This document shows positions 1-64,000 of a stretch of DNA of 64,000 nucleotides, piece by piece; position 1 is the first letter of the stretch, and each line of letters begins with the position of its first letter. Source of the stretch: Deltaproteobacteria bacterium. Lineage in GTDB: Bacteria; Desulfobacterota; Syntrophia; Syntrophales; UBA2185. The notes beneath the pieces were generated by a model. The model was not told the DNA's origin. It was given only the letters and a program-made list of their open reading frames with translations, and did not search any database. The translations under genes and the position numbers were made by a program. The stretch lies in assembly GCA_026388545.1 (NCBI GenBank), contig JAPLJS010000114.1, forward strand, positions 1 through 64,000, given 5' to 3'.

Positions 1-1
1 T

Positions 2-340
2 ACCGTAGAGTATCAAAAACGACTTAGTGAGCGGGTAAAAGAGCTTACGGGAGGGATGGTACTCGATGATCTGCGATTATGCCAGGAGGTAGCCATCATG
101 GCTGAAAAAAGTGATATAACGGAGGAGATTGTCCGTTTTAAGAGCCATATACATCAGTTTGGGGATCTATTAAAGAGTATTGATGCCGCCGGAAGGAACA
201 TTGACTTCATAATTCAGGAGATGATCAGAGAGATTAATACAATAGGTTCCAAAAGCAGTGATGCGGATATATCCCGCAAGGTCATTGAGATCAAAAGTGA
301 GCTTGCCAGAATAAGAGAACAGGTACAGAACATTGAATAA
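2..340 (+). CDS. yicC: YicC family endoribonuclease-like protein, C-terminal part
   Basis: The gene enters from the left edge, so its N-terminal domain and start are missing; the frame is open from base 2. What remains is the typical YicC C-terminal (DUF1732) region, with the family patterns QFGDLLKS, GRNIDFIIQEM, REINTIGSKS and a C-terminal IREQVQNIE. YicC-type proteins are reported as RNases or stress-linked stationary-phase factors in enterobacteria; the role here is inferred from family only. Its stop overlaps the gmk start by 8 nt, which fits the common yicC-gmk-rpoZ order and suggests translational coupling. Confidence 0.9.
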   Translation, partial: TVEYQKRLSERVKELTGGMVLDDLRLCQEVAIMAEKSDITEEIVRFKSHIHQFGDLLKSIDAAGRNIDFIIQEMIREINTIGSKSSDADISRKVIEIKSELARIREQVQNIE

Positions 341-956
341 AAGCGATTTCAAGGATTCGGACGGATTGTACATTGTTGTTTCTGCACCTTCAGGTACCGG
401 TAAGACTTCTATTTTGCGAGAGGTCTTAAAAATGTGCCCGAATATGCTTTTTTCCGTTTCCTATACTACCAGGCTTCCCCGTCCCGGAGAGGAGGACGGA
501 AAGGATTATTATTTTATTTCCGATGAGGCGTTTAGAGACCGAATAACTCAGGGAGAATTTGCTGAGTGGGAAGAATATTCCGGCAACCTTTACGGGACAT
601 CGGCGAAAACAATGAAGGCGTTTTTAGAGAAGGGCCTTGATCTTATCCTGGATGTTGAGACGCGAGGTGCAAAGGCATTAAAAAACAAATACTCGGGCGG
701 AGTATTTGTTTTTATCCTGCCCCCATCGATAGGGGAGTTAAAAAAAAGGTTGAACAAAAGAGGGTTTGAAAGCGAACAAATGATGAATAAACGCACGGAT
801 AAGGCTTTAGATGAAATAAAGGAAAGTATATGGTATGATTATGTGATTTTTAATGATCGAATAGAGACTGCCATTGATACTCTAAGGGCAATATATGTGG
901 CAGAAAAAAGTAGAAGGGAAAGATCAGCAAATAAAATAAAGTGTTTTCTTGTATGA
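333..956 (+). CDS. gmk: Guanylate kinase
   Basis: It phosphorylates GMP to GDP with ATP in cytosolic purine nucleotide metabolism. The protein has 207 residues, normal for the family. A P-loop (APSGTGKTS) lies at about residues 19-27, followed by the GMP-binding segment SVSYTTRLPRPGEEDGKDYYF and EFAEWEEYSGNLYGTS. The start is TTG, overlapping the yicC stop by 8 nt, with an AGG about 10 nt upstream; no ATG fits without losing the P-loop strand. It is followed immediately by rpoZ. Confidence 0.96.
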   Translation: MNKSDFKDSDGLYIVVSAPSGTGKTSILREVLKMCPNMLFSVSYTTRLPRPGEEDGKDYYFISDEAFRDRITQGEFAEWEEYSGNLYGTSAKTMKAFLEKGLDLILDVETRGAKALKNKYSGGVFVFILPPSIGELKKRLNKRGFESEQMMNKRTDKALDEIKESIWYDYVIFNDRIETAIDTLRAIYVAEKSRRERSANKIKCFLV

Positions 957-972
957 GGAGGTTATTGAATAT

Positions 973-1248
973 ATGGCAAGGATTACTGTTGAAGATTCAT
1001 TGAAGGCGGCTAAAAACAGATTTGCTCTGGTTGTGCTGACGGCAAGAAGGACAAGACAATTATTGAAGGGTGTGAAACCTCTGACGGATACTAAAAATAA
1101 CAGGGAAATCGTATCAGCCCTCAGAGAAATAGCCGCCGGAAAAGTGACGTATGTCAATCCTGAATATTTACAGGGCATCAAAATTGATTATAAACCCATC
1201 TTGGATGATACTGAATTTATTGATGATGATGAAGAGTACCTTGAATAG
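973..1248 (+). CDS. rpoZ: RNA polymerase omega subunit
   Basis: The omega subunit helps RpoC fold and assemble into RNA polymerase. The 91-residue product starts MARITVEDSL and has the conserved NRFALVVLTARRTRQL helix, with an acidic C-terminus (DDDEEYLE). I chose the ATG at 973 because a strong GAGGAGG lies at 955-961, 11 nt upstream; an in-frame TTG at 949 lies before that site. Its end overlaps the preferred pyrF start. Confidence 0.94.
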   Translation: MARITVEDSLKAAKNRFALVVLTARRTRQLLKGVKPLTDTKNNREIVSALREIAAGKVTYVNPEYLQGIKIDYKPILDDTEFIDDDEEYLE

Positions 1249-1990
1249 AAATCCACGGGAGATGCTTATTTTTGCCCTTGACGTTGGGGAAGGGATAGAA
1301 GAAGCAACTTCGTGGGTCGAACGCCTCAGGGATCATGTAGGAATATTTAAGGTAGGCAAGGAATCCTTTACCCGACATGGTCCCCGTATCCTAGAAATGA
1401 TACGGGATAGAGGCAAGAAAGTCTTTCTTGATCTGAAGTTTCATGACATTCCGAATACAGTCGCTGGAGCCGCTGTCGGGGCTGTAGAGCACGGGGTTTA
1501 CATGTTTAACGTTCATGCCCTCGGCGGGAGAGAGATGATGGAGGGAACCGTTGCCGCTGTCAATCGGGTAGTGCAAGAAAGCGGCTTGTCCATGCCCATA
1601 ATCCTTGCTGTAACCGTATTAACGAGTTTGAACGACGGGGATCTCAAGCAGATGGGATTTAACTGCTCAGCGGGTGAACTTACATTCCATCTTGCAAAAA
1701 TTGCACAGGAGTCCGGCGTTTCCGGTGTAGTAGCATCGGCCCGTGATATTGATACTATTCGGAGTACCTGTGGACGTGATTTTATCATTGTAACACCTGG
1801 TATGAGAGAGGCGACAGCGGCGGATGATGATCAGAAAAGGACATCTACAGTCAAAAATGCCATAATGCGGGGCGCTGATTACATTGTTGTCGGCAGACCC
1901 ATCAGGAACGCCGCGGATCCGGTTCATAAGGTCGAAGAGATTGTAAACGAGATCACCGAAGGTCTTGCAATGCGAGAAAAAGTAGTATAA
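1241..1990 (+). CDS. pyrF: Orotidine 5'-phosphate decarboxylase
   Basis: It decarboxylates OMP to UMP, the last step of de novo pyrimidine synthesis. The catalytic signature DLKFHDIPNT (D64, K66, D69 in the chosen numbering) and the phosphate-binding end IVTPGMRE...GADYIVVGRPI are present. The TTG start at 1241 gives MNRNPREMLIFALDV, matching the family N-terminus, with GAAGAG just upstream and an 8-nt overlap with rpoZ. ATG codons at 1229 and 1262 are alternatives; the frame is open much further upstream but that part overlaps rpoZ and looks non-coding. Confidence 0.93.
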   Translation: MNRNPREMLIFALDVGEGIEEATSWVERLRDHVGIFKVGKESFTRHGPRILEMIRDRGKKVFLDLKFHDIPNTVAGAAVGAVEHGVYMFNVHALGGREMMEGTVAAVNRVVQESGLSMPIILAVTVLTSLNDGDLKQMGFNCSAGELTFHLAKIAQESGVSGVVASARDIDTIRSTCGRDFIIVTPGMREATAADDDQKRTSTVKNAIMRGADYIVVGRPIRNAADPVHKVEEIVNEITEGLAMREKVV

Positions 1991-2066
1991 TATCATAGCG
2001 CTTTTAATCAAAAAGCTCATTGTCATATTCAGGGTTCCTTAAAACGGAGATTAATGGAGCGAGAGT

Positions 2067-2804
2067 GTGCAGCTAATCTTTGGTATTAATCCCCTGCTGG
2101 AGGCTCTCAAGAGTCAGAATGGGAGGATTAAGAAAATCGTTATTGCCCAAGGAAGGGGAGGAGAGGCTGTTCAGAAAATTCTGAATCTCGCGACACTGAG
2201 GGGGATTCCTATAGAGTTCAGAGAAAGGGGCTATTTAGACAGACAGGCGCCTCAGAAAGTTCATCAGGGTGTTTTTGGTCTTTGTGAAACCTTTGATTAT
2301 TCCAGCGTGGATGACATTATTGCAAATCGCCGTGACGATTTTAAAAAAAATTTGATCCTCATTCTCGATAGTATTACCGATCCTCAAAACCTGGGCTCCC
2401 TGATAAGGACAGCTCATTGTTGCGGGGCTAATGGAGTTATTATACCTGAGAATCGTTCGGCATCTGTAACAGCATCTGTGATGAAAGCATCCGCAGGGGC
2501 TGCCCACCATATACCCGTTGCTGTGGTGGTAAACTTGTCTAATACTCTTCTCTATTTGAAAGAAAAAGGGTTCTGGATATACGGTACGGATCCTGTATCA
2601 GGTAAATACGTTAGTACCCTTGATTATGAGGGTCATATCGGCCTTGTGATGGGGAGCGAGGGAAAGGGTATGAGGCCACTCATCAAAAAAAAATGTGATT
2701 TTCTTCTTTCGATTCCCATAATGGGCAAAATAGACTCACTAAATGTTTCGGTAGCGGCGGGAATTATCCTTTATGAGATATTGAGAGCGTGGGGAAAAGT
2801 TTAA
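2067..2804 (+). CDS. rlmB: 23S rRNA 2'-O-methyltransferase, TrmH/SpoU family (RlmB type)
   Basis: It is likely to methylate the ribose of G2251 in 23S rRNA (E. coli numbering) using S-adenosylmethionine. The N-terminal substrate-binding domain (FGINPLLEALKS) is followed by the SPOUT knot motifs: DSITDPQNLGSLIRTAHCCGANGVI, LVMGSEGKGMRPL and IPIMGKIDSLNVSVAAGI. Length (245 residues) matches RlmB. It starts with GTG. RlmB and close TrmH-family paralogues are hard to separate by eye, so the exact target nucleotide is inferred. Confidence 0.9.
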   Translation: MQLIFGINPLLEALKSQNGRIKKIVIAQGRGGEAVQKILNLATLRGIPIEFRERGYLDRQAPQKVHQGVFGLCETFDYSSVDDIIANRRDDFKKNLILILDSITDPQNLGSLIRTAHCCGANGVIIPENRSASVTASVMKASAGAAHHIPVAVVVNLSNTLLYLKEKGFWIYGTDPVSGKYVSTLDYEGHIGLVMGSEGKGMRPLIKKKCDFLLSIPIMGKIDSLNVSVAAGIILYEILRAWGKV

Positions 2805-2828
2805 GGGTTTGAAGGAGGAATGGATGTT

Positions 2829-4040
2829 ATGGCGGTGTTCATATGGGAAGCAGCGACAAAAAGGGGTGAGGTAAAAAAAGGAGAGATGGATGCTGCTGAT
2901 GAGTCTGTAGTCAGGGGATTTCTTCGTCGGCAGGGTTTCAAATCGATCACCGTAAAGAAAAAGCCAAAGGATATTAAGGAATATCTGCCCTTTCTCAAAC
3001 AGAGGGTTAAGCAGAAGGACGTTGTTGTCTTTGCTCGAATATTTTCCACCATGATCAATGCAGGTCTTCCCCTTATCCAGTGTCTCGATTTATTGGCCCA
3101 ACAGGAGCAGAACAAGACCTTTGCTAACATCATAACATCAGTAAAGGAAGATATTGAAGGTGGCTCGACCTTGCACGATGCCTTGAATAAGCACCCTGCG
3201 GTCTTTGATGAACTTTTTGTCAATCTTGTTGCTGCGGGGGAAAGTGGCGGTATTCTTGACGTTGTTCTCAATCGTCTTTCAAATTATATGGAAAAAGCTA
3301 TGAAATTAAAGAGCAAGGTCAAGGGTGCGATGACCTACCCTGCCAGCGTACTCGTTATCTCCATAGCTGTCGTTGCACTTCTGTTGATGAAGGTTATTCC
3401 TGTTTTTAAGAAGATGTTTGAAGGCATGGGCGGTGAATTACCGGGTCCCACACAATTTCTTGTCAATGCAAGCGAATTTATGCAAAGTTATTTCCTTATT
3501 ATGCTTGCCGGTGTTGCCTTGGCTATATATGCATTCCGAAGATTTTACCTCACGGAAAAGGGGAGGTTCACCGTTGATGCTCTTGTGTTGAAGTCACCGG
3601 TATTCGGACCGTTGCTTAAGAAAGTTGCTGTGGCGAAATTTACGCGAACCCTTTCAACTATGATGGGAAGTGGTGTTCCGATTCTCGAGGGACTTAATAT
3701 TGTTAGTAAAACCGCTGGAAATGTAATTGTAGAAAACGCTATAATGAAAACAAGACAGAGTATCAGCGAGGGAAGAACCATTGCAGAACCCCTTGCGGAA
3801 ACTAAAATCTTTCCTTCCATGGTGGTTCAGATGATCGCCGTTGGTGAAGCTACAGGCGCCCTCGATGCGATGCTGGAAAAAATTGCGGATTTTTATGATG
3901 ATGAGGTGGACGTGGCGGTGGAAGCCATGACTGCCTTGCTTGAACCGTTTATGATGGTTTTTCTCGGGGGAGTTGTGGGAGGAATGATCATTGCGATGTA
4001 CCTTCCGATCTTTAAGATGGCTTCAGTGGTCGGTGGTTAA
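2829..4040 (+). CDS. pilC: Type IV pilus / type II secretion inner-membrane platform protein (PilC/GspF family)
   Basis: This polytopic protein normally anchors the assembly ATPase to the pilus base. Two GspF repeats are visible, with the paired motifs FARIFSTMINAGLPLIQCL and FTRTLSTMMGSGVPILEGL, and three hydrophobic segments (near residues 170-190, 215-235 and 375-395). AGGAGG at 2813-2818 is one base from the ATG at 2820 but 10 nt from the ATG at 2829, so I take MAVFIWEA as the start (403 residues). No pilA, pilB, pilT or other pilus gene lies nearby, so it is an orphan here; its partners must be encoded elsewhere. Confidence 0.9.
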   Translation: MAVFIWEAATKRGEVKKGEMDAADESVVRGFLRRQGFKSITVKKKPKDIKEYLPFLKQRVKQKDVVVFARIFSTMINAGLPLIQCLDLLAQQEQNKTFANIITSVKEDIEGGSTLHDALNKHPAVFDELFVNLVAAGESGGILDVVLNRLSNYMEKAMKLKSKVKGAMTYPASVLVISIAVVALLLMKVIPVFKKMFEGMGGELPGPTQFLVNASEFMQSYFLIMLAGVALAIYAFRRFYLTEKGRFTVDALVLKSPVFGPLLKKVAVAKFTRTLSTMMGSGVPILEGLNIVSKTAGNVIVENAIMKTRQSISEGRTIAEPLAETKIFPSMVVQMIAVGEATGALDAMLEKIADFYDDEVDVAVEAMTALLEPFMMVFLGGVVGGMIIAMYLPIFKMASVVGG

Positions 4041-4071
4041 GAACATCGCCCGCCGCAGGAGGGATTGATAA

Positions 4072-4148
4072 TGGTCGGGATGGCGCGATTTGAACGCGCG
4101 ACTCCTGCGTCCCGAACGCAGTGCCCTACCGGACTGGGCCACATCCCG
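4072..4148 (-). tRNA. tRNA-Pro (CGG)
   Basis: On the minus strand the sequence folds into a full cloverleaf with acceptor CGGGATG/CATCCCG, anticodon stem CTGCG/CGCAG with loop TTCGGGA (anticodon CGG), a TTCAAAT T-loop and an encoded 3' CCA. It lies opposite to the surrounding genes, between pilC and the DUF1178 gene. Confidence 0.95.
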
Positions 4149-4235
4149 ACATTTGGCGAACGATATATAATTTACCTGCAAATGTCCATAATTATTTTTT
4201 GTGAAGTTTTTGTCGAATTGGGGGGAACATAACCC

Positions 4236-4652
4236 TTGATAATATATGATCTAAAATGTGAAAAGAACCATAAGTTTGAGGGATGGTTTAAGGACAGACA
4301 TGCATTTGAAAACCAGAAGTCACAAAAGCATATAAACTGTCCCGTTTGCGGAAGTTTTGATATAGCGATGGTACCCTCTACAATTTCCATCATGGGAAGA
4401 GACATCAAGACATCGAACAGAAAAAACGTCGAGGAATTATCACTGCCGAAGGCCCTACAATTATTTCATGAATACATCAATAAGCATTTCGATGACGTCG
4501 GCGACAAATTTGCCGAGGCAGCCATGAAGATACATCATGGAGAGGAAGAAAAGAGAAATCTCAGAGGGACCACAACGGAAAGTGAAGAAGAAACCCTGAA
4601 GGAAGAAGGTGTTCAATTCTTCAAGATTCCCGTGCCCAAACTTGACAGTTAA
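4236..4652 (+). CDS. DUF1178 family zinc-ribbon-like protein
   Basis: The function is unknown. The N-terminus MIIYDLKCEKNHKFEGWF with a CPVC pair near residues 35-38 is typical of DUF1178 proteins and probably binds one metal ion through C8 and the CPVC cysteines. The middle contains a helix rich in charged residues, and the tail is acidic before a short conserved-looking FKIPVPKLDS. The start is TTG at 4236 with GGGGGA at 4221-4226. It stands alone between a minus-strand tRNA and a repeat-rich gap. Confidence 0.75.
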   Translation: MIIYDLKCEKNHKFEGWFKDRHAFENQKSQKHINCPVCGSFDIAMVPSTISIMGRDIKTSNRKNVEELSLPKALQLFHEYINKHFDDVGDKFAEAAMKIHHGEEEKRNLRGTTTESEEETLKEEGVQFFKIPVPKLDS

Positions 4653-4672
4653 GGTGTTGAATGATCTTTGAT

Positions 4673-4860
4673 GATTTTGTAAAAAAAAGTTGTAAACCGG
4701 TTGAATAATGGCGGTTTGGTGAAAAGCCCCGAGGCAAGATGGGTGAGTCCTGAGCAATTGAGTGGACAGCGACGTAAGCTGAAGTGGCAAAGGATGCAGC
4801 ATAACTCAGGCGGGCGCCTGCCCATGCGAAGGCAGGGGGACTTATTACGAAGCCGTCATC
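4673..4860. repeat. Dispersed intergenic inverted repeat, expanded copy
   Basis: The left end (GTAAAAAAAAGTTGTAAACC then TTGAATAATGG) resembles the repeat between rpsE and rpmD (GTAAAAAGTCGTAACCACC then CTAATAATGG), and the right end GACTTATTACGAAGCCGTCA matches that copy's terminal ACTTTTTTGCGAAGTCGTCA. About 100 nt lie between the ends here, including a GCCTGCCcatgcgaaGGCAGGGG hairpin (about 4817-4838). No gene is convincing in this gap. Confidence 0.55.
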
Positions 4861-4917
4861 TTTTACGTTGTAAAATCTGCCATATCTATCCATTTGTTTG
4901 TATCAGTTAGTTTAATC

Positions 4918-7227
4918 ATGAAAAGAATATATAAGAGCATTATAGATACTATCGGGAATACCCCCCTCGTAGAAATCCGCAGGCTGAATCCAAACGAGAA
5001 GGTTAAAATTTATGCAAAACTTGAGAGTTTCAATCCTGGTGGGTCTATAAAAGATAGAATAGCACTTTATATGATCAACAGGGCCGAAGAGAGGGGTGAG
5101 TTGTCGAAGGACAAGATCATCCTGGAGGCCACCAGTGGCAATACAGGTATCGGCCTTGCGCTTATTGCTGCTGCAAAGGGTTACAGGCTGTGTTTGGCCA
5201 TGTCTGAGTCGGCCAGTGAAGAGAGGAAGAAAATCCTTAAGGCCATGGGCGCAGAACTATACTTTACCCCGGCGAGCCTCGGTACAGACGGCGCCATTGA
5301 GGTGGCATATAACATGATGCTGCAGAATCCGGGAAAGTATTTTGGGACCGACCAGTTTAATAATCCCGATAATATGTTGGCTCATTATTATGGTACCGGT
5401 GAAGAAATCTGGCAACAGACTGGCGGGGCTGTGACGATGGTAGTGGCAACCCTCGGGACGACAGGTACCGCTATGGGGATTTCGAAGCGGCTAAAAGAAT
5501 ATAATCCTGATATTAGAATTGTCGGGGTCGAGCCCTACCTGAAGCACAAAATTCAGGGGTTAAAGAATATGAAGGAATCCTACCGGCCGGGTATTTATGA
5601 TAAAAACCAGCTGGATGAGAAGATCAATATCCTCGACGAAGACGCATTTGAAATGGCAAGGAGACTTACCCGGGAAGAGGGTATCCTGGTTGGGATGAGT
5701 TCCGGTGCTGCCATGCATGTAGCTATCCGGAAAGCCAGGGAGATGGAAGATGGAATCATTGTTGTGATATTACCTGATGGAGGAGAGCGGTATCTCAGTA
5801 CCGAACTCTTTACCGATAAGGAACAATCTACACTGCGTCTGTATAATACATCGACGAGAGAAAAGGAATTCTTCAAACCAATCAATCCGGAAGAAATCCT
5901 GATGCACTCGTGTGGACCTACCGTTCATGAAGTTCCCCACATAGGGAACTATCGCCGTTTTGTTGTTTCTGACATGATCCGACGCTACCTTGAGTTTAAA
6001 GAATATAAAGTCAGGCATGTAATGAACATCATTGATTTGGATGACAGGTCCATCAAGGAAGCTGAACGGGCCAATATGGAACTGCCCCTGTATACGGAAA
6101 GGTGTACAACGGAATTTCTTCGCGATATCAAAAAGTTGAATATTAAAGAGGAAGATGCTTATCCACGGGCCAGTGAAAATATCGAGGCCATGGTAAAGCT
6201 TGTTGAGAAACTCGTGGAAAAGGGTCATGCCTATGAAAAATTGAGGTCTGTTTACTTTGATATATCAAAAATCGATGACTACGGTTGCCTGTCCAACATT
6301 GACCTGAAAAAAGTTAAGTCCGGCAAGACGATTGATTTGGATGATTATGAAAAAGACAGCCCTGTGGATTTTACACTTCTCAAAAGATCTACGTTGAATG
6401 AATTAAAGAGGGGAATTTATGTCAAAACCCGTTGGGGAAATGTAAGACCGAGCTGGCACCTCGAATGTGCAGCTATTTCCCTTAAATATTTATCTGATAC
6501 TTTTGATATCCATGCGAGCGGAACTGATGTCGTCTTTCCGCACTGTGAAAATGTAATGGCAATAGGGAGGGCTGCAACGGGGAAACGATTAGCCAACTAC
6601 TGGATCAATACGGAATTGGTTATGGTGGGTGGCAAGAAAATGTCCCGCTCTTTGAACAATGCAGAGACTATAGAAGATATGGAGCAGAAGGGATATGGCG
6701 GTAAAGAAATCAGATTTTTTCTCTTGAACACTCATTACCGCAAGCCTCTCAATTTTTCTTTTGGCGCCCTGGAGACATCAAAAAATACCGTGAGAAAGTT
6801 GGATAGATTTATTCAAAGGCTGATCCGTTTTGCCCCCGGAAGCGGATATCCCGACGCTGATCAACTTATATATGACGTTAAACAAGGATTTTCCTCTGCC
6901 ATGGATGATGATTTTAATATATCCGGAGCACTGGCTTCTCTTTTTGAATTTGTGGGAAAGATCAGCCCCTCTGTCTCTCAGGGGCTATTGAGTGAAAAGG
7001 AAAGGGATAATGTGCTCGACATAATGAAAAATATTGACACTGTGCTCGGTGTTATGAATTTTACGGAGGAGACATTGAGCGAAGAGGCATTACTGCTTCT
7101 GGAGGAAAGAAAAGTTTTGAGAAATGCCGGCAATTGGAAAACTTCCGACGAGATCAGGGAAAAGCTCCTTGATTTGGGAATTGAGGTTTCAGATACCGCA
7201 CAAGGAATGACATGGAGATTGAAATAG
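4918..7227 (+). CDS. Fusion: cysteine synthase (PLP, CysK/CysM type) + cysteinyl-tRNA synthetase-like protein
   Basis: One uninterrupted ORF of about 769 residues. Residues 1-300 form a full cysteine synthase: PLP lysine in GGSIKDR (K45), TSGNTG (about 72-77), the glycine loop ATLGTTGTAMG, and VGMSSGAAM and LPDGGERYLST at the end. From about 305 a class I cysteinyl-tRNA synthetase follows: CGPTV, HIGN in place of HIGH (about 341), KMSRS (about 573), a helical DALR-like region and the C-terminal segment ending AQGMTWRLK. Of the usual zinc ligands, two cysteines (about 332, 516) and a histidine (about 541) remain, but HHENE is HCENV, so the glutamate ligand is valine and a new cysteine appears. 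It could make cysteine and activate it in one chain; a canonical cysS also exists at 48683. The start ATG lacks a clear Shine-Dalgarno site. Confidence 0.93.
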   Translation: MKRIYKSIIDTIGNTPLVEIRRLNPNEKVKIYAKLESFNPGGSIKDRIALYMINRAEERGELSKDKIILEATSGNTGIGLALIAAAKGYRLCLAMSESASEERKKILKAMGAELYFTPASLGTDGAIEVAYNMMLQNPGKYFGTDQFNNPDNMLAHYYGTGEEIWQQTGGAVTMVVATLGTTGTAMGISKRLKEYNPDIRIVGVEPYLKHKIQGLKNMKESYRPGIYDKNQLDEKINILDEDAFEMARRLTREEGILVGMSSGAAMHVAIRKAREMEDGIIVVILPDGGERYLSTELFTDKEQSTLRLYNTSTREKEFFKPINPEEILMHSCGPTVHEVPHIGNYRRFVVSDMIRRYLEFKEYKVRHVMNIIDLDDRSIKEAERANMELPLYTERCTTEFLRDIKKLNIKEEDAYPRASENIEAMVKLVEKLVEKGHAYEKLRSVYFDISKIDDYGCLSNIDLKKVKSGKTIDLDDYEKDSPVDFTLLKRSTLNELKRGIYVKTRWGNVRPSWHLECAAISLKYLSDTFDIHASGTDVVFPHCENVMAIGRAATGKRLANYWINTELVMVGGKKMSRSLNNAETIEDMEQKGYGGKEIRFFLLNTHYRKPLNFSFGALETSKNTVRKLDRFIQRLIRFAPGSGYPDADQLIYDVKQGFSSAMDDDFNISGALASLFEFVGKISPSVSQGLLSEKERDNVLDIMKNIDTVLGVMNFTEETLSEEALLLLEERKVLRNAGNWKTSDEIREKLLDLGIEVSDTAQGMTWRLK

Positions 7228-7318
7228 ATTTTGCGTTTATCTGAAACTCAATCGCCGGTAGATCATTGGGGATATATGCCGGCAGTCGATAACTGACAGG
7301 ATTGAAAGGAGGGGTGTC

Positions 7319-8155
7319 GTGGATAAAGACATTAGAAAGTCAGTTATTGCCGGGACCTGGTATCCTGGCAGTCCAAAGATTTTACGGGCGGACATTGAAA
7401 ACTATTTTCATAATGTACCTGATGGGAAAATAGACGGAAGGATTATAGGTCTTATTGTTCCCCATGCGGGTTATGTTTATTCAGGCCAGATTGCCGCACA
7501 TGCATATAAAATCATAAGGGGAGAAGACTTTGATGCGGTTATCGTTGTGGGACCGAGCCATAGAACATTTTTCCACGGTGTTTCCATATATAACAGGGGT
7601 GGATATGAAACACCATTGGGTGTTGTTCCTGTAGATGTGGCATTAGCGAACGATATAATGGCTCAGAGTGAAATGATCTCCTCCATGCCTGCTGCTCATT
7701 ATCAGGAACATTCCCTTGAGATACAGATTCCCTTTCTCCAGGTTGCCCTCGGAGAATTTCGCCTCGTTCCTCTTGTCATGGGGGAGCAGGACCATCAAAC
7801 CTGCGAGAACCTCGCCAAGAGCATCTTCAGTGCTATTGGTGATCGGAAAGTCCTTATTGTGGGAAGCTCCGATCTTTCACATTTCCATTCTTATGAGAAG
7901 GCAGTGAAACTTGATTCTGTCGTGCTGAAGCACATAGAAAAGATGGATGGCAGGGGGCTCTTGAAAGATCTGGAAAATAATACATGTGAGGCCTGTGGCG
8001 GTGGACCGGCTGTTGTAACCATGATGGTTTCAGAAAAATTAGGTGCAAATAGGGCAAAACTTTTGAAATATGCTCATTCAGGGGATGTGACGGGAGATAC
8101 AAGAAGCGTTGTAGGGTATGCTTCTGCAGTTTTTTATAAGATCCACACATCATAG
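7319..8155 (+). CDS. amrB: MEMO family protein (AmmeMemoRadiSam system protein B)
   Basis: The biochemical role is unknown. MEMO proteins share the fold of non-heme-iron extradiol dioxygenases, and bacterial members belong to the AmmeMemoRadiSam system. Visible marks are the N-terminal AGTWYPGSPKIL, VPHAGYVYSGQIAAHAY, VVGPSHRTFFHG, EHSLEIQIPFLQ, VGSSDLSHFHSY and the C-terminal CGGGPAVVTMM; the histidines in HAGY, SHR, EHSLEIQ and SHFH form the putative metal site. It starts with GTG behind AAAGGAGG (7306-7312). It is followed 39 nt later by the AMMECR1 partner. Confidence 0.92.
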   Translation: MDKDIRKSVIAGTWYPGSPKILRADIENYFHNVPDGKIDGRIIGLIVPHAGYVYSGQIAAHAYKIIRGEDFDAVIVVGPSHRTFFHGVSIYNRGGYETPLGVVPVDVALANDIMAQSEMISSMPAAHYQEHSLEIQIPFLQVALGEFRLVPLVMGEQDHQTCENLAKSIFSAIGDRKVLIVGSSDLSHFHSYEKAVKLDSVVLKHIEKMDGRGLLKDLENNTCEACGGGPAVVTMMVSEKLGANRAKLLKYAHSGDVTGDTRSVVGYASAVFYKIHTS

Positions 8156-8194
8156 GGCATATTAATGAAGAGATATGTCGGGGAGGGAACTGTT

Positions 8195-8752
8195 ATGGTG
8201 CTGACGGAGGTGGAAAAGAAGACACTTATTGATATTGTAAAAGCAACAATAGAATGCAAACTAACGGGCAAGAATATTCCCGAGTTTCATATTGCTTCGG
8301 AAATTCTGAAGGAAAAGAAGGGGGCATTTGTAACGCTTAAGAAACGTGGACACCTCAGAGGCTGTATCGGTTATATCGAGGCAAGAAAAGCCCTTTACAA
8401 AACTGTGGCAGAAATGGCAATAGCAGCAGCCTTCAATGATCCACGATTTCCTCCTCTAAGCGCTGACGAGGTAAAAGATGTAACTCTTGAGATATCCGTT
8501 CTCAGCCCACTGAAAGAAATAAAGGATATCAAGGAAATAGAAGTAGGTGTCCACGGCCTTTACATTACGAAAGGCTTTCATTCCGGCCTTCTCCTTCCTC
8601 AGGTGGCAGCTGAACATAAATGGGATAAATTGACTTTTCTCGAGGAAACCTGTTATAAGGCCGGGCTTCATCCGGATGCATGGAAAGATAATGATACAAA
8701 AATATTCATATTTTCCGCAGATGTTTTTGATCAGCATTCATTGATTTCGTAA
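8195..8752 (+). CDS. amrA: AMMECR1 domain protein (AmmeMemoRadiSam system protein A)
   Basis: The function is not established. The AMMECR1 signature is clear: FVTLKKRGHLRGCIGYIEARKAL, AAFNDPRFPPLSADE, LEISVLSPLKEI, GLYI...GLLLPQVAAEHKWDKLTFLEETCYKAGL. The LRGCIG motif is the most conserved stretch of the family. GGAGGG at 8182-8187 lies 7 nt before the ATG at 8195, so I prefer that to the ATG at 8165; the product has 185 residues. The third member of the system, a radical SAM enzyme, is not in this window. Confidence 0.92.
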   Translation: MVLTEVEKKTLIDIVKATIECKLTGKNIPEFHIASEILKEKKGAFVTLKKRGHLRGCIGYIEARKALYKTVAEMAIAAAFNDPRFPPLSADEVKDVTLEISVLSPLKEIKDIKEIEVGVHGLYITKGFHSGLLLPQVAAEHKWDKLTFLEETCYKAGLHPDAWKDNDTKIFIFSADVFDQHSLIS

Positions 8753-8982
8753 ATTAATAGTAATTATGACGAGGAACATTTATTTCATTGCATAAAATGA
8801 TAATGGGGGAAGAAATTGACCGGGAGCGTATCCCGGAAGCCCCGGTATGACTTCGGGGAGTTTTACAAATTTATGAATATATGAGCTTTGCAAGAAAGAG
8901 GTTATCGTAGCTCAAAGACTTTTTTCCTATCAGAAAAACTTATGCACAACTTTCACTATAAAAAATGAAATAAAAAAATCTA
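8753..8982. other. Intergenic stretch before the tRNA/ribosomal cluster
   Basis: No ORF in this stretch looks coding. It holds two tandem GC-rich hairpins (described separately) and then AT-rich sequence that leads into the promoter at 8983. Together with the promoter leader up to the first tRNA it forms a 336-nt gene-free region. Confidence 0.7.
8820..8864 (+). terminator. Tandem hairpins, possible terminator after amrA
   Basis: CCGGGA/TCCCGG (8820-8825 with 8831-8836) is followed by CCCCG/CGGGG (8840-8844 with 8854-8858) and then AGTTTTA. The T-run is short, so termination is only moderately supported. A role as a structured RNA cannot be excluded. Confidence 0.4.
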
Positions 8983-9011
8983 TTGACAAATTATATTATT
9001 AAAATTAAAAT
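8983..9011 (+). promoter_or_regulatory. Strong sigma-70 type promoter for the tRNA-rpmG-secE-nusG cluster
   Basis: A perfect -35 TTGACA (8983-8988) and a -10 TAAAAT (9006-9011) are separated by 17 nt in very AT-rich sequence. It lies about 80 nt before the first tRNA and is the best promoter seen upstream of the long ribosomal supercluster. Confidence 0.8.
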
Positions 9012-9088
9012 TAGCAGTTCGTGTTATGGAAGGTGTACGGTTCTTTTGTCAGGGACATAGTAAATTTGAGATTCTGGCTAGTAAGTCT

Positions 9089-9164
9089 GCTGGCGTAGCT
9101 CAACAGGTAGAGCAGCTGATTTGTAATCAGCAGGTTGCGGGTTCGAGTCCCATCGCCAGCTCCA
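9089..9164 (+). tRNA. tRNA-Thr (TGT)
   Basis: Acceptor GCTGGCG/CGCCAGC, anticodon stem GCTGA/TCAGC with loop TTTGTAA (anticodon TGT), T-loop TTCGAGT and an encoded CCA. It is the first tRNA of the cluster. Confidence 0.96.
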
Positions 9165-9183
9165 GCTTTTGATGATATTATAT

Positions 9184-9268
9184 GGAGGGGTGCCCGAGCG
9201 GCCAATGGGAGCAGACTGTAAATCTGCCGGCGAAGCCTACGGAGGTTCGAATCCTCCCCCCTCCACCA
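9184..9268 (+). tRNA. tRNA-Tyr (GTA)
   Basis: A long-variable-arm (class II) tRNA of 85 nt, with acceptor GGAGGGG/CCCCTCC, anticodon stem GCAGA/TCTGC and loop CTGTAAA (anticodon GTA), and an encoded CCA. Confidence 0.96.
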
Positions 9269-9330
9269 GAATATTGTATCGAAAAGTAATCTATCTATGA
9301 ATGATAGACTTCAGGATCTTGTTTCAATGA

Positions 9331-9406
9331 GCGGGAATAGCTCAGGGGCTAGAGCGTCAGCCTTCCAAGCTGAGGGTCGCGGGTTCGAATCCCGTTTCCC
9401 GCTCCA
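9331..9406 (+). tRNA. tRNA-Gly (TCC)
   Basis: Acceptor GCGGGAA/TTCCCGC, anticodon stem TCAGC/GCTGA with loop CTTCCAA (anticodon TCC), T-loop TTCGAAT and an encoded CCA. Confidence 0.96.
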
Positions 9407-9523
9407 TAGTTTAATTTACTGCCTAAATCTCCCTATGTGCTTAGCTTTTAAACAATAGTGATCGATTGGCAGAGATTAAGACATGTGACTAGAGTATTGG
9501 TGGCTGTTATTAACAACATGTTG

Positions 9524-9599
9524 GCCCACGTAGCTCAGTCGGTAGAGCACATCCTTGGTAAGGATGAGGTCACCAGTTCAATCCTGGTCGTGGGCTCCA
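9524..9599 (+). tRNA. tRNA-Thr (GGT)
   Basis: Acceptor GCCCACG/CGTGGGC, anticodon stem CATCC/GGATG with loop TTGGTAA (anticodon GGT), T-loop TTCAATC and an encoded CCA. It ends 22 nt before rpmG, so the tRNA and the mRNA are likely processed from one transcript. Confidence 0.96.
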
Positions 9600-9621
9600 T
9601 TACGGTGGAAGTAGGTTAATC

Positions 9622-9771
9622 ATGAGAAATATCATTACCTTGGCCTGTACGGAATGTAAGCAAAGAAATTATACTACGACGAAAAATAAGCGTACCATGC
9701 AAAATCGTCTTGAATTAAAAAAATATTGTAAGTTTTGTCGGGCTCATAAGATTCACAGAGAGACAAAATAA
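9622..9771 (+). CDS. rpmG: Ribosomal protein bL33
   Basis: A 49-residue large-subunit protein placed near the E site. It keeps both CxxC pairs (C9/C12 and C36/C39), so it is the zinc-binding form of L33. The ATG lies after a short GGAAG-rich stretch. It sits between tRNA-Thr and tRNA-Trp, a position used by tuf in enterobacteria, followed by secE and nusG as in many bacteria. Confidence 0.95.
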
Positions 9772-9811
9772 AATTCTTTATTTTATATAAAGAATATGCA
9801 GCCAAACGAAC

Positions 9812-9888
9812 AGGCCAGTAGCTCTAATGGATAGAGCGCCGGACTCCAAATCCGGATGCTGGGGGTTCAAGTCCCTCCTGGCCTGCCA
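9812..9888 (+). tRNA. tRNA-Trp (CCA)
   Basis: Acceptor AGGCCAG/CTGGCCT, anticodon stem CCGGA/TCCGG with loop CTCCAAA (anticodon CCA), T-loop TTCAAGT and an encoded 3' CCA. It is directly upstream of secE. Confidence 0.96.
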
Positions 9889-9923
9889 TTTTTTTTATTC
9901 ATGATCAAATAGGGATTGCATTG

Positions 9924-10127
9924 ATGGATAGAATAAAATTAATTACAGAAAAAATAATACGCTTTTTAAAAGAAGCAAAAATTGAATTGAAAAAAGTGAC
10001 ATGGCCGACTCCCAGGCAAACCCTTGCTTCCACATCGGTAGTGATCATTGTTGTGATAATTGTGTCCATATATCTCGGTATCGTAGATTTCGGAGTGGCC
10101 AAAGCAATAAGGCTGGTTTTAGGTTAA
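9924..10127 (+). CDS. secE: Preprotein translocase subunit SecE
   Basis: A small (67-residue) inner-membrane subunit that clamps SecY. It has the short single-spanning form: a lysine-rich amphipathic helix, the conserved ELKKVTWPTPRQT hinge, and one transmembrane segment (about residues 33-55). I prefer the ATG at 9924 over the TTG at 9921. It is followed 5 nt later by nusG. Confidence 0.95.
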   Translation: MDRIKLITEKIIRFLKEAKIELKKVTWPTPRQTLASTSVVIIVVIIVSIYLGIVDFGVAKAIRLVLG

Positions 10128-10132
10128 AAAAT

Positions 10133-10660
10133 ATGGCTAAATGGTATGTCGTTCATACGTATTCCGGATTTGAGAACAGAGTTAAACTCTCCCTTCAGGA
10201 AAGGATAGAAGCATCGGGAATGCAAGAGTACTTTTCCGATATTCTTATTCCGGAAGAAGATATCGTTGAACTGGTTTCTGGTGAGAAGAAGACATCCAAA
10301 AGGAAGTTCTTCCCTGGCTACATCCTCGTTAAAATGGAAATGAATGACGATACATGGCATATCGTCAAGGGGACACCCAAGGTGACAGGATTTATCGGAG
10401 GTAAGGATAAACCATCACCAATTCCTGATAAAGATGTCGAAAACCTGAAGACCAGGATTAATGAAGGAACCTTAAAACCCAAACCAAAATTCAGGTTTGA
10501 AGTAGGGGATCATGTAAGGATAATAGATGGTCCGTTTACAAACTTTGATGGGGTTGTCGATGAGGTTAAACCGGAGAAGGGGAAATTAAGGGTTATTGTT
10601 AGTATATTTGGCAGGTCAACACCGGTTGAACTGGATTTTATCCAGGTTGTTCAAAATTGA
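10133..10660 (+). CDS. nusG: Transcription termination/antitermination factor NusG
   Basis: It binds the RNA polymerase clamp, sustains elongation and couples polymerase to Rho or to ribosomal S10. The 175-residue protein has the NGN domain (KWYVVHTYSGFENRVK, FFPGYILVKM, VKGTPKVTGFIGG) and a C-terminal KOW domain (VGDHVRIIDGPFTNFDGVVDEV...LRVIVSIFGRSTPVELDF). The start is the ATG at 10133; the open frame further upstream overlaps secE. Confidence 0.97.
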   Translation: MAKWYVVHTYSGFENRVKLSLQERIEASGMQEYFSDILIPEEDIVELVSGEKKTSKRKFFPGYILVKMEMNDDTWHIVKGTPKVTGFIGGKDKPSPIPDKDVENLKTRINEGTLKPKPKFRFEVGDHVRIIDGPFTNFDGVVDEVKPEKGKLRVIVSIFGRSTPVELDFIQVVQN

Positions 10661-10706
10661 TAAAAAAACGGGTTACGAATAAAAAAATGTAATTAGGGTG
10701 ATCACA

Positions 10707-11132
10707 ATGGCAAAAAAGGTTATAGCGAATATAAAACTTCAGATTAAGGCAGGAAAAGCAACTCCATCACCTCCAATAGGGCCTGCGCTGGGTCAGCACG
10801 GGGTTAATATAATGGAGTTCTGTAAGGCATACAATGCCATGACACAAAACCAGGAAGGGATGGTTATCCCTGTCGTTATAACGGTATATGCTGATCGGTC
10901 ATTTACCTTTGTTACCAAAACTCCACCGGCTTCCGTGCTTCTCAAACAGGCTGCCAAGATTGCAAAAGGTTCTGGAGATCCACGGCGAGAGAAGGTTGGT
11001 ACGGTAACGGCTCGGCAGGTGAGGGAAATTGCTGAATTAAAATATAATGATCTCAATGCCGTTGATATGGGGGGAGCAATTAAAATCATTGAGGGAACAG
11101 CACGGTCGATGGGAATTGAAATAGCGGGATAA
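10707..11132 (+). CDS. rplK: Ribosomal protein uL11
   Basis: L11 shapes the GTPase-associated centre with 23S rRNA helices 43/44 and is needed for RelA activation. The N-terminal [34 protein letters not shown] motif region and the C-terminal RNA-binding domain are intact at 141 residues. The ATG at 10707 gives the family start MAKKV; the GTG at 10698 is less likely. Confidence 0.97.
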
Positions 11133-11249
11133 ATTAATGTGGGATGTTTCCAATAAGTCCACTCTGCGGTGACAAGTGTGAAACTTAACATTTTCCCTCA
11201 CGGGAAGCCCAGTACTATGAGAGGGTAGTGTCAATTAGGGGTTTTTAAC

Positions 11250-11948
11250 ATGGTTGAAAGAGGCAAAATTTTTACAGAAGCAAAAAAGAAGGTTGAGTCG
11301 GGGAAGCGATATGCTCTAAAGGATGCGGTAGAAATACTTGTAAGCACGGCGAGAACTAAATTTGACGAAACCGTCGATGCAGCAATCCGGCTGGGTGTGA
11401 ATCCTCAGCATGCTGACCAGATGGTCAGAGGGAGTGTTGTCCTGCCGAATGGATTGGGAAAAACAGTCAGAGTGTTGGTTTTTGCAAAAGGAGAAAAAGA
11501 AAAAGAGGCACTCGATGCAGGGGCAGATGTGGTCGGTTCCGACGATATCATTGAAAAGATAAAAGGAGGATGGCTAGACTTTGATCGGGTAATTGCTACA
11601 CCGGACATGATGGGCAATGTTGGAAAACTGGGGAAGATTTTGGGGCCCCGCGGATTGATGCCCAATCCCAAAGTTGGTACAGTCACTTTCGATGTGGCAA
11701 GGGCTGTTAATGAACTAAAAGCCGGCAAGGTCGAATTTCGCGTGGAAAAAGCAGGCATCGTCCACTCACCCGTTGGAAAGGTTTCATTCGGAGCTGATAA
11801 ATTATGTGAAAATATTAGTGCCCTTTTGGAAGCCATTATAAAGCTGAAACCGGCATCGAGTAAGGGGACTTACCTTAAAGGAATATCGCTTTCCACAACC
11901 ATGGGTCCGGGGGTAAAAGTTGATCCCTTAGAGGTCAGAAACATTTGA
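11250..11948 (+). CDS. rplA: Ribosomal protein uL1
   Basis: L1 forms the mobile stalk that guides tRNA out of the E site, and in other bacteria represses its own operon. The 232-residue product has the conserved [21 protein letters not shown] region and the C-terminal [21 protein letters not shown]. It is separated from rplK by 117 nt, unusually wide for this pair. Confidence 0.97.
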
Positions 11949-12337
11949 TCTTAGTACTATATAAAAATTTCCGAATTAATCGGTAAAATATATTTTTAAT
12001 ATGTTGATTTGGAGAAATCGGAGGAGAGTTCCTTTAAAGAAAGATCTTACGTAAAGGTCTCAAGCATATAAACCTGTCCCTGCAGCTTTTAGGTGGGTAC
12101 AGAATGGATATTTGATGATGCAATAAAAGTCTGAGACAGCAGGTAACAGGGGTTTAAACGATGTGAGTCGGCCTGCCGAGACCAATGGGTGCTTCAAGGC
12201 ACCTTATCTATGGCCATGTACATCAAGTTTATCGAATTTTCCTGTATGATGCATAGTTCTCTGACTTTCAATAACATTCTTGCTTGTACAAAGGGATTGT
12301 AGTTTTAGAAAATCATAGGGTGAAAGGAGGTTAAGGA
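11949..12337. other. rplA-rplJ intergenic region (389 nt)
   Basis: No ORF is convincing. The first 160 nt are AT-rich, with a CCGA/TCGG mini-hairpin; the middle carries the L10 leader. A second promoter for rplJL is plausible here but I cannot point to a good -35/-10 pair. Confidence 0.6.
12125..12205 (+). ncRNA. Ribosomal protein L10 leader (cis-regulatory RNA)
   Basis: GTCT (12129-12132) can pair with AGAC (12179-12182) and GCAGG (12139-12143) with CCTGC (12172-12176), giving the kinked stem that L10(L7/L12) complexes bind to repress rplJL. The flanking strings CTGAGACAGCAGGTAAC and CCTGCCGAGACC resemble L10 leaders of other proteobacteria. A GGTGC/GCACC hairpin follows at 12188-12203. Repression by L10 is inferred from the family. 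Confidence 0.7.
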
Positions 12338-12862
12338 TTGGATCGGAGAACTAAGGAGAAGGTTGTAGCTGAGCTTCATGAAAAACTTAAAGATACCAAG
12401 TTGGCTGTTCTTGCCGGTTATACTGGTATGAATGTTGAGAAGATGACTGCCTTGAGGAATGCTTTGCGCAAATCGGGTACCGAATTTCGGGTGGTAAAAA
12501 ACACACTTCTTGAAATTGCATCGAAGAATACCGATTTTAGTGGGTTAGAAGAGTATTTCAAGGGACCCTTGGCTATTCTTATGAATCGTGGCGATGTGGT
12601 TGGGCCGACGAAGGTATTAGTAGAATTTGCCAAAAAGAACGCCGAACTGGAAATCAGGGTTGGTATGCTGAGTGGTAAGTTATTGAGCAAAGATCGGCTC
12701 AGTGCGCTGGCAGAATTGCCGGGTAGGGAAGTCCTTCTTGGGAAACTCCTTTCTGTTATGATTGGGGTTCAGACTTCACTCGTTAATGTATTAAGTGGGG
12801 TACCCAGAAGTTTTGTTTGTGTTCTCGACGCTTATCGAGCCAAAAAGGAATCAGGAAATTAA
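12338..12862 (+). CDS. rplJ: Ribosomal protein uL10
   Basis: L10 is the base of the L7/L12 stalk that recruits translation GTPases. The 174-residue protein has the N-terminal RNA-binding domain ([22 protein letters not shown]) and a C-terminal helix that carries L7/L12 dimers. It starts with TTG, placed 7 nt after a full AAAGGAGG (12323-12330). It lies directly before rplL and behind the L10 leader. Confidence 0.96.
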
Positions 12863-12881
12863 AATACAGGAGAGGAAAAAA

Positions 12882-13268
12882 ATGGCCAGTCAGATTACAA
12901 AGGAAGATGTTGTAAAATTTATTGAAGGGATGACGGTTCTTGAGCTATCTGAGTTAGTAAAGGAACTGGAGGAAAGATTTGGTGTATCCGCAGCCGTACC
13001 TATGGCTGTGGCTCAAGTTTCAGCAGGCTCTGAACAGGCAGCCCCGGCAGAAGAGAAAACAGAATTCGATGCGATACTGACCGGGTATGGTGAGCAGAAA
13101 ATTCAGGTGATCAAGGTTGTAAGGGCTCTCACCAGTTTGGGACTTAAAGAAGCCAAAGACCTGGTGGATGGTGTGCCAAAGCCGGTTAAAGAAGGTGTTT
13201 CGAAAGAAGAGGCGGCAGATATAAAGAAAAAAATAGAGGAAGTTGGAGGTACAGTGGAAATTAAGTAG
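12882..13268 (+). CDS. rplL: Ribosomal protein bL12 (L7/L12)
   Basis: The stalk protein that contacts EF-Tu, EF-G, IF2 and RF3. An N-terminal dimerisation helix pair (about residues 1-33), an Ala/Glu-rich hinge (about 45-58) and the C-terminal domain with [32 protein letters not shown] are visible in 128 residues. The ATG at 12882 follows GGAGAGGA; the longer frame upstream overlaps rplJ and is not used. Confidence 0.97.
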
Positions 13269-13400
13269 AACGCAGGCGAGACTAAAAAGCTTTTATAAAA
13301 GTTTACGGTTGAGCCGATTGAAAGATTACCACTCTTAAGGTGATAAGAATAATTGATGATGTGATTGTAAGTATATGCTTTCGTAACACAAAAGGATACT

Positions 13401-16400
13401 ATGAGCGAATTTAGAAAATATTTTGGCCGTATAAAAAAGATCCTGGAAATACCCAATCTGATAGATATCCAGAAGAAGTCCTACGAGAAATTTCTTCAGA
13501 AGGATATTCATCCATTGAAACGAGGCGCCTTTGGACTTCAGGGTGCATTCAGGAGCGTTTTCCCAATCTCTGACTTTAGCGGGAAATGTTCCCTCGAATT
13601 CGTAAGTTACAAGATTGGGAACGTGAGATATGACGTGAAGGAATGTATCCAAAAGGGTATGACCTATGCGGCGCCTCTGAAGATTGTGGTGAGGCTGGTT
13701 GTCTTTGATACCGATCGAGGTTCCGGGCATAAAACAATCCGGGATATCAAGGAACAGGAAATCTACTTCGGAGAAATCCCATTGATGACGGATAATGGTA
13801 CCTTCATAATGAACGGTACGGAAAGGGTCATCGTCAGTCAGCTTCATAGATCGCCGGGTATATTCTTTGATCATGATAAAGGAAAAACTCTTGCCAGTGG
13901 GAAACTCATTTATTCGGCAAGGATTATACCAATAAGGGGTTCCTGGCTGGATTTTGAGTTTGATTCCAAAGACCTCCTCTATGTCAGGATTGACAGGCGT
14001 AGAAAGATGCCTGTGACGATCCTTTTTAAGGCTATGGGAAACTCTATGGATTCCCTCCTCAGTTATTTTTACAACATAGAGAAAGTGTTCATACAGGATA
14101 AAAAGATTTTTATTGTGGTGGAAGAATCCCTCATAGGAGAGAAAGCCCCGGAAGATGTCAAAGATCCTGGAACCGGTGAAGTGATAATTAAAAAGGCCAG
14201 AAAATTGACCAAAGGCCATATTAAAAAGATGGTCGAACTGAACATCAATCGGATACAGGTTAAGGACGACGATATCATTGGAAAAGTTCTTGCTTCAAAT
14301 GTAATGGATCCGGAAACAGGCGAGGTATTACTCCGGTGTAATGAAGAATTAACGCTTGATGGTCTGGAGCGGGTGCGCGAAAAAGGGATTCAGGAACTTC
14401 AATTTATTTCCATCGATGAGGAAAGGGCCAATGCCTCCATCAGGGATACGCTCCTGATTGACAAGATTGAAAATGCCGAAGAGGCCATAATAGAGATATA
14501 CAGAAGGCTACGACCAAGTAACCCTCCCACACCAGAGACGGCGCACAAGTTTTTCAACGGTCTCTTTTTTGATCCCACGAGTTACGACCTTTCCGATGTA
14601 GGAAGGGCAAAGATGAATTACAAGCTTCGCCTTGACACTCCCATAGATATGACGGTCCTGCGAAAGGAGGATATCCTGGCTGCCGTTAAATACCTGATTG
14701 ATCTTAAAAACGGTTTCGGTGACTGCAGTGTCGATGATATTGATCATCTAGGTAACCGCAGAATCCGATCGGTGGGAGAACTTATTGAAAATCAATATAG
14801 AATAGGGTTGGTTAGAATTGAGAGGGCCATTAAGGAGAGAATGAGTCTCCAGGACATCGAAACTATGATGCCCCACGAGCTTATCAATGCCAAGCCGGTA
14901 TCTGCTGTCGTAAATGAGTTTCTTGGGAGCAGTCAGCTTTCTCAGTTTATGGATCAGACAAATCCACTTTCCGAAATTACCCATAAGAGAAGGCTTTCCG
15001 CTCTTGGTCCTGGTGGTCTCACCCGTGAAAGAGCTGGATTCGAGGTCAGGGATGTGCACCCCACCCACTACGGTCGTATCTGCCCCGTTGAGACACCGGA
15101 GGGGCCTAATATTGGTCTTATTGTTTCTCTCAGCACATATGCAAGGGTGAATGCCTTTGGTTTTATAGAAACACCCTACAGGCTGGTTCGAGATGGGAAG
15201 GTCCTTGATGAAGTTCGTTATCTGACAGCTATTGAAGAAGAAAAGTCCATAATTGCACCGGCAGACATCCCCCTTGATGGAGAAGGAAGATTTATCGGAG
15301 AACTTGTTTCTGCAAGAAAGGGCAGTGATTTCATCTCTGTTCCACCAGCTGAGATCAATTTGATGGATGTATCGCCGGATCAGCTTGTCAGTGTTGCAGC
15401 TGCTTCAATTCCATTTTTGGAGCATGATGATGCCAACCGAGCTCTTATGGGGTCCAATATGCAGCGGCAGGCGGTTCCTCTCTTAAGACCTGAGGCGCCC
15501 CTTGTGGGTACAGGGATGGAGGCTATTGTTGCGAGGGATTCAGGCGCAGTCGTTTTGGCGAGACGGGCAGGAGTTGTTGAACACGTTGACGCTTCACGGA
15601 TTGTGATCAAGTGTGATGGAGACGGGCAGGACGAAAGTGATACAGGTGTTGATATCTATAACCTTGTAAAATATCAACGTTCAAACCAGGATACGTGCTT
15701 TAACCAGAAGCCCATTATCAAAAAGGGAGATTGGGTCAATAAGCTTGACATTATCGCTGATGGTCCTGCTACCGATACCGGTGAGCTTGCATTAGGACGA
15801 AATGTAATGGTCGCTTTCATGTCTTGGGGAGGATACAACTATGAAGATTCCATACTGGTTAGTGAAAGGCTCATAAAAGATGATATCTATACGTCGATTC
15901 ACATTGAAGAATTCGAGACCATGGCGAGGGACACGAAACTAGGAAAAGAGGAAATCACAAGAGATATTCCTAATGTAGGAGAGGAAGCCCTCAGAAATCT
16001 TGATGAAAGCGGGATTGTCAGGATGGGCGTGTTTGTAAAATCCGGGGATATTCTTGTTGGGAAGATCACTCCGAAAGGTGAGACTCAATTATCGCCGGAG
16101 GAAAAATTGCTTCGTGCAATATTTGGTGAAAAGGCAAGCGATGTAAGGGACACATCTCTCCGAGTTCCCCCTGGTGTTGAAGGTACCGTGATAGACGCTA
16201 AAGTATTTACCAGAAAAGGCGCCGAAAGAGACCACAGATCGCAATTTATTGAAGACGAAGCTATGAAGGATTTATGCAAAGACCGGGATGATGAAATCAG
16301 GATAATTACCGAAAGTGTGAAAAACAATATTGCCGGTATGCTTATTGGAAAGACGTCTGCATCGAAGCTGGTCGATCCGAAGAAGAAAAAGATATTATTG

Positions 16401-17492
16401 AAAAAAGGAGACGCTATTGAGGGGGATGACCTGGAGAAGATACCCTTTAGCTTCTGGAAGGAAATTTCGCTAGTCGATGGGGAGGCCACGGAAGAAAAAA
16501 TAAACTCTCTCTTTGCAAATTATGAGAGAAAAAAAGAGATCGTTGAAGCGTATTTTGAAGAGAAAATCGATAAACTGAAAGCAGGTGATGAGCTTCCTCC
16601 CGGTGTGATCAAAATGGTAAAAGTTTATATTGCCATTAAGAGAGGGCTCTCCGTCGGTGACAAGATGGCTGGCCGCCACGGTAATAAGGGAGTATTGTCA
16701 AGGATACTTCCGGACGAAGATATGCCGTATTTTAAGGACGGAACACCCGTTGATATTATTTTAAATCCTCTGGGGGTTCCTTCACGTATGAATGTCGGGC
16801 AGCTTCTTGAGACACATTTAGGCTGGGCTGCCAAGGGTTTAGGTGAAAAAATCAGTGCTATGTTAGAAAAACATTACAGCACCGATAAGTTGAAACAAGA
16901 ATTAAAAAACATCTATTCTTCCTCTGATTTTGATAGTTTTATCGATGGTTTATCCGAGGATAAGCTGAAAGCCTTTGTCCGTAAATTAAAAAGAGGTGTT
17001 CTGGTAGCTACTCCAGTTTTCGATGGTGCAGATGAAAGCGAAATCAGAAATATACTAAAAATGGTGGACCTTCCGGAAAATGGACAGACTATTCTTTTCG
17101 ATGGGAGGACCGGTGAGCCTTTTAGTCAGGAGGTCACGGTCGGCATGATTTATATGTTGAAGCTCCACCACCTTGTGGATGACAAAATTCACGCTCGGTC
17201 AATAGGTCCTTATTCTTTAGTGACACAACAACCTCTTGGTGGAAAAGCACAATTTGGTGGTCAGAGACTTGGTGAAATGGAAGTATGGGCCATGGAAGCT
17301 TATGGAGCCGCTTATGCGCTACAGGAGTTCCTGACAGTTAAGTCCGATGACGTAGCAGGGAGAACGAGGATATACGAAGCTATTGTGAAGGGTGAGCATA
17401 CATTTGAACCAGGGCTTCCAGAATCTTTCAATGTTCTTGTTAAGGAACTGCAGAGTCTCTGCCTTGATGTTGAATTGATTGAAGAAGAGTAA
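13401..17492 (+). CDS. rpoB: RNA polymerase beta subunit
   Basis: The 1363-residue beta subunit forms half of the catalytic cleft. The rifampicin-binding cluster (about residues 510-550: [20 protein letters not shown] and following) is canonical, with D, H and S at the common resistance positions unaltered, so a rifampicin-sensitive form is expected. [15 protein letters not shown] and the C-terminal [20 protein letters not shown] are also present. It lies 132 nt after rplL. Confidence 0.98.
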
Positions 17493-17500
17493 CAATTGTC

Positions 17501-17571
17501 TCCCGCCGAAGGCGGGATAAAAGGAAAATATAATTAGATGGTACACTATTACTCGCCGGATGCGGGTGATA
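17501..17571 (+). repeat. Two hairpins in the rpoB-rpoC spacer
   Basis: A perfect TCCCGCC-GAA-GGCGGGA hairpin (17501-17517) is followed by a 10-bp stem with two G-U pairs, ATTACTCGC/GCGGGTGAT (17547-17571), just before the rpoC ribosome-binding site. The first has no T-run on the + strand, so it is not an intrinsic terminator; it resembles short palindromic intergenic repeats. An RNA-processing role is possible. Confidence 0.55.
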
Positions 17572-17591
17572 ATAATCAGGAGATATAAATA

Positions 17592-20500
17592 GTGGAAGAC
17601 ATTTTCAGTTATTTTGAAAAACCGAAAGACCCCATCAGGTTTAGTGCAATTAAAATGTCAATTGCTTCGCCGGATAAGATCCTTTTGTGGTCCCATGGTG
17701 AGGTTAAAAAACCTGAGACGATCAATTACAGGACATTCAAGCCGGAAAGAGATGGGCTTTTTTGTGCAAAAATATTCGGTCCTGTAAAGGATTATGAGTG
17801 TCTCTGCGGCCGGTATAAGCGGATGAAATATCGAGGGGTTGTATGTGAAAAATGCGGTGTGGAAGTTATCCAGTCAAAAGTCCGTAGAGAAAGACTCGGT
17901 CATATTACTTTGGCAACACCGGTGGCTCACATCTGGTTTCTCAAGAGTCTTCCAAGCCGAATTGGAAATGTCCTCGATTTAAGCCTCAAAGAACTTGAAA
18001 AGGTCCTCTATTTTGAGTCTTGGATTGTTATAGATCCGAAGAATACACCGTTGAGGAAAAAGGAACTCCTTTCTGAGGAAGAGGTAAGTGAATTAAAAGA
18101 GCAGTATGGTGAAGATGCTTTTGAAGTTGGAATTGGAGCCGAAGCTGTCAGAAAACTTCTTGAAGAAATTGATTTGGTAAAAACCGATGAAGAACTCCGC
18201 GCGGAGTTAAAATCAACCATTTCTGATACCAAAAGGAAAAAGATTGTTAAAAGATTGAAGGTAATTGAATCCCTAAAAAAATCCAAGACAAACAGACCTG
18301 AATGGATGATTCTTACCGTCTTGCCTGTTATACCTCCAGATTTGCGACCGTTAGTGCCTTTGGATGGCGGTCGTTTTGCCACATCTGACCTCAATGATCT
18401 TTACAGGCGCGTAATAAACAGGAATAATCGTTTGAAACGATTGCAGGAATTAAATGCCCCGGAAATCATCGTTAGAAATGAGAAGAGAATGCTCCAGGAA
18501 GCGGTTGATGTCCTCTTTGATAATGGGAGAAGGGGGAGGGCCATTACCGGTTCCAATAAAAGGCCCCTCAGATCCCTCTCCGACATGTTAAAAGGAAAGC
18601 AGGGCAGATTTAGACAAAACCTCCTTGGGAAAAGGGTTGATTACTCAGGACGTTCCGTCATTACCGTGGGACCGGATCTCCGACTTCATCAGTGCGGTCT
18701 TCCGAAGAAGATGGCCTTGGAACTTTTTAAACCGTTCGTCTATAACCGCCTTGAAGCAAAGGGGTATGTGACGACTGTGAAAAGTGCAAAAAAGATGGTG
18801 GAAAGGGAAAGTGCGGAAGTATGGGATGCACTGGATGAGGTGGTTCGTGAATATCCAGTTATGCTGAACAGAGCCCCCACCCTGCACAGACTCGGCATTC
18901 AGGCATTTGAGCCGATTCTCATAGAGGGAAAGGCGATACAACTCCATCCTCTTGTATGTACTGCATTTAACGCCGATTTTGATGGCGACCAGATGGCTGT
19001 GCATGTTCCCCTGTCTATTGAGGCTCAGACAGAAGCCAGAGTCCTGATGATGTCAACGAATAACATCCTTTCTCCGGCAAGTGGGAAACCAATTATTAAC
19101 CCCAGTCAGGATATTGTTCTCGGGATTTATTATTTAACGAGGGTCAGATCCGGTGTAAAAGGCGAGGGAATGATCTTTTCGGATCCTGAAGAGGTTCGCA
19201 GTGCCCTCGACGTGGATGCTGTTGATATTCACGCTAAGATAAAAGTTCGTATTGGGGGTGAACTGAAGGACACAACTGTTGGCAGAGTTGTTCTTTATGA
19301 GAGTATACCCAAAGAGATATCGTTTGATTTCATTAATAAATTGATGAATAAGAAAGAACTGGCAAATATCATTGACAATTGTTACAGGATGTGTGGCGCC
19401 AAAACAGCGGTGTTGCTGGCAGATCGACTGAAAGATTTAGGATTCAAATATGCTACGACTTCGGGGGCCTCGATTGCCATCCATAATATGGTTATTCCGG
19501 AGAATAAAAAAAATATTGTCGCTATGGCCGACGGGGAAGTCTTAAAAGTACAGAAACAGTATATGGATGGTCTTATCACGGATGGTGAACGTTACAATAA
19601 GGTTATCGATATATGGGCACAGGCGACAGAAAAGATTGCCGCTGAGATGATGATTGGTATCGGAGCGGAGGAAAGTGAAGACCCCTCCGGGATGAAGAGA
19701 AAGGGAGAAAGTTTAAATCCTATCTATATGATGGCCGATTCCGGTGCGAGAGGGAGTGCCGTTCAAATCAGGCAACTTGCAGGGATGAGGGGATTGATGG
19801 CCAAACCGTCAGGGGAAATTATTGAAACTCCGATCACGGCGAACTTCCGGGAAGGTCTTACTGTTCTTCAATATTTTATTTCTACCCATGGCGCCAGGAA
19901 AGGTCTTGCCGATACCGCCCTCAAAACTGCCAATTCAGGATATCTCACCAGAAGGCTTGTTGATGTAGCCCAGGATTGTATTATCAGTGAGATTAATTGC
20001 GGTACTATCGACGGTATTAATGTTTCTGCCCTTATGGAAGGTGGGGAGATTATCGAAACAGCGGGAGAGCGAGTTCTCGGTAGGGTTGCTCTTGAAGAGA
20101 TAAGAGATCCCTTTACCGCTGAAATCCTCGTCCATGCAAACGAGGAAATTGATGAAGCCCTTGCAGAAAAAATTGATAGGGCCGGTATTGAAAGGGTAAA
20201 CTTAAGATCCGTTCTGACATGTAAATCAAAGCATGGTGTCTGTGCTATGTGTTATGGGAGAGACTTGGCCCACGGTCATCGTGTCAATATTGGAGAGGCT
20301 GTAGGTATTATTGCCGCCCAATCCATCGGTGAACCTGGAACCCAGCTCACAATGAGAACATTTCATATTGGCGGTACTGCAAAGTTTGAGGAACAGTCTA
20401 CCCTTGAAGCAAGGCATGATGGCACGATAAAGTATGTGAATCTCAATACAGTGAAAAGTCATGGGCAGGATCTTGTTGTCATGAACAGAAATGGAGAAAT

Positions 20501-21746
20501 TCATGTTCTTGATGAACAGCAAAGGAGCCGCGGGAAATACACGGTCCCCTATGGGGCGCACCTTAAGGTCAAGGATGGCAGCAATGTAAAGAGGGGAGAT
20601 TTGCTTGCTGAATGGGATCCTTTCTCCATACCGATACTTGCTGAGGTTGACGGTATTGTAAAGTATGGTGACATCATTGAGGGAAAGACCATGCAGGAGC
20701 AAGTTGATGAAGTAACCGGTCTTTCAAGAAAGGTGATCGTCGAATATAAGGGCGCTAATTTACGTACACGAGTTTCGATCAAAGACGAGAAAGGTAAGAC
20801 AGCCAGGATTCCTGGTACGAATTCGGTGGCAAGGTATCTTTTGCCTGTAGGAGCCAATATTGTCGTTTCTGAGAATGATAAGGTCAAGGCAGGTGACAGT
20901 GTTGCGAAAATTCCAAGGGAAACCACGAAAACCAAGGATATAACGGGAGGTCTTCCCAGGGTGGCTGAACTATTTGAGGCTCGAAAGCCGAGGGAATTCG
21001 CAGTCATAAGCGAGATTGATGGTTCCGTATCATACGGCAAAGACGCGAAGGGAAAGAGAAAAATCGTTATTACCCCGGATGTGGGAGAAGAAAAGGAATA
21101 TCTCATTCCTAAAGGCAAGCATGTCAGTGTCCAGGAGGGAGACAGGGTTCAGGCAGGTGAGGCCCTGATGGATGGTGTTCATAATCCTCATGATCTCCTT
21201 GCGATTAAAGGTGAAAAGGCATTGGCCCGGTACCTGGTGGATGAGGTGCAAGAGGTGTACAGGCTTCAGGGTGTGAAGATCAACGACAAGCACATGGAAA
21301 TAATAGTACGCCAGATGTTGCGCAGGGTAAAAGTAAAAGATCCGGGCGATACATCGTTCATAGCCGATGAGCAGGTAGAGAGACATCGCTTCCAGGAAGA
21401 GAATGAGAAGGTCATTGCCAGAGCTGGAAGACCGGCTATCGGTGAACCCATGCTTCTGGGCATTACCAAGGCATCTCTGAGTACGCAGAGTTTCATATCC
21501 GCTGCATCCTTCCAGGAGACAACGCGTGTTCTTACAGAGGCTTCTCTTGCTGGAAAGATAGATTACTTAAGGGGGCTCAAGGAGAATGTCATAATGGGGA
21601 GACTGATACCGGCTGGTACTGGTCTTTCTATGTACAGGAAGCTGGGCATCAAAACAGTAGAAGATGAAAGTTCCCTCGAAGTGGAAAACCATGAATTGGA
21701 TGAAAAATTAATTGAGAAAAAGCTTGACATCCAAGCTGCGAATTGA
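17592..21746 (+). CDS. rpoC: RNA polymerase beta' subunit
   Basis: The catalytic subunit holds the active-site magnesium through NADFDGDQM (about residues 458-466). A zinc ribbon near residue 70 (CLCGRYK...CEKCGVE) and a second zinc site near 876 ([13 protein letters not shown]) are intact, as are the bridge/trigger regions ([35 protein letters not shown]). Length is 1384 residues, close to other proteobacteria. It starts with GTG behind AGGAG. Confidence 0.98.
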
Positions 21747-21807
21747 TACTTATATTCCTTTTACTGCAGAGGATAGTTAATTAGTTGAGAAGATTCTGGG
21801 AGGAGTG

Positions 21808-22179
21808 ATGCCGACAGTAAATCAATTGGTTCGCAAGGGAAGAACAAAGATACAAAAGAAAACTACAACACCCGCTTTAGCCGGGTCCCCGCAGAGGCGA
21901 GGAGTTTGTGTCAGGGTTTATACATCTACGCCCAAAAAGCCAAATTCTGCTTTAAGAAAAGTCGCAAGAGTTCGTCTCGCGAGCGGTTACGAGGTAACAT
22001 CATATATACCGGGAGTGGGCCATAACCTTCAGGAACATTCCGTTGTTTTAGTGAGGGGTGGCAGGGTAAAGGATCTTCCTGGTGTTCGGTATCACATCAT
22101 CAGGGGTACGCTGGATGCCGTCGGAGTTCAGGACAGAAAGCAGGGAAGATCAAAATACGGGGCTAAAAAGCCGAGCTAA
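21808..22179 (+). CDS. rpsL: Ribosomal protein uS12
   Basis: S12 lines the decoding centre. The 123-residue sequence begins [12 protein letters not shown] and has [11 protein letters not shown] with the lysine linked to streptomycin sensitivity, and [15 protein letters not shown] with the aspartate that RimO can methylthiolate. The ATG at 21808 is preferred over the GTG at 21805. It opens the str operon 61 nt after rpoC. Confidence 0.97.
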
Positions 22180-22193
22180 GTGAGAGTCAGGTT

Positions 22194-22664
22194 ATGCCGA
22201 GAAGAAGAGAGATTACCAAAAGAGAAGTAATACCAGATCCCAAGTATAACAATAAACTTGTGGCGAAATTTATTAATAGTCTTTTGAGGAAGGGCAAAAA
22301 AAGCATTGCGGAGTCTATTTTCTACGGGGCCTTCGATATCATTGAAAAGAGGACGAAAGAACAACCGGTGGAAGTTTTTGAAAAGGCTGTAAATAATGTC
22401 AAGCCCGTGATAGAAGTAAAATCAAGGCGTGTAGGTGGGTCTACGTATCAGGTACCAACGGAAGTTATGCCGGGCAGAAGGGTTGCTCTGGCAATTCGCT
22501 GGTTAATTCTCCATTCAAAAGAACGTGCCGAAAAAACCATGAGAGAAAAGCTGGCAGCAGAGTTGATCGATGCCGCCAACAACAGAGGTACTTCTGTCAA
22601 AAAGAAAGAAGGCGTTCACAAGATGGCAGAGGCAAACAAAGCGTTTGCCCATTACCGGTTTTAG
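22194..22664 (+). CDS. rpsG: Ribosomal protein uS7
   Basis: S7 nucleates assembly of the 30S head and contacts E-site tRNA. All 156 residues align in kind with the family: [17 protein letters not shown] at the start, [16 protein letters not shown] beta-hairpin and the C-terminal [14 protein letters not shown]. It begins 14 nt after rpsL. Confidence 0.97.
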
Positions 22665-22692
22665 CTTTTCTTGAAGGTTTTGGTGAATATAA

Positions 22693-24783
22693 TTGGCACG
22701 TACTGTTCCTTTACATAATCTTCGCAACATCGGTATTATGGCACATATCGATGCCGGGAAGACAACAACAACAGAGCGGATTTTATATTATACCCGTGAG
22801 TCCTACAAGATGGGAGAGGTCCATGATGGTACAGCCACCATGGACTGGATGGAACAGGAACAGGAGATGGGAATTACCATTACCTCAGCGGCTACCACAT
22901 GTACATGGAGAAATCATCGCATAAACATCATAGACACGCCCGGTCATGTGGACTTTACAATTGAAGTTGAAAGATCTTTGAGAGTTTTAGATGGTGCTGT
23001 TGCCCTGTTCTGTGCCGTCGGTGGGGTAGAACCCCAGTCCGAAGCAGTGTGGCGTCAGGCGGACAGGTACCGTGTTCCGCGGATTATCTTAGTCAATAAA
23101 ATGGATAGGGTGGGGGCCGATTTCGGGAAGGTCGTTGCTTCTATCAAGGATCGGTTGGGTGCGCATCCAATTCCGATTCAGATTCCCATTGGAGCCGAAG
23201 ATAGCTTTCGGGGGATTATAGACCTTGTCCGCATGGAAGCCGTTACCTATGATGACCGTTCTTTAGGTGCCGAATTTACCGTTGGTGAAATTCCTCCTGA
23301 ACTCATTGATGTATCCCGCGAGGAAAGAGAAAAACTCATCGAGTTTCTCGCCGATTATGATGAGGGCCTGATGAGAAAATATTTAAATGAAGAAGATCTT
23401 TTACCTGAAGAAGTCATGAGTGTCATAAGAAAAGTCACATTGTCCTTGAAAGCGACTCCGGTGTTGTGTGGTTCTGCCTTCAAAAACAAGGGTGTTCAAC
23501 CTCTTTTAGATGCGGTTATCGCTTATCTTCCCTCCCCCTTGGATATGCCTCCGGTGGTTGGTAAGGGTACAGGAGGGGAGGATATTGAAAGGGCTGCCAG
23601 CGATGAAGCCCCGTTTTCAGCTTTGGCCTTTAAGATTATGACAGATCCCTATGTAGGACAGTTGACCTACTTCAGGATTTACTCAGGTGTCATGAAGGCA
23701 GGGTCTTATGTATACAATGCGTCCAAGAAAAAAAGAGAGCGAATGGGACGCATACTTAAGATGCATGCCAATAAAAGAGAAGATATTAAAGAGGTCCGCA
23801 CCGGTGATATTGCTGCGGCTGTGGGATTGAATCTGACGACAACGGGGGACACCCTTTGTGATATGAGCCATTCCCTTACGCTCGAGACCCTGGTGTTTCC
23901 GGATCCGGTTATCGCTATAGCCATAGAACCAAAAACGAAAGCAGATGAGGAAAAACTGGGTGTAGCGCTGGGGAAAATTGCCCGTGAGGATCCTTCTTTC
24001 AGGATTAAGGTCGATAAAGAGACAGGTCAAACCCTGATATCGGGGATGGGGGAATTACATCTTGAGATTATTGTCGATCGACTTTCACGAGAGTTTGGAT
24101 TGGGCGCCAATATCGGTAATCCGCAGGTGGCATATAAAGAGACAATCAGAAAAAGTGTCAGGTCAGAAGGCAAATTCGTTAAGCAGTCCGGGGGCAGGGG
24201 GCAGTATGGCCATGTTTGGCTGGAGATTGAACCCAACGAACCTGGAAGTGGTTTTGAATTCAGGAATAGAATTATTGGGGGGGTAATCCCCGGTGAATAT
24301 ATTTCGGCGGTGGGAAAAGGTATTGTCGAGGCGATGGAAGAGGGTGTTCTGGCAGGCTTTCCCATGGTTGATGTGATTGTAAGTGTTGTAGATGGTTCTT
24401 ATCATGATGTTGATTCTTCGGATATGGCGTTTAAAATAGCGGCCTCCATGGGATTTAAAAGTGGGGTAAAACGCGCGCACCCGATCCTTCTGGAGCCAAT
24501 AATGTCTGTTGAGGTGGTGGTTCCCAAAGAGTACATGGGTGATGTTATTGGTAATCTTACGTCAAGGCGGGGAAAGATTGTCAGCATTGAGTCAAGACCT
24601 TCTTTAGAAGCCATTAATGCTGAGGTTCCTCTGGCTGAGATGTTCGGTTATGCCACTGATCTCAGATCAAAAACACAGGGAAGGGCGACTTTTACCATGC
24701 GTTTTCTGAATTACCTTGCCGTATCCGAAAGTCAGGCAAAGCTGGTTATTGACAGAATAAAGTCATTCGATGAGGGATCATAA
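22693..24783 (+). CDS. fusA: Translation elongation factor G
   Basis: The GTPase drives translocation and, with RRF, ribosome recycling. G1 is AHIDAGKTT (about residues 16-24), G3 is DTPGH, G4 is NKMD, and domain IV contains [16 protein letters not shown]. The switch I element reads [13 protein letters not shown], with methionine where EF-G usually has arginine before GITIT. The length of 696 residues is standard. It starts with TTG, 28 nt after rpsG. Confidence 0.97.
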
Positions 24784-24825
24784 GTATAGTGAACAAACGA
24801 AGTATTTAAAAAGGAGGTAATGGAG

Positions 24826-26019
24826 ATGGCGAAGAAGAAGTTTGAAAGGAAGAAACCACATGTGAATATCGGGACCATTGGGCACGTCGATCATGGCAAA
24901 ACCACTCTGACGGCTGCAATTACGAAACACTTGAGTAAAAAGGGATTCGCCGAGTTCAGACCTTTTGATTCTATAGACAATGCACCGGAAGAAAGGGAAC
25001 GAGGAGTTACCATCAATGTTGCCCACGTAGAGTATGAAACAGAAAAAAGACATTATGCCCATGTTGATTGTCCGGGTCACGCGGACTATATCAAAAACAT
25101 GATCTCCGGGGCTGCTCACATGGATGGAACTATTCTCGTTGTGGCTGCATCAGACGGTCCCATGCCCCAGACAAGAGAGCACATACTTCTCGCAAGACAG
25201 GTTCGGGTTCCCTATATTGTGGTCTATTTGAACAAGATTGATCTTGTGGACGACCCGGAACTCCTTGATCTGGTGGAACTGGAATTAAGAGAATTGCTGA
25301 CCCAGTATGAATTTCCCGGTGACGAAATCCCCATCATAAGAGGGTCATCCTTAAAGGCTCTGGAGGCCGAGAATCCGGATGATCCCGATGTCAAGTCTAT
25401 TTGGGAGTTAATGGATGCCGTCGATTCGTATATCCCCGAGCCTGCTCGTGATCTGGATAAACCGTTCCTTGTGCCCATTGGAGATGTATTTTCCATAGCA
25501 GGTCGGGGCACGGTGGTGACCGGCAGAATGGAAAGAGGTATTATCAGAACGGGAGATGAAGTGGAAATAGTTGGTTTCAGACCGACGTTTAAGACAGTGT
25601 GCACAGGGGTTGAGATGTTTCGCAAAACCCTCGACGAAGGCAGGGCAGGCGACGACGTCGGTGTTCTCTTGAGGGGTACCAAGCGTGAAGAGGTTGAAAG
25701 AGGCCAGGTTGTAGCAAAACCGGGATCAATAACCCCCCATGTAAAATTTAAAGCAGCTGTTTACATCCTTACCAAAGAAGAGGGTGGGAGGCATACACCC
25801 TTCTTTAACGGTTATCGTCCCCAGTTCTATTTCAGAACCACTGACGTTACGGGAATTTGTACGCTGCCTGAGGGTGTGGAAATGGTAATGCCCGGCGACA
25901 ACGTAGAGATGGAAGTAGTGTTAATTACCCCGATTGCCATGGAAGAGCAGCTCAGGTTTGCCATCCGGGAAGGCGGAAGGACTGTTGGGGCCGGTGTGGT
26001 TAGTAAAATAATTGAATAA
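24826..26019 (+). CDS. tuf: Translation elongation factor Tu
   Basis: EF-Tu delivers aminoacyl-tRNA to the A site. G1 GHVDHGKT, G3 DCPGHADY and G4 NKID are intact in 397 residues; the switch I region reads [25 protein letters not shown], with S and N where many proteobacteria have Q and K. AAGGAGGT (24811-24818) lies one base from an ATG at 24820 but 7 nt from the ATG at 24826, which I take as the start ([16 protein letters not shown]). It is the only tuf gene in the window. Confidence 0.97.
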
Positions 26020-26045
26020 AAACATATTATAAGTAGAAAGAGTCT

Positions 26046-26366
26046 ATGAAAGATCAAAAGAAAGATCAAAAAATAAGAATCCGCCTCAAGGCATATGATT
26101 ACAAACTCCTTGACCGGTCTGTTGAGGATATTGTTGAGACGGCAAAAAGAACCGGTGCTCGTGTGGCTGGACCAATACCGCTGCCGACCGAGATCAACAA
26201 ATATTGCGTCAATCGGTCGCCCCATGTGGATAAAAAATCAAGAGAGCAGTTTGAGATCAGGACGCATAAAAGACTCATCGATATCATTGAGCCGACGCAA
26301 TCGACGGTAGATGCTCTTATGAAACTGGACCTGTCCTCCGGAGTGGATGTCGAGATAAAATTATAG
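26046..26366 (+). CDS. rpsJ: Ribosomal protein uS10
   Basis: S10 serves in the 30S head and, with NusB, as a transcription antitermination factor. The 106-residue product has a slightly longer polar start ([23 protein letters not shown]) and the conserved [35 protein letters not shown] loop (given here in part only as landmarks). It opens the S10 operon 26 nt after tuf. Confidence 0.96.
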
Positions 26367-26466
26367 ATCACATGCATAAGGCACCAGAATAACGAGTCAT
26401 CTGTCGTTTTACTGTCTCGTGTAATGGGTATAAATGTCATTTATTTAAAAATACTGTGGGAAGAAC

Positions 26467-27099
26467 ATGAAGAAGTTACTGATCGGCAGAAAGTTAGGCA
26501 TGACACAAATTTTTGCAGAAGACGGCGGATCTGTTCCGGTAACGGTCATCGAAGCGGAACCATCCGTTGTTATTCAGAAAAAAACACAAAAGACAGATGG
26601 CTATGATGCAATACAACTGGGTTATGGCCGTAGTCGGCAGAAAAATGTGACAAAGCCCATACAGGGCCATTGCAAAAAAGCGGATAAAGGATTTTTCCGC
26701 GTTCTCAGAGAGTTTAGAACTGCAACGGCGAGTTATGAGTTAGGGCAGGAATTGAAGGTCAATATGTTTCAGGTTGGCGACCAAGTGGATGTCGTGGGAA
26801 CCACGAAAGGAAAGGGGTTCGCCGGTGTTATAAAGAGACATGGCTTCAGCGGCGGCCGGGCAACTCATGGATCGATGTTTCACAGGGCGCCTGGCTCCAT
26901 TGGAGCAAGTGCAGAACCATCAAGAGTCCTCAAGGGGAAAAAGCTTCCTGGACATATGGGAGATGTGAGAAAAACGGTACAGAATTTGTTGGTTATGGGC
27001 ATAAGGCCGGAGAGGAATCTGATTTTAGTTAAGGGATCGATTCCGGGATGCAAAAATAGTGTTGTCATCATCAGGCAAGCTATCAAAATGGATGGTTAA
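26467..27099 (+). CDS. rplC: Ribosomal protein uL3
   Basis: L3 is an early 50S assembly protein whose loop approaches the peptidyl transferase centre. The 210-residue product begins [16 protein letters not shown] and has the [20 protein letters not shown] loop region and GVRPERNL-like [16 protein letters not shown] near the end. The ATG at 26467 is preceded by GGGAAG. Confidence 0.96.
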
Positions 27100-27120
27100 A
27101 CAGGATCTGGAGTGGATAAA

Positions 27121-27744
27121 ATGCCGGTTGCCGGGGTATATGATATTGAAAATAACAGGGTGTCGGAGATCGAATTGAGTGATGCTGTCTTTGACGTGGA
27201 GGTCAATGAAGCGGTCCTGTATGATGTCGTGAGAATGCAGATGGCGGCAAGAAGGCTTGGAACCGCATCAACGAAAAGAAGACAGGAAATCAGGGGTGGC
27301 GGTAGGAAACCGTGGCGCCAGAAAGGTACAGGAAGGGCAAGAGTCGGCACAATAAGATCCCCCCTGTGGAGAGGTGGCGGAGTTGTGTTCGGACCCCAAC
27401 CGCGGAGTTATGCATACAAAGTTCCGAAGAAAGTCAGGAAACTGGCCTTAATGTCGGCACTCAGTATGAAGGTCAAAGAGGGGCGGATGTTGATTTTGAA
27501 GGATTTCCCCATGGATGAGATCAAGACAAAGAAATTCAAAGAGGTTATTGATCGATTCGGTTTGAAAAAAGTCCTGCTTGTTATGGATAAATCGAATCCT
27601 GTTTTGGAGAAATCGTCAAGAAATATACAGGGAATCAAATTGATACGATCAGAGGGAATTAATGTGTATGACCTTCTGAACTATGATCACGTGGTTCTTT
27701 TTGAACCATCTGTGAAGATGATTGAAGGGGCGTTATTATCATAA
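27121..27744 (+). CDS. rplD: Ribosomal protein uL4
   Basis: L4 lines the exit tunnel; in E. coli it also represses the S10 operon. The arginine/glycine-rich loop [23 protein letters not shown] region is intact. I prefer the ATG at 27121, 8 nt after GGATCTGGAG, giving 207 residues; a GTG at 27112 would add three. Its stop overlaps the rplW start (TAATG). Confidence 0.95.
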
Positions 27745-28031
27745 TGGATATGTATCACATTATTAGAAGGGCGCTGATTACTGAAAAGAGTACCATTGCA
27801 AAAGACGAAAGCAATAAGTATATCTTTGAAGTGGATCGAAGGGCAAACAAGATAGAGATTGCCAAAGCGTTGGAAAAGCTCTTTAAAGTAAAGGTCTTGG
27901 ATGTTCATGTCATGAATGTGACGGGAAAGAAAAAGAGGGTTGGGAGGATTCTGGGTGAGAAGCGTTCATGGAAAAAGGCGGTTGTCACCCTTGCCCCCGG
28001 CAGTCGTATTGAAATACATGAAGGTGTCTAA
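27744..28031 (+). CDS. rplW: Ribosomal protein uL23
   Basis: L23 borders the tunnel exit and docks SRP and trigger factor. The 95-residue product has the conserved [32 protein letters not shown] and [21 protein letters not shown] patterns. Its ATG overlaps the rplD stop by one base, which implies coupled translation. Confidence 0.96.
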
Positions 28032-28052
28032 AAGGAAGAGAGATAGGGTCGG

Positions 28053-28874
28053 ATGGCTATAAGGAAATATAAACCCACATCACCGGGCAGAAGGTTTCAG
28101 ACATGCTCAGACTTCGAGGAAATTACACGAACAGAGCCTGAAAAGAGTTTGCTTCTTCCTCTGAAAGGAACAGGGGGACGTAATTGCTATGGAAGGATGA
28201 CGAGCAGGCACATTGGTGGTGGTCATAAGAGGCGGTTTAGGATAGTTGATTTCAGGCGTGACAAAGTGGAAATTCCTGCCAAAGTAGCATCAGTGGAATA
28301 TGATCCCAATCGAAGCTCAAGAATTGCATTGCTGCATTATCTCGATGGTGAGAAGAGGTATATCATTGCCCCCTCAAAACTCGTGGTAGGGGATACTATC
28401 ATAAGTTCTGAAAAAGCGGACATTAAACCGGGAAACACGATTCCTCTGAAAAATATCCCACTCGGTTCTCTTATTCATAACGTGGAACTCAAGGTTGGCC
28501 GTGGAGGCCAGTTGATCCGATCTGCGGGGACATATGGGCAACTTATGGCCAAGGAGGAAGGGTATGCCCAGGTGAGACTCCCTTCCGGAGAGGTGAGAAA
28601 AATCTTGCTCCAGTGTAAGGCAACCATCGGGCAGGTAGGGAATATTGATCATGAGAATATAAGTATTGGCAAAGCCGGACGGTCAAGGTGGTTGAGAAAG
28701 CGTCCCAAGGTGCGGGGCGTGGTTATGAATCCCGTCGACCATCCTATGGGCGGGGGGGAAGGCAAATCATCGGGAGGAAGGCATCCCTGCACACCGTGGG
28801 GTGTTCCGACAAAGGGGCATAAAACGCGGACAAATAAAAAGTCTGATAAATACATTGTGAAGAGAAGGGGTTAA
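28053..28874 (+). CDS. rplB: Ribosomal protein uL2
   Basis: L2 is essential for subunit association and the peptidyl transferase centre. The 273-residue protein has [11 protein letters not shown] at the start, [21 protein letters not shown], and the C-terminal [20 protein letters not shown] loop that carries the functionally important histidine. Confidence 0.97.
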
Positions 28875-28877
28875 AAG

Positions 28878-29159
28878 GTGGCGCGTTCAATTAAGAAGGG
28901 GGCATATATCAATGAGAAACTTCTCGGAAAGGTCAGGAAAGCTGAAGAATCGGGAAGTAAAAGTGTTTTGAAGACCTGGTCTCGCCGTTCAACAGTTACT
29001 CCTGAATTGATAGGGCATACCTTTGCAGTGCATAACGGGAAGAAGTTTATTCCGATCTTTGTCACGGAAAACATGGTGGGACATAAACTCGGCGAGTTTG
29101 CACCAACGAGAACTTTTTTCAGCCATGCAGGTGATCGGAAAACAAAGGTGCGTAGATAA
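28878..29159 (+). CDS. rpsS: Ribosomal protein uS19
   Basis: S19 lies in the 30S head next to S13 and contacts A-site t[41 protein letters not shown] and [12 protein letters not shown] are all present in 93 residues. It starts with GTG, 3 nt after rplB. Confidence 0.97.
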
Positions 29160-29198
29160 TAAGCTTAAGCTGAGATCAGCGGTCTGGAGTTTAGTGTT

Positions 29199-29531
29199 AT
29201 GGAAGCAAAAGCAATTGCCAAATATATTCGGGTTTCTCCTCAGAAGGCGCGATTGGTGGTGGATTTAGTCAGGGGGAAGAATATTGAAGAGGCGAAGAAG
29301 ATACTCCAATTTACCAGAAAATATTCTGCGGGTGTTGTCAATAAAGTTTTGAAATCCGCCATTGCCAACGCAAAGCAGAATCCTAACATAGATGAGAGCA
29401 TCCTTTATGTTAAGGAGATTTATGTGGATCAGGGGCCTTCGCTGAAGAGATGGAGGGCAAGGGCTCAGGGAAGAGCAGCAGCGATAAGAAAAAGAATGAG
29501 TCACATAACCGTTATTTTAGATGAAGAGTAG
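29199..29531 (+). CDS. rplV: Ribosomal protein uL22
   Basis: L22 reaches into the exit tunnel with a beta-hairpin. The 110-residue product shows AKYIRVSPQKARLVVDLVRGK, NAKQNPNID and the hairpin RWRARAQGRAAAIRKRMSHITVIL; no macrolide-type deletion is visible in that hairpin. Confidence 0.97.
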   Translation: MEAKAIAKYIRVSPQKARLVVDLVRGKNIEEAKKILQFTRKYSAGVVNKVLKSAIANAKQNPNIDESILYVKEIYVDQGPSLKRWRARAQGRAAAIRKRMSHITVILDEE

Positions 29532-29550
29532 AATTTGAGGAGGTGAGAGG

Positions 29551-30204
29551 TTGGGGCAGAAGGTAAACCCGATCGGTTTCAGGGTGGGCGGTATAAAGAC
29601 GTGGCGATCACAGTGGTTTTCGGAGAGGAATTATGCTGAGTTGGTACATGAGGATATAAAGATCAGAAAATATTTGAAAAAGAAACTGTATCACGCGGGT
29701 GTTTCAAGGATAGAGATAGAAAGGGCTGCCAACAAGGCTAAGGTCAACATCTATGCAGCTCGTCCGGGAATTATTATAGGCAAGAAGGGCTCAGAAATTG
29801 AAAAGTTGAAGAAAGAGCTTGAAGGGGTTTCAACAAGCGAGATTATTATCAACATCCTTGAAGTGCGCAAACCGGAAGTCGATGCACAGCTTGTTGCTGA
29901 GAATGTTGCCCTTCAGCTTGAACGACGTATTGCCTTCAGAAGGGCCATGAAAAAATGTGTAACCTCTTCGCTTAAATTCGGTGCCAAAGGAATCAGAGTA
30001 GGTTGTGCCGGCAGGCTCGGTGGGGCTGAGATGGCGAGGTCGGAATGGTACAGAGAAGGAAGAGTACCCCTGCACACCCTGCGGGCCGATATTGACTGGG
30101 GGTTTGCAGAGGCGAGTACGGCCTATGGACTTATTGGTGTAAAAGTATGGATATTCCACGGAGAAGTATTGCCAGGCAAGAAAAAGAAAGAACGATCGGT
30201 GTGA
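29551..30204 (+). CDS. rpsC: Ribosomal protein uS3
   Basis: S3 forms the mRNA entry channel. The N-terminal [12 protein letters not shown], the KH motif [20 protein letters not shown] and the C-terminal [20 protein letters not shown] region are clear in 217 residues. It starts with TTG behind GGAGGTGAGAGG. It is followed by an unusual 157-nt gap before rplP. Confidence 0.97.
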
Positions 30205-30361
30205 GAGGTTTGAAGATCACATCGCATTGAGAATTTCGCTAAAGGGATTCATTGTGGCTTAATTATATTCTCAGAACCTCTTTAGCGAGTTTTTCAAAGG
30301 TCTCGCAATTTTTTTAGGTAAGAAGAATCGAGTGCGGGAGAGGTAAAGAGGTTGTTGAATT
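30205..30361 (+). promoter_or_regulatory. rpsC-rplP spacer with alternative hairpins (putative attenuator)
   Basis: Two pairings compete. TGAGAAT (30228-30234) pairs perfectly with ATTCTCA (30267-30273). TCGCTAAAG (30236-30244) pairs perfectly with CTTTAGCGA (30280-30288), extendable through GG/CT to about 11 bp, and is followed by GTTTTT. The order A-B-A'-B' means they exclude each other or form a pseudoknot, as in terminator/antiterminator switches. A second T-run lies at about 30309-30316. The terminator loop is long (about 31 nt), which lowers certainty. The ligand or effector, if any, is unknown. Confidence 0.5.
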
Positions 30362-30778
30362 ATGTTGATGCCAAAGAGGGTTAAGTACAGAAAGATACAG
30401 AGGGGTCGCATGAGTGGCAAGGCCACCAGAGGAAGTTCTGTAGCCTTTGGTGAATATGGCCTTCAGGCCACCGAGTGCGGCTGGATCACGGCCCGGCAAA
30501 TTGAAGCTGCGCGTGTTGCCATGACCCGACATGTAAAGCGGGGAGGGAAAATCTGGATAAGGATATTTCCTCATAAGTCAATAACCAAAAAACCGGCTGA
30601 AACCCGTATGGGAAAGGGAAAGGGAGCACCGGAAGCGTGGGTTGCAGTTATTAAACCGGGAGTTGTACTCTATGAAATGGAAGGGGTTTCGGAAGAAGTT
30701 GCCCGTGAGGCCTTCAGGCTGGCCTCTCATAAGCTTCCCATCGCGACTAAGTTTCTATCAAGGGAGATGGTTGGGTGA
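30362..30778 (+). CDS. rplP: Ribosomal protein uL16
   Basis: L16 organises the A-site region of the 50S subunit. [17 protein letters not shown] at the start, [22 protein letters not shown], and [14 protein letters not shown], where the arginine before MGKGKG is the YcfD-type hydroxylation site, are all present. The 138-residue length is normal. The start is the ATG at 30362 after GAGAGGTAAAGAGG. Confidence 0.97.
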
Positions 30779-30972
30779 AGATTAAAGAGATAAAAGATAT
30801 TGGTAACGATGAGTTAGTACAGAAAAATAAAGAGCTTGTTGAGGAACTTTTCAAGCTTCGGCTGCAACATACGTCTGGACAGCTGGAATCTCCTGCCATG
30901 ATGCGCTCTGTGCGAAAGAACATTGCGCGTATAAAGACGGTACTGAGGGAAAGGGAGGTTCAACAGACATGA
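30775..30972 (+). CDS. rpmC: Ribosomal protein uL29
   Basis: A 65-residue helical protein near the tunnel exit. It has the usual pattern [38 protein letters not shown] and a C-terminal basic helix. It starts with GTG and overlaps the rplP stop by 4 nt; its own stop overlaps rpsQ, so the three are translationally coupled. Confidence 0.96.
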
Positions 30973-31226
30973 GGGAGCGCAGTAATAAGAGAGTTATTAA
31001 AGGTGTGGTAGTCAGCAATAAGATGGACAAGACAATTGTTGTCCGTGCGCAGAGGCTGGTCAAGCATTCCGAGTTTCATAAGTATATAAGACGATATGTC
31101 AGGTATAAAGCCCACGATGAGGAAAATAGCTGTAATATTGGTGATAAGGTACTCATCGTCGAATCGAAGCCATTGAGTAGGGAAAAGCGGTGGCGAATGC
31201 GTGCAATACTCGAAAGGGCCAAATAA
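30969..31226 (+). CDS. rpsQ: Ribosomal protein uS17
   Basis: An OB-fold primary 16S-binding protein. The 85-residue sequence has KGVVVSNKMDKTIVV, HSEFHKYIRRYVRYKAHDEEN and GDKVLIVESKPLSREKRW. The ATG overlaps the rpmC stop by 4 nt. Confidence 0.96.
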   Translation: MRERSNKRVIKGVVVSNKMDKTIVVRAQRLVKHSEFHKYIRRYVRYKAHDEENSCNIGDKVLIVESKPLSREKRWRMRAILERAK

Positions 31227-31297
31227 TTAAAAGCTGAAAGCTAACAGGAAATATTCTGGTCAGTGAGAAAGATTACTGAACGGGGCAGGGTGATATC

Positions 31298-31666
31298 ATG
31301 ATTCAGATGCAGACTATCTTAAATGTGGCAGATAATTCAGGTGCAAAGAGAGTTGCATGCATTAAGGTTCTTGGCGGGTCGAAAAGAAGGTATGCAAGCG
31401 TTGGTGATATAATTGTCGTGTCTGTCAAGGAGGCACTTCCGAATTCGAAGGTCAAAAAAGGGGATGTTATGAAGGCGGTTGTCGTACGTACCGCAAAAGA
31501 AGTAAGGAGACCTGACGGATCGTACCTGAAATTTGACGATAATTCCGCTGTCCTGATAACTAATCAACTGGAACCTGTCGGGACGAGGATTTTTGGTCCG
31601 GTGGCTCGAGAGCTGCGGGCTAAACAGTTTATGAAGATCATTTCTCTTGCACCCGAGGTGTTATAA
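31298..31666 (+). CDS. rplN: Ribosomal protein uL14
   Basis: L14 forms an intersubunit bridge and is the docking site for the silencing factor Rsf[34 protein letters not shown] and [20 protein letters not shown] are diagnostic; 122 residues is the family length. It opens the spc operon part, 71 nt after rpsQ. Confidence 0.97.
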
Positions 31667-31689
31667 CGGGAGAGAGTGGGGTATAGGAA

Positions 31690-32010
31690 ATGCAGGGCAA
31701 ACGACTGAAAAAAGGCGATATGGTGAAAGTTATAGCCGGTAAAGAAAAGGGAAAAACCGGTAAGGTTATGAAGATAGTGAGCGATAAAGACCAGGTGGTT
31801 GTCGAGAAGCTGAACTTCATTAAGAGGCATAAAAAGCCGGATGCGAAGGGGAAAGGGGGAATTGTTGAGAAAGAAGGGCCGATCAACATCTCTAATGTAA
31901 TGTTCCTTTGCAACAAGTGCGATACAGGTGTCAGGGTGGGATACAAAATCCTGGAAGATGGAGGAAAGTCCCGAGTTTGTAAAAAATGCAACGAGATATT
32001 GGATACATAG
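31690..32010 (+). CDS. rplX: Ribosomal protein uL24
   Basis: An assembly initiator for the 50S subunit. The KOW motif [21 protein letters not shown] is near the N-terminus. Two CxxC pairs (CNKC and CKKC) in the C-terminal half suggest the zinc-binding form. Length is 106 residues. Confidence 0.96.
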
Positions 32011-32021
32011 GTCAAGAAAAA

Positions 32022-32561
32022 ATGGCTAGGCTGAGAGATTATTATATAAAAGAGGTTGTACCCGCGTTAATTAAGGAGTTTAATTATAAAAACCGCATGC
32101 AGGTACCGAAACTTGAAAAAATTGTGGTAAACATGGGCGTTGGTGAGGCGATTCAGAATATAAAAGCCCTTGATAGTGCAGTTGCAGATCTCTCCATGAT
32201 CGTCGGGCAGAAACCTGTGATAACAAAGGCGAAAAAGTCAATTGCCACATTTAAGCTTCGGCAGGGAATGTCTATAGGATGTCGGGTTACTCTGCGGGGA
32301 GACAGGATGTATGAGTTTTTTGACAGACTTGTGAACGTTGCTTTTCCAAGGGTCCGTGATTTCAGGGGAATATCGCCGAAATCGTTTGATGGGAGAGGGA
32401 ATTTCGCTGTTGGATTGAAGGAACAGATCATCTTCCCTGAGATAGATTATGACAAGATTGATAAGATAAGAGGAATGAATATTGTAATCGCAACATCGGC
32501 TAAGACGGACGATGAAGCGAGGCAACTTCTGAAGCTCATGGGTGTAGCGTTCAGAAATTGA
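32022..32561 (+). CDS. rplE: Ribosomal protein uL5
   Basis: L5 binds 5S rRNA and contacts P-site tRNA. The 179-residue protein shows [37 protein letters not shown] and [22 protein letters not shown] take the ATG at 32022 ([12 protein letters not shown]); the in-frame ATG at 31986 lies inside rplX. Confidence 0.96.
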
Positions 32562-32595
32562 TACGGAAAACGGAAAAATATTTGGAGGAATACGT

Positions 32596-32781
32596 GTGGC
32601 AAAGAAATCCCTGATTGCAAAAGCGAAAAGGAATCCAAAATTTTCAGTGAGGGTTTATAACCGTTGTCCCCTTTGCGGGAGGCCGAGAGCTTACTATAGA
32701 AAATTTGATATGTGTAGAATATGTCTGAGAACCCTCGCCCTAAGGGGTGAACTTCCCGGAGTTATTAAGTCGAGCTGGTAA
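32596..32781 (+). CDS. rpsN: Ribosomal protein uS14, zinc-binding type (type Z)
   Basis: A 61-residue short S14 with the zinc ligands C24, C27, C40 and C43 (CPLC and CRIC), followed by [18 protein letters not shown]. Such S14 forms predominate in zinc-replete conditions where a zinc-free paralogue also exists; no such paralogue is in this window. It starts with GTG after GGAGGAA. Confidence 0.97.
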
Positions 32782-32801
32782 TTTTTTATAAGGAGTAATA
32801 T

Positions 32802-33203
32802 ATGGGGATGACAGATCCTATTGCTGATATGTTGACAAGAATTCGTAATGCCAACAGGGTACGATTTAAAAGTGTGGATGTCTTATTGTCCCGGATTAGT
32901 CTCAATATTGCCAAAGTCTTGAAAAAATCGGGATACATCAGCGGGTATGATATAAAGAAAGATGCACGTGGACATCAGGTATTGAAGATATACCTTAAAT
33001 ATGCTGACGCGAAGAAGTCAGTCCTTACCGGTATTCAAAGGATCAGTAAACCTGGAAGAAGGGTTTATGTGAAAGGTGAAAAGATCCCGAAGGTATTAAA
33101 TGGTTATGGTATCGCTATCCTTTCCACATCGAAGGGAGTATTGACAGATAAAGAAGCGAGTGAGTCGAAGGTGGGTGGCGAAATTCTCTGCAATGTTTGG
33201 TAG
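32802..33203 (+). CDS. rpsH: Ribosomal protein uS8
   Basis: S8 is a primary 16S-binding protein and, in E. coli, the repressor of the spc operon. DPIADMLTRIRNANRV, RISKPGRRVYVKGEKIPKVLNGYGIAILSTSKG (landmarks) and the C-terminal GGEILCNVW are typical. The ATG at 32802 is 6 nt after AAGGAG; the ATG at 32808 is the alternative. The product has 133 residues. Confidence 0.96.
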   Translation: MGMTDPIADMLTRIRNANRVRFKSVDVLLSRISLNIAKVLKKSGYISGYDIKKDARGHQVLKIYLKYADAKKSVLTGIQRISKPGRRVYVKGEKIPKVLNGYGIAILSTSKGVLTDKEASESKVGGEILCNVW

Positions 33204-33247
33204 AGAAATTATTGAACGTGGTTACTTAGTCTCTGGAGATTTATTCA

Positions 33248-33787
33248 ATGTCAAGAATCGGTAAGAAACCCATTGCAATTCCTGAAGGGGTGAGTATAAG
33301 TCAGGACAAATCGACCATTAAGGTTCAGGGCCCCAAGGGGAATCTGTCTTTGGAAATACCCCACGGCATCGAGGTTACGGTTAATAATGGGGCTATAGAG
33401 GTGAAGACGCTTTCTGAGAGCAGAAAAGAAAAAGCGTATCATGGTCTTGTGAGGACACTGACGGCAAATATGGTGATGGGTGTTAGTGTTGGCTTTCAGA
33501 AGAGTCTTGAACTGTCCGGTATTGGATACCGCGCGGAGAGAATAGACGACATCCTCAAGTTGCTTCTGGGATATTCCAGTCCCGTAGAATTCAAGATTCC
33601 TCAGGGAATAGATGTAAAGGTTGATAAACAGGTGAATGTTGTCGTCACCGGCATTGATAAGCAACTTGTGGGGAGAGTTGCCGCCGAAATAAGGGACTTG
33701 AAAAAACCGGAACCTTACAAGGGAAAAGGGATACGGTATGCTGGTGAAAAGGTAAGAAGGAAAGTAGGTAAGTCCGTTGGTGCTTAA
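33248..33787 (+). CDS. rplF: Ribosomal protein uL6
   Basis: L6 lies by the sarcin-ricin loop. MSRIGKKPIAIPEGV opens the protein, and the C-terminal half carries KKPEPYKGKGIRYAGEKVRRKVGKS. The length is 179 residues. It starts with ATG, 44 nt after rpsH. Confidence 0.97.
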   Translation: MSRIGKKPIAIPEGVSISQDKSTIKVQGPKGNLSLEIPHGIEVTVNNGAIEVKTLSESRKEKAYHGLVRTLTANMVMGVSVGFQKSLELSGIGYRAERIDDILKLLLGYSSPVEFKIPQGIDVKVDKQVNVVVTGIDKQLVGRVAAEIRDLKKPEPYKGKGIRYAGEKVRRKVGKSVGA

Positions 33788-33841
33788 ATCATTTAAAAGC
33801 GTGGTGAACGGCATAGTACTGAACGTATAAGGGGTAAAGCA

Positions 33842-34207
33842 TTGGCATCGAAGAAAATAGAAAAGATTAGGATTAAACGTAAAAAGAGGGTAAGAGGGAA
33901 AATATACGGTACGGAGACGAGGCCGCGTCTTTCTTTGTTCAGAAGTGCTCAACATATATATGTTCAGGCCATTGCAGATGACGTTGGGAGGACACTGGCT
34001 GAAGCCTCAACTCTGAGTAAAGAAATAAAGGGCACCCTTGATGGATTAAAGAAAGTTGATGCAGCGAAGGAAGTTGGGAAGCTTGTTTCGGAAAAATTGA
34101 AGGCCATAGGTATCGAACACGTTGTCTTTGACAGAGGAAGGTACCTCTACCACGGGCGTGTTGAAGCGCTTGCTCATGCAGCCAGGGAGTCAGGGTTAAA
34201 GTTTTAG
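33842..34207 (+). CDS. rplR: Ribosomal protein uL18
   Basis: L18 binds 5S rRNA with L5. The 121-residue product has [16 protein letters not shown], a central [22 protein letters not shown] and the end [12 protein letters not shown]. It begins with TTG behind AGGGG, 54 nt after rplF. Confidence 0.96.
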
Positions 34208-34240
34208 ATTTTTAGGCTCAATACTTGAAGGGAACGGTTG

Positions 34241-34732
34241 TTGAATAAAGATATGGAAGAATTAGAACTTCTTGACAGAGTAATAGCGATTAACAGAACT
34301 GCTAAAGTTGTTAAAGGCGGGCGAAGGTTCAGGTTCAGTGCGATAGTTGTTGTAGGCGACGGAAAAGGATCTGTGGGGGCCGGTCTCGGAAAGGCCCATG
34401 AAGTTCCGGAGGCGATTAGAAAGGGCATGGAAAAGGCCAAGAAGAGCATGATCAAGGTTGCTCTTTCTAATAGAACGGTTCCCTATGAGGTCATTGGGAA
34501 ATTTGGTGCAGGGAGAGTTCTCCTAAAGCCTGCTTCCGAAGGAACTGGTCTCATTGCGGGAGGAGCTGTAAGAGCGGTTCTTGAAGTTGCGGGAGTCCAT
34601 AACATATTGACAAAATGTTTAGGTTCGCACAATCCACATAACCTGGTCAAGGCTACTATCGATGGTTTGTGTCAATTGAAAGACCCGGCGGAAATATCAT
34701 CAATGAGAGGGAAAAGTAGCTCTGAAAATTGA
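34241..34732 (+). CDS. rpsE: Ribosomal protein uS5
   Basis: S5 works in translational accuracy and mRNA unwinding. Landmarks are [47 protein letters not shown] and the C-terminal [16 protein letters not shown]. Two adjacent TTG codons (34238, 34241) and an ATG (34253) could start it; GAAGGGA at 34227-34233 favours 34241. Confidence 0.95.
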
Positions 34733-34737
34733 TTGCC

Positions 34738-34790
34738 TCGTAAAAAGTCGTAACCACCGCTAATAATGGACTTTTTTGCGAAGTCGTCAA
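34738..34790. repeat. Dispersed intergenic inverted repeat between rpsE and rpmD
   Basis: TCGTAAAAAGT (34738-34748) can pair with ACTTTTTTGCGA (34770-34781), and the right flank reads AGTCGTCAA. The same ends occur in the expanded copy at 4673-4860, and a left-end-like GTTCGTAAAAAAAGTT follows vapC at about 60236. In most bacteria rpsE and rpmD are almost contiguous, so the element has been inserted into the spc operon without breaking a gene. Confidence 0.6.
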
Positions 34791-34821
34791 ATTCAGCATG
34801 TGCTATAGTGAGGAGTAAGTC

Positions 34822-35019
34822 GTGGAGAAAAAGCTTAAGATAACGCTGGTGAAAAGTTATATAGGCAGGCCACAGAAGCAACGGCAGGTACTTCGCGGGA
34901 TGGGGCTGGGAAAATTGAACAGGACCGTTCTGCTCAAGGATACACCTGAAATTCGGGGCATGGTTAGTAAGGTCAGTCATCTGGTGTTCATGGAAGAGGT
35001 TGAGGGGATCAAGGAATGA
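34822..35019 (+). CDS. rpmD: Ribosomal protein uL30
   Basis: A 65-residue small 50S protein with [31 protein letters not shown] (landmarks) and [13 protein letters not shown]. It starts with GTG and its stop overlaps the rplO start by 4 nt. The 89-nt gap upstream holds the inverted repeat. Confidence 0.95.
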
Positions 35020-35459
35020 ATTTAGGCACATTAAAACCGCCAGAGGGTTCAAGGAAAAAGAAAAAAAGGGTTGGCCGGGGTGATGGATCTGGACATGGAG
35101 GCACATCCTGCAAGGGACATAAAGGTCAGAATGCCCGTTCAGGTGGAGGAGTCAGACCTGGATTTGAGGGGGGACAGATGCCCCTTTCAAGAAGGTTGCC
35201 AAAAAGAGGATTTCGCAATCCCTTCCGTAGGGAGATTGTTATCGTCAATATAGAGCAGTTGAAGAAATTCCCCGAGGGTTCTCTCATTGATAAAGATTCC
35301 CTCATAAGTTCTGGGCTGATAAAGAGAAAAGGGGACACTATCAAAGTATTGGGCAAGGGAGACATAGATTATCCTCTGTCAATAAAGGTTGACATGATAA
35401 GTCGTGGAGCAAAAGAAAAGATAGTGAACGCCGGCGGTTCGATCATAGAGGTTATTTGA
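35016..35459 (+). CDS. rplO: Ribosomal protein uL15
   Basis: A late-assembly 50S protein. The glycine/arginine-rich N-terminal region [21 protein letters not shown] and [17 protein letters not shown] are diagnostic; the rest is the compact C-terminal domain ending GGSIIEVI (147 residues). It overlaps rpmD by ATGA and is followed one base later by secY. Confidence 0.96.
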
Positions 35460-35460
35460 T

Positions 35461-36768
35461 TTGCTCGATGGCTTAAAAAATATCGCGAAGATTCCGGAGC
35501 TTCAGAGGAGAATCCTTTATTCGTTCCTCCTTTTAGCTGTTTATCGGATAGGTGCACATGTGCCCACGCCCGGTATCGATACGGCAGCCTTGGCTGCTTA
35601 TTTTGAACAGGCGAAGAACTCATTACTGGGATTTTTTGATATGTTTGCCGGCGGGGCTCTTTCCAATCTATCAGTCTTTGCTCTCGGTATCATGCCCTAT
35701 ATCAGCGCCTCCATTATTCTTCAGCTCCTGACTATTGCTATTCCCCATCTCGAAAGACTTTCCAAGGAAGGTGAAGCGGGGAGAAGAAAAATAACTCAGT
35801 ATACGCGTTACGGGACGGTGGTTTTAAGTCTCATTCAGGGTTTCGGTATTTCCGTTGGACTGGAAAATATGGCCGGACCTACAGGGGTTTCCATTGTCAT
35901 GGAACCCGGCTGGAGCTTTCGTCTGATGACCGTGATTACATTAACGGCAGGCACAGCATTCATCATGTGGCTGGGAGAACAGATTACGGAAAAAGGTATA
36001 GGTAATGGAATATCGCTGATAATCTTTGCCGGTATCGTGTGCAGGGGACCCGCAGCGATCTATCAGACATTCACACTCCTTTCTGCAGGTGAGATGGGTA
36101 TTTTTTTCATCGTGATTCTTATTGTCATGATGGTTGCCGTCGTAGGAATAATTGTTTTTGTTGAGAGTGGTCAAAGGAGAATACCTGTACAATATGCAAA
36201 ACGGGTTGTCGGAAGAAAGATGTACGGTGGACAGACGACTCATTTGCCCTTGAAGGTCAATACTGCAGGGGTTATCCCTCCGATATTTGCGTCCTCAATT
36301 ATAATGTTTCCGGCTACGATCGCTAACTTCATTGATCATCCATGGATGAAGGTAGTTTCGGATGCCTTGATTCCGGGAAAGATGATTTACGAGTCGCTCT
36401 ATGTCGTCTTCATCGTATTTTTCTGTTATTTTTATACGGCGGTAGTCTTTAATCCTACGGATGTTGCGGATAACATGAAAAAATATGGTGGATATGTTCC
36501 CGGGATAAGGCCTGGTAAAAAAACAGCGGACTATGTTGATGACGTCTTATCAAAACTGACCTTTAGTGGAGCTATATACGTATCGGCTGTTTGTGTCCTT
36601 CCCAGTATACTGATAAGTTCTTTTAATGTACCCTTTTATTTTGGCGGGACAGCACTCTTGATTGTGGTTGGTGTTGCTCTTGACACGGCAGGTCAGATAG
36701 AAACCCATTTGTTGACGAGACAATATGAGGGGTTTATGAAGAAGGGTCGCATTGCAAAAAGGCGTTAA
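35461..36768 (+). CDS. secY: Preprotein translocase channel subunit SecY
   Basis: The protein-conducting channel of the inner membrane. About ten hydrophobic segments are seen in 435 residues; family landmarks are YRIGAHVPTPGID, the plug region after FFDMFAGGALSNLSVFALGIMPYISASII, the SecA-contact loop RRIPVQYAKRVVGRKMYGGQTTHLPLK and ALIVVVGVALDTAGQIE-like residues near the end. It starts with TTG, one base after rplO. No adk gene lies between secY and map. Confidence 0.97.
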   Translation: MLDGLKNIAKIPELQRRILYSFLLLAVYRIGAHVPTPGIDTAALAAYFEQAKNSLLGFFDMFAGGALSNLSVFALGIMPYISASIILQLLTIAIPHLERLSKEGEAGRRKITQYTRYGTVVLSLIQGFGISVGLENMAGPTGVSIVMEPGWSFRLMTVITLTAGTAFIMWLGEQITEKGIGNGISLIIFAGIVCRGPAAIYQTFTLLSAGEMGIFFIVILIVMMVAVVGIIVFVESGQRRIPVQYAKRVVGRKMYGGQTTHLPLKVNTAGVIPPIFASSIIMFPATIANFIDHPWMKVVSDALIPGKMIYESLYVVFIVFFCYFYTAVVFNPTDVADNMKKYGGYVPGIRPGKKTADYVDDVLSKLTFSGAIYVSAVCVLPSILISSFNVPFYFGGTALLIVVGVALDTAGQIETHLLTRQYEGFMKKGRIAKRR

Positions 36769-36787
36769 TAATACTATATTGAGTAGT

Positions 36788-37537
36788 ATGATTATCCTGA
36801 AACTGCCAGAAGAAATTGAAAAAATGAGAGCGAGCAACTACATTGTTGCTGAGATATTAAGTATACTGAAGGAAAAGGTTAAAGCTGGCATATCCACCGA
36901 TGAACTGGACAGGTGTTCGGAAGAGCTTGTGCGAAAGAGGGGGGCGGTACCGGCATTTAAGGGGTACATGGGTTATCCTTATTCCCTGTGCATATCAGTT
37001 AATTCGGAAGTCGTTCATGGATTGCCTTCAAACAGGGTTTTAGTTGAGGGGGATATTGTGAGCCTTGATTTTGGGGCATATTATAAGGGATACTATGGTG
37101 ATGCCGCTATAACGGTTCCTGTAGGTGACATTTCTGAGGAGGCGGCAAGGTTGATTCACATTACTGAACAGGGACTTTACCATGGCATCAGGGAGGCGAA
37201 AGCCGGGAATCGCCTTGGTGATATATCGGTTGCTGTTCAGAATTGCGTCGAGGAGGCCGGATTTTCCGTCGTAAGAGATTTTGTGGGTCATGGGATTGGG
37301 AAAAAACTTCATGAGGAGCCACAAATACCGAATTACGGGAAAAGAGGGAGAGGAATAGAATTAAAGGCCGGTATGGTTTTGGCTATCGAGCCGATGGTCA
37401 ATGAAGGGACGTACAAGGTCAAAGTTACTGATAACGGCTGGACGGTTGTGACAGAAGATGGAAAATTATCAGCCCACTTTGAACATTCTATTGCTATTAC
37501 CAAGGACGGCCCGGATATCCTCAGCATGCCGCATTGA
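36788..37537 (+). CDS. map: Methionine aminopeptidase, type I
   Basis: It removes the initiator methionine from nascent proteins. The five metal ligands are visible in order: D and D in SLDFGAYYKGYYGDAA, H in DFVGHGIGK, E in AIEPMV and E in FEHSIAIT. The ATG at 36788 gives MIILKLPEEIEKM, the usual start (249 residues); the longer frame overlaps secY. Confidence 0.97.
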   Translation: MIILKLPEEIEKMRASNYIVAEILSILKEKVKAGISTDELDRCSEELVRKRGAVPAFKGYMGYPYSLCISVNSEVVHGLPSNRVLVEGDIVSLDFGAYYKGYYGDAAITVPVGDISEEAARLIHITEQGLYHGIREAKAGNRLGDISVAVQNCVEEAGFSVVRDFVGHGIGKKLHEEPQIPNYGKRGRGIELKAGMVLAIEPMVNEGTYKVKVTDNGWTVVTEDGKLSAHFEHSIAITKDGPDILSMPH

Positions 37538-37747
37538 AAGGGGTAATAATGAATCGGGATTTTAGAAAAACGTTTTTTTCAAATGTCTCGAATCATACAG
37601 AATGATAAAGACGATAGTCGGGAAGTAAAGCTACCGTAGAGATAGGCAAAGCTCTTTGCCAAGAAAACTGTTATGGTGGTAGCGCTTGCTGTTTACGCTC
37701 CACGTTAATTGTTTGAGAAGTTTAGTAATGAATTGAGATAGGTTGTT
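37538..37747. other. map-infA intergenic region
   Basis: A 210-nt spacer without a convincing ORF. It contains a near-perfect palindrome, GGCAAAG-CT-CTTTGCC (37645-37660). No promoter stands out. infA usually follows map closely, so the gap is longer than normal. Confidence 0.5.
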
Positions 37748-37966
37748 ATGGCAAAAGAGGAACCAATCGAGGTTGAAGGTAAAGTTGTTGAAACTTTGCC
37801 AAATGCAATGTTCCGAGTTGAGCTTGAAAATGGACACCGAGTGCTCGCCCATATTTCGGGGAAGATGCGGATGCATTTTATCAAGATATTGCCGGGTGAC
37901 AAGGTTACCGTTGAGCTTTCTCCCTATGATTTGACGAGGGGCAGGATCATATACCGGACAAAATAA
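37748..37966 (+). CDS. infA: Translation initiation factor IF-1
   Basis: The 72-residue OB-fold factor binds the 30S A site during initiation. [57 protein letters not shown] and RGRIIYR are as in most bacteria (fragments given as landmarks). Confidence 0.98.
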
Positions 37967-38027
37967 ATCAGCAAAATAGTGTGCATTAAGCGATATCTAT
38001 AACGCGCCGCTTCACAATAGATAGTTT

Positions 38028-38053
38028 GGTGTGTTACGGTTCGCTGACGCACC
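38028..38053 (+). repeat. Hairpin in the infA-rpmJ spacer
   Basis: GGTGTGTTA (38028-38036) pairs with TGACGCACC (38045-38053) through 9 bp including two G-U pairs, around the loop CGGTTCGC. AAGGAG for rpmJ follows directly. It might influence rpmJ translation; no known family is recognised. Confidence 0.45.
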
Positions 38054-38072
38054 CTGTTAAGGAGTAAGAATC

Positions 38073-38186
38073 GTGAAAGTGCGGTCTTCTGTAAAAAAGA
38101 TTTGTGATAAATGTAAAATTATCAAAAGGCGCGGCGTGTTGAGGGTTATTTGTGAGAATCCAAAACACAAACAGCGACAAGGGTAA
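38073..38186 (+). CDS. rpmJ: Ribosomal protein bL36
   Basis: A 37-residue protein, [15 protein letters not shown] at the start, with the zinc ligands C11, C14, C27 and H32, that is the canonical zinc-binding form. It starts with GTG after AAGGAG. It lies between infA and rpsM, the usual place at the head of the alpha operon. Confidence 0.96.
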
Positions 38187-38223
38187 ATAAGACGAGAGTG
38201 CTTTATTATCAGGAGGTTATCAG

Positions 38224-38592
38224 GTGGCAAGAATTGCAGGCGTGGATTTACCAAAAAACAAAAGAATGGAAATTGCGTTAACGTACATATATGGAATTGG
38301 AAGGAGTAAATCGCGAGATATCCTTGAAAAAGCCGGCGTCAGTTTCGATAAAAAAACAGATAATATTGCCGATTCGGAAATAACCTCCATAAGAAATATT
38401 ATCGATAAGGAACTTAAGGTTGAAGGTGATTTAAGGCGGGATGTGTCTATGGCAGTGAAGCGACTGATGGATCTCGGTGCTTATCGTGGATTAAGACACA
38501 GAAAAGGACTTCCTGTCAGAGGTCAGAGAACGAGTACGAACGCGCGGACGAGGAAAGGACCGAGACGGTCAATTGCCGGTAAGAAGAAATAA
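38224..38592 (+). CDS. rpsM: Ribosomal protein uS13
   Basis: S13 forms head-to-50S bridges. [26 protein letters not shown], the helix-two-turn-helix and the basic tail [21 protein letters not shown] are typical (landmarks). It has 122 residues and a GTG start behind AGGAGG. Confidence 0.97.
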
Positions 38593-38614
38593 AGAGTGCT
38601 GATCCGGAGGAGAA

Positions 38615-39007
38615 ATGGCAAAACAAGCAAGGAAAACGGGAAAAAAAAAGGAAAAAAAGAACATTCCTGAAGGAGTTGTACACATTCAATCTACCTTTAA
38701 TAATACGATTATTACAATCACAGATCTCAGTGGCAATGTAGTCGCCTGGTCTTCTTCTGGGACACAGGGATTTAAAGGTTCGAGAAAAAGCACACCTTTT
38801 GCGGCACAGGTGGCGGCCGAGGATGCAGTGAAGAAGGCGAAGGAAAATGGGATGAGGCGGGTTCAAGTATATGTAAAGGGGCCTGGTTCAGGCCGGGAGT
38901 CTGCATTAAGATCTCTTCAGGTCGCCGGGCTAAGCATCAGTCTTATAAGGGATGTTACACCGATTCCCCATAATGGGTGCCGTCCTCCGAAGAGAAGAAG
39001 AGTATAG
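38615..39007 (+). CDS. rpsK: Ribosomal protein uS11
   Basis: S11 lies at the 30S platform by the Shine-Dalgarno duplex. [50 protein letters not shown] and the end [16 protein letters not shown] identify it. The N-terminus is lysine-rich. Length is 130 residues. Confidence 0.97.
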
Positions 39008-39120
39008 AGAGAGCGACACGAAACTAAAGCATAAACAGTATCCAAATCCAAATGTCCAAGAATTTTAAGTTTCGATATGAGGATTGAGAATTTTGAATAT
39101 TAAATAAGGGGAGGTTTTTT

Positions 39121-39747
39121 TTGGCAAGATATAAAGAATCCGTGTGCAGATTATGCCGAAGAGAGGGCTTAAAACTTTTCCTCAAGGGGGACAGGTGTTA
39201 CGGTGAAAAATGTGCCTTTGAAAGAAGAGGGTATGCTCCGGGGGATCATGGTCAGTCTCGGAGGAAATACTCCGATTACGGTGTACAATTACGGGAAAAG
39301 CAGAAACTTAAAAGGATGTATGGCCTGTTGGAAAGACAATTCAGGGGTTATTTTGAAAAGGCTGACAGACAGAGAGGGATAACAGGTACCAATCTGTTAC
39401 TTTTTTTAGAAAGACGTCTTGATAATATGGTCTTCCGGATGGGTTTTGCCAATTCAAGAAATGAGGCGAGGCAACTGGTAAGACATGAGCACTTTTTAGT
39501 GAATGGAAAACCGGTAAACGTACCATCCTATCTGGTTAATGTAGGGAGTACGATCCAGGTAAGAGAGAAGAGCAGGAAGGTGGAACGGATAGTGGAGGCA
39601 ATGGAAATAGTTGCCAGACGGGGCATACCACAATGGTTAGAATTTGATAAGGACAATTTTATAGGCGTGTTAAAAGCTCTTCCTTCCCGTGAAGAATTAG
39701 TTATGCCCGTTCAGGAGCAGTTAGTCGTTGAACTATACTCTAAGTAA
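39121..39747 (+). CDS. rpsD: Ribosomal protein uS4
   Basis: A primary 16S-binding protein; in E. coli it also represses the alpha operon. [18 protein letters not shown]...[14 protein letters not shown] shows the zinc-binding N-terminal form (four cysteines); an S4 RNA-binding domain ([25 protein letters not shown]) follows. It starts with TTG behind GGGGAGG. Confidence 0.97.
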
Positions 39748-39793
39748 CACTATGATAATCTAAATAAAGACCCGAATGGTAAGGAACTAAAAT

Positions 39794-40813
39794 ATGCAAA
39801 AGAGCTGGCGCAGTTTAATACGACCGAAGCGAATTGAAATTGATGAAAGCACCCATACGCGCTTTTATGGCGAATTTACCTGTCAGCCTTTAGAGAGGGG
39901 ATTCGGTATTACCCTCGGAAATGCCCTGAGAAGGGTGTTGCTTTCATCTATTCAGGGATCGGCTATTGTCTCTATGAAAATTGATAGTATCCTCCATGAA
40001 TATTCAACGGTTCCAGGAGTTAAAGAAGATGTAACCGATATTATACTGAACCTCAAAGGCGTTCGTTTAAAACTCAATCAGGAAGGACCGAGAGTCGTTT
40101 ATATTGACACTTCACAAGAGGGGATCGTAACTGCGGCGGATATTATTACCGATGGAACGGTTGAGATTCTCAACCCTGATCACCATATTGCGACCCTTTC
40201 CGGGGGTAATAAATTTAAGGCAGAACTTGTTGTGAAGACGGGAAAGGGGTATGTGCCTGCTCGAAGGGAAAGAGCTGCAGATCAACCTGAAGGAACGATC
40301 AATATTGATGCAGCTTTTTCACCGATTAAAAAAGTAAACTATACGATTGCCTATGCGAGGGTGGGGCAGATTGCCGATTATGACCGCCTTGTTATAGAAG
40401 TATGGACCGATGGTAGTGTTCTTCCGGAAGATGCTCTTGCTTTTGCAGCGAAAATATTGAAGGGGCAATTGGACATATTTATCAACTTTGATGAGGTTGA
40501 TGAGGAAGAACAGCTTGAGGTGGTAGAAGAAAAGGAAAGTGTTAATGAAAACCTGTTGAGACATGTTGACGATCTGGAACTATCAGTAAGGTCGGCTAAC
40601 TGCTTAAAAAATGCCGGTATTAACCTGATCGGAGAGCTTGTTCAGAAAACTGAGGCGGAAATGCTTAAGACCAAAAATTTTGGCAGGAAGTCTCTGAACG
40701 AAATAAAGGAAATACTTGCAGAGATGAGGCTCAGTTTTGGCATGAAATTAGATTTTCCTCCCTGGAATAAAGAAGAGAAGAAAGAAAACGGGAGCGTCAG
40801 CGTAAAAGAATAA
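39794..40813 (+). CDS. rpoA: RNA polymerase alpha subunit
   Basis: Alpha dimerises to start polymerase assembly and its C-terminal domain binds UP elements and activators. The N-terminal domain has [21 protein letters not shown]; after an acidic linker ([13 protein letters not shown]) the C-terminal domain shows [43 protein letters not shown]. Length is 339 residues. Confidence 0.98.
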
Positions 40814-40848
40814 AAGATCATTAGTCGGCTGAGAAGGGAGATATTTAA

Positions 40849-41247
40849 ATGCGTCACAGGAAATCAGGAAGAAAGCTGGGCAGAACTTCAAGTCACAGAG
40901 AGGCTATGTTAAGAAACATGGTCACTTCCTTGTTGAAATATGAGAAGATTACGACAACTGATGCAAAGGCAAAGGAATTGAGAAAAGCTGCTGAAAAAAT
41001 GATTACCCTTGGCAAAAGAGGCGATCTTCATGCACGGAGACAGGCCCTTTCTTTTGTTCGGGACAGGGAGGTCGTGGGGAAACTTTTTGATAAGCTTTCG
41101 GCACGCTATCGAGACTGGACAGGTGGTTATACGAGGATCGTCAAGATGGGTAATCGCGCAGGTGATAATGCTCCCGTGTCTATAATTGAATTTATCCAAG
41201 AAGCAGGGCAGGACCAAAAAAAAGGCAGGGATCTTTCGCAAACGTAA
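40849..41247 (+). CDS. rplQ: Ribosomal protein bL17
   Basis: A 50S protein near the tunnel exit and the last gene of the alpha operon. [36 protein letters not shown] and [24 protein letters not shown] are typical (landmarks); 132 residues. An intrinsic terminator follows. Confidence 0.97.
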
Positions 41248-41282
41248 CATAACACTTCAAAAGTATTTTTGATGTCTTGAAG

Positions 41283-41320
41283 AAGCAGGGATTTTTCTTT
41301 AACCCTGCTTTTCTTTTTTT
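41283..41320 (+). terminator. Intrinsic terminator after rplQ
   Basis: AAGCAGGG (41283-41290) pairs with CCCTGCTT (41303-41310) and is followed by TTCTTTTTTT. It closes the supercluster that began at 8983. Confidence 0.85.
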
Positions 41321-41441
41321 CCCTCTTGTTTTTTTATCAAAAAAAATATACTTCATACTGGACTGTCGATTTTCCTAATAATCATATCTTATTAGTAGTT
41401 CTTTCTCAATAATTTAAGTAATGAGGGGAGGATGATTCGTC

Positions 41442-41702
41442 ATGGCAGAAAAAAAAATAGGCGAAGTGGTAAAATTTTTTGCAAAGCCGTGTGTTGCGGC
41501 GATAAAAGTTACCGATGGAGAATTGAAGTTAGGAGATACAATTAAAATTACCGGTCATACTACGGATCTAACAAGCGCGATTGAATCGATAGAGGCCAAC
41601 AATCAACAGATTGAAAAAGCTGTTGCAGGTGACTTTATCGGTCTCAAGGTTCCTGATCGTGTTCGTCCGGGCGATGAAGTATTTAAGGTTGTACCGGAAT
41701 AA
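41442..41702 (+). CDS. Standalone EF-Tu domain II-like beta-barrel protein
   Basis: The 86-residue protein resembles the beta-barrel domain II of translational GTPases and contains no GTPase motifs: VAAIKVTDGELKLGDTIKITGHTTD, a barrel turn ESIEANNQQIEKAVAGDFIGLKV, and VRPGDEVFKV. Similar stand-alone proteins are annotated as elongation-factor-like in bacteria and archaea, with no function I can name. ATG follows GAGGGGAGG. It has its own transcription unit behind the rplQ terminator, perhaps shared with the next gene. Confidence 0.75.
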   Translation: MAEKKIGEVVKFFAKPCVAAIKVTDGELKLGDTIKITGHTTDLTSAIESIEANNQQIEKAVAGDFIGLKVPDRVRPGDEVFKVVPE

Positions 41703-41847
41703 TCTATTACCTTAGAAGGCCAGTGGGGCTTTTTTCAAGCTGTGGATTCCACTGCTGATAAAGTTATTGCCTGAACAGTAAAGCTATGCTAACGTTCCGC
41801 CGCTATCTGATGAAGAAAGCAAAGCATGCAATTCCTGTTTCTTAGGC

Positions 41848-41923
41848 GTGATGAAGGGCTGCAAGGTTAAATAAATGTCTTCCTTACCAGGGTAATTCCG
41901 CCCTTCTTCGTCCATGACATCAC
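41848..41923 (+). promoter_or_regulatory. Structured leader upstream of the MBL-fold hydrolase
   Basis: GAAGGGC (41853-41859) pairs with GCCCTTC (41900-41906), and GTGATG (41848-41853) can pair with CATCAC (41918-41923) across a bulge (the two stems share base 41853, so they form fully only in alternation at that base); GGTTAA/TTACC-type pairing can fill the loop. It ends 17 nt before the ATG, close to the ribosome-binding site. It matches no RNA family that I recognise. Confidence 0.4.
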
Positions 41924-41940
41924 TGAGAGGATGGAAAGAG

Positions 41941-42708
41941 ATGCAAATCAGAGTATTGGGTTGCCATGGATCACAGACACCCGGATGCAATACGACGAGC
42001 TTTTTATTGAATGGGAAGATTCTGGTCGATGCCGGAGTTATTACATCTTTACTCACTATCGAAGAACAAGTTAATATTGATTATGTCTTCGTCACCCATG
42101 CGCACCTCGATCATGTAAAGGATATTATGTTTCTGGCTGATAATATTTGTTACCTGCAGAAAGATAGTCCCCTCATTGTTGTGGGTACCCGTAACGTTAT
42201 TGATACCCTCAAGACGTATCTTTTTAATAATATTATTTGGCCGGATTTTTCCTTGCTTCCGAGCCCTGAAAATCCGGTTTTAAAATTTGAGACTATTAAT
42301 CCCCGGGAAAAGATCATGTTCGATAATATCGATGTGACAGCCATCCTCGTTCATCACGTCGTTGAGACAGTTAGTTATGCCATAGAATCTAAAGAAGGAT
42401 CTGTTATTATTATCGGAGACACTGGCCCCACTGAGGAGGTATGGGATGTTGCTAACAGTATCAGTAACTTAAGGGCCGTATTTATTGAGACATCCCTTCC
42501 TAATAGTATGCAAGATGTTGCGGATATGACGGGTCACCTGACACCTTCAGGTCTGGAAGAAGAATTGAAAAAACTGAATATTCCCCATCCCGATATTTAT
42601 CTCTATCACATGAAACTCCAGTATCGTGAATCTATTCAAAGTGAGATCGCTATGATAAAAGACAGAAATATTCATATTCTTAAAGACGGCGAGGTCATTG
42701 GCATCTAA
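41941..42708 (+). CDS. Metallo-beta-lactamase-fold hydrolase, class II cyclic-nucleotide phosphodiesterase-like
   Basis: The metal-binding motif THAHLDH (H53, H55, D57, H58) and later HHVVETVSYAIES and IIGDTGPTEEVW place it in the MBL superfamily. The N-terminal VLGCHGSQTPGCNTTSFLLNGKILVDAG and the TGHLTPSGLEEELKKL region look like class II 3',5'-cyclic AMP phosphodiesterases. The natural substrate is therefore perhaps a cyclic nucleotide, but this is inferred from resemblance only. The ATG at 41941 follows GGAAAGAG (255 residues). Confidence 0.75.
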   Translation: MQIRVLGCHGSQTPGCNTTSFLLNGKILVDAGVITSLLTIEEQVNIDYVFVTHAHLDHVKDIMFLADNICYLQKDSPLIVVGTRNVIDTLKTYLFNNIIWPDFSLLPSPENPVLKFETINPREKIMFDNIDVTAILVHHVVETVSYAIESKEGSVIIIGDTGPTEEVWDVANSISNLRAVFIETSLPNSMQDVADMTGHLTPSGLEEELKKLNIPHPDIYLYHMKLQYRESIQSEIAMIKDRNIHILKDGEVIGI

Positions 42709-42748
42709 CTCCTGTGAAAAGACCACAGGCAATCAATATGCAAATTAA

Positions 42749-44008
42749 ATGCAAGATCCTCTTGAACATCTCCATGGATTGAAAAGTGTAGACATCCGTC
42801 TTGGTCTTGGTCCTATCTCGCGACTCCTTGATCGCCTCAATAATCCCCAGAATGCGTACGGGACTATTTTAATCGGTGGAACCAATGGGAAGGGTTCTAT
42901 TGCGGCTATGGTGGCATCAGTCCTTTCCCGTGGCGGTTTTCGTGTTGGTCTTTATACATCTCCTCATCTGATCGATGTTCGAGAGCGGATAAAAGTGAAT
43001 GGTAACATGATTACCCCAAAGGAGATGAATGAGAGGATAGAAGAAGTAAAGGAACATGCTACAGAAAATATAACCTACTTTGAATTTCTTACTGCGATTG
43101 CCTTCCTCTATTTTTATCAGAAAAAGGTTGATTTAGCCGTTCTGGAGGTGGGAATGGGGGGGAGACTCGATGCAACCAATGTGGTTACACCTCTCGCATC
43201 CGTTATATCCAATATTTCTCTTGACCACCGGGAATATCTCGGCAAACGTCTGGAAAACATTGCCTGGGAGAAAGGAGGCATTATTAAGGATGGCGGGGTG
43301 TGTATAACAGCGGCCAAACAAAGGCGCGTGTTAAAGGTATTGGAAGATATATGCAGTAAACGGGGAGCAAAGTTATACAGATTCGGAAGGGAAATAAAGA
43401 TCGACATGTCCTGTAATGGTTTCTTTTCTTACAGGGGAATACGAAAAAAATATGACCGCCTCGTTTGTCCTCTGAAAGGAAGACATCAGATCGAAAATGC
43501 CGCTCTGGCTATTGGCGTCATTGAGTCTGTAGCAATGAAGGGGTTCGAAGTGAACGACGATGCCGTCTTTGCAGGAATACGGGACGTACAATGGGAGGGA
43601 CGGTTGGAGATCATGCAGTATGCCCCGATGGTGCTTGTAGATGGCGCCCATAATGAAGGCGGCGCATCTGCCCTTTCCAATGCACTAAAGGAAGAATTTT
43701 CCTACAAAAAGTTAATTCTCATCTTCGGTGTTCTCAACGACAAGGACTACAGGAGCATGTTAAAAAAACTGGCTCCTCTTGCGGATCGACTGATTATCAC
43801 ACGACCGAATACAGAAAGAGCGATGCCTCCAGAGGCAATCGTGCCGGTCGCACATCCGTACCAGAAGCGAACCGAGGTTGTGGAAAATTCACATGAGGCT
43901 CTGAAGCGGGCGCTATCCGTGGCCGATCGAGATGATCTTATCTGTGTAACCGGTTCCCTTTATCTTATTGGTGAGATTAAACGGACATTTTCTACGGCAT
44001 CTTCTTAA
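42749..44008 (+). CDS. folC: Folylpolyglutamate synthase / dihydrofolate synthase
   Basis: It joins glutamate to dihydropteroate and to folates. The Mur-ligase P-loop GGTNGKGS (about 43-50), YTSPHLIDVRERI, LEVGMGGRLDATNVV, and VDGAHNEGGA are diagnostic. The 419-residue length is normal. Its stop region abuts lptD. Confidence 0.95.
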   Translation: MQDPLEHLHGLKSVDIRLGLGPISRLLDRLNNPQNAYGTILIGGTNGKGSIAAMVASVLSRGGFRVGLYTSPHLIDVRERIKVNGNMITPKEMNERIEEVKEHATENITYFEFLTAIAFLYFYQKKVDLAVLEVGMGGRLDATNVVTPLASVISNISLDHREYLGKRLENIAWEKGGIIKDGGVCITAAKQRRVLKVLEDICSKRGAKLYRFGREIKIDMSCNGFFSYRGIRKKYDRLVCPLKGRHQIENAALAIGVIESVAMKGFEVNDDAVFAGIRDVQWEGRLEIMQYAPMVLVDGAHNEGGASALSNALKEEFSYKKLILIFGVLNDKDYRSMLKKLAPLADRLIITRPNTERAMPPEAIVPVAHPYQKRTEVVENSHEALKRALSVADRDDLICVTGSLYLIGEIKRTFSTASS

Positions 44009-44049
44009 TGATTTTCAAAAAAGGAGCAAGAAGACAGGGAAGGCATGCG

Positions 44050-46296
44050 ATGATTTTGCTGTGGGGAAAATGGCGGTGGTCCTTTATTGGTCTGATTATC
44101 CTTTTCCATTTCATTTCCGCTCATAACGCAATTGCTGCTAAGGCCGATATTTCAAAAGGACCGGTAACAATTGAAGCAAACAGTATCACCTATGACAAGG
44201 ATGAGGACACCTATCACGCGAAAGGGAATGTTCTCATAGTCTTTTCGGGTGGTTTTCTGATGGCCGAATCCGTAATCCTGAATAAGATATCAAACGAGGC
44301 CCTTGCTGAAGGGTATGTAATGGTAATAAGCGAAAATGATACTCTCGAGGGAGACAGGGTGATATTTAACATAGAAACAAAGACGGGTGTCGCTTACGAA
44401 GGCAAGGTGTTTCTTGACAAGAATCATTTTTACCTGACGGGGTCAAAAATAGAGAAAACAGGAGAGGATACATACCATATTGATGATGCCACCGCGACCA
44501 CATGTGACGGGAATTTCCCGGACTGGCGATTGATGGGCAGTGAACTTGATATAACCATTGACGGTTATGGCACCTTTAAGCACAGCAGGTTTCTGGCAAA
44601 AAACCTTCCCGTTTTCTATACCCCCTATTTATTGTTTCCTGCAAAGACAACCCGCCAATCAGGTTTCCTGTTACCGTATCTTACCTATTCCCAGAATAAG
44701 TTGGGATGGGATATCGAGCTTCCCTATTACTGGGCAATTTCCAAGAGTTCTGATGCTACATTTTATCAACGGTATATGGATAAGAGGGGATTTAAAGAAG
44801 GGGTTGAATTCAGATACTTCATCAGTAACAACTCCTTTGGCACCTTTTATGGTGACTTTATGAATGATGCCGGGCGTGTTAACGAAACAGCAGGAAATAT
44901 AAGCAGAGGCTGGCAGTCCGACCATAAGAGATGGTCGTACTACCTGAATCACGAGACTACTTTCAGCCCTTCATTTTTCCTCAGAACCGATATCCGAAAA
45001 GTTTCCGACAGCTGGTACTTCAAAGACTTTTCCTCGCATAATTACTATCTTGAGAATTATTCAACGAGTGAAGCGCAGAGGTTTAAAAAAGTTCCCTTTG
45101 TCGGAGATGAATCCCTCGGTTCGCTTGAATCGACAATCCGTCTGGTTAAAAACTGGCAGTTGTATAACTTAACGGCGCTTGTCCGCTATACTGATGATTA
45201 TGCAAGCGCCTCAAATGACGCAACGTTACAGAAGTATCCCGAAATTACCCTGAAGGGCATAAAACGTCCCGTTTTTGGTACCCCCCTGAATTTTGAATTC
45301 GATACAACGTACGATTATTACTACAGAACTGAAGGACAAAAGGGACATCTTTACGATCTTCAACCGGTTCTCTCCATGCCGTTACGCATGAGTGACTATC
45401 TCCAGTTGACGCCGCAGATAGGAGTAAAGGGTACATTCTGGGATCGGAACGACAGTGTTGACACAATCTATAATAATAAACATGGCGATAGGGAAGTGTA
45501 CACTGCCGGAGCAACCGCTACAACTGAGATCCATAGAATATTTGATGTAGGTGGCCTGGGGATCGAAAAAATTCGACATGGTATCAAACCGGAATTAACG
45601 TACACCTACGTTCCCTATACCTATCAGGATGATGCTCCCGACTATGTGACCAGAATACCTGAACAAAGCACCTTAACATACGCGTTGACAAATACACTTG
45701 TAGCGAAATGGAAGGAAAAGGGAGGCGGGGGGAGCTACCAGGAATTTCTCCGTTTCAAACTGGCTCAAACATATGATCTCAAAGAGGTAAGACGGGGAGA
45801 TGTTATACCCCCAAGAGATAAAAAACCGTTTAGTGATATCGATATTGAACTTGATGTCAAACCTTTTCAATATTTTTCATTATTGGCTCGTAACAAATTC
45901 AATGTGAGTTCAGGCGAGTGGAAACAAACCAATTATGATATGAACATAAGTGACTGGAGAGGAGATTCGGTCACACTGGGATATCGATATACAAAGTCTG
46001 TTTATGAAGAACTCAACCCTTCCGGCTCAACCACGCTATTTTCCCCGTATCGATATACTCAGTCGTCTCTTGAAGAGATAAACCTTACGCTAAAAGCCGT
46101 GCTAACGAAATCCCTCTCCCTGATTCATATTCTCAGGAGGAATGAATTAGATAAGAAGACCCTTGAGAGGACATATGGCATCAACTATAGCAAACAGTGC
46201 TGGAGCGTTGAGGCAAAATATTCTGAAACTGAGGATGATAAGAGATATACGGTGGGCTTTTCTCTTTATGGACTTGGTAAGCTTGGAGGACGGTAA
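44050..46296 (+). CDS. lptD: LPS-assembly protein LptD
   Basis: An outer-membrane beta-barrel that, with LptE, inserts lipopolysaccharide in the outer leaflet. From the ATG at 44050, which follows GGGAAGG, the product begins with a signal peptide (WRWSFIGLIILFHFISAHNAIAA). The periplasmic OstA domain (ITYDKDEDTYHAKGNVLI...AEGYVMVISENDTLEGDRV) is followed by the LptD barrel with aromatic-rich strands to the C-terminus. Only a few cysteines are seen, so the disulfide pattern of E. coli LptD is not conserved. An earlier ATG at 44008 overlaps folC but lacks a ribosome-binding site. Confidence 0.92.
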   Translation: MILLWGKWRWSFIGLIILFHFISAHNAIAAKADISKGPVTIEANSITYDKDEDTYHAKGNVLIVFSGGFLMAESVILNKISNEALAEGYVMVISENDTLEGDRVIFNIETKTGVAYEGKVFLDKNHFYLTGSKIEKTGEDTYHIDDATATTCDGNFPDWRLMGSELDITIDGYGTFKHSRFLAKNLPVFYTPYLLFPAKTTRQSGFLLPYLTYSQNKLGWDIELPYYWAISKSSDATFYQRYMDKRGFKEGVEFRYFISNNSFGTFYGDFMNDAGRVNETAGNISRGWQSDHKRWSYYLNHETTFSPSFFLRTDIRKVSDSWYFKDFSSHNYYLENYSTSEAQRFKKVPFVGDESLGSLESTIRLVKNWQLYNLTALVRYTDDYASASNDATLQKYPEITLKGIKRPVFGTPLNFEFDTTYDYYYRTEGQKGHLYDLQPVLSMPLRMSDYLQLTPQIGVKGTFWDRNDSVDTIYNNKHGDREVYTAGATATTEIHRIFDVGGLGIEKIRHGIKPELTYTYVPYTYQDDAPDYVTRIPEQSTLTYALTNTLVAKWKEKGGGGSYQEFLRFKLAQTYDLKEVRRGDVIPPRDKKPFSDIDIELDVKPFQYFSLLARNKFNVSSGEWKQTNYDMNISDWRGDSVTLGYRYTKSVYEELNPSGSTTLFSPYRYTQSSLEEINLTLKAVLTKSLSLIHILRRNELDKKTLERTYGINYSKQCWSVEAKYSETEDDKRYTVGFSLYGLGKLGGR

Positions 46297-46324
46297 AGTT
46301 ATATGATTTGCTAAAGGTTTTTTC

Positions 46325-46353
46325 TTGACAAATAGTATGAAATTTCGTAACTT
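46325..46353 (+). promoter_or_regulatory. Promoter for rplM-rpsI
   Basis: A perfect -35 TTGACA (46325-46330) is 17 nt from a -10-like TAACTT (46348-46353). It lies about 30 nt before the rplM start and after the lptD stop. Confidence 0.55.
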
Positions 46354-46384
46354 CTCTCTTTACATTTTAGACGTGGGTGACTTT

Positions 46385-46813
46385 ATGAAGACATATAATG
46401 CAAGAAAAGAGGACATTATCAGGAACTGGTATGTCATTGATGCGGAAGGACAAATTCTGGGCAGACTTGCCAGTGAGATTGCGAGACGCCTGCGGGGTAA
46501 GCATAAACCCGTTTATACACCCTATATGGATACGGGGGATTTTGTGATTGTTGTTAACGCCGGGAAGGTTTCCCTTACCGGCAAAAAACTGTCAGACAAG
46601 GTCTATTATCATTATTCCGGTTATCCTGGGGGATTGAAAAAGACCTATGCAGGGAAGATGTTGGAGGACAATCCGGAGAAAGTATTGAACTATGCGGTCA
46701 AAGGGATGCTGCCGAAAAACTCATTAGGGAGAAAAATGCTGAAAAAACTAAAGATTTACGCAGGTAATGATCATCCTCACGAGGCCCAGTGCCCGCAGAT
46801 AATAAAGGTATAA
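46385..46813 (+). CDS. rplM: Ribosomal protein uL13
   Basis: An early 50S assembly protein. The start [52 protein letters not shown] and [21 protein letters not shown] are diagnostic (142 residues). I use the ATG at 46385 because the upstream frame overlaps the promoter. Confidence 0.97.
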
Positions 46814-46899
46814 AGCTCTATTGTTTCATTGATCAGTAGTGTGATGTTGAATATTTTACAAAGTTCTCATATGAGGATCTTGACGGGGAGAAAAATATA

Positions 46900-47289
46900 A
46901 TGGAAAAACGTTTTTATGCCACAGGGAAAAGAAAGTACGCCATCGCCAGAGTATATATGAAGGAAGGAAGCGGGAACCTTATAGTGAATAAAAGGAATTT
47001 TGATGACTACTTTACAAGAGATAGCCTTAAAATGCTCATTATGCAACCTCTTGATATTGTGGGTGCAAGGAACAGGTTTGATTTTTTTGTTAATGTTTCG
47101 GGAGGCGGTATAGCCGGGCAGGCGGGAGCGATTAAACACGGTATATCCAAAACACTCGTAGAATATGATATTGAATGGCGATCGATGCTCAAAAAAGCTG
47201 GATTTTTAACAAGAGATTCGCGTATAAAGGAAAGAAAAAAGTACGGCCAGCCGGGAGCAAGAAAGCGTTTCCAATTTTCAAAGAGATAG
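46900..47289 (+). CDS. rpsI: Ribosomal protein uS9
   Basis: Its basic tail reaches P-site t[43 protein letters not shown] and the C-terminal [18 protein letters not shown] are present in 129 residues. It ends in the canonical SKR and is followed by a terminator. Confidence 0.97.
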
Positions 47290-47299
47290 GATTACGGGA

Positions 47300-47327
47300 G
47301 GAGGCTTCTTGGCCTCCTTTTTTTTTT
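47300..47327 (+). terminator. Intrinsic terminator after rpsI
   Basis: GGAGGC (47300-47305) pairs with GCCTCC (47312-47317), followed by ten T residues. Confidence 0.88.
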
Positions 47328-47567
47328 GGAGATCAACCGGACAATCTGAGGTCTTGATATTTAGCTTCGAAAGTGCTCACAATCTTCTTTTCGACAACTA
47401 TAACGTCAAAATCAACAACTCCGCACTCCATGGAGCCAAATTTCATTTTACAATGCTCTCAATGTAATATAAAAAAGCTATTATGGGGGGGTGGAATTTT
47501 CTTCATTATACATTCGCCCCTGCCGAATTCATCTTCACTTTTATAAAAAATATCATAGGAAGAATGT

Positions 47568-48605
47568 ATGCTTAAAGTAGGTATATATGGTGCGAGCGGG
47601 TATACGGGACAGGAACTTTTAAGACTCCTGCTCAGACATCCGCAAACCGAGATTGTGGCCCTGACTTCGAGGAGATATGCTGGAGTCTCAGTTTCTGATA
47701 TTTACCCTGTATTTATCGGCCTGACTGATCTGGCCTTTATTGACGCATCTCCGGATGATGTTGCAGGTCTTGCAGATATTGTTTTTTTAGCCCTTCCTCA
47801 TGGGGTTTCAATGAAGGTGGCGCCCGTTTTTTTAAAGGCCGGGAAGAAAGTAATCGATCTCAGTGCAGATTTTCGTCTGCGTGATGTTGCCGCCTACGAA
47901 CAATGGTATGGCAGGCACACTGCCCCGGATGTTATTAAAGAGTCGGTTTACGGTATACCGGAGTTATACAGGGACGATGTTGTTACCGCCAGATTGGTTG
48001 CTAATCCGGGTTGTTATCCAACCAGTGTAATTCTCGGTCTTGCCCCGTTGTTGAGGGCTGATTGGATAGAAAACACCTCTATTATCGTTGACGCAAAATC
48101 AGGTGTCAGTGGTGCGGGGAGGGAACCGCAGGTCGGGACCCTTTTTTGTGAGGTGGATGAAGGATTTAAGGCCTATAAGGTTGGTCAGCACCGGCACACG
48201 CCGGAGATGGAACAGGAGATCAGTCTTCTTGCCGGCCATGATGTCAGGATTTCCTTTACACCCCACCTCCTGCCCCTGAAAAGGGGAATCCTCAGCACAA
48301 TCTATGCGACGCTTCAGAAGGAAGTGACCACAACGGAGCTGATTGATCTTTACCGGGCATTTTATGAGGGTAAGAACTTTGTCAGGGTATACAGAGCGGG
48401 TACCTTACCCAATATTTCTTCCGTTCGGGGTTCCAATTACTGTGATATCGGGTTGACCATTGACAAAAGAACAAATAGGGTTATCATCATAAGCACCATT
48501 GATAATCTTATTAAGGGTGCGTCCGGACAGGCTATACAGAATATGAATCTCATGTGTGGCCTTAATGAAGATACAGGCCTGAATATGGTGTCTTTGTTCC
48601 CGTAA
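47568..48605 (+). CDS. argC: N-acetyl-gamma-glutamyl-phosphate reductase
   Basis: It reduces N-acetylglutamyl phosphate with NADPH in arginine synthesis. The nucleotide-binding [17 protein letters not shown] is at the N-terminus, and the catalytic cysteine lies in [23 protein letters not shown] and [10 protein letters not shown] also fit. The 345-residue protein belongs to the common long form. It lies 240 nt after the rpsI terminator; I see no other arg gene nearby. Confidence 0.96.
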
Positions 48606-48682
48606 ACCGAGGGCATAAGCCTTGTAAAATTTCTTGGAATAACATATCTCTCATTTCCGTATACCTGTTGCAGGAAGATGTA

Positions 48683-50164
48683 ATGTCCATAAAATTATAC
48701 AACACACTTACGAAGAAGAAAGAAGCATTCGAACCCCTCATTGAGGGAAGAGTAAGCATCTATGTATGCGGCATCACTGCATATGATGTCTGTCACGTAG
48801 GTCATGCACGTTCGGCTGTGGTTTTCGATATCATTACGAGGTATTTTAAGTATCGGGGTTATCACGTCACGTATGTGAAAAATTTCACCGATGTGGATGA
48901 TAAAATCATTATAAAGGCCAATTCGGATGGGAAAACAATATCTGAGATATCCGACAGGTATATCAGAGAGCATGACGAAGATATGGACACACTCCGGATA
49001 GCCCGGCCTACATTTGCCCCCAGGGCTACAGAACACATCGATGGCATGATAAACCTGATCAGGATTCTCTTTGATAAAGGTCTGGCGTATGAGGTCGATG
49101 GTGATGTGTACTACGCAGTTGAAAAATTTAAGGGATACGGGAAGCTTTCAGGCAGAAGCCTGGAAGATATGTCGGCCGGCGCCCGGGTGGATGTGAGCGA
49201 GAAAAAAAGGAATCCCCTCGATTTTGCCCTCTGGAAGGGCAGCAAAGAAGGGGAACCGTGGTGGGAAAGCCCCTGGGGCAGGGGGAGACCGGGGTGGCAT
49301 ATTGAGTGTTCGGTTATGAGTCAGCATTTTCTGGGGGAGACTTTTGACATCCACGGCGGCGGAGAAGACTTGATATTCCCGCATCATGAAAACGAGATTG
49401 CGCAGTCGGAAGGCGCAACGGGGAAACCCCTGGCCAACTACTGGATATATAATGGTTTTGTCAAAGTCAGCAGCGAAAAGATGTCGAAATCCCTCGGCAA
49501 CTTCTTTACCGTGAAGGATATTTTACAAAATTACCACCCGGAAGTGTTGAGGCTCTTCATGCTTCAGAGCCATTACAAGAGCCCTGTTGACTTTTCGGAT
49601 GAGTCCCTTGCCGAGGCAAGGATGGGTATGGATCGGTTCTACGCAACTTTGAAAGCTATCAAAGAAGTATTGGCAGGTTGTGGGAGTTTCTCCGGGATCA
49701 CCATTGAAAATCTTTCCGGAAAAGACAGAGATATAGTTGACAGGCTTATATCACTTCCGGATAAATTCAAAGATGCTATGGACGATGATTTTAATACGCC
49801 GAGAACCATTGGCTATATCTTCGATATTGTGAGACTTGTCAATGGTTACATGGCAGATGAGAAATTGCCCGTCTCAGCCGAAACATGCTTTGCCCTCTAT
49901 ACGGCAAAAAGAGTTATTACGGCAACAGGTGGGGTCTTAGGGTTATTCTTCGACGACCCTGACGATTATTTCACGCAGGATAGGGACAGGGAAGCCAGAA
50001 AACAGGGATTGGATGTGAATGAAATAGATCGTCTGATTGAAGAAAGACGAACCGCCCGGCTGGCAAAGGACTGGAAAAGAGCCGATGAGATCAGGCGTGC
50101 CCTTGCGGAAAAAAAGATCATCCTCCAGGACACCCCTGCCGGCACCACCTGGAAAAGTGAATAA
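48683..50164 (+). CDS. cysS: Cysteinyl-tRNA synthetase, canonical
   Basis: It charges tRNA-Cys. All catalytic parts are standard: VCGITAYD with the first zinc cysteine, HVGHARS (HIGH motif), GWHIECS, FPHHENEIAQSEG with the zinc histidine and glutamate, and KMSKSLGNF; a DALR helical domain and the usual C-terminal DEIRRALAEKKIILQDTPAGTTWK follow. The length is 493 residues. AGGAAG precedes the ATG at 48683. It is the second CysRS-type gene of this window; the fused paralogue at 4918 is more divergent. Confidence 0.97.
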   Translation: MSIKLYNTLTKKKEAFEPLIEGRVSIYVCGITAYDVCHVGHARSAVVFDIITRYFKYRGYHVTYVKNFTDVDDKIIIKANSDGKTISEISDRYIREHDEDMDTLRIARPTFAPRATEHIDGMINLIRILFDKGLAYEVDGDVYYAVEKFKGYGKLSGRSLEDMSAGARVDVSEKKRNPLDFALWKGSKEGEPWWESPWGRGRPGWHIECSVMSQHFLGETFDIHGGGEDLIFPHHENEIAQSEGATGKPLANYWIYNGFVKVSSEKMSKSLGNFFTVKDILQNYHPEVLRLFMLQSHYKSPVDFSDESLAEARMGMDRFYATLKAIKEVLAGCGSFSGITIENLSGKDRDIVDRLISLPDKFKDAMDDDFNTPRTIGYIFDIVRLVNGYMADEKLPVSAETCFALYTAKRVITATGGVLGLFFDDPDDYFTQDRDREARKQGLDVNEIDRLIEERRTARLAKDWKRADEIRRALAEKKIILQDTPAGTTWKSE

Positions 50165-50174
50165 ATGAAGACGC

Positions 50175-50197
50175 TAAAAAAGAGGTGAAGAACCTCT
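50175..50197 (-). terminator. Intrinsic terminator for the minus-strand operon
   Basis: Read on the minus strand, AGAGGT-TCTTC-ACCTCT is followed directly by a T-run (TTTTTA). It lies between the convergent cysS and PhzF-like genes; on the + strand the T-run is weak, so it mostly serves the minus strand. Confidence 0.7.
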
Positions 50198-50228
50198 GTT
50201 GTGCGTTTTCCGAAATAATTTAATTCCC

Positions 50229-51026
50229 TCAGCAGTGATCCGACAACTCCCCCCGTAACACAGTGACGGCCTGTCCGCCGAGATAAACACGATCCTTATC
50301 CATGCGAACCCTCACGATACCGCCTCTGGATGAGGCCTGGTAGCCAACCGTCTCATGCTTGCCGAGCCGGGCCCCCCAGTATGGTCCAAGGCAACAATGT
50401 GCCGAACCCGTGACGGGGTCCTCATTGACGCCAACCTGTGGTGCAAAGAACCGGGAGACAAAATCGTATTCCGTGGAGCGGGAAGGGCTTGTGACGATGA
50501 CGCCCCGCATCGGTATTGTTGCAAGGAGCGAAAAATCGGGATTGATCCGGCGAATGGATTCTTCCGAATCGATTTCCACCAAATAGTCGAAGCGATTTTT
50601 CCCCACATAGGTAAATCCGACTCCCAGAGCACGGGAAAGATCCGGGGGCGCTGATGCTGAGGTTTCGGGTTCAACGGGGAAATTCATTTCGATCCAGTCA
50701 TCCGTGAGTGCTGCCGTCAGCAATCCGCTTTTGGTAAAAAAGCGTGCCTGTTCTTTTGGATTGAGATACCCGATTTCCCATAAGGCATGGGCACTGGCGA
50801 GGGTGGCGTGTCCGCAGAGTTCCACCTCGACAGCCGGTGTGAACCAGCGGAGATTAAAACCATCCTCCCTTTTTTCCAGAAATGCTGTCTCGGAAAGATT
50901 CATCTCCCGTGCCACACTTTGCATCCACGTATCATCACGATGTCGGGACAGGATACAGACAGCCGCAGGATTTCCCCTAAATGGTCGATCTGTAAATGCA
51001 TCAATCTGAATAATTATTTCTCCCAT
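50229..51026 (-). CDS. PhzF family isomerase/epimerase-like protein
   Basis: PhzF-fold enzymes rearrange or isomerise small molecules; the substrate here is unknown. The N-terminus IDAFTDRPFRGNPAAVC, the catalytic glutamate in MNLSETAFL (E46), FTPAVEVELCGHATLASA and NEDPVTGSAHCCLGPYW are classic. The length is 265 residues. It is the last gene of the minus-strand cluster, 72 nt after the GATE-domain gene, and a terminator follows. Confidence 0.9.
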   Translation of the reverse strand: MGEIIIQIDAFTDRPFRGNPAAVCILSRHRDDTWMQSVAREMNLSETAFLEKREDGFNLRWFTPAVEVELCGHATLASAHALWEIGYLNPKEQARFFTKSGLLTAALTDDWIEMNFPVEPETSASAPPDLSRALGVGFTYVGKNRFDYLVEIDSEESIRRINPDFSLLATIPMRGVIVTSPSRSTEYDFVSRFFAPQVGVNEDPVTGSAHCCLGPYWGARLGKHETVGYQASSRGGIVRVRMDKDRVYLGGQAVTVLRGELSDHC

Positions 51027-51098
51027 AGTTTGCCCCTGAAATTTAAATGAAGATATGTATACACAAGTATCATCATAGTTCGAAATGTTTCCCTGAAA

Positions 51099-52034
51099 TC
51101 AACGCCGCATTTTCCGAAAAGCCCGCCATAGAGTAAGCAGCCGCTCTGCGAGGATAGCAACGATCAATCGCGGTATCCAGAGCCAGAAAGGACTGAGACC
51201 CAGCGAAAGAAAGAGGCTGGGGTCTTCCACCATCGCATGATTGATGCCGATGGAGAGATGCAGTTCTTCCAGTTCTTCTCTTGACAGGTGACCTGCCTTG
51301 ACTTCTTCCACAATCACGGCCCCGCCGTATGCCACCCCGAAAATGACAGCGGTGAGCCAAAGGAATCCCATCTTTTGATCGAGGCCCATAATCTTCAAGA
51401 GCGGGTTGAGCAATCTTACCATAGGGTTGATCAAGTCAAAGGTCTTCAGGATTTCTAATAACGTCAGGATACACATAATAATCGCAAATATCTTGATACT
51501 GAGGATTAGTGTGGTAAATCCCCACTCATGAAATGCCTCAATAAAAGGTCGGGGTGTCTCGTAAGAGAAGTCTGAAGCAGACAATACAGTTGTCGTGATA
51601 TCAAAAAAAGGCGCCACTGCGATTACCGTAAACAGGGCAGCGGCAAGACGGAATAATGTGGCTTTAAGGGGATGAATTCCTGATTTCGCCTGGACAATGC
51701 CTTCCTGAATCAGATTATGGGCGATAAGAAGAAAAATGGCCATCAGAGTCATCTGATCCCTTGAGAAAGGAAGCACCGCCATTGCGGCAATCCCACCATA
51801 GATATTTGTGAGCATACCGATAAGGAGAGGTAAAGCAGCCATCGCCGGCAGACTGAGAAGGCTCATTACCGGCTGCAGGAGAAAATCAGCCCGGTTTAGC
51901 AAACCGCTCCAGGCAATAATGGCTGTGAAAAAAGAAACGGGGAGGAGGATCTTCATGATCCATATAAAACCGTCCAAACCTTTACGAAGACCTGATATCA
52001 GGCCTTCTTTGAGCTGTTTTCTGTCCAGTTTCAT
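51099..52034 (-). CDS. Nucleoside-recognition (GATE) domain membrane protein
   Basis: A polytopic inner-membrane protein of 311 residues with about eight hydrophobic segments and two similar halves, as in nucleoside-recognition/spore-maturation-like GATE proteins. Landmarks are SFFTAIIAWSGLLNRADFLL, LIGMLTNIYGGIAAMAVLPF and VIFGVAYGGAVIVEEVKAG...INHAMVEDPSLFLSLG. The transported or sensed compound is unknown. I take the ATG at 52034 behind GAAAGAAG instead of an upstream TTG. It follows glycosyltransferase genes, but no link to surface sugars is known. Confidence 0.75.
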   Translation of the reverse strand: MKLDRKQLKEGLISGLRKGLDGFIWIMKILLPVSFFTAIIAWSGLLNRADFLLQPVMSLLSLPAMAALPLLIGMLTNIYGGIAAMAVLPFSRDQMTLMAIFLLIAHNLIQEGIVQAKSGIHPLKATLFRLAAALFTVIAVAPFFDITTTVLSASDFSYETPRPFIEAFHEWGFTTLILSIKIFAIIMCILTLLEILKTFDLINPMVRLLNPLLKIMGLDQKMGFLWLTAVIFGVAYGGAVIVEEVKAGHLSREELEELHLSIGINHAMVEDPSLFLSLGLSPFWLWIPRLIVAILAERLLTLWRAFRKMRR

Positions 52035-52063
52035 GATTGCTTCTTTCAATATAGTCGCAATGA

Positions 52064-53248
52064 CTAGATTAATCCTAGAAGGTGGAATATCTTCTCAAAG
52101 CGCATCTCCCAGGAATGTTCACGACGTGCGCGTTCGAATCCCTTCCTTCTGATCTCATCAGCCTTTTCACGACTTGATAAAAGAAAACGGATTTTTTCCA
52201 CCAGGTCATCAAAATCTTTATAGGTAAGAATCTCTGAGCCAAGGTTATAAAATCTATCCAGCTCAGGATGGTATTCGGTAAGGTAAAGCCCTCCGCTCAT
52301 GGGTATTTCAAAATCCCTCCCTTTAAGACAATAAGTGTTGCTAAGGCCGATGACACCTCCGAAGCCTAAGCTAATCCGGCTTTTTGAGTACATGCGTACC
52401 ATATCTTCCGTAGACAGGGGGCCATTCGGCCAGCCGTACCCGTAGGCTTCGACGTGAATGCCGCGAGAGGCAAGTCTTTTGATGATCTCAGATCGATTTC
52501 CATAGCACTGGCCTACGAAGGACACATCGATGGTTTTTTCTAGAGTATGTGGTCGATGGATTTCCGGGTTTGCCCCTTCGGGAAAATGGAGGGGAATTGC
52601 TCCCTCCACACAATATTTTTTCACGGCATCCTCCGTGCTCGTCCAGCAAATGTCAAAATAACGGCAGATATCCCTGGAGCCCATGGACCGACTTCGTCTG
52701 ATTTTACCCACAAAATGTTCCTTGTCGTTCAGGGCAAGATTAACCATGGGAACGCCGAAGTTCCTTAATGTACGAACAGTTTCCGGCGTCACCAGCTCCC
52801 CGGAAAGATAGGTAAAGATAACATCGGTTGAGTCCTGTTTCATCCACTGTTCTGCCCGTTTTACGAGGTCTCTATTCATTTCTGCCATTACAGCTTTCTG
52901 CCAATTTTTTTTCTGGTGGTTGAATTGTTCAAACCAGTCGTAGTGCCGGACCTGCCCGAATTTTTCGAGAGATGGTTTCAATGATTCATTTTCCCAGTTG
53001 TAATGGTGATAGATGGCGAGTATTTTCAAACTCCCCTTGTCTTTTCGGCGAATATGGGGGAACCTGTTTTTCATAGCCTGCCGGATGGTTTTCTCGTCGG
53101 GAATGGTAAGATTGTGTGAAGTGAATAGAGTGTAATAGTAGCGTTGTTCCCGCTTCAGCCTGAGATCGTTTTTCCAGATCCGAAATTGTTTCCGGTATTT
53201 TTTCAAAGGGTCATTCATGGCTGCACAGGAGTTAGATAAGCATGTCAT
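52064..53248 (-). CDS. CgeB-like glycosyltransferase, GT1/GT4-like fold
   Basis: The 394-residue protein has an N-terminal basic region, a central WENESLKPSLEKFGQVRHYDW, then DVSFVGQCYGNRSEIIKRL, and a C-terminal GRDFEIPMSGGLYLTEYHPEL, matching the CgeB-type glycosyltransferases that end in a Glyco_trans_1_2 domain. Donor and acceptor are unknown; the neighbours suggest a surface glycan. Its ATG overlaps the upstream stop (ATGA), implying coupling; an internal ATG at 53218 is possible. Confidence 0.78.
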   Translation of the reverse strand: MTCLSNSCAAMNDPLKKYRKQFRIWKNDLRLKREQRYYYTLFTSHNLTIPDEKTIRQAMKNRFPHIRRKDKGSLKILAIYHHYNWENESLKPSLEKFGQVRHYDWFEQFNHQKKNWQKAVMAEMNRDLVKRAEQWMKQDSTDVIFTYLSGELVTPETVRTLRNFGVPMVNLALNDKEHFVGKIRRSRSMGSRDICRYFDICWTSTEDAVKKYCVEGAIPLHFPEGANPEIHRPHTLEKTIDVSFVGQCYGNRSEIIKRLASRGIHVEAYGYGWPNGPLSTEDMVRMYSKSRISLGFGGVIGLSNTYCLKGRDFEIPMSGGLYLTEYHPELDRFYNLGSEILTYKDFDDLVEKIRFLLSSREKADEIRRKGFERARREHSWEMRFEKIFHLLGLI

Positions 53249-54029
53249 CCTGAAGGTTTTGTTTTTCTGGTTGTATAGAGTCTGGCTCCATTTGACTTGT
53301 TCACCCTGTCGTTCATCATGTTCAGGACATGGCCTGCATCGATAGCGGGAATGGAAAACCGCTCTGCTACGTCAACACATATCATGAGGGCTCCTATGCC
53401 TGCTCCAACGATACATATGTCCGTATCCGGCGGGATCTGTTTCAGGATATCTTTTTTTATGAACTCCCAGCGTGTAGCAACGTATTCAGCGGGAGTTTCT
53501 ACGAACGAAAGATCCGGGTGGCTCGAAAACCGGTCAAACCAGGTGCTGCAGGAATCTCTGTTGAATTCTGAGTTAAGGATACAGACTTTTTTGTGATCAA
53601 CGAGGCGGATGAAATCCTCGGAGGTCAGGTAGGCATAGACCACGTAGAAGGGTGTATAATTATCTGCAGTCAGTTCGATTTCGTTATGAAAGAGAAGTTT
53701 AAGAAATGTGGAGGCTGATGACTCCTCTTTTGAGCTGAGGAAAAGCTTAAACACCCCCCTTTTTTTACGAGTACTATTTCCCGGGAAAATCAGGGGTGCA
53801 AGCGTTCCCGATGCAGCCATCTTTTTAAGTGCCGTAATGTGTGAGGGCATTGCTTTTTTAATAGCATCAACGGTTTCCGCCTGCCGGTAAGACAGATTTC
53901 CTCATCTGCCATTTGAGGAGTGTTCATTTTCAGAACCGGCGTGTTGTCGATCTCCTTCAGCACTAACTTTTCAAAACGGAACTGTCCGCTCTGAATCAAA
54001 TTGTTAACGTAGTCCGTCTTTGCCGCCAT
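53245..54029 (-). pseudogene. Frameshifted GT-D-fold glycosyltransferase-like gene
   Basis: Two minus-strand frames share this locus. The first begins at ATG 54029 (MAAKTDYVNNLIQSGQF...MADEEICLTGR); the second, -1 relative to the first, runs from about 53885 to the stop at 53245 and contains DICIVGAGIGALMICVDVAERFSIPAIDAGHV, similar to the C-terminal half of GT-D glycosyltransferases. The join most natural in protein terms is near CTTACCGGCAGGCGG (about 53880-53893), where LTGR continues as QAETVDAIKKAMPSH. The gene is therefore broken, or the assembly has an indel, or the ribosome shifts frame. The usual GT-D DGE motif is not seen in the N-terminal part, so the family call is tentative. Confidence 0.55.
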
Positions 54030-54070
54030 TGTCTGCTATGCCTTTTTTAAAAATCACTGTTTTTTGTGAG

Positions 54071-54958
54071 TTATTTCTTTTGCTTAATACTATTTTCTAT
54101 TTTGCAGATTTCGTCCTGAATAGCTTGATATTTAATTAATTTTTCTTTCACATTTGCCTTATCTTTACAGAAGGGAATTGTCAGTTTCAGGGCAGCTATT
54201 CTCCACCGTGTCTTAAGTAAATGAGCTCTTTTGATTCGCGCTATGGTTTCGGGAAGATAATGCTTCTGATAAAATAGAAACTCGGCATTTGTTTTCTTTT
54301 TCCATACTTCCGATGACGTTGTCGGGCGCTCACTCTGCCCGCCATAATGAACAACAACGGCTGAATTTATATAACCGATTTCGTACTCTGATTTCCTGAT
54401 TCTCAGACATAGATCCTCATCCTCGCCATAGAGGAAAAAATCCTCATCGAAACCTCTCATATCTTTTATCAACTTTGCGTGTGCTATCATACCGGCGCCG
54501 AGGACACAGGCTATTTGCCCTGGGAGCCCTGAGAGTTCACCTGCCGTGTATTTTTCCCCGGGATATCTGTAGGAAACCGAGTCTTGGTGGCTGCCGTCTG
54601 GATTGATTATTTTTGTCCCGGCGAGTCCGATGTACGGACATGCATCCATGAACGATACCGCTTCTTTAAAGGTTCCCGGCATTACACTCGTATCCGGGTT
54701 GAGGAAAAAGATGTAACGTCCGTTGCACTGTGTAAGTATCTGATTATTGGCGGCTGCGAATCCCCTGTTCTCTGTGTTTTCAATGAGAAGCACAGAGGGG
54801 AAATTGTTCCTTATAAAAGCTGCACTTCCATCCGTAGAGGCATTGTCGACGATAAAAATCTCTTTTTTTATCACGTCATCAGATGCAATAACCGATGCGA
54901 GGCAGGTTCCAATCAGATCGGATGTGTTATAGGACACTATAATAATCGATAGATCCAT
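54071..54958 (-). CDS. Glycosyltransferase family 2 (rhamnosyltransferase-like)
   Basis: A 295-residue cytosolic GT-A enzyme: SIIIVSYNTSDLI, FIVDNASTDGS, ENTENRGFAAANNQ, LNPDTSV (DxD-like) and EDEDLCLRIRKSEYEIGYINSAVVVHYGG, typical of WbbL-like rhamnosyltransferases. Sugar specificity is inferred. It lies 5 nt downstream of the GT4 gene, in one operon. Confidence 0.9.
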   Translation of the reverse strand: MDLSIIIVSYNTSDLIGTCLASVIASDDVIKKEIFIVDNASTDGSAAFIRNNFPSVLLIENTENRGFAAANNQILTQCNGRYIFFLNPDTSVMPGTFKEAVSFMDACPYIGLAGTKIINPDGSHQDSVSYRYPGEKYTAGELSGLPGQIACVLGAGMIAHAKLIKDMRGFDEDFFLYGEDEDLCLRIRKSEYEIGYINSAVVVHYGGQSERPTTSSEVWKKKTNAEFLFYQKHYLPETIARIKRAHLLKTRWRIAALKLTIPFCKDKANVKEKLIKYQAIQDEICKIENSIKQKK

Positions 54959-54963
54959 GTTTT

Positions 54964-56106
54964 TTACGAATTTCGCTGCAGTAACTCATCATAAATGCTC
55001 TCGTATTTTTTCGCGATACTCTCCCATGTATTATTCAGCGCCGTCTCGCGGGCGGCTTCCCCCATTTGTATTCTTACCTCTTTGTTCAATAAAACACCAA
55101 TTTTTTCACTGATTGTATCTATATCGGTCCTTTCTTCAATGATAAATCCATTGATACCATGCATTACGAGGTCTTTTGCACCAACATTCCCACTTACAAC
55201 AACGGGCAAGGAAGCAGCCATGGCTTCCAGGACGGTTATGCCGAATGTGTCGAATTTTGATAAAATGGAAAACACATCGCTGGCAAGATAGATTTGTTCG
55301 AGTTTTTCTTTATGGATGCCGGCGAAAATAACATCGTTGCTTATTCCCAGGTTATTTGCCATCCGCCTGTATTTCTTTTCTTCACCTTTTCCCACAATGA
55401 GTAATTTGATTTTTGTTGCAAGATCACATTGTTTCAATTTTGCCACAACTGCCATGAGTGTATCGAGGCCCTTGATGTCAAAGTTCATGGAAACGAAAAG
55501 AATAACAACGTCACATGGACCTATTCCCCAGAGGTTTCTTATTTCCTGACGGCATTGTTCTCGATCGAAATTTCGAAATCTTTCCACATCAACGCCGGGG
55601 TGAATTACCTGTACTTTTTCCGAATCAACATCGTAGACTTGTAGAAATATTTCCTTCGTCAAATGTGATACAGGGAGGAATCTCCTGCATCTCACATTCT
55701 TTATTAAAATCTTTTCTACCCACTCTGTAGCATGGTCATGAAGACTCATGTGCTTCTTGCGGACCCCATGGATCCAGAATCGGTGAGGCGTGCCATGCAT
55801 CGTATACATATCGGCCTCAAATATCCTCTCATGGGTATGTATCAGATCAAAATCCATCTTTGCTATTTTGTTTTTTGCGAAGCAGGCAAAACTGATTGTT
55901 GTCAGAAATTTGGGAAAGGTAATAACAGGCACCCTGTGAAATGTAAGATTATCTGAGTTTGTCAGCCATTTGTTGGCGAAGACATGAATATCGTATTGGC
56001 GGTTAACGCTCAAACATTTTGTAAGTTCTGAAACGAAATTTTCTGCTCCGCCTACAAGGCCGTATTTGGGAATTACGATGGCTATTTTAGAGATATTATG
56101 TGTCAT
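54964..56106 (-). CDS. Glycosyltransferase family 4
   Basis: A 380-residue GT-B enzyme. The N-terminal VIPKYGLVGGAENFVSELTK binds acceptor, and the C-terminal half has IHPGVDVERF, VILFVSMNFDIKGLDTL, VGKGEEKKYRRMA, FAGIHKEKLEQIYLASDVF and FDTFGITVLEAMAASLPVVVSGNVG, with the EX7E-type donor site. It probably adds a core or O-unit sugar; the exact linkage is unknown. Confidence 0.9.
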   Translation of the reverse strand: MTHNISKIAIVIPKYGLVGGAENFVSELTKCLSVNRQYDIHVFANKWLTNSDNLTFHRVPVITFPKFLTTISFACFAKNKIAKMDFDLIHTHERIFEADMYTMHGTPHRFWIHGVRKKHMSLHDHATEWVEKILIKNVRCRRFLPVSHLTKEIFLQVYDVDSEKVQVIHPGVDVERFRNFDREQCRQEIRNLWGIGPCDVVILFVSMNFDIKGLDTLMAVVAKLKQCDLATKIKLLIVGKGEEKKYRRMANNLGISNDVIFAGIHKEKLEQIYLASDVFSILSKFDTFGITVLEAMAASLPVVVSGNVGAKDLVMHGINGFIIEERTDIDTISEKIGVLLNKEVRIQMGEAARETALNNTWESIAKKYESIYDELLQRNS

Positions 56107-56143
56107 TTATGTGAGAAACGAACCCCTTTTGCTTCACTATTGC

Positions 56144-57415
56144 TCAGTTGTTAGTATTGTTGGCAGTGTCAGGCTGGTCATGAATAACCCGCTCCTCCTG
56201 ATTCAGACGCCATAATATTGTAATGATAGCAAGGATTATATAAAACACAGTGGCCGATGCACTAAACAGAAATACGGGTTCCGCCATTCCGATTGTGAAG
56301 TAAGCTACAAACGAGATGACCGTAAATCTACCCCACTCTTTGATATCATCGTCTCTTGTTTTTCTAATGGTTTCCCGACACATCTTTCCAAAGACAAAGA
56401 TTATGGAAAAAAACAATATTAGACCAATTAAGCCAAGCCGCACGGTAATATCTAACAACAAATTATGGGGTGTATAAATTTCTTCTGGTCTATATTTTTC
56501 CGGTACTCTATTCATGTATGATTCTTTATCAATATTATTAATAAACGTTTGCATACCGAAACCGATGCCTAATATAGGATGATCTTTGATTACTTCATAG
56601 GTGACATAATTAATTGCCAATCGTTGTTTTAAGGATTCTGTTTTTAAGGGTGTAAAAATACCAATAAGCACCATGGCAATTAAAAAGAATAACGCGATCT
56701 TCTTTGCTTTTAGCAACAATAGGATGGTTGATGCAATCACCAGAGATACGAAAGATCCTTTGCTTTGAGTCAAAAGCGTAGCGACAAGTAATGGAATCGT
56801 ACAAGTAATGATAGTAACACGACGATCGAAACGAGACTCTTGAAAAAAAAAGTTCAGACAGATGAGAATGGCAAAAATGGTTAATGTTCCGATAAAATTT
56901 ACGGGAAGTTCCGTAGACACATTAACCGAATCAAACAATAAATGGCCGAACCTTATCGTCTCAATCGGATTATCCATTATTGTATAATAATAGAACATTC
57001 CGGTAATTGAAAAAGTAGTAGCCGATATGACAATAATCCATGCCAGCGAAGTTAGCCGCTTTTTAGAATTAAAAGAGTTGATTAACAAAAAATATAGAAT
57101 AATGTGGTTCAGCAAATGCCCCCGCACGTCATGGATAGTATTTTCCATATTCAGCGACCAGAAAATACTTAGAAATGACCATAACAAAAAAAGCATCAAG
57201 GGCAAGGTTAAAGGTGTTTTGAATATAAAGTTACTGCGTTTAAAAACAATTAAAACCAGCGCAATTAAAAGTGAAAAATAAAAACATAAATTCTTGATAG
57301 CGGTTGTATGTGGGAAAGGATTGCAAAAAATGAATATTCCCATCAATATGGGAATACACAAATTCAAGCATTCAAATAATCGGCTGTACTTAGTTTTCAA
57401 TGTTAGCTCATTCAT
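56144..57415 (-). CDS. O-antigen ligase family membrane protein
   Basis: A hydrophobic protein of 423 residues with about 11-12 membrane segments and a larger periplasmic loop with GIGFGMQTFINN...PHNLLLDITVRLGLIG, as in WaaL/Wzy_C proteins. WaaL joins polymerised O-antigen to lipid A-core on the periplasmic face; a Wzy-type polymerase role is the alternative. It is the first gene of the minus-strand operon, divergent from the gene at 57599. Confidence 0.82.
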   Translation of the reverse strand: MNELTLKTKYSRLFECLNLCIPILMGIFIFCNPFPHTTAIKNLCFYFSLLIALVLIVFKRSNFIFKTPLTLPLMLFLLWSFLSIFWSLNMENTIHDVRGHLLNHIILYFLLINSFNSKKRLTSLAWIIVISATTFSITGMFYYYTIMDNPIETIRFGHLLFDSVNVSTELPVNFIGTLTIFAILICLNFFFQESRFDRRVTIITCTIPLLVATLLTQSKGSFVSLVIASTILLLLKAKKIALFFLIAMVLIGIFTPLKTESLKQRLAINYVTYEVIKDHPILGIGFGMQTFINNIDKESYMNRVPEKYRPEEIYTPHNLLLDITVRLGLIGLILFFSIIFVFGKMCRETIRKTRDDDIKEWGRFTVISFVAYFTIGMAEPVFLFSASATVFYIILAIITILWRLNQEERVIHDQPDTANNTNN

Positions 57416-57598
57416 ACAGTTACAATTTTAAATGCCTTCAGAGATTGGATGCAAATTAAGTGCGTTTCACTATCACACTCTCCTTTAAATTACACTATTT
57501 TAATGATACTGTCATTATGGTATAGATCGGCAGCGAACACGATAGAGAAATGTTGCTCGTGATTAAAAATTTAAAAAAGAATTGTGTAACCATCACCA

Positions 57599-58522
57599 AT
57601 GATTCCTGATATTGCCTATCTGATTTTGAATTATAATCCGGCCGGGGAACAAAAAGCCACGGGAATTCTCGGTACGGTACTCGATACATTCTATAATCGT
57701 AAAAGTCGGAATTTGTCCTGCGATGTTTTTCTCTTAGATCAGGGTTCACCTGAAATCCATCGAAAATGGATTGTCGATAAACAGAACCAGTACGGGTTTT
57801 CTACAATACTTTTGAACCGTAACATTGGTATCAGCCGGGCGATAAACCTTTTTGTGAGGACCTGTAAATCTCCGGTTTTGGGGTTGATAACCTCTGACGT
57901 TCTTATTACTACCGGAATGGACGAGGATTTGTTCAGCAAGGTGCAAATTCCGGAGGTTTATCAAGCCACACCGTTTACGGATAAGAGTGACGTGGATTAC
58001 CAAATGTGGCAGCCCAGAGAAGAATTCGGCGCTGATCACCTCGATCTAACGGATCTTAAAAAAACGAAAATATCTTTGCTCGAAAAACTAATCAATAAAG
58101 AGAAAAAAAGCTATCTCAGGTATATCGGTGTTGAATTTAATGTCATGTTCTGGCGAAGAGCCATATTTGATGAAATCGGCTATTTTGATGAACAGTGGAA
58201 GGCATGCTATGAGAACAACGATTTTTCGCTGAGGTGTTTTCTTGCCGGTGGCTGCACGGCACTGAGCCTGAATTCATTTGTCTGGCATTATCACAAGGTT
58301 ACGGAGAAGAATAGATCAAGAAGGCAATGCTTCACCCATTATGGAAACGATTGGGCGCAAAAAATGAGAAGAATGTGGGATGATAAATGGCCTGGCTTAA
58401 ATAATTATATTGATATCTACAAACCGCTAAAAGATAAAAATATCTCCCATTACCCGAAACTATACGAGCAATTCAAAAAAAACATATATTTGTCGTATGA
58501 GCAGGATATTGATTATTTTTAG
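57599..58522 (+). CDS. Divergent GT2-like glycosyltransferase
   Basis: A 307-residue protein that resembles family 2 enzymes: YLILNYNPAG, FLLDQGSPE where DNAS would be expected, LNRNIGISRAINLFV, LGLITSDVLITTGM (SDV in place of the DxD), and the acceptor-side segment FDEQWKACYENNDFSLRCFLAGGCTAL. The altered metal-binding motif makes activity uncertain. No good ribosome-binding site is seen before the ATG. It is divergent from the O-antigen ligase gene. Confidence 0.7.
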   Translation: MIPDIAYLILNYNPAGEQKATGILGTVLDTFYNRKSRNLSCDVFLLDQGSPEIHRKWIVDKQNQYGFSTILLNRNIGISRAINLFVRTCKSPVLGLITSDVLITTGMDEDLFSKVQIPEVYQATPFTDKSDVDYQMWQPREEFGADHLDLTDLKKTKISLLEKLINKEKKSYLRYIGVEFNVMFWRRAIFDEIGYFDEQWKACYENNDFSLRCFLAGGCTALSLNSFVWHYHKVTEKNRSRRQCFTHYGNDWAQKMRRMWDDKWPGLNNYIDIYKPLKDKNISHYPKLYEQFKKNIYLSYEQDIDYF

Positions 58523-58693
58523 ACTTTTTAACTTTTATACTTTCTGTTTTACTTTGCCATTATACATGGAAGGAAATATTGAGAAGATCCTTCGTAATTC
58601 AGAAAAGTGGAAACAAATGCCGTAACGAAGTATCCTCAAAATATCCGAGTTTTATTTTTCCTGTTTAATTAATGCGGGTGATTTGAAAGGAAT

Positions 58694-59464
58694 ATGGAAA
58701 AGTTATCATTATCAGTGGCTGTCATCACAAAAAACGAAGCAGGAAATTTATCCGACTGCCTGAAAAGTGTCGATTTTGCAGAACAGATTGTGGTGGTGGA
58801 CTCTGGTAGCATAGATGATACCGTTACAATTGCATCCGACTTCGGTTGCGATGTATTTATAGAACCATGGCGAGGTTTCGGTCCCCAAAAACAGTTTGCC
58901 ATTGATCAATGCAGAAATTCATGGGTTCTTGTTCTTGACGCCGATGAACGTATTCCCAAGGATACTGCTCTGGCAATAAAAAAGCTAGTTTTAAGTCCGT
59001 TGACAGCAGCTAATGGTTTCAGTTTTCCCCGGAAAAACTTTTTTCAGGAGCGATGGATTAGACATGCAGGGTGGTGGCCGGATAGGGTCGTGAGGCTTTT
59101 CCGAAAAAATATGGGCCGTATGACGCAGGTAAAGGTTCACGAATCGGTAGAAGTCGACGGTCTCGTGGAAGCGCTTGTTTATCCTATAGAACATCTGACA
59201 GAAGGACGCCTGAGCCAGATTCTCCAAAAAATCGACCTGTATTCAACCCTCGGCGCCGAGGAAGCTTTCGTAGAAGGGAAAACAGCTACAATGTGGTCCG
59301 CAGCCTTCCGGGCAAAACTCACATTTCTTCAAAACTACATTTTGAGACTTGGTTGTCTCGATGGTTCTCAGGGCCTTACTCTGGCAATTACCGATGCAGT
59401 GAATAAATTTTTTAAATACGCCAAGCTGGCAGAAATGAACAAACAATTCAAAAAAAAGCAATGA
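58694..59464 (+). CDS. Glycosyltransferase family 2, WaaE/KdtX-like (LPS core beta-glucosyltransferase)
   Basis: A 256-residue cytosolic enzyme with the WaaE signature: SVAVITKNEAGNLSDCLKSV, VVDSGSIDDTV, WRGFGPQKQFAID, LVLDADERIPKD (DxD), FFQERWIRHAGWWPDRVVRLFRK and VKVHESVEV. Such enzymes add beta-1,4 glucose to heptose I of the LPS core; this role is inferred. Start ATG at 58694 follows AAAGGAA. Confidence 0.88.
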   Translation: MEKLSLSVAVITKNEAGNLSDCLKSVDFAEQIVVVDSGSIDDTVTIASDFGCDVFIEPWRGFGPQKQFAIDQCRNSWVLVLDADERIPKDTALAIKKLVLSPLTAANGFSFPRKNFFQERWIRHAGWWPDRVVRLFRKNMGRMTQVKVHESVEVDGLVEALVYPIEHLTEGRLSQILQKIDLYSTLGAEEAFVEGKTATMWSAAFRAKLTFLQNYILRLGCLDGSQGLTLAITDAVNKFFKYAKLAEMNKQFKKKQ

Positions 59465-59471
59465 ATTGTGC

Positions 59472-59548
59472 TTCAATTTAGCACGATTTGTATCGTATAA
59501 TTAGTGTACAAAAATGCATTTGACATATGAACAATTTTGGTGTAAAAA
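59472..59548 (+). promoter_or_regulatory. vapBC promoter and operator region
   Basis: A TATAAT (59496-59501) lies 18 nt from a TTCAAT (-35-like, 59472-59477). It is bracketed by the inverted repeat TTTGTA (59487-59492) / TACAAA (59507-59512), and GTGCT/AGCAC lies just upstream (59468-59484), as expected for VapB-repressed promoters. A second candidate is TTGACA (59520-59525) with TAAAAA (59543-59548), 17 nt apart. Confidence 0.5.
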
Positions 59549-59649
59549 CCTATCAAGAGAACTTTGAAGAGTTGCATTTCAAGCCATTGCGAGAAGCTGA
59601 CCCCGGCTGGGAATTTACCAAATCTCTTATTCCAAAAAGGTGCTTTTTT

Positions 59650-59847
59650 ATGAGATCCACTGTCACCATTGAAAAAGATATTCTTGATGAACTTCTCAGA
59701 GAAACAAAAGCCAGGAGCAAGGCGTCTGCTGTGAAGATAGCTATCAGCGGATACCTGAAACGAAAAAAAATAGAGAGGATCAGGTCTATGAGGGGCAAAT
59801 TGGATTTTGATCTGACGGCTGATGAAATAAGGCACTATGAACGGTAG
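59650..59847 (+). CDS. vapB: VapB-type antitoxin (type II TA, DUF2191-like)
   Basis: A 65-residue protein MRSTVTIEKDILDELLRET with a ribbon-helix-helix-like N-terminus and a basic helix (VKIAISGYLKRKKIERIR), ending in a toxin-binding tail LDFDLTADEIRHYER. It binds its own promoter and neutralises VapC, by family knowledge. The ATG at 59650 follows AAGG; the frame is open back to 59527 but that part has no family likeness. Its end overlaps vapC by 11 nt. Confidence 0.75.
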   Translation: MRSTVTIEKDILDELLRETKARSKASAVKIAISGYLKRKKIERIRSMRGKLDFDLTADEIRHYER

Positions 59848-60241
59848 AAAAATCCTGGTCGATACTTCCATCTGGATTGATTATTTCAAAAATAAATCAT
59901 CCGGTATTGCCGATAAAGTGGACGAAATGCTTGCCGGGGACGAAGTGTATGTGCCGAAAATCGTCATTGCTGAATTGATCCAGGGGGCTAAATCAGAACG
60001 GGAAGTTGCGGTAATAGAAGAATTTATCGATGCCTTCCATATTGTTGATCAAGGAGCAGATACCTGGATCAAAGCAGGTAAGCTGTCTTTCAGTTTGAAA
60101 AAGAAAGGCAAGAACATCAATTTGTCTGACTGTTATATTGCTGTCATAGCCGAGGAACATGGTTGCCACATTTTTACGCTGGATGGGCACTTCGAAGAGA
60201 TTCAGAAATTTTTTGACATTCATTTAATGATGAGTTCGTAA
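59837..60241 (+). CDS. vapC: VapC-type PIN domain toxin
   Basis: A PIN-domain RNase that cleaves tRNA or rRNA when freed from VapB; the specific target is unknown. The four acidic residues are D9 (ILVDTSIWIDYF), E46 (IAELIQG), D98 (NLSDCYIA) and D116 (TLDGHF). The length of 134 residues is normal and no lesion is seen. The start ATG overlaps the antitoxin end. Confidence 0.9.
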   Translation: MNGRKILVDTSIWIDYFKNKSSGIADKVDEMLAGDEVYVPKIVIAELIQGAKSEREVAVIEEFIDAFHIVDQGADTWIKAGKLSFSLKKKGKNINLSDCYIAVIAEEHGCHIFTLDGHFEEIQKFFDIHLMMSS

Positions 60242-60412
60242 AAAAAGTTATTTATTCAGTCATTTCCGTACTAACGACAAAAAGGGAGAATTTTTATAGT
60301 TCTCAGGAGGGATAGGCCAACGAGGCCCTCTCATGGGTTGTAAATGACCCAAAAAAAAGAAAGGGGGATTCTAAATTACCTCAATCCAAGTGGAGTAAGA
60401 GAGAAAGAGATA

Positions 60413-60847
60413 ATGAAAGACATGATCCCAGCGCTGGTGCATTTTTTTCAGAATGAGGCAGAACGCTTCGGCGTAAGGGCGGCGTTTTTGTACGGTTCAT
60501 TTGCACGTGGATTTCCCCGCCAGGATTCCGACCTTGACGTGGCAATCGTCTTCGATGACGACTCCGATGAGGACATCATTTACCGGCGACTTGTGGACAT
60601 TTCTTTGCTTCTGTCGGAAAGAAGCGGTCGGGATGTCAATGTAATTCCCATCTATTGGGATTTCAGAAAACCTCTACTTTATTACAATGCCATCGTATTG
60701 GGCATTCCTGTTTTCATTAAAAATATCGATGACTTGAAATACTTTAAACTGGAAGCTCTGCTTCAAATGGAAGATTTCGCAATCTTTGGCCTGGAATGGC
60801 AGTCTAACATGGCCAGGCATAATCTGGAGGTTATCCGTCATGCCTGA
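60413..60847 (+). CDS. mntA: MntA-type nucleotidyltransferase antitoxin
   Basis: MNT proteins neutralise HEPN toxins (HepT) by adding AMP to them. The motif GSFARG...DSDLDVAIVF gives GSF at 28-30 and the catalytic D40 and D42. The remaining sequence (SLLLSERSGRDVNVIPIYWDFRKPLLYYNAI) is a minimal-nucleotidyltransferase C-terminus. I choose the ATG at 60413 (144 residues); ATG at 60344 is possible. Its stop overlaps the start of a HepT-like fragment that is broken, so the pair appears inactivated. Confidence 0.82.
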   Translation: MKDMIPALVHFFQNEAERFGVRAAFLYGSFARGFPRQDSDLDVAIVFDDDSDEDIIYRRLVDISLLLSERSGRDVNVIPIYWDFRKPLLYYNAIVLGIPVFIKNIDDLKYFKLEALLQMEDFAIFGLEWQSNMARHNLEVIRHA

Positions 60848-60911
60848 ATTTCGATACGCCAGGGGCAGAATCCTCGATTCCTTTGAACATTTACACCTGA
60901 TGTCATTGTGA
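60840..60911 (+). pseudogene. HepT-like HEPN toxin, truncated remnant
   Basis: An ATG overlapping the mntA stop begins MPEFRYARGRILDSFEHLHL, which resembles the start of HEPN-domain toxins paired with MNT antitoxins. The frame ends after 23 codons at TGTCATTGTGAG, the border of a dispersed repeat. The catalytic RxxxxxH part of HEPN is missing. Confidence 0.55.
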
Positions 60912-60997
60912 GCAACCGATATGCGTTACATCGAGGTTAATGAAAGTAACATACATATTGTCATCGCGAAGTGCACAGCGCCGTGGCGATCTCTTTA
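60902..60997. repeat. Two GTCATTGCGAG-type dispersed repeat pieces
   Basis: TGTCATTGTGAGCAACCG (60901-60918) and TGTCATCGCGAAGTGCACAG with CCGTGGCGATCTCTTTA (60959-60997) resemble the short palindromic intergenic element with a TGTCATTGCGAG start and a GGCAATCTC end that recurs in many proteobacterial genomes. They mark the place where the HepT-like frame is cut. Confidence 0.5.
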
Positions 60998-61043
60998 ACT
61001 GGGGCTGTCCCGCCTGATCCGCAATGGCATTTTTTTTGACCGG

Positions 61044-61970
61044 ATGGATATTTCAATCATCATCGTTAACTGGAACACCAGAGACCTTCTTCACAATTGT
61101 CTCGAATCTATTTATAAAACCATTCATAGTATAGACTATGAGGTTATCGTGGTAGACAACGCCTCTCAAGATGGCAGTTTTGCCATGCTGCAGGAAAAAC
61201 ATCCGCAGGTGAAAGTGATACAAAATACTGAAAACCGCGGCTTCGGAGCAGCGAACAACCAGGCGATGCATATCATGACTGGACAATATGCTCTTTTGTT
61301 GAATTCAGACACAATCTTAACAGATAATGCCGTTGCAGAATTGTTCACTTTTATGGAAACTCATCCCGATGCAGCCATGACGTGCAGCCAACTCCTCAAT
61401 GCCGACGGGAGCAAACAAAACTCCGTTGCCAGCTTTCCCAATATCCTTACATTGCTGACCAACACACCACTGCTTGAATACTTATTCCCCAAGTATTACC
61501 CAAGCAAGCGTTATAACTATGACAAACCGATAGAAGTCGATTCGGGTATCGGCGCCTGCCTTCTGGTTCGTAAGAAGGCTATCGATGATGTGGGTATGTT
61601 TGACGAACGTTACTTTTTCTTTTTTGAAGAAACCGACTGGGCTTATCGAATGAAGTCTGCTGGTTGGAAGATATTTCATGTGCCGACGGCATTCATTTAT
61701 CACTTACAGGGACAAAGCATCGGCAGAGACATCCGATCAAGAATTGAATTTTACCGTTCCCGCTACCATTTTTTCCACAAGTGGAAAAGCCAGCCTTATT
61801 ATATACTTGTTTGCGTTGTGATAATGCTTCGGTTATGTTTCAACTGGCTGCTGACATCAATTGCGAACATCTTCTCACTGGGTATGAATCGGGAAATCCG
61901 TAATAAATTTTTTATCTACTCCAGGCTCATCCTATGGCATTTGCGTATTGCCTCTGATGTAAAGGGATAA
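61044..61970 (+). CDS. Glycosyltransferase family 2 (rhamnosyltransferase-like, membrane-tail)
   Basis: Landmarks are SIIIVNWNTRDLL, VIVVDNASQDGS, NTENRGFGAANNQAM, LLNSDTIL (DxD-like), and FDERYFFFFEETDWAYRMKSAGWKIFHVPTAFIYHLQG. A hydrophobic segment near residues 255-285 may tether it to the membrane. It is a second WbbL-like enzyme next to the gene at 54071, with 308 residues. The donor is inferred, not shown. Confidence 0.88.
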   Translation: MDISIIIVNWNTRDLLHNCLESIYKTIHSIDYEVIVVDNASQDGSFAMLQEKHPQVKVIQNTENRGFGAANNQAMHIMTGQYALLLNSDTILTDNAVAELFTFMETHPDAAMTCSQLLNADGSKQNSVASFPNILTLLTNTPLLEYLFPKYYPSKRYNYDKPIEVDSGIGACLLVRKKAIDDVGMFDERYFFFFEETDWAYRMKSAGWKIFHVPTAFIYHLQGQSIGRDIRSRIEFYRSRYHFFHKWKSQPYYILVCVVIMLRLCFNWLLTSIANIFSLGMNREIRNKFFIYSRLILWHLRIASDVKG

Positions 61971-62019
61971 CCTTTGATCTTTTCAGCCATTATCTTTTGC
62001 TATCCCCAACTCTTTTTTC

Positions 62020-62048
62020 TTGACAATGCTTTTATATTAAATTAATCT
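62020..62048 (+). promoter_or_regulatory. Promoter for the EPS-regulator gene
   Basis: A perfect TTGACA (62020-62025) is separated by 17 nt from TAATCT (62043-62048), about 19 nt before the GTG start. Confidence 0.55.
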
Positions 62049-62066
62049 CAACCCTGCGTTCATGGA

Positions 62067-62456
62067 GTGAACATATCGGATTTCAATATGCTTTTGTCAA
62101 ATAAACACAATCTGGAAAGTGAAGAAGTCCTTAAAGTCCTCAGGGAAATAACAAAAAACCCTGAAATGACCCAGCGTGAATTATCTTCCCGGTTAGGCAT
62201 CAGTCTCGGCAAGGTCAACTTCTTGATGAATGCCCTTATCCAAAAAGGTTTTGTCAAGGCTCATAATTTCAAAAATTCCAACAATAAAAAAGCCTATCTC
62301 TACTATTTAACGCCCAGAGGCTTTGAGAAAAAGGCGAGGATTACCTATAACTTTCTGAGAAGAAAAATGAAGGAATACGAGCAACTCAACGAAGAAATCA
62401 GACAACTGAGACAGGAAGTAAGCGATATTAGGATTACGCCTGAAATCCGTGATTAA
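62067..62456 (+). CDS. MarR-like EPS-associated transcriptional regulator
   Basis: A 129-residue protein with a winged helix-turn-helix (TQRELSSRLGISLGKVNFLMNALIQKGFVKAHNF, landmarks) and a C-terminal coiled coil. This family is found at exopolysaccharide or O-antigen gene clusters and probably controls the genes that follow; the target site is unknown. It starts with GTG behind GGAG; an internal ATG at 62088 is possible. Confidence 0.85.
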   Translation: MNISDFNMLLSNKHNLESEEVLKVLREITKNPEMTQRELSSRLGISLGKVNFLMNALIQKGFVKAHNFKNSNNKKAYLYYLTPRGFEKKARITYNFLRRKMKEYEQLNEEIRQLRQEVSDIRITPEIRD

Positions 62457-62585
62457 TCACGGATAAATTATATAACTCCTTGTAAAAATTATAAAAAGTC
62501 GATTCTTAAAGAAAAATTTTGCTCCTGATGTAACTCAGAGGGCGGAGCTGTATCTATAGAGACCTTTGAAAAATGCCCCATCTCT

Positions 62586-62611
62586 GTCATTCCCGCCTGC
62601 GCGGGAATGAC
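62586..62611. repeat. Perfect palindrome, GTCATTCCCGC type
   Basis: GTCATTCCCGC (62586-62596), CTGC, GCGGGAATGAC (62601-62611): a perfect 11-bp stem typical of the REP-like elements scattered in proteobacterial intergenic DNA. It lies in the 226-nt gap between the regulator and the dehydratase gene. Confidence 0.75.
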
Positions 62612-62682
62612 AACTTAGACCCTATACGGAGAAATTCTAAGATCTCAATATCGCGTGAGATACCGTTATTTGGAGGAATGAT

Positions 62683-63723
62683 ATGTTGAATGGTAAAACA
62701 ATTTTAATTACCGGCGGTACTGGATCATTGGGAAAGAAAATGACCCAGATTATCCTTGAAAGTTATGCCATAAATAAGCTCATCATTTTCAGTCGCGATG
62801 AGTTAAAGCAGTTTGAAATGGGGCAAAGGTGGAATCCCACAAAGCATCCCATAAAATATATTCTTGGCGATGTCAGAGACAAAGAAAGATTGATGCAGGC
62901 ATTTCAGGGTGTAGATTATGTTATCCATGCCGCCGCACTCAAACAGGTGCCTGCTGCCGAATACAATCCAAGCGAATATATCAAAACCAACATCATTGGC
63001 GCTATGAATGTCATAGATGCGGCCCAACATAATAAAGTAAAAAAGGTGATCGCGTTATCAACAGACAAAGCGTGCAACCCAATCAATTTGTATGGCGCCA
63101 CAAAGCTTTGTTCGGACAAATTGTTCGTTGCCGTTAATGCATACCGCGATCAGGATACCACACAGTTTGCTGTCGTCCGCTATGGCAATGTCCTTGGCAG
63201 TCGCGGCTCTGTTATTCCATTTTTTAAAGAAAGGGCTCAGACAGGGGTTTTACCTATTACAGATCCCCGCATGACCCGCTTTTGGATCACCTTGGATCAG
63301 GCAGTCCATTTCGTAATTAAAACCCTTGAGTTGTCAAAGGGTGGAGAAATATTTGTTCCCCGGATAGCGTCTATGAAAATTGTAGACCTTGCAAATGCAA
63401 TTGCTGCGGACTGCAAACATGAAGTCGTTGGTATTCGACCCGGAGAAAAGCTTCATGAAATCCTCATTGGCGAAGATGATGCACGTAATACGGTGGAATT
63501 CAACGAGTGTTACATTATTCAACCGAATCCGCAGGCGAAGGAAGAATTCATTAAAAATAACGAAAATATTTGCGGTCATGCATGCGATGATGGTTTCAGT
63601 TACACATCCAACAATAATACAGACTGGATGACTGTGGATGATCTCAAGAACTTGATTGATTCGATAGCAGATGATTACTCCATCGAAAAATCCCGGTGGT
63701 CTATGGTTGACGTGCCTCAGTAA
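62683..63723 (+). CDS. pseB: UDP-N-acetylglucosamine 4,6-dehydratase (inverting), PseB type
   Basis: It converts UDP-GlcNAc to the 4-keto-6-deoxy sugar with inversion at C5, on the way to pseudaminic acid or other dideoxyhexoses. An NAD-binding TGGTGSLG (about 10-17), HAAALKQVPAAEYNPSEYIKTN, the STDK...YGATK catalytic set (D about 129, K130, Y about 138), GNVLGSRGSVIPFF and ITDPRMTRFWITL match PseB closely and differ from FnlA-type enzymes. The 346-residue length is normal. The next gene is an RmlD-like reductase instead of the expected PseC aminotransferase. Confidence 0.88.
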   Translation: MLNGKTILITGGTGSLGKKMTQIILESYAINKLIIFSRDELKQFEMGQRWNPTKHPIKYILGDVRDKERLMQAFQGVDYVIHAAALKQVPAAEYNPSEYIKTNIIGAMNVIDAAQHNKVKKVIALSTDKACNPINLYGATKLCSDKLFVAVNAYRDQDTTQFAVVRYGNVLGSRGSVIPFFKERAQTGVLPITDPRMTRFWITLDQAVHFVIKTLELSKGGEIFVPRIASMKIVDLANAIAADCKHEVVGIRPGEKLHEILIGEDDARNTVEFNECYIIQPNPQAKEEFIKNNENICGHACDDGFSYTSNNNTDWMTVDDLKNLIDSIADDYSIEKSRWSMVDVPQ

Positions 63724-63730
63724 ATTTTAC

Positions 63731-64000
63731 ATGAAAAACGCAATAAGAAAAAAAATATTAATTACTGGTGTAAGCGGGATGTTAGGAAGCAACCTCGCTT
63801 ACTATTTTAAAGACTGCCATGAAATTTTAGGCCTGTATAATACCCATCCGGTTGAAATCGACAATGCCCAAACGCTCCCGGTCGATATTTTATCAGAAAA
63901 CTCAATAAAAAATGCGATTAACGATTTTAACCCCGACATTGTCATCCATTGTGCATCACTGACCGATATTGATTATTGTGAGGGAAACAAAGGTGAGTCT
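63731..64000 (+). CDS. RmlD-like SDR sugar-nucleotide reductase, N-terminal part
   Basis: The gene runs off the right edge after 90 codons. The start KKILITGVSGMLGSNLAYYF is a Rossmann NAD(P) motif, and IVIHCASLTDIDYCEGN matches dTDP-4-dehydrorhamnose reductase (RmlD) and related enzymes such as FnlB. Together with the upstream dehydratase it suggests synthesis of a deoxy-amino sugar other than pseudaminic acid. The start ATG is 7 nt after the pseB stop, without a clear ribosome-binding site. Confidence 0.8.
   Translation, partial: MKNAIRKKILITGVSGMLGSNLAYYFKDCHEILGLYNTHPVEIDNAQTLPVDILSENSIKNAINDFNPDIVIHCASLTDIDYCEGNKGES

Follow-up and report, generated by a model that had tools for sequence, protein, structure and literature searches.

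Internal deletion is a familiar origin of bacterial pseudogenes. Programmed −1 frameshifting of the dnaX type operates on the heptamer A-AAA-AAG. Frame transitions in 1106 prokaryotic genomes have been sorted into 146 clusters with recoding-like features versus 4010 pseudogene clusters (PMC3711429). Among glycosyltransferases, the GT-D fold is represented by DUF1792 (Pfam PF08759; PDB 4PFX, 4PHR and 5V4A). Two reports describe DUF1792 as a GT-D-type enzyme transferring glucose (PMC5063993) and its conserved Asp-X-Glu motif as coordinating Mn2+ (PMC6493773).

The locus analysed here lies in a stretch of 64,000 nucleotides from a bacterium of the order Syntrophales, referred to as the window. 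It very probably holds a gene for a glycosyltransferase of the GT-D fold that was broken recently by the loss of about 154 nt; the gene belongs to a cluster for lipopolysaccharide (LPS) or another surface glycan. An earlier note on this DNA had left gene decay, assembly error and programmed frameshifting as explanations for a change of frame within the gene. As judged from the sequence comparison, the frame change appears to be a by-product of the deletion, so that decay is favoured and programmed frameshifting is not. With internal-deletion pseudogenes the locus shares the non-triplet internal deletion, the premature stop, the undecayed remnants and the existence of intact orthologues, and no notable difference from this class was seen.

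Two reading frames and the missing segment

The gene is encoded on the minus strand. Its upstream frame starts with an ATG at 54029 and is closed after 79 codons by a premature TGA (53792–53790), while the downstream frame is open directly after a TGA at 53904 and extends to a stop at 53245. Sequence and ORF coordinates confirmed that the two parts of the protein, as the earlier note had described, lie in different frames, the downstream frame being −1 relative to the upstream frame.

A search of the own genome and its relatives revealed homologues in 12 of 60 genomes. When the intact protein of locus L003, which represents the closest relative whose gene is full-length, served as query against the order, homologues were revealed in 37 of 155 genomes; both counts include the own genome. 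Six loci in the named genome collection belong to three Syntrophaceae, one Syntrophus and two Deltaproteobacteria metagenome-assembled genomes (MAGs). Of the other 36 genomes of the order with a match, 35 have the region of the frame change covered by the match in a single frame, and one (G003) has a contig that starts within the gene. The intact single frame for which the orthologues were to be compared is thus present in all 35 other genomes that cover this region. In three genomes (G131, G030 and G105) one stop was counted inside the match. At these loci and at the flagged locus L046 the gene comprises 307 or 308 residues up to the first stop, which is therefore the gene's own end. Removal of L050 and L017, duplicates of L009 and L046, reduced 34 orthologue loci to 32, in all of which the gene is one frame of some 300 codons. 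Of the 36 other genomes that gave a match, 32 are covered by the alignment (G101, G115 and G153 were left out and G003 is partial), and the two pieces from the window were entered as separate rows alongside the 32 distinct orthologues.

In this alignment the upstream frame matches residues 1–47 (L003 numbering) and the downstream frame matches from residue 99 onwards. The 5′ remnant (54029–53889, minus strand, codons 1–47) ends at the conserved E-I-C-L, and the 3′ remnant (53889–53245, minus strand) extends from residue 99 to the gene end; the two homologous stretches meet at base 53889, which is common to both. Residues 48–98, which correspond to 51 codons and one base or about 154 nt, are absent at the junction 53889/53890, whereas they are kept in 32/32 aligned orthologues, none of which has a gap there. 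As this length is not divisible by three, the deletion would bring the remainder of the gene into the −1 frame, and ribosomes would stop at 53790 after 79 codons. The earlier note had preferred a break near 53885 to one at the heptamer and had taken it for an indel. Its position proved right to within a few bases, but a small indel was rejected because the comparison with orthologues shows 51 missing residues.

The lost piece accounts for 14 of the 51 columns that are invariant among the 32 orthologues, namely P77, R80 to A87 (R-F-A-D-G-E-Y-A), Y89 and C95 to L98. At the remaining invariant positions the window keeps 36 of 37 residues, the sole departure being L122M.

The own genome was searched for a second copy of the gene and for the missing piece. 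The full orthologue matched the two remnants only, and the missing 51 residues used as a query gave no match in the own genome; the same query gave a match in each of the 8 relatives tested as a positive control. PF22882 (GT-D-like) was matched once in the own genome, by the broken gene itself, and PF08759 was not matched. These family tests are weaker than the searches with the full orthologue and the 51 residues, because in the controls PF22882 was found in 0 of 14 named genomes and PF08759 in 3 of 14, with 0 over the cut-off. With intact orthologues in other genomes, a disabling lesion and no intact copy found in its own genome, the gene has the features of a pseudogene. Translocation of the missing piece was rejected on the negative searches of the own genome together with the positive control. 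Phase variation by a repeat tract was also rejected, as no tandem repeat was seen at 53200–54100 and no match to the lost coding sequence turned up at any other place in the genome.

The A-AAA-AAG heptamer

The earlier note had drawn attention to an A-AAA-AAG heptamer in the right phase for a −1 shift, and this heptamer is indeed present at 53859–53853 on the minus strand, in the slip phase for the upstream frame. Programmed −1 frameshifting at this site would yield one full protein, as in dnaX, whose heptamer and phase are alike, and the −1 offset of the two frames agrees with such a mechanism. Nevertheless, we regard this explanation as almost certainly wrong. The heptamer lies 30 nt beyond the deletion junction, and none of the 32 orthologues carries it at the homologous site, so that the conserved slip site proposed as a check was not found; the gene is, moreover, in a single frame in the 35 other genomes covering the junction. 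An in-phase A-AAA-AAG elsewhere in the gene was detected in one of the 32 orthologues (L003). In the window itself, 6 of the 37 non-overlapping ORFs of at least 200 amino acids, taken from a mechanical ORF list, contain the heptamer in phase, and given this number its frequency is no higher than expected by chance.

The sequence behind the heptamer gave no indication of a stimulatory structure either. Folding of the 94 nt that start with its last base gave a z value of +1.17, with 178 of 200 shuffled sequences at least as stable, in a test that covers stem-loops. Furthermore, the lost block and the invariant residues Y99, Q101 and A102 would in a shifted product give way to TGRRKPLMLLKK. Unrelated residues would replace Y99 to I108, and residues 48–98 including D-G-E would still be absent.

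Programmed frameshifting was rejected on these grounds: an X-XXY-YYZ heptamer in phase was found, but it is unconserved, lies beyond the break and is followed by no stable stem-loop, and the conserved block would still be missing from the product. In contrast to dnaX, a deletion that precedes the heptamer accounts for the change of frame, and from sequence, orthologue comparison and folding we judge the heptamer to be a bystander. An in-phase slippery heptamer close to a frame change should hence be treated as weak evidence for frameshifting until orthologues have been aligned.

Fold and putative metal site of the orthologues

The downstream frame matched Pfam family PF22882 with 29.3 bits at a cut-off of 27, and the upstream frame gave no family match above cut-off. 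The GT-D-fold family of this order barely reaches the cut-off, with 26.5 to 30.8 bits in the three orthologues tested; two of them pass (30.8 and 28.4 bits) and L003 (26.5 bits) falls just under it. A comparison of the orthologue with solved structures by sequence gave no match at a meaningful E-value (best values 0.11 and 1.4), which made a comparison of folds necessary.

The intact L003 protein was modelled together with 30 relatives, L004 being left out of this 31-row alignment because of a run of X, and the model reached a mean pLDDT of 89.1. Its best solved match was 4phr with manganese (VIA-align Z 13.5, rmsd 3.8, 216 aligned residues), followed by 4pfx (Z 13.3), 5v4a (12.5) and TagA/TarA enzymes (about 11). 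Foldseek ranked 4phr (E 1.5e-05) and 4pfx (2.1e-05) as its top two matches, with modest TM-scores of 0.44–0.49. From the PF22882 matches and the predicted fold, the intact orthologues are assigned to a GT-D-fold glycosyltransferase family, which bears out the GT-D-like assignment of the earlier note. They have the same overall fold as the DUF1792 enzymes and an invariant D-x-E, although their identity to the solved enzymes is only about 10–13%. The order's family is also characterised by an invariant R-F-A-D-G-E-Y-A and a C-N-G-L block.

D83-G-E85 is invariant in 32/32 orthologues and falls within the piece missing from the window. By its pattern and the predicted fold, it would correspond to the metal motif of the DUF1792 type; a literature search pairing the DxE motif with GT-D found nothing. 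The R-F-A-D-G-E-Y-A block very likely holds the putative metal and sugar-nucleotide site. The window's copy, although its downstream piece passes the PF22882 cut-off, lacks the putative Asp-X-Glu motif of an active GT-D member. In the predicted model of L003, the lost residues form a helix (55–72), a strand (76–81) and a further helix (83–89). Removal of residues 48–98 would presumably abolish enzyme activity, and the glycan of this strain may consequently be changed or left unextended.

One can also imagine that the downstream ORF (ATG at 53850, 201 amino acids) or the short upstream ORF was kept for a new, non-catalytic role, since no additional lesion is seen in the downstream frame and the two remnants are conserved at 36 of their 37 invariant positions. 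We consider this highly improbable. No Shine-Dalgarno-like motif was seen by eye before the ATG at 53850, the truncated fold would, according to the model, lose one strand and two helices, and none of the 35 other genomes covering the junction carries a short form like that of the window. The absence of decay is accounted for equally well by a recent deletion.

Age of the lesion and gene neighbourhood

For each row, departures were counted at the columns in which all other rows are invariant: the window has 1 in 39 and the 31 intact orthologues have 0 to 4 in 38 to 42 (L004 was again left out because of its run of X). The dN/dS values were 0.09 for the window versus L003, 0.16 for the window versus L004 and 0.16 for L003 versus L004, L003 and L004 being the two closest full-length relatives and synonymous sites being near saturation; for L025, two of three pairs gave no estimate of dS. 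The remnants thus show no visible decay, from which it follows that the deletion is either recent or absent from the organism's own DNA. Undecayed remnants are compatible with a recent event, and also with an artefact or with a product that has been kept.

If the deletion is absent from the organism's own DNA, the gene would be intact and the contig would have followed a wrong or minority path lacking the 154 nt or so, through an artefact of assembly or binning. The draft state of the assembly (128 contigs, 3.25% contamination) is compatible with this, as are the undecayed remnants and the single frame in 35 of the 35 other genomes covering the junction. On the other hand, base-calling errors do not typically take the form of a clean 51-codon loss, and the junction is located inside a contig that extends past base 71,000, in a region without tandem repeats. 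The window also carries its 37 long ORFs. An artefact therefore seems unlikely, and we favour the recent deletion, which would then sit in the organism's own DNA.

In L003, a direct repeat GTCTTT is found at both ends of the piece that is missing from the window. Other orthologues share 3–6 nt at those ends, because leucine followed by an aromatic residue is mostly encoded at both and the Leu-Phe and Leu-Tyr codons resemble one another. A deletion running exactly from one repeat to the other in L003 would take out 153 nt, an in-frame loss and one base short of that in the window. Misalignment between short direct repeats is a common route to the loss of a segment; our literature search on short-repeat deletion returned plant examples only. 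As evidence for the mechanism the terminal repeat is weak, and we infer an illegitimate deletion of the short-repeat type as the origin of the lesion.

The broken gene is flanked upstream by a family-2 glycosyltransferase gene (54958–54071, PF00535) and downstream by an intact Glyco_trans_1_2 glycosyltransferase gene (53248–52064, PF13524). The same cluster includes a family-4 glycosyltransferase (56106–54964, PF00534 and PF13439) and a Wzy/O-antigen-ligase-like membrane protein (57415–56144, PF04932), all of them on the minus strand. Among the 32 orthologue loci, 24 have a family-2 relative upstream, 28 have a Glyco_trans_1_2 relative downstream and 21 have both; several of the 32 fetched stretches from which these counts were taken are too short for both neighbours. 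By its gene content the cluster is classified as a surface-polysaccharide cluster. The finding matters little beyond annotation, and it draws attention to the presence, in surface-glycan clusters of the order, of a family of GT-D-fold glycosyltransferases.

It is conceivable, if rather improbable, that the deletion is a real and selected glycan switch. In the nearest full-length relative, a methyltransferase and a working GT-D enzyme are encoded between two glycosyltransferases common to both organisms; the lineage of the window would lack these two enzymes, keep using the remainder of the cluster and carry a shorter or differently capped surface glycan.

Several minor observations were made at this and related loci. 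The ORF listed for the Glyco_trans_1_2 gene from the ATG at 53248 overlaps the stop of the GT-D gene. By its equivalent in L014, the nearest relative with a complete locus, the gene probably starts at the second ATG (53218), and the overlap at 53218–53248 may be merely apparent. In L014 the genes for the family-2 enzyme and the GT-D protein are separated by one for a SAM methyltransferase (1615–2490); the corresponding gap between the two ORFs of the window (54029–54071) is 41 bases long. For this methyltransferase the own genome contains distant matches only, with 30 and 32% identity. In L042, the homologue of the downstream glycosyltransferase was matched in three consecutive pieces (579–1505); it is perhaps a further gene of the cluster that is broken or was mis-sequenced. 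Within the glycan region of the window, two small ORFs with an 11-base overlap (59527–60241) have, by eye, the look of an antitoxin and a PIN-domain toxin (VapBC-like). The stretch 60344–60847 encodes a nucleotidyltransferase-domain protein (PF18765/PF01909) of a type that occurs in MNT-HEPN pairs.
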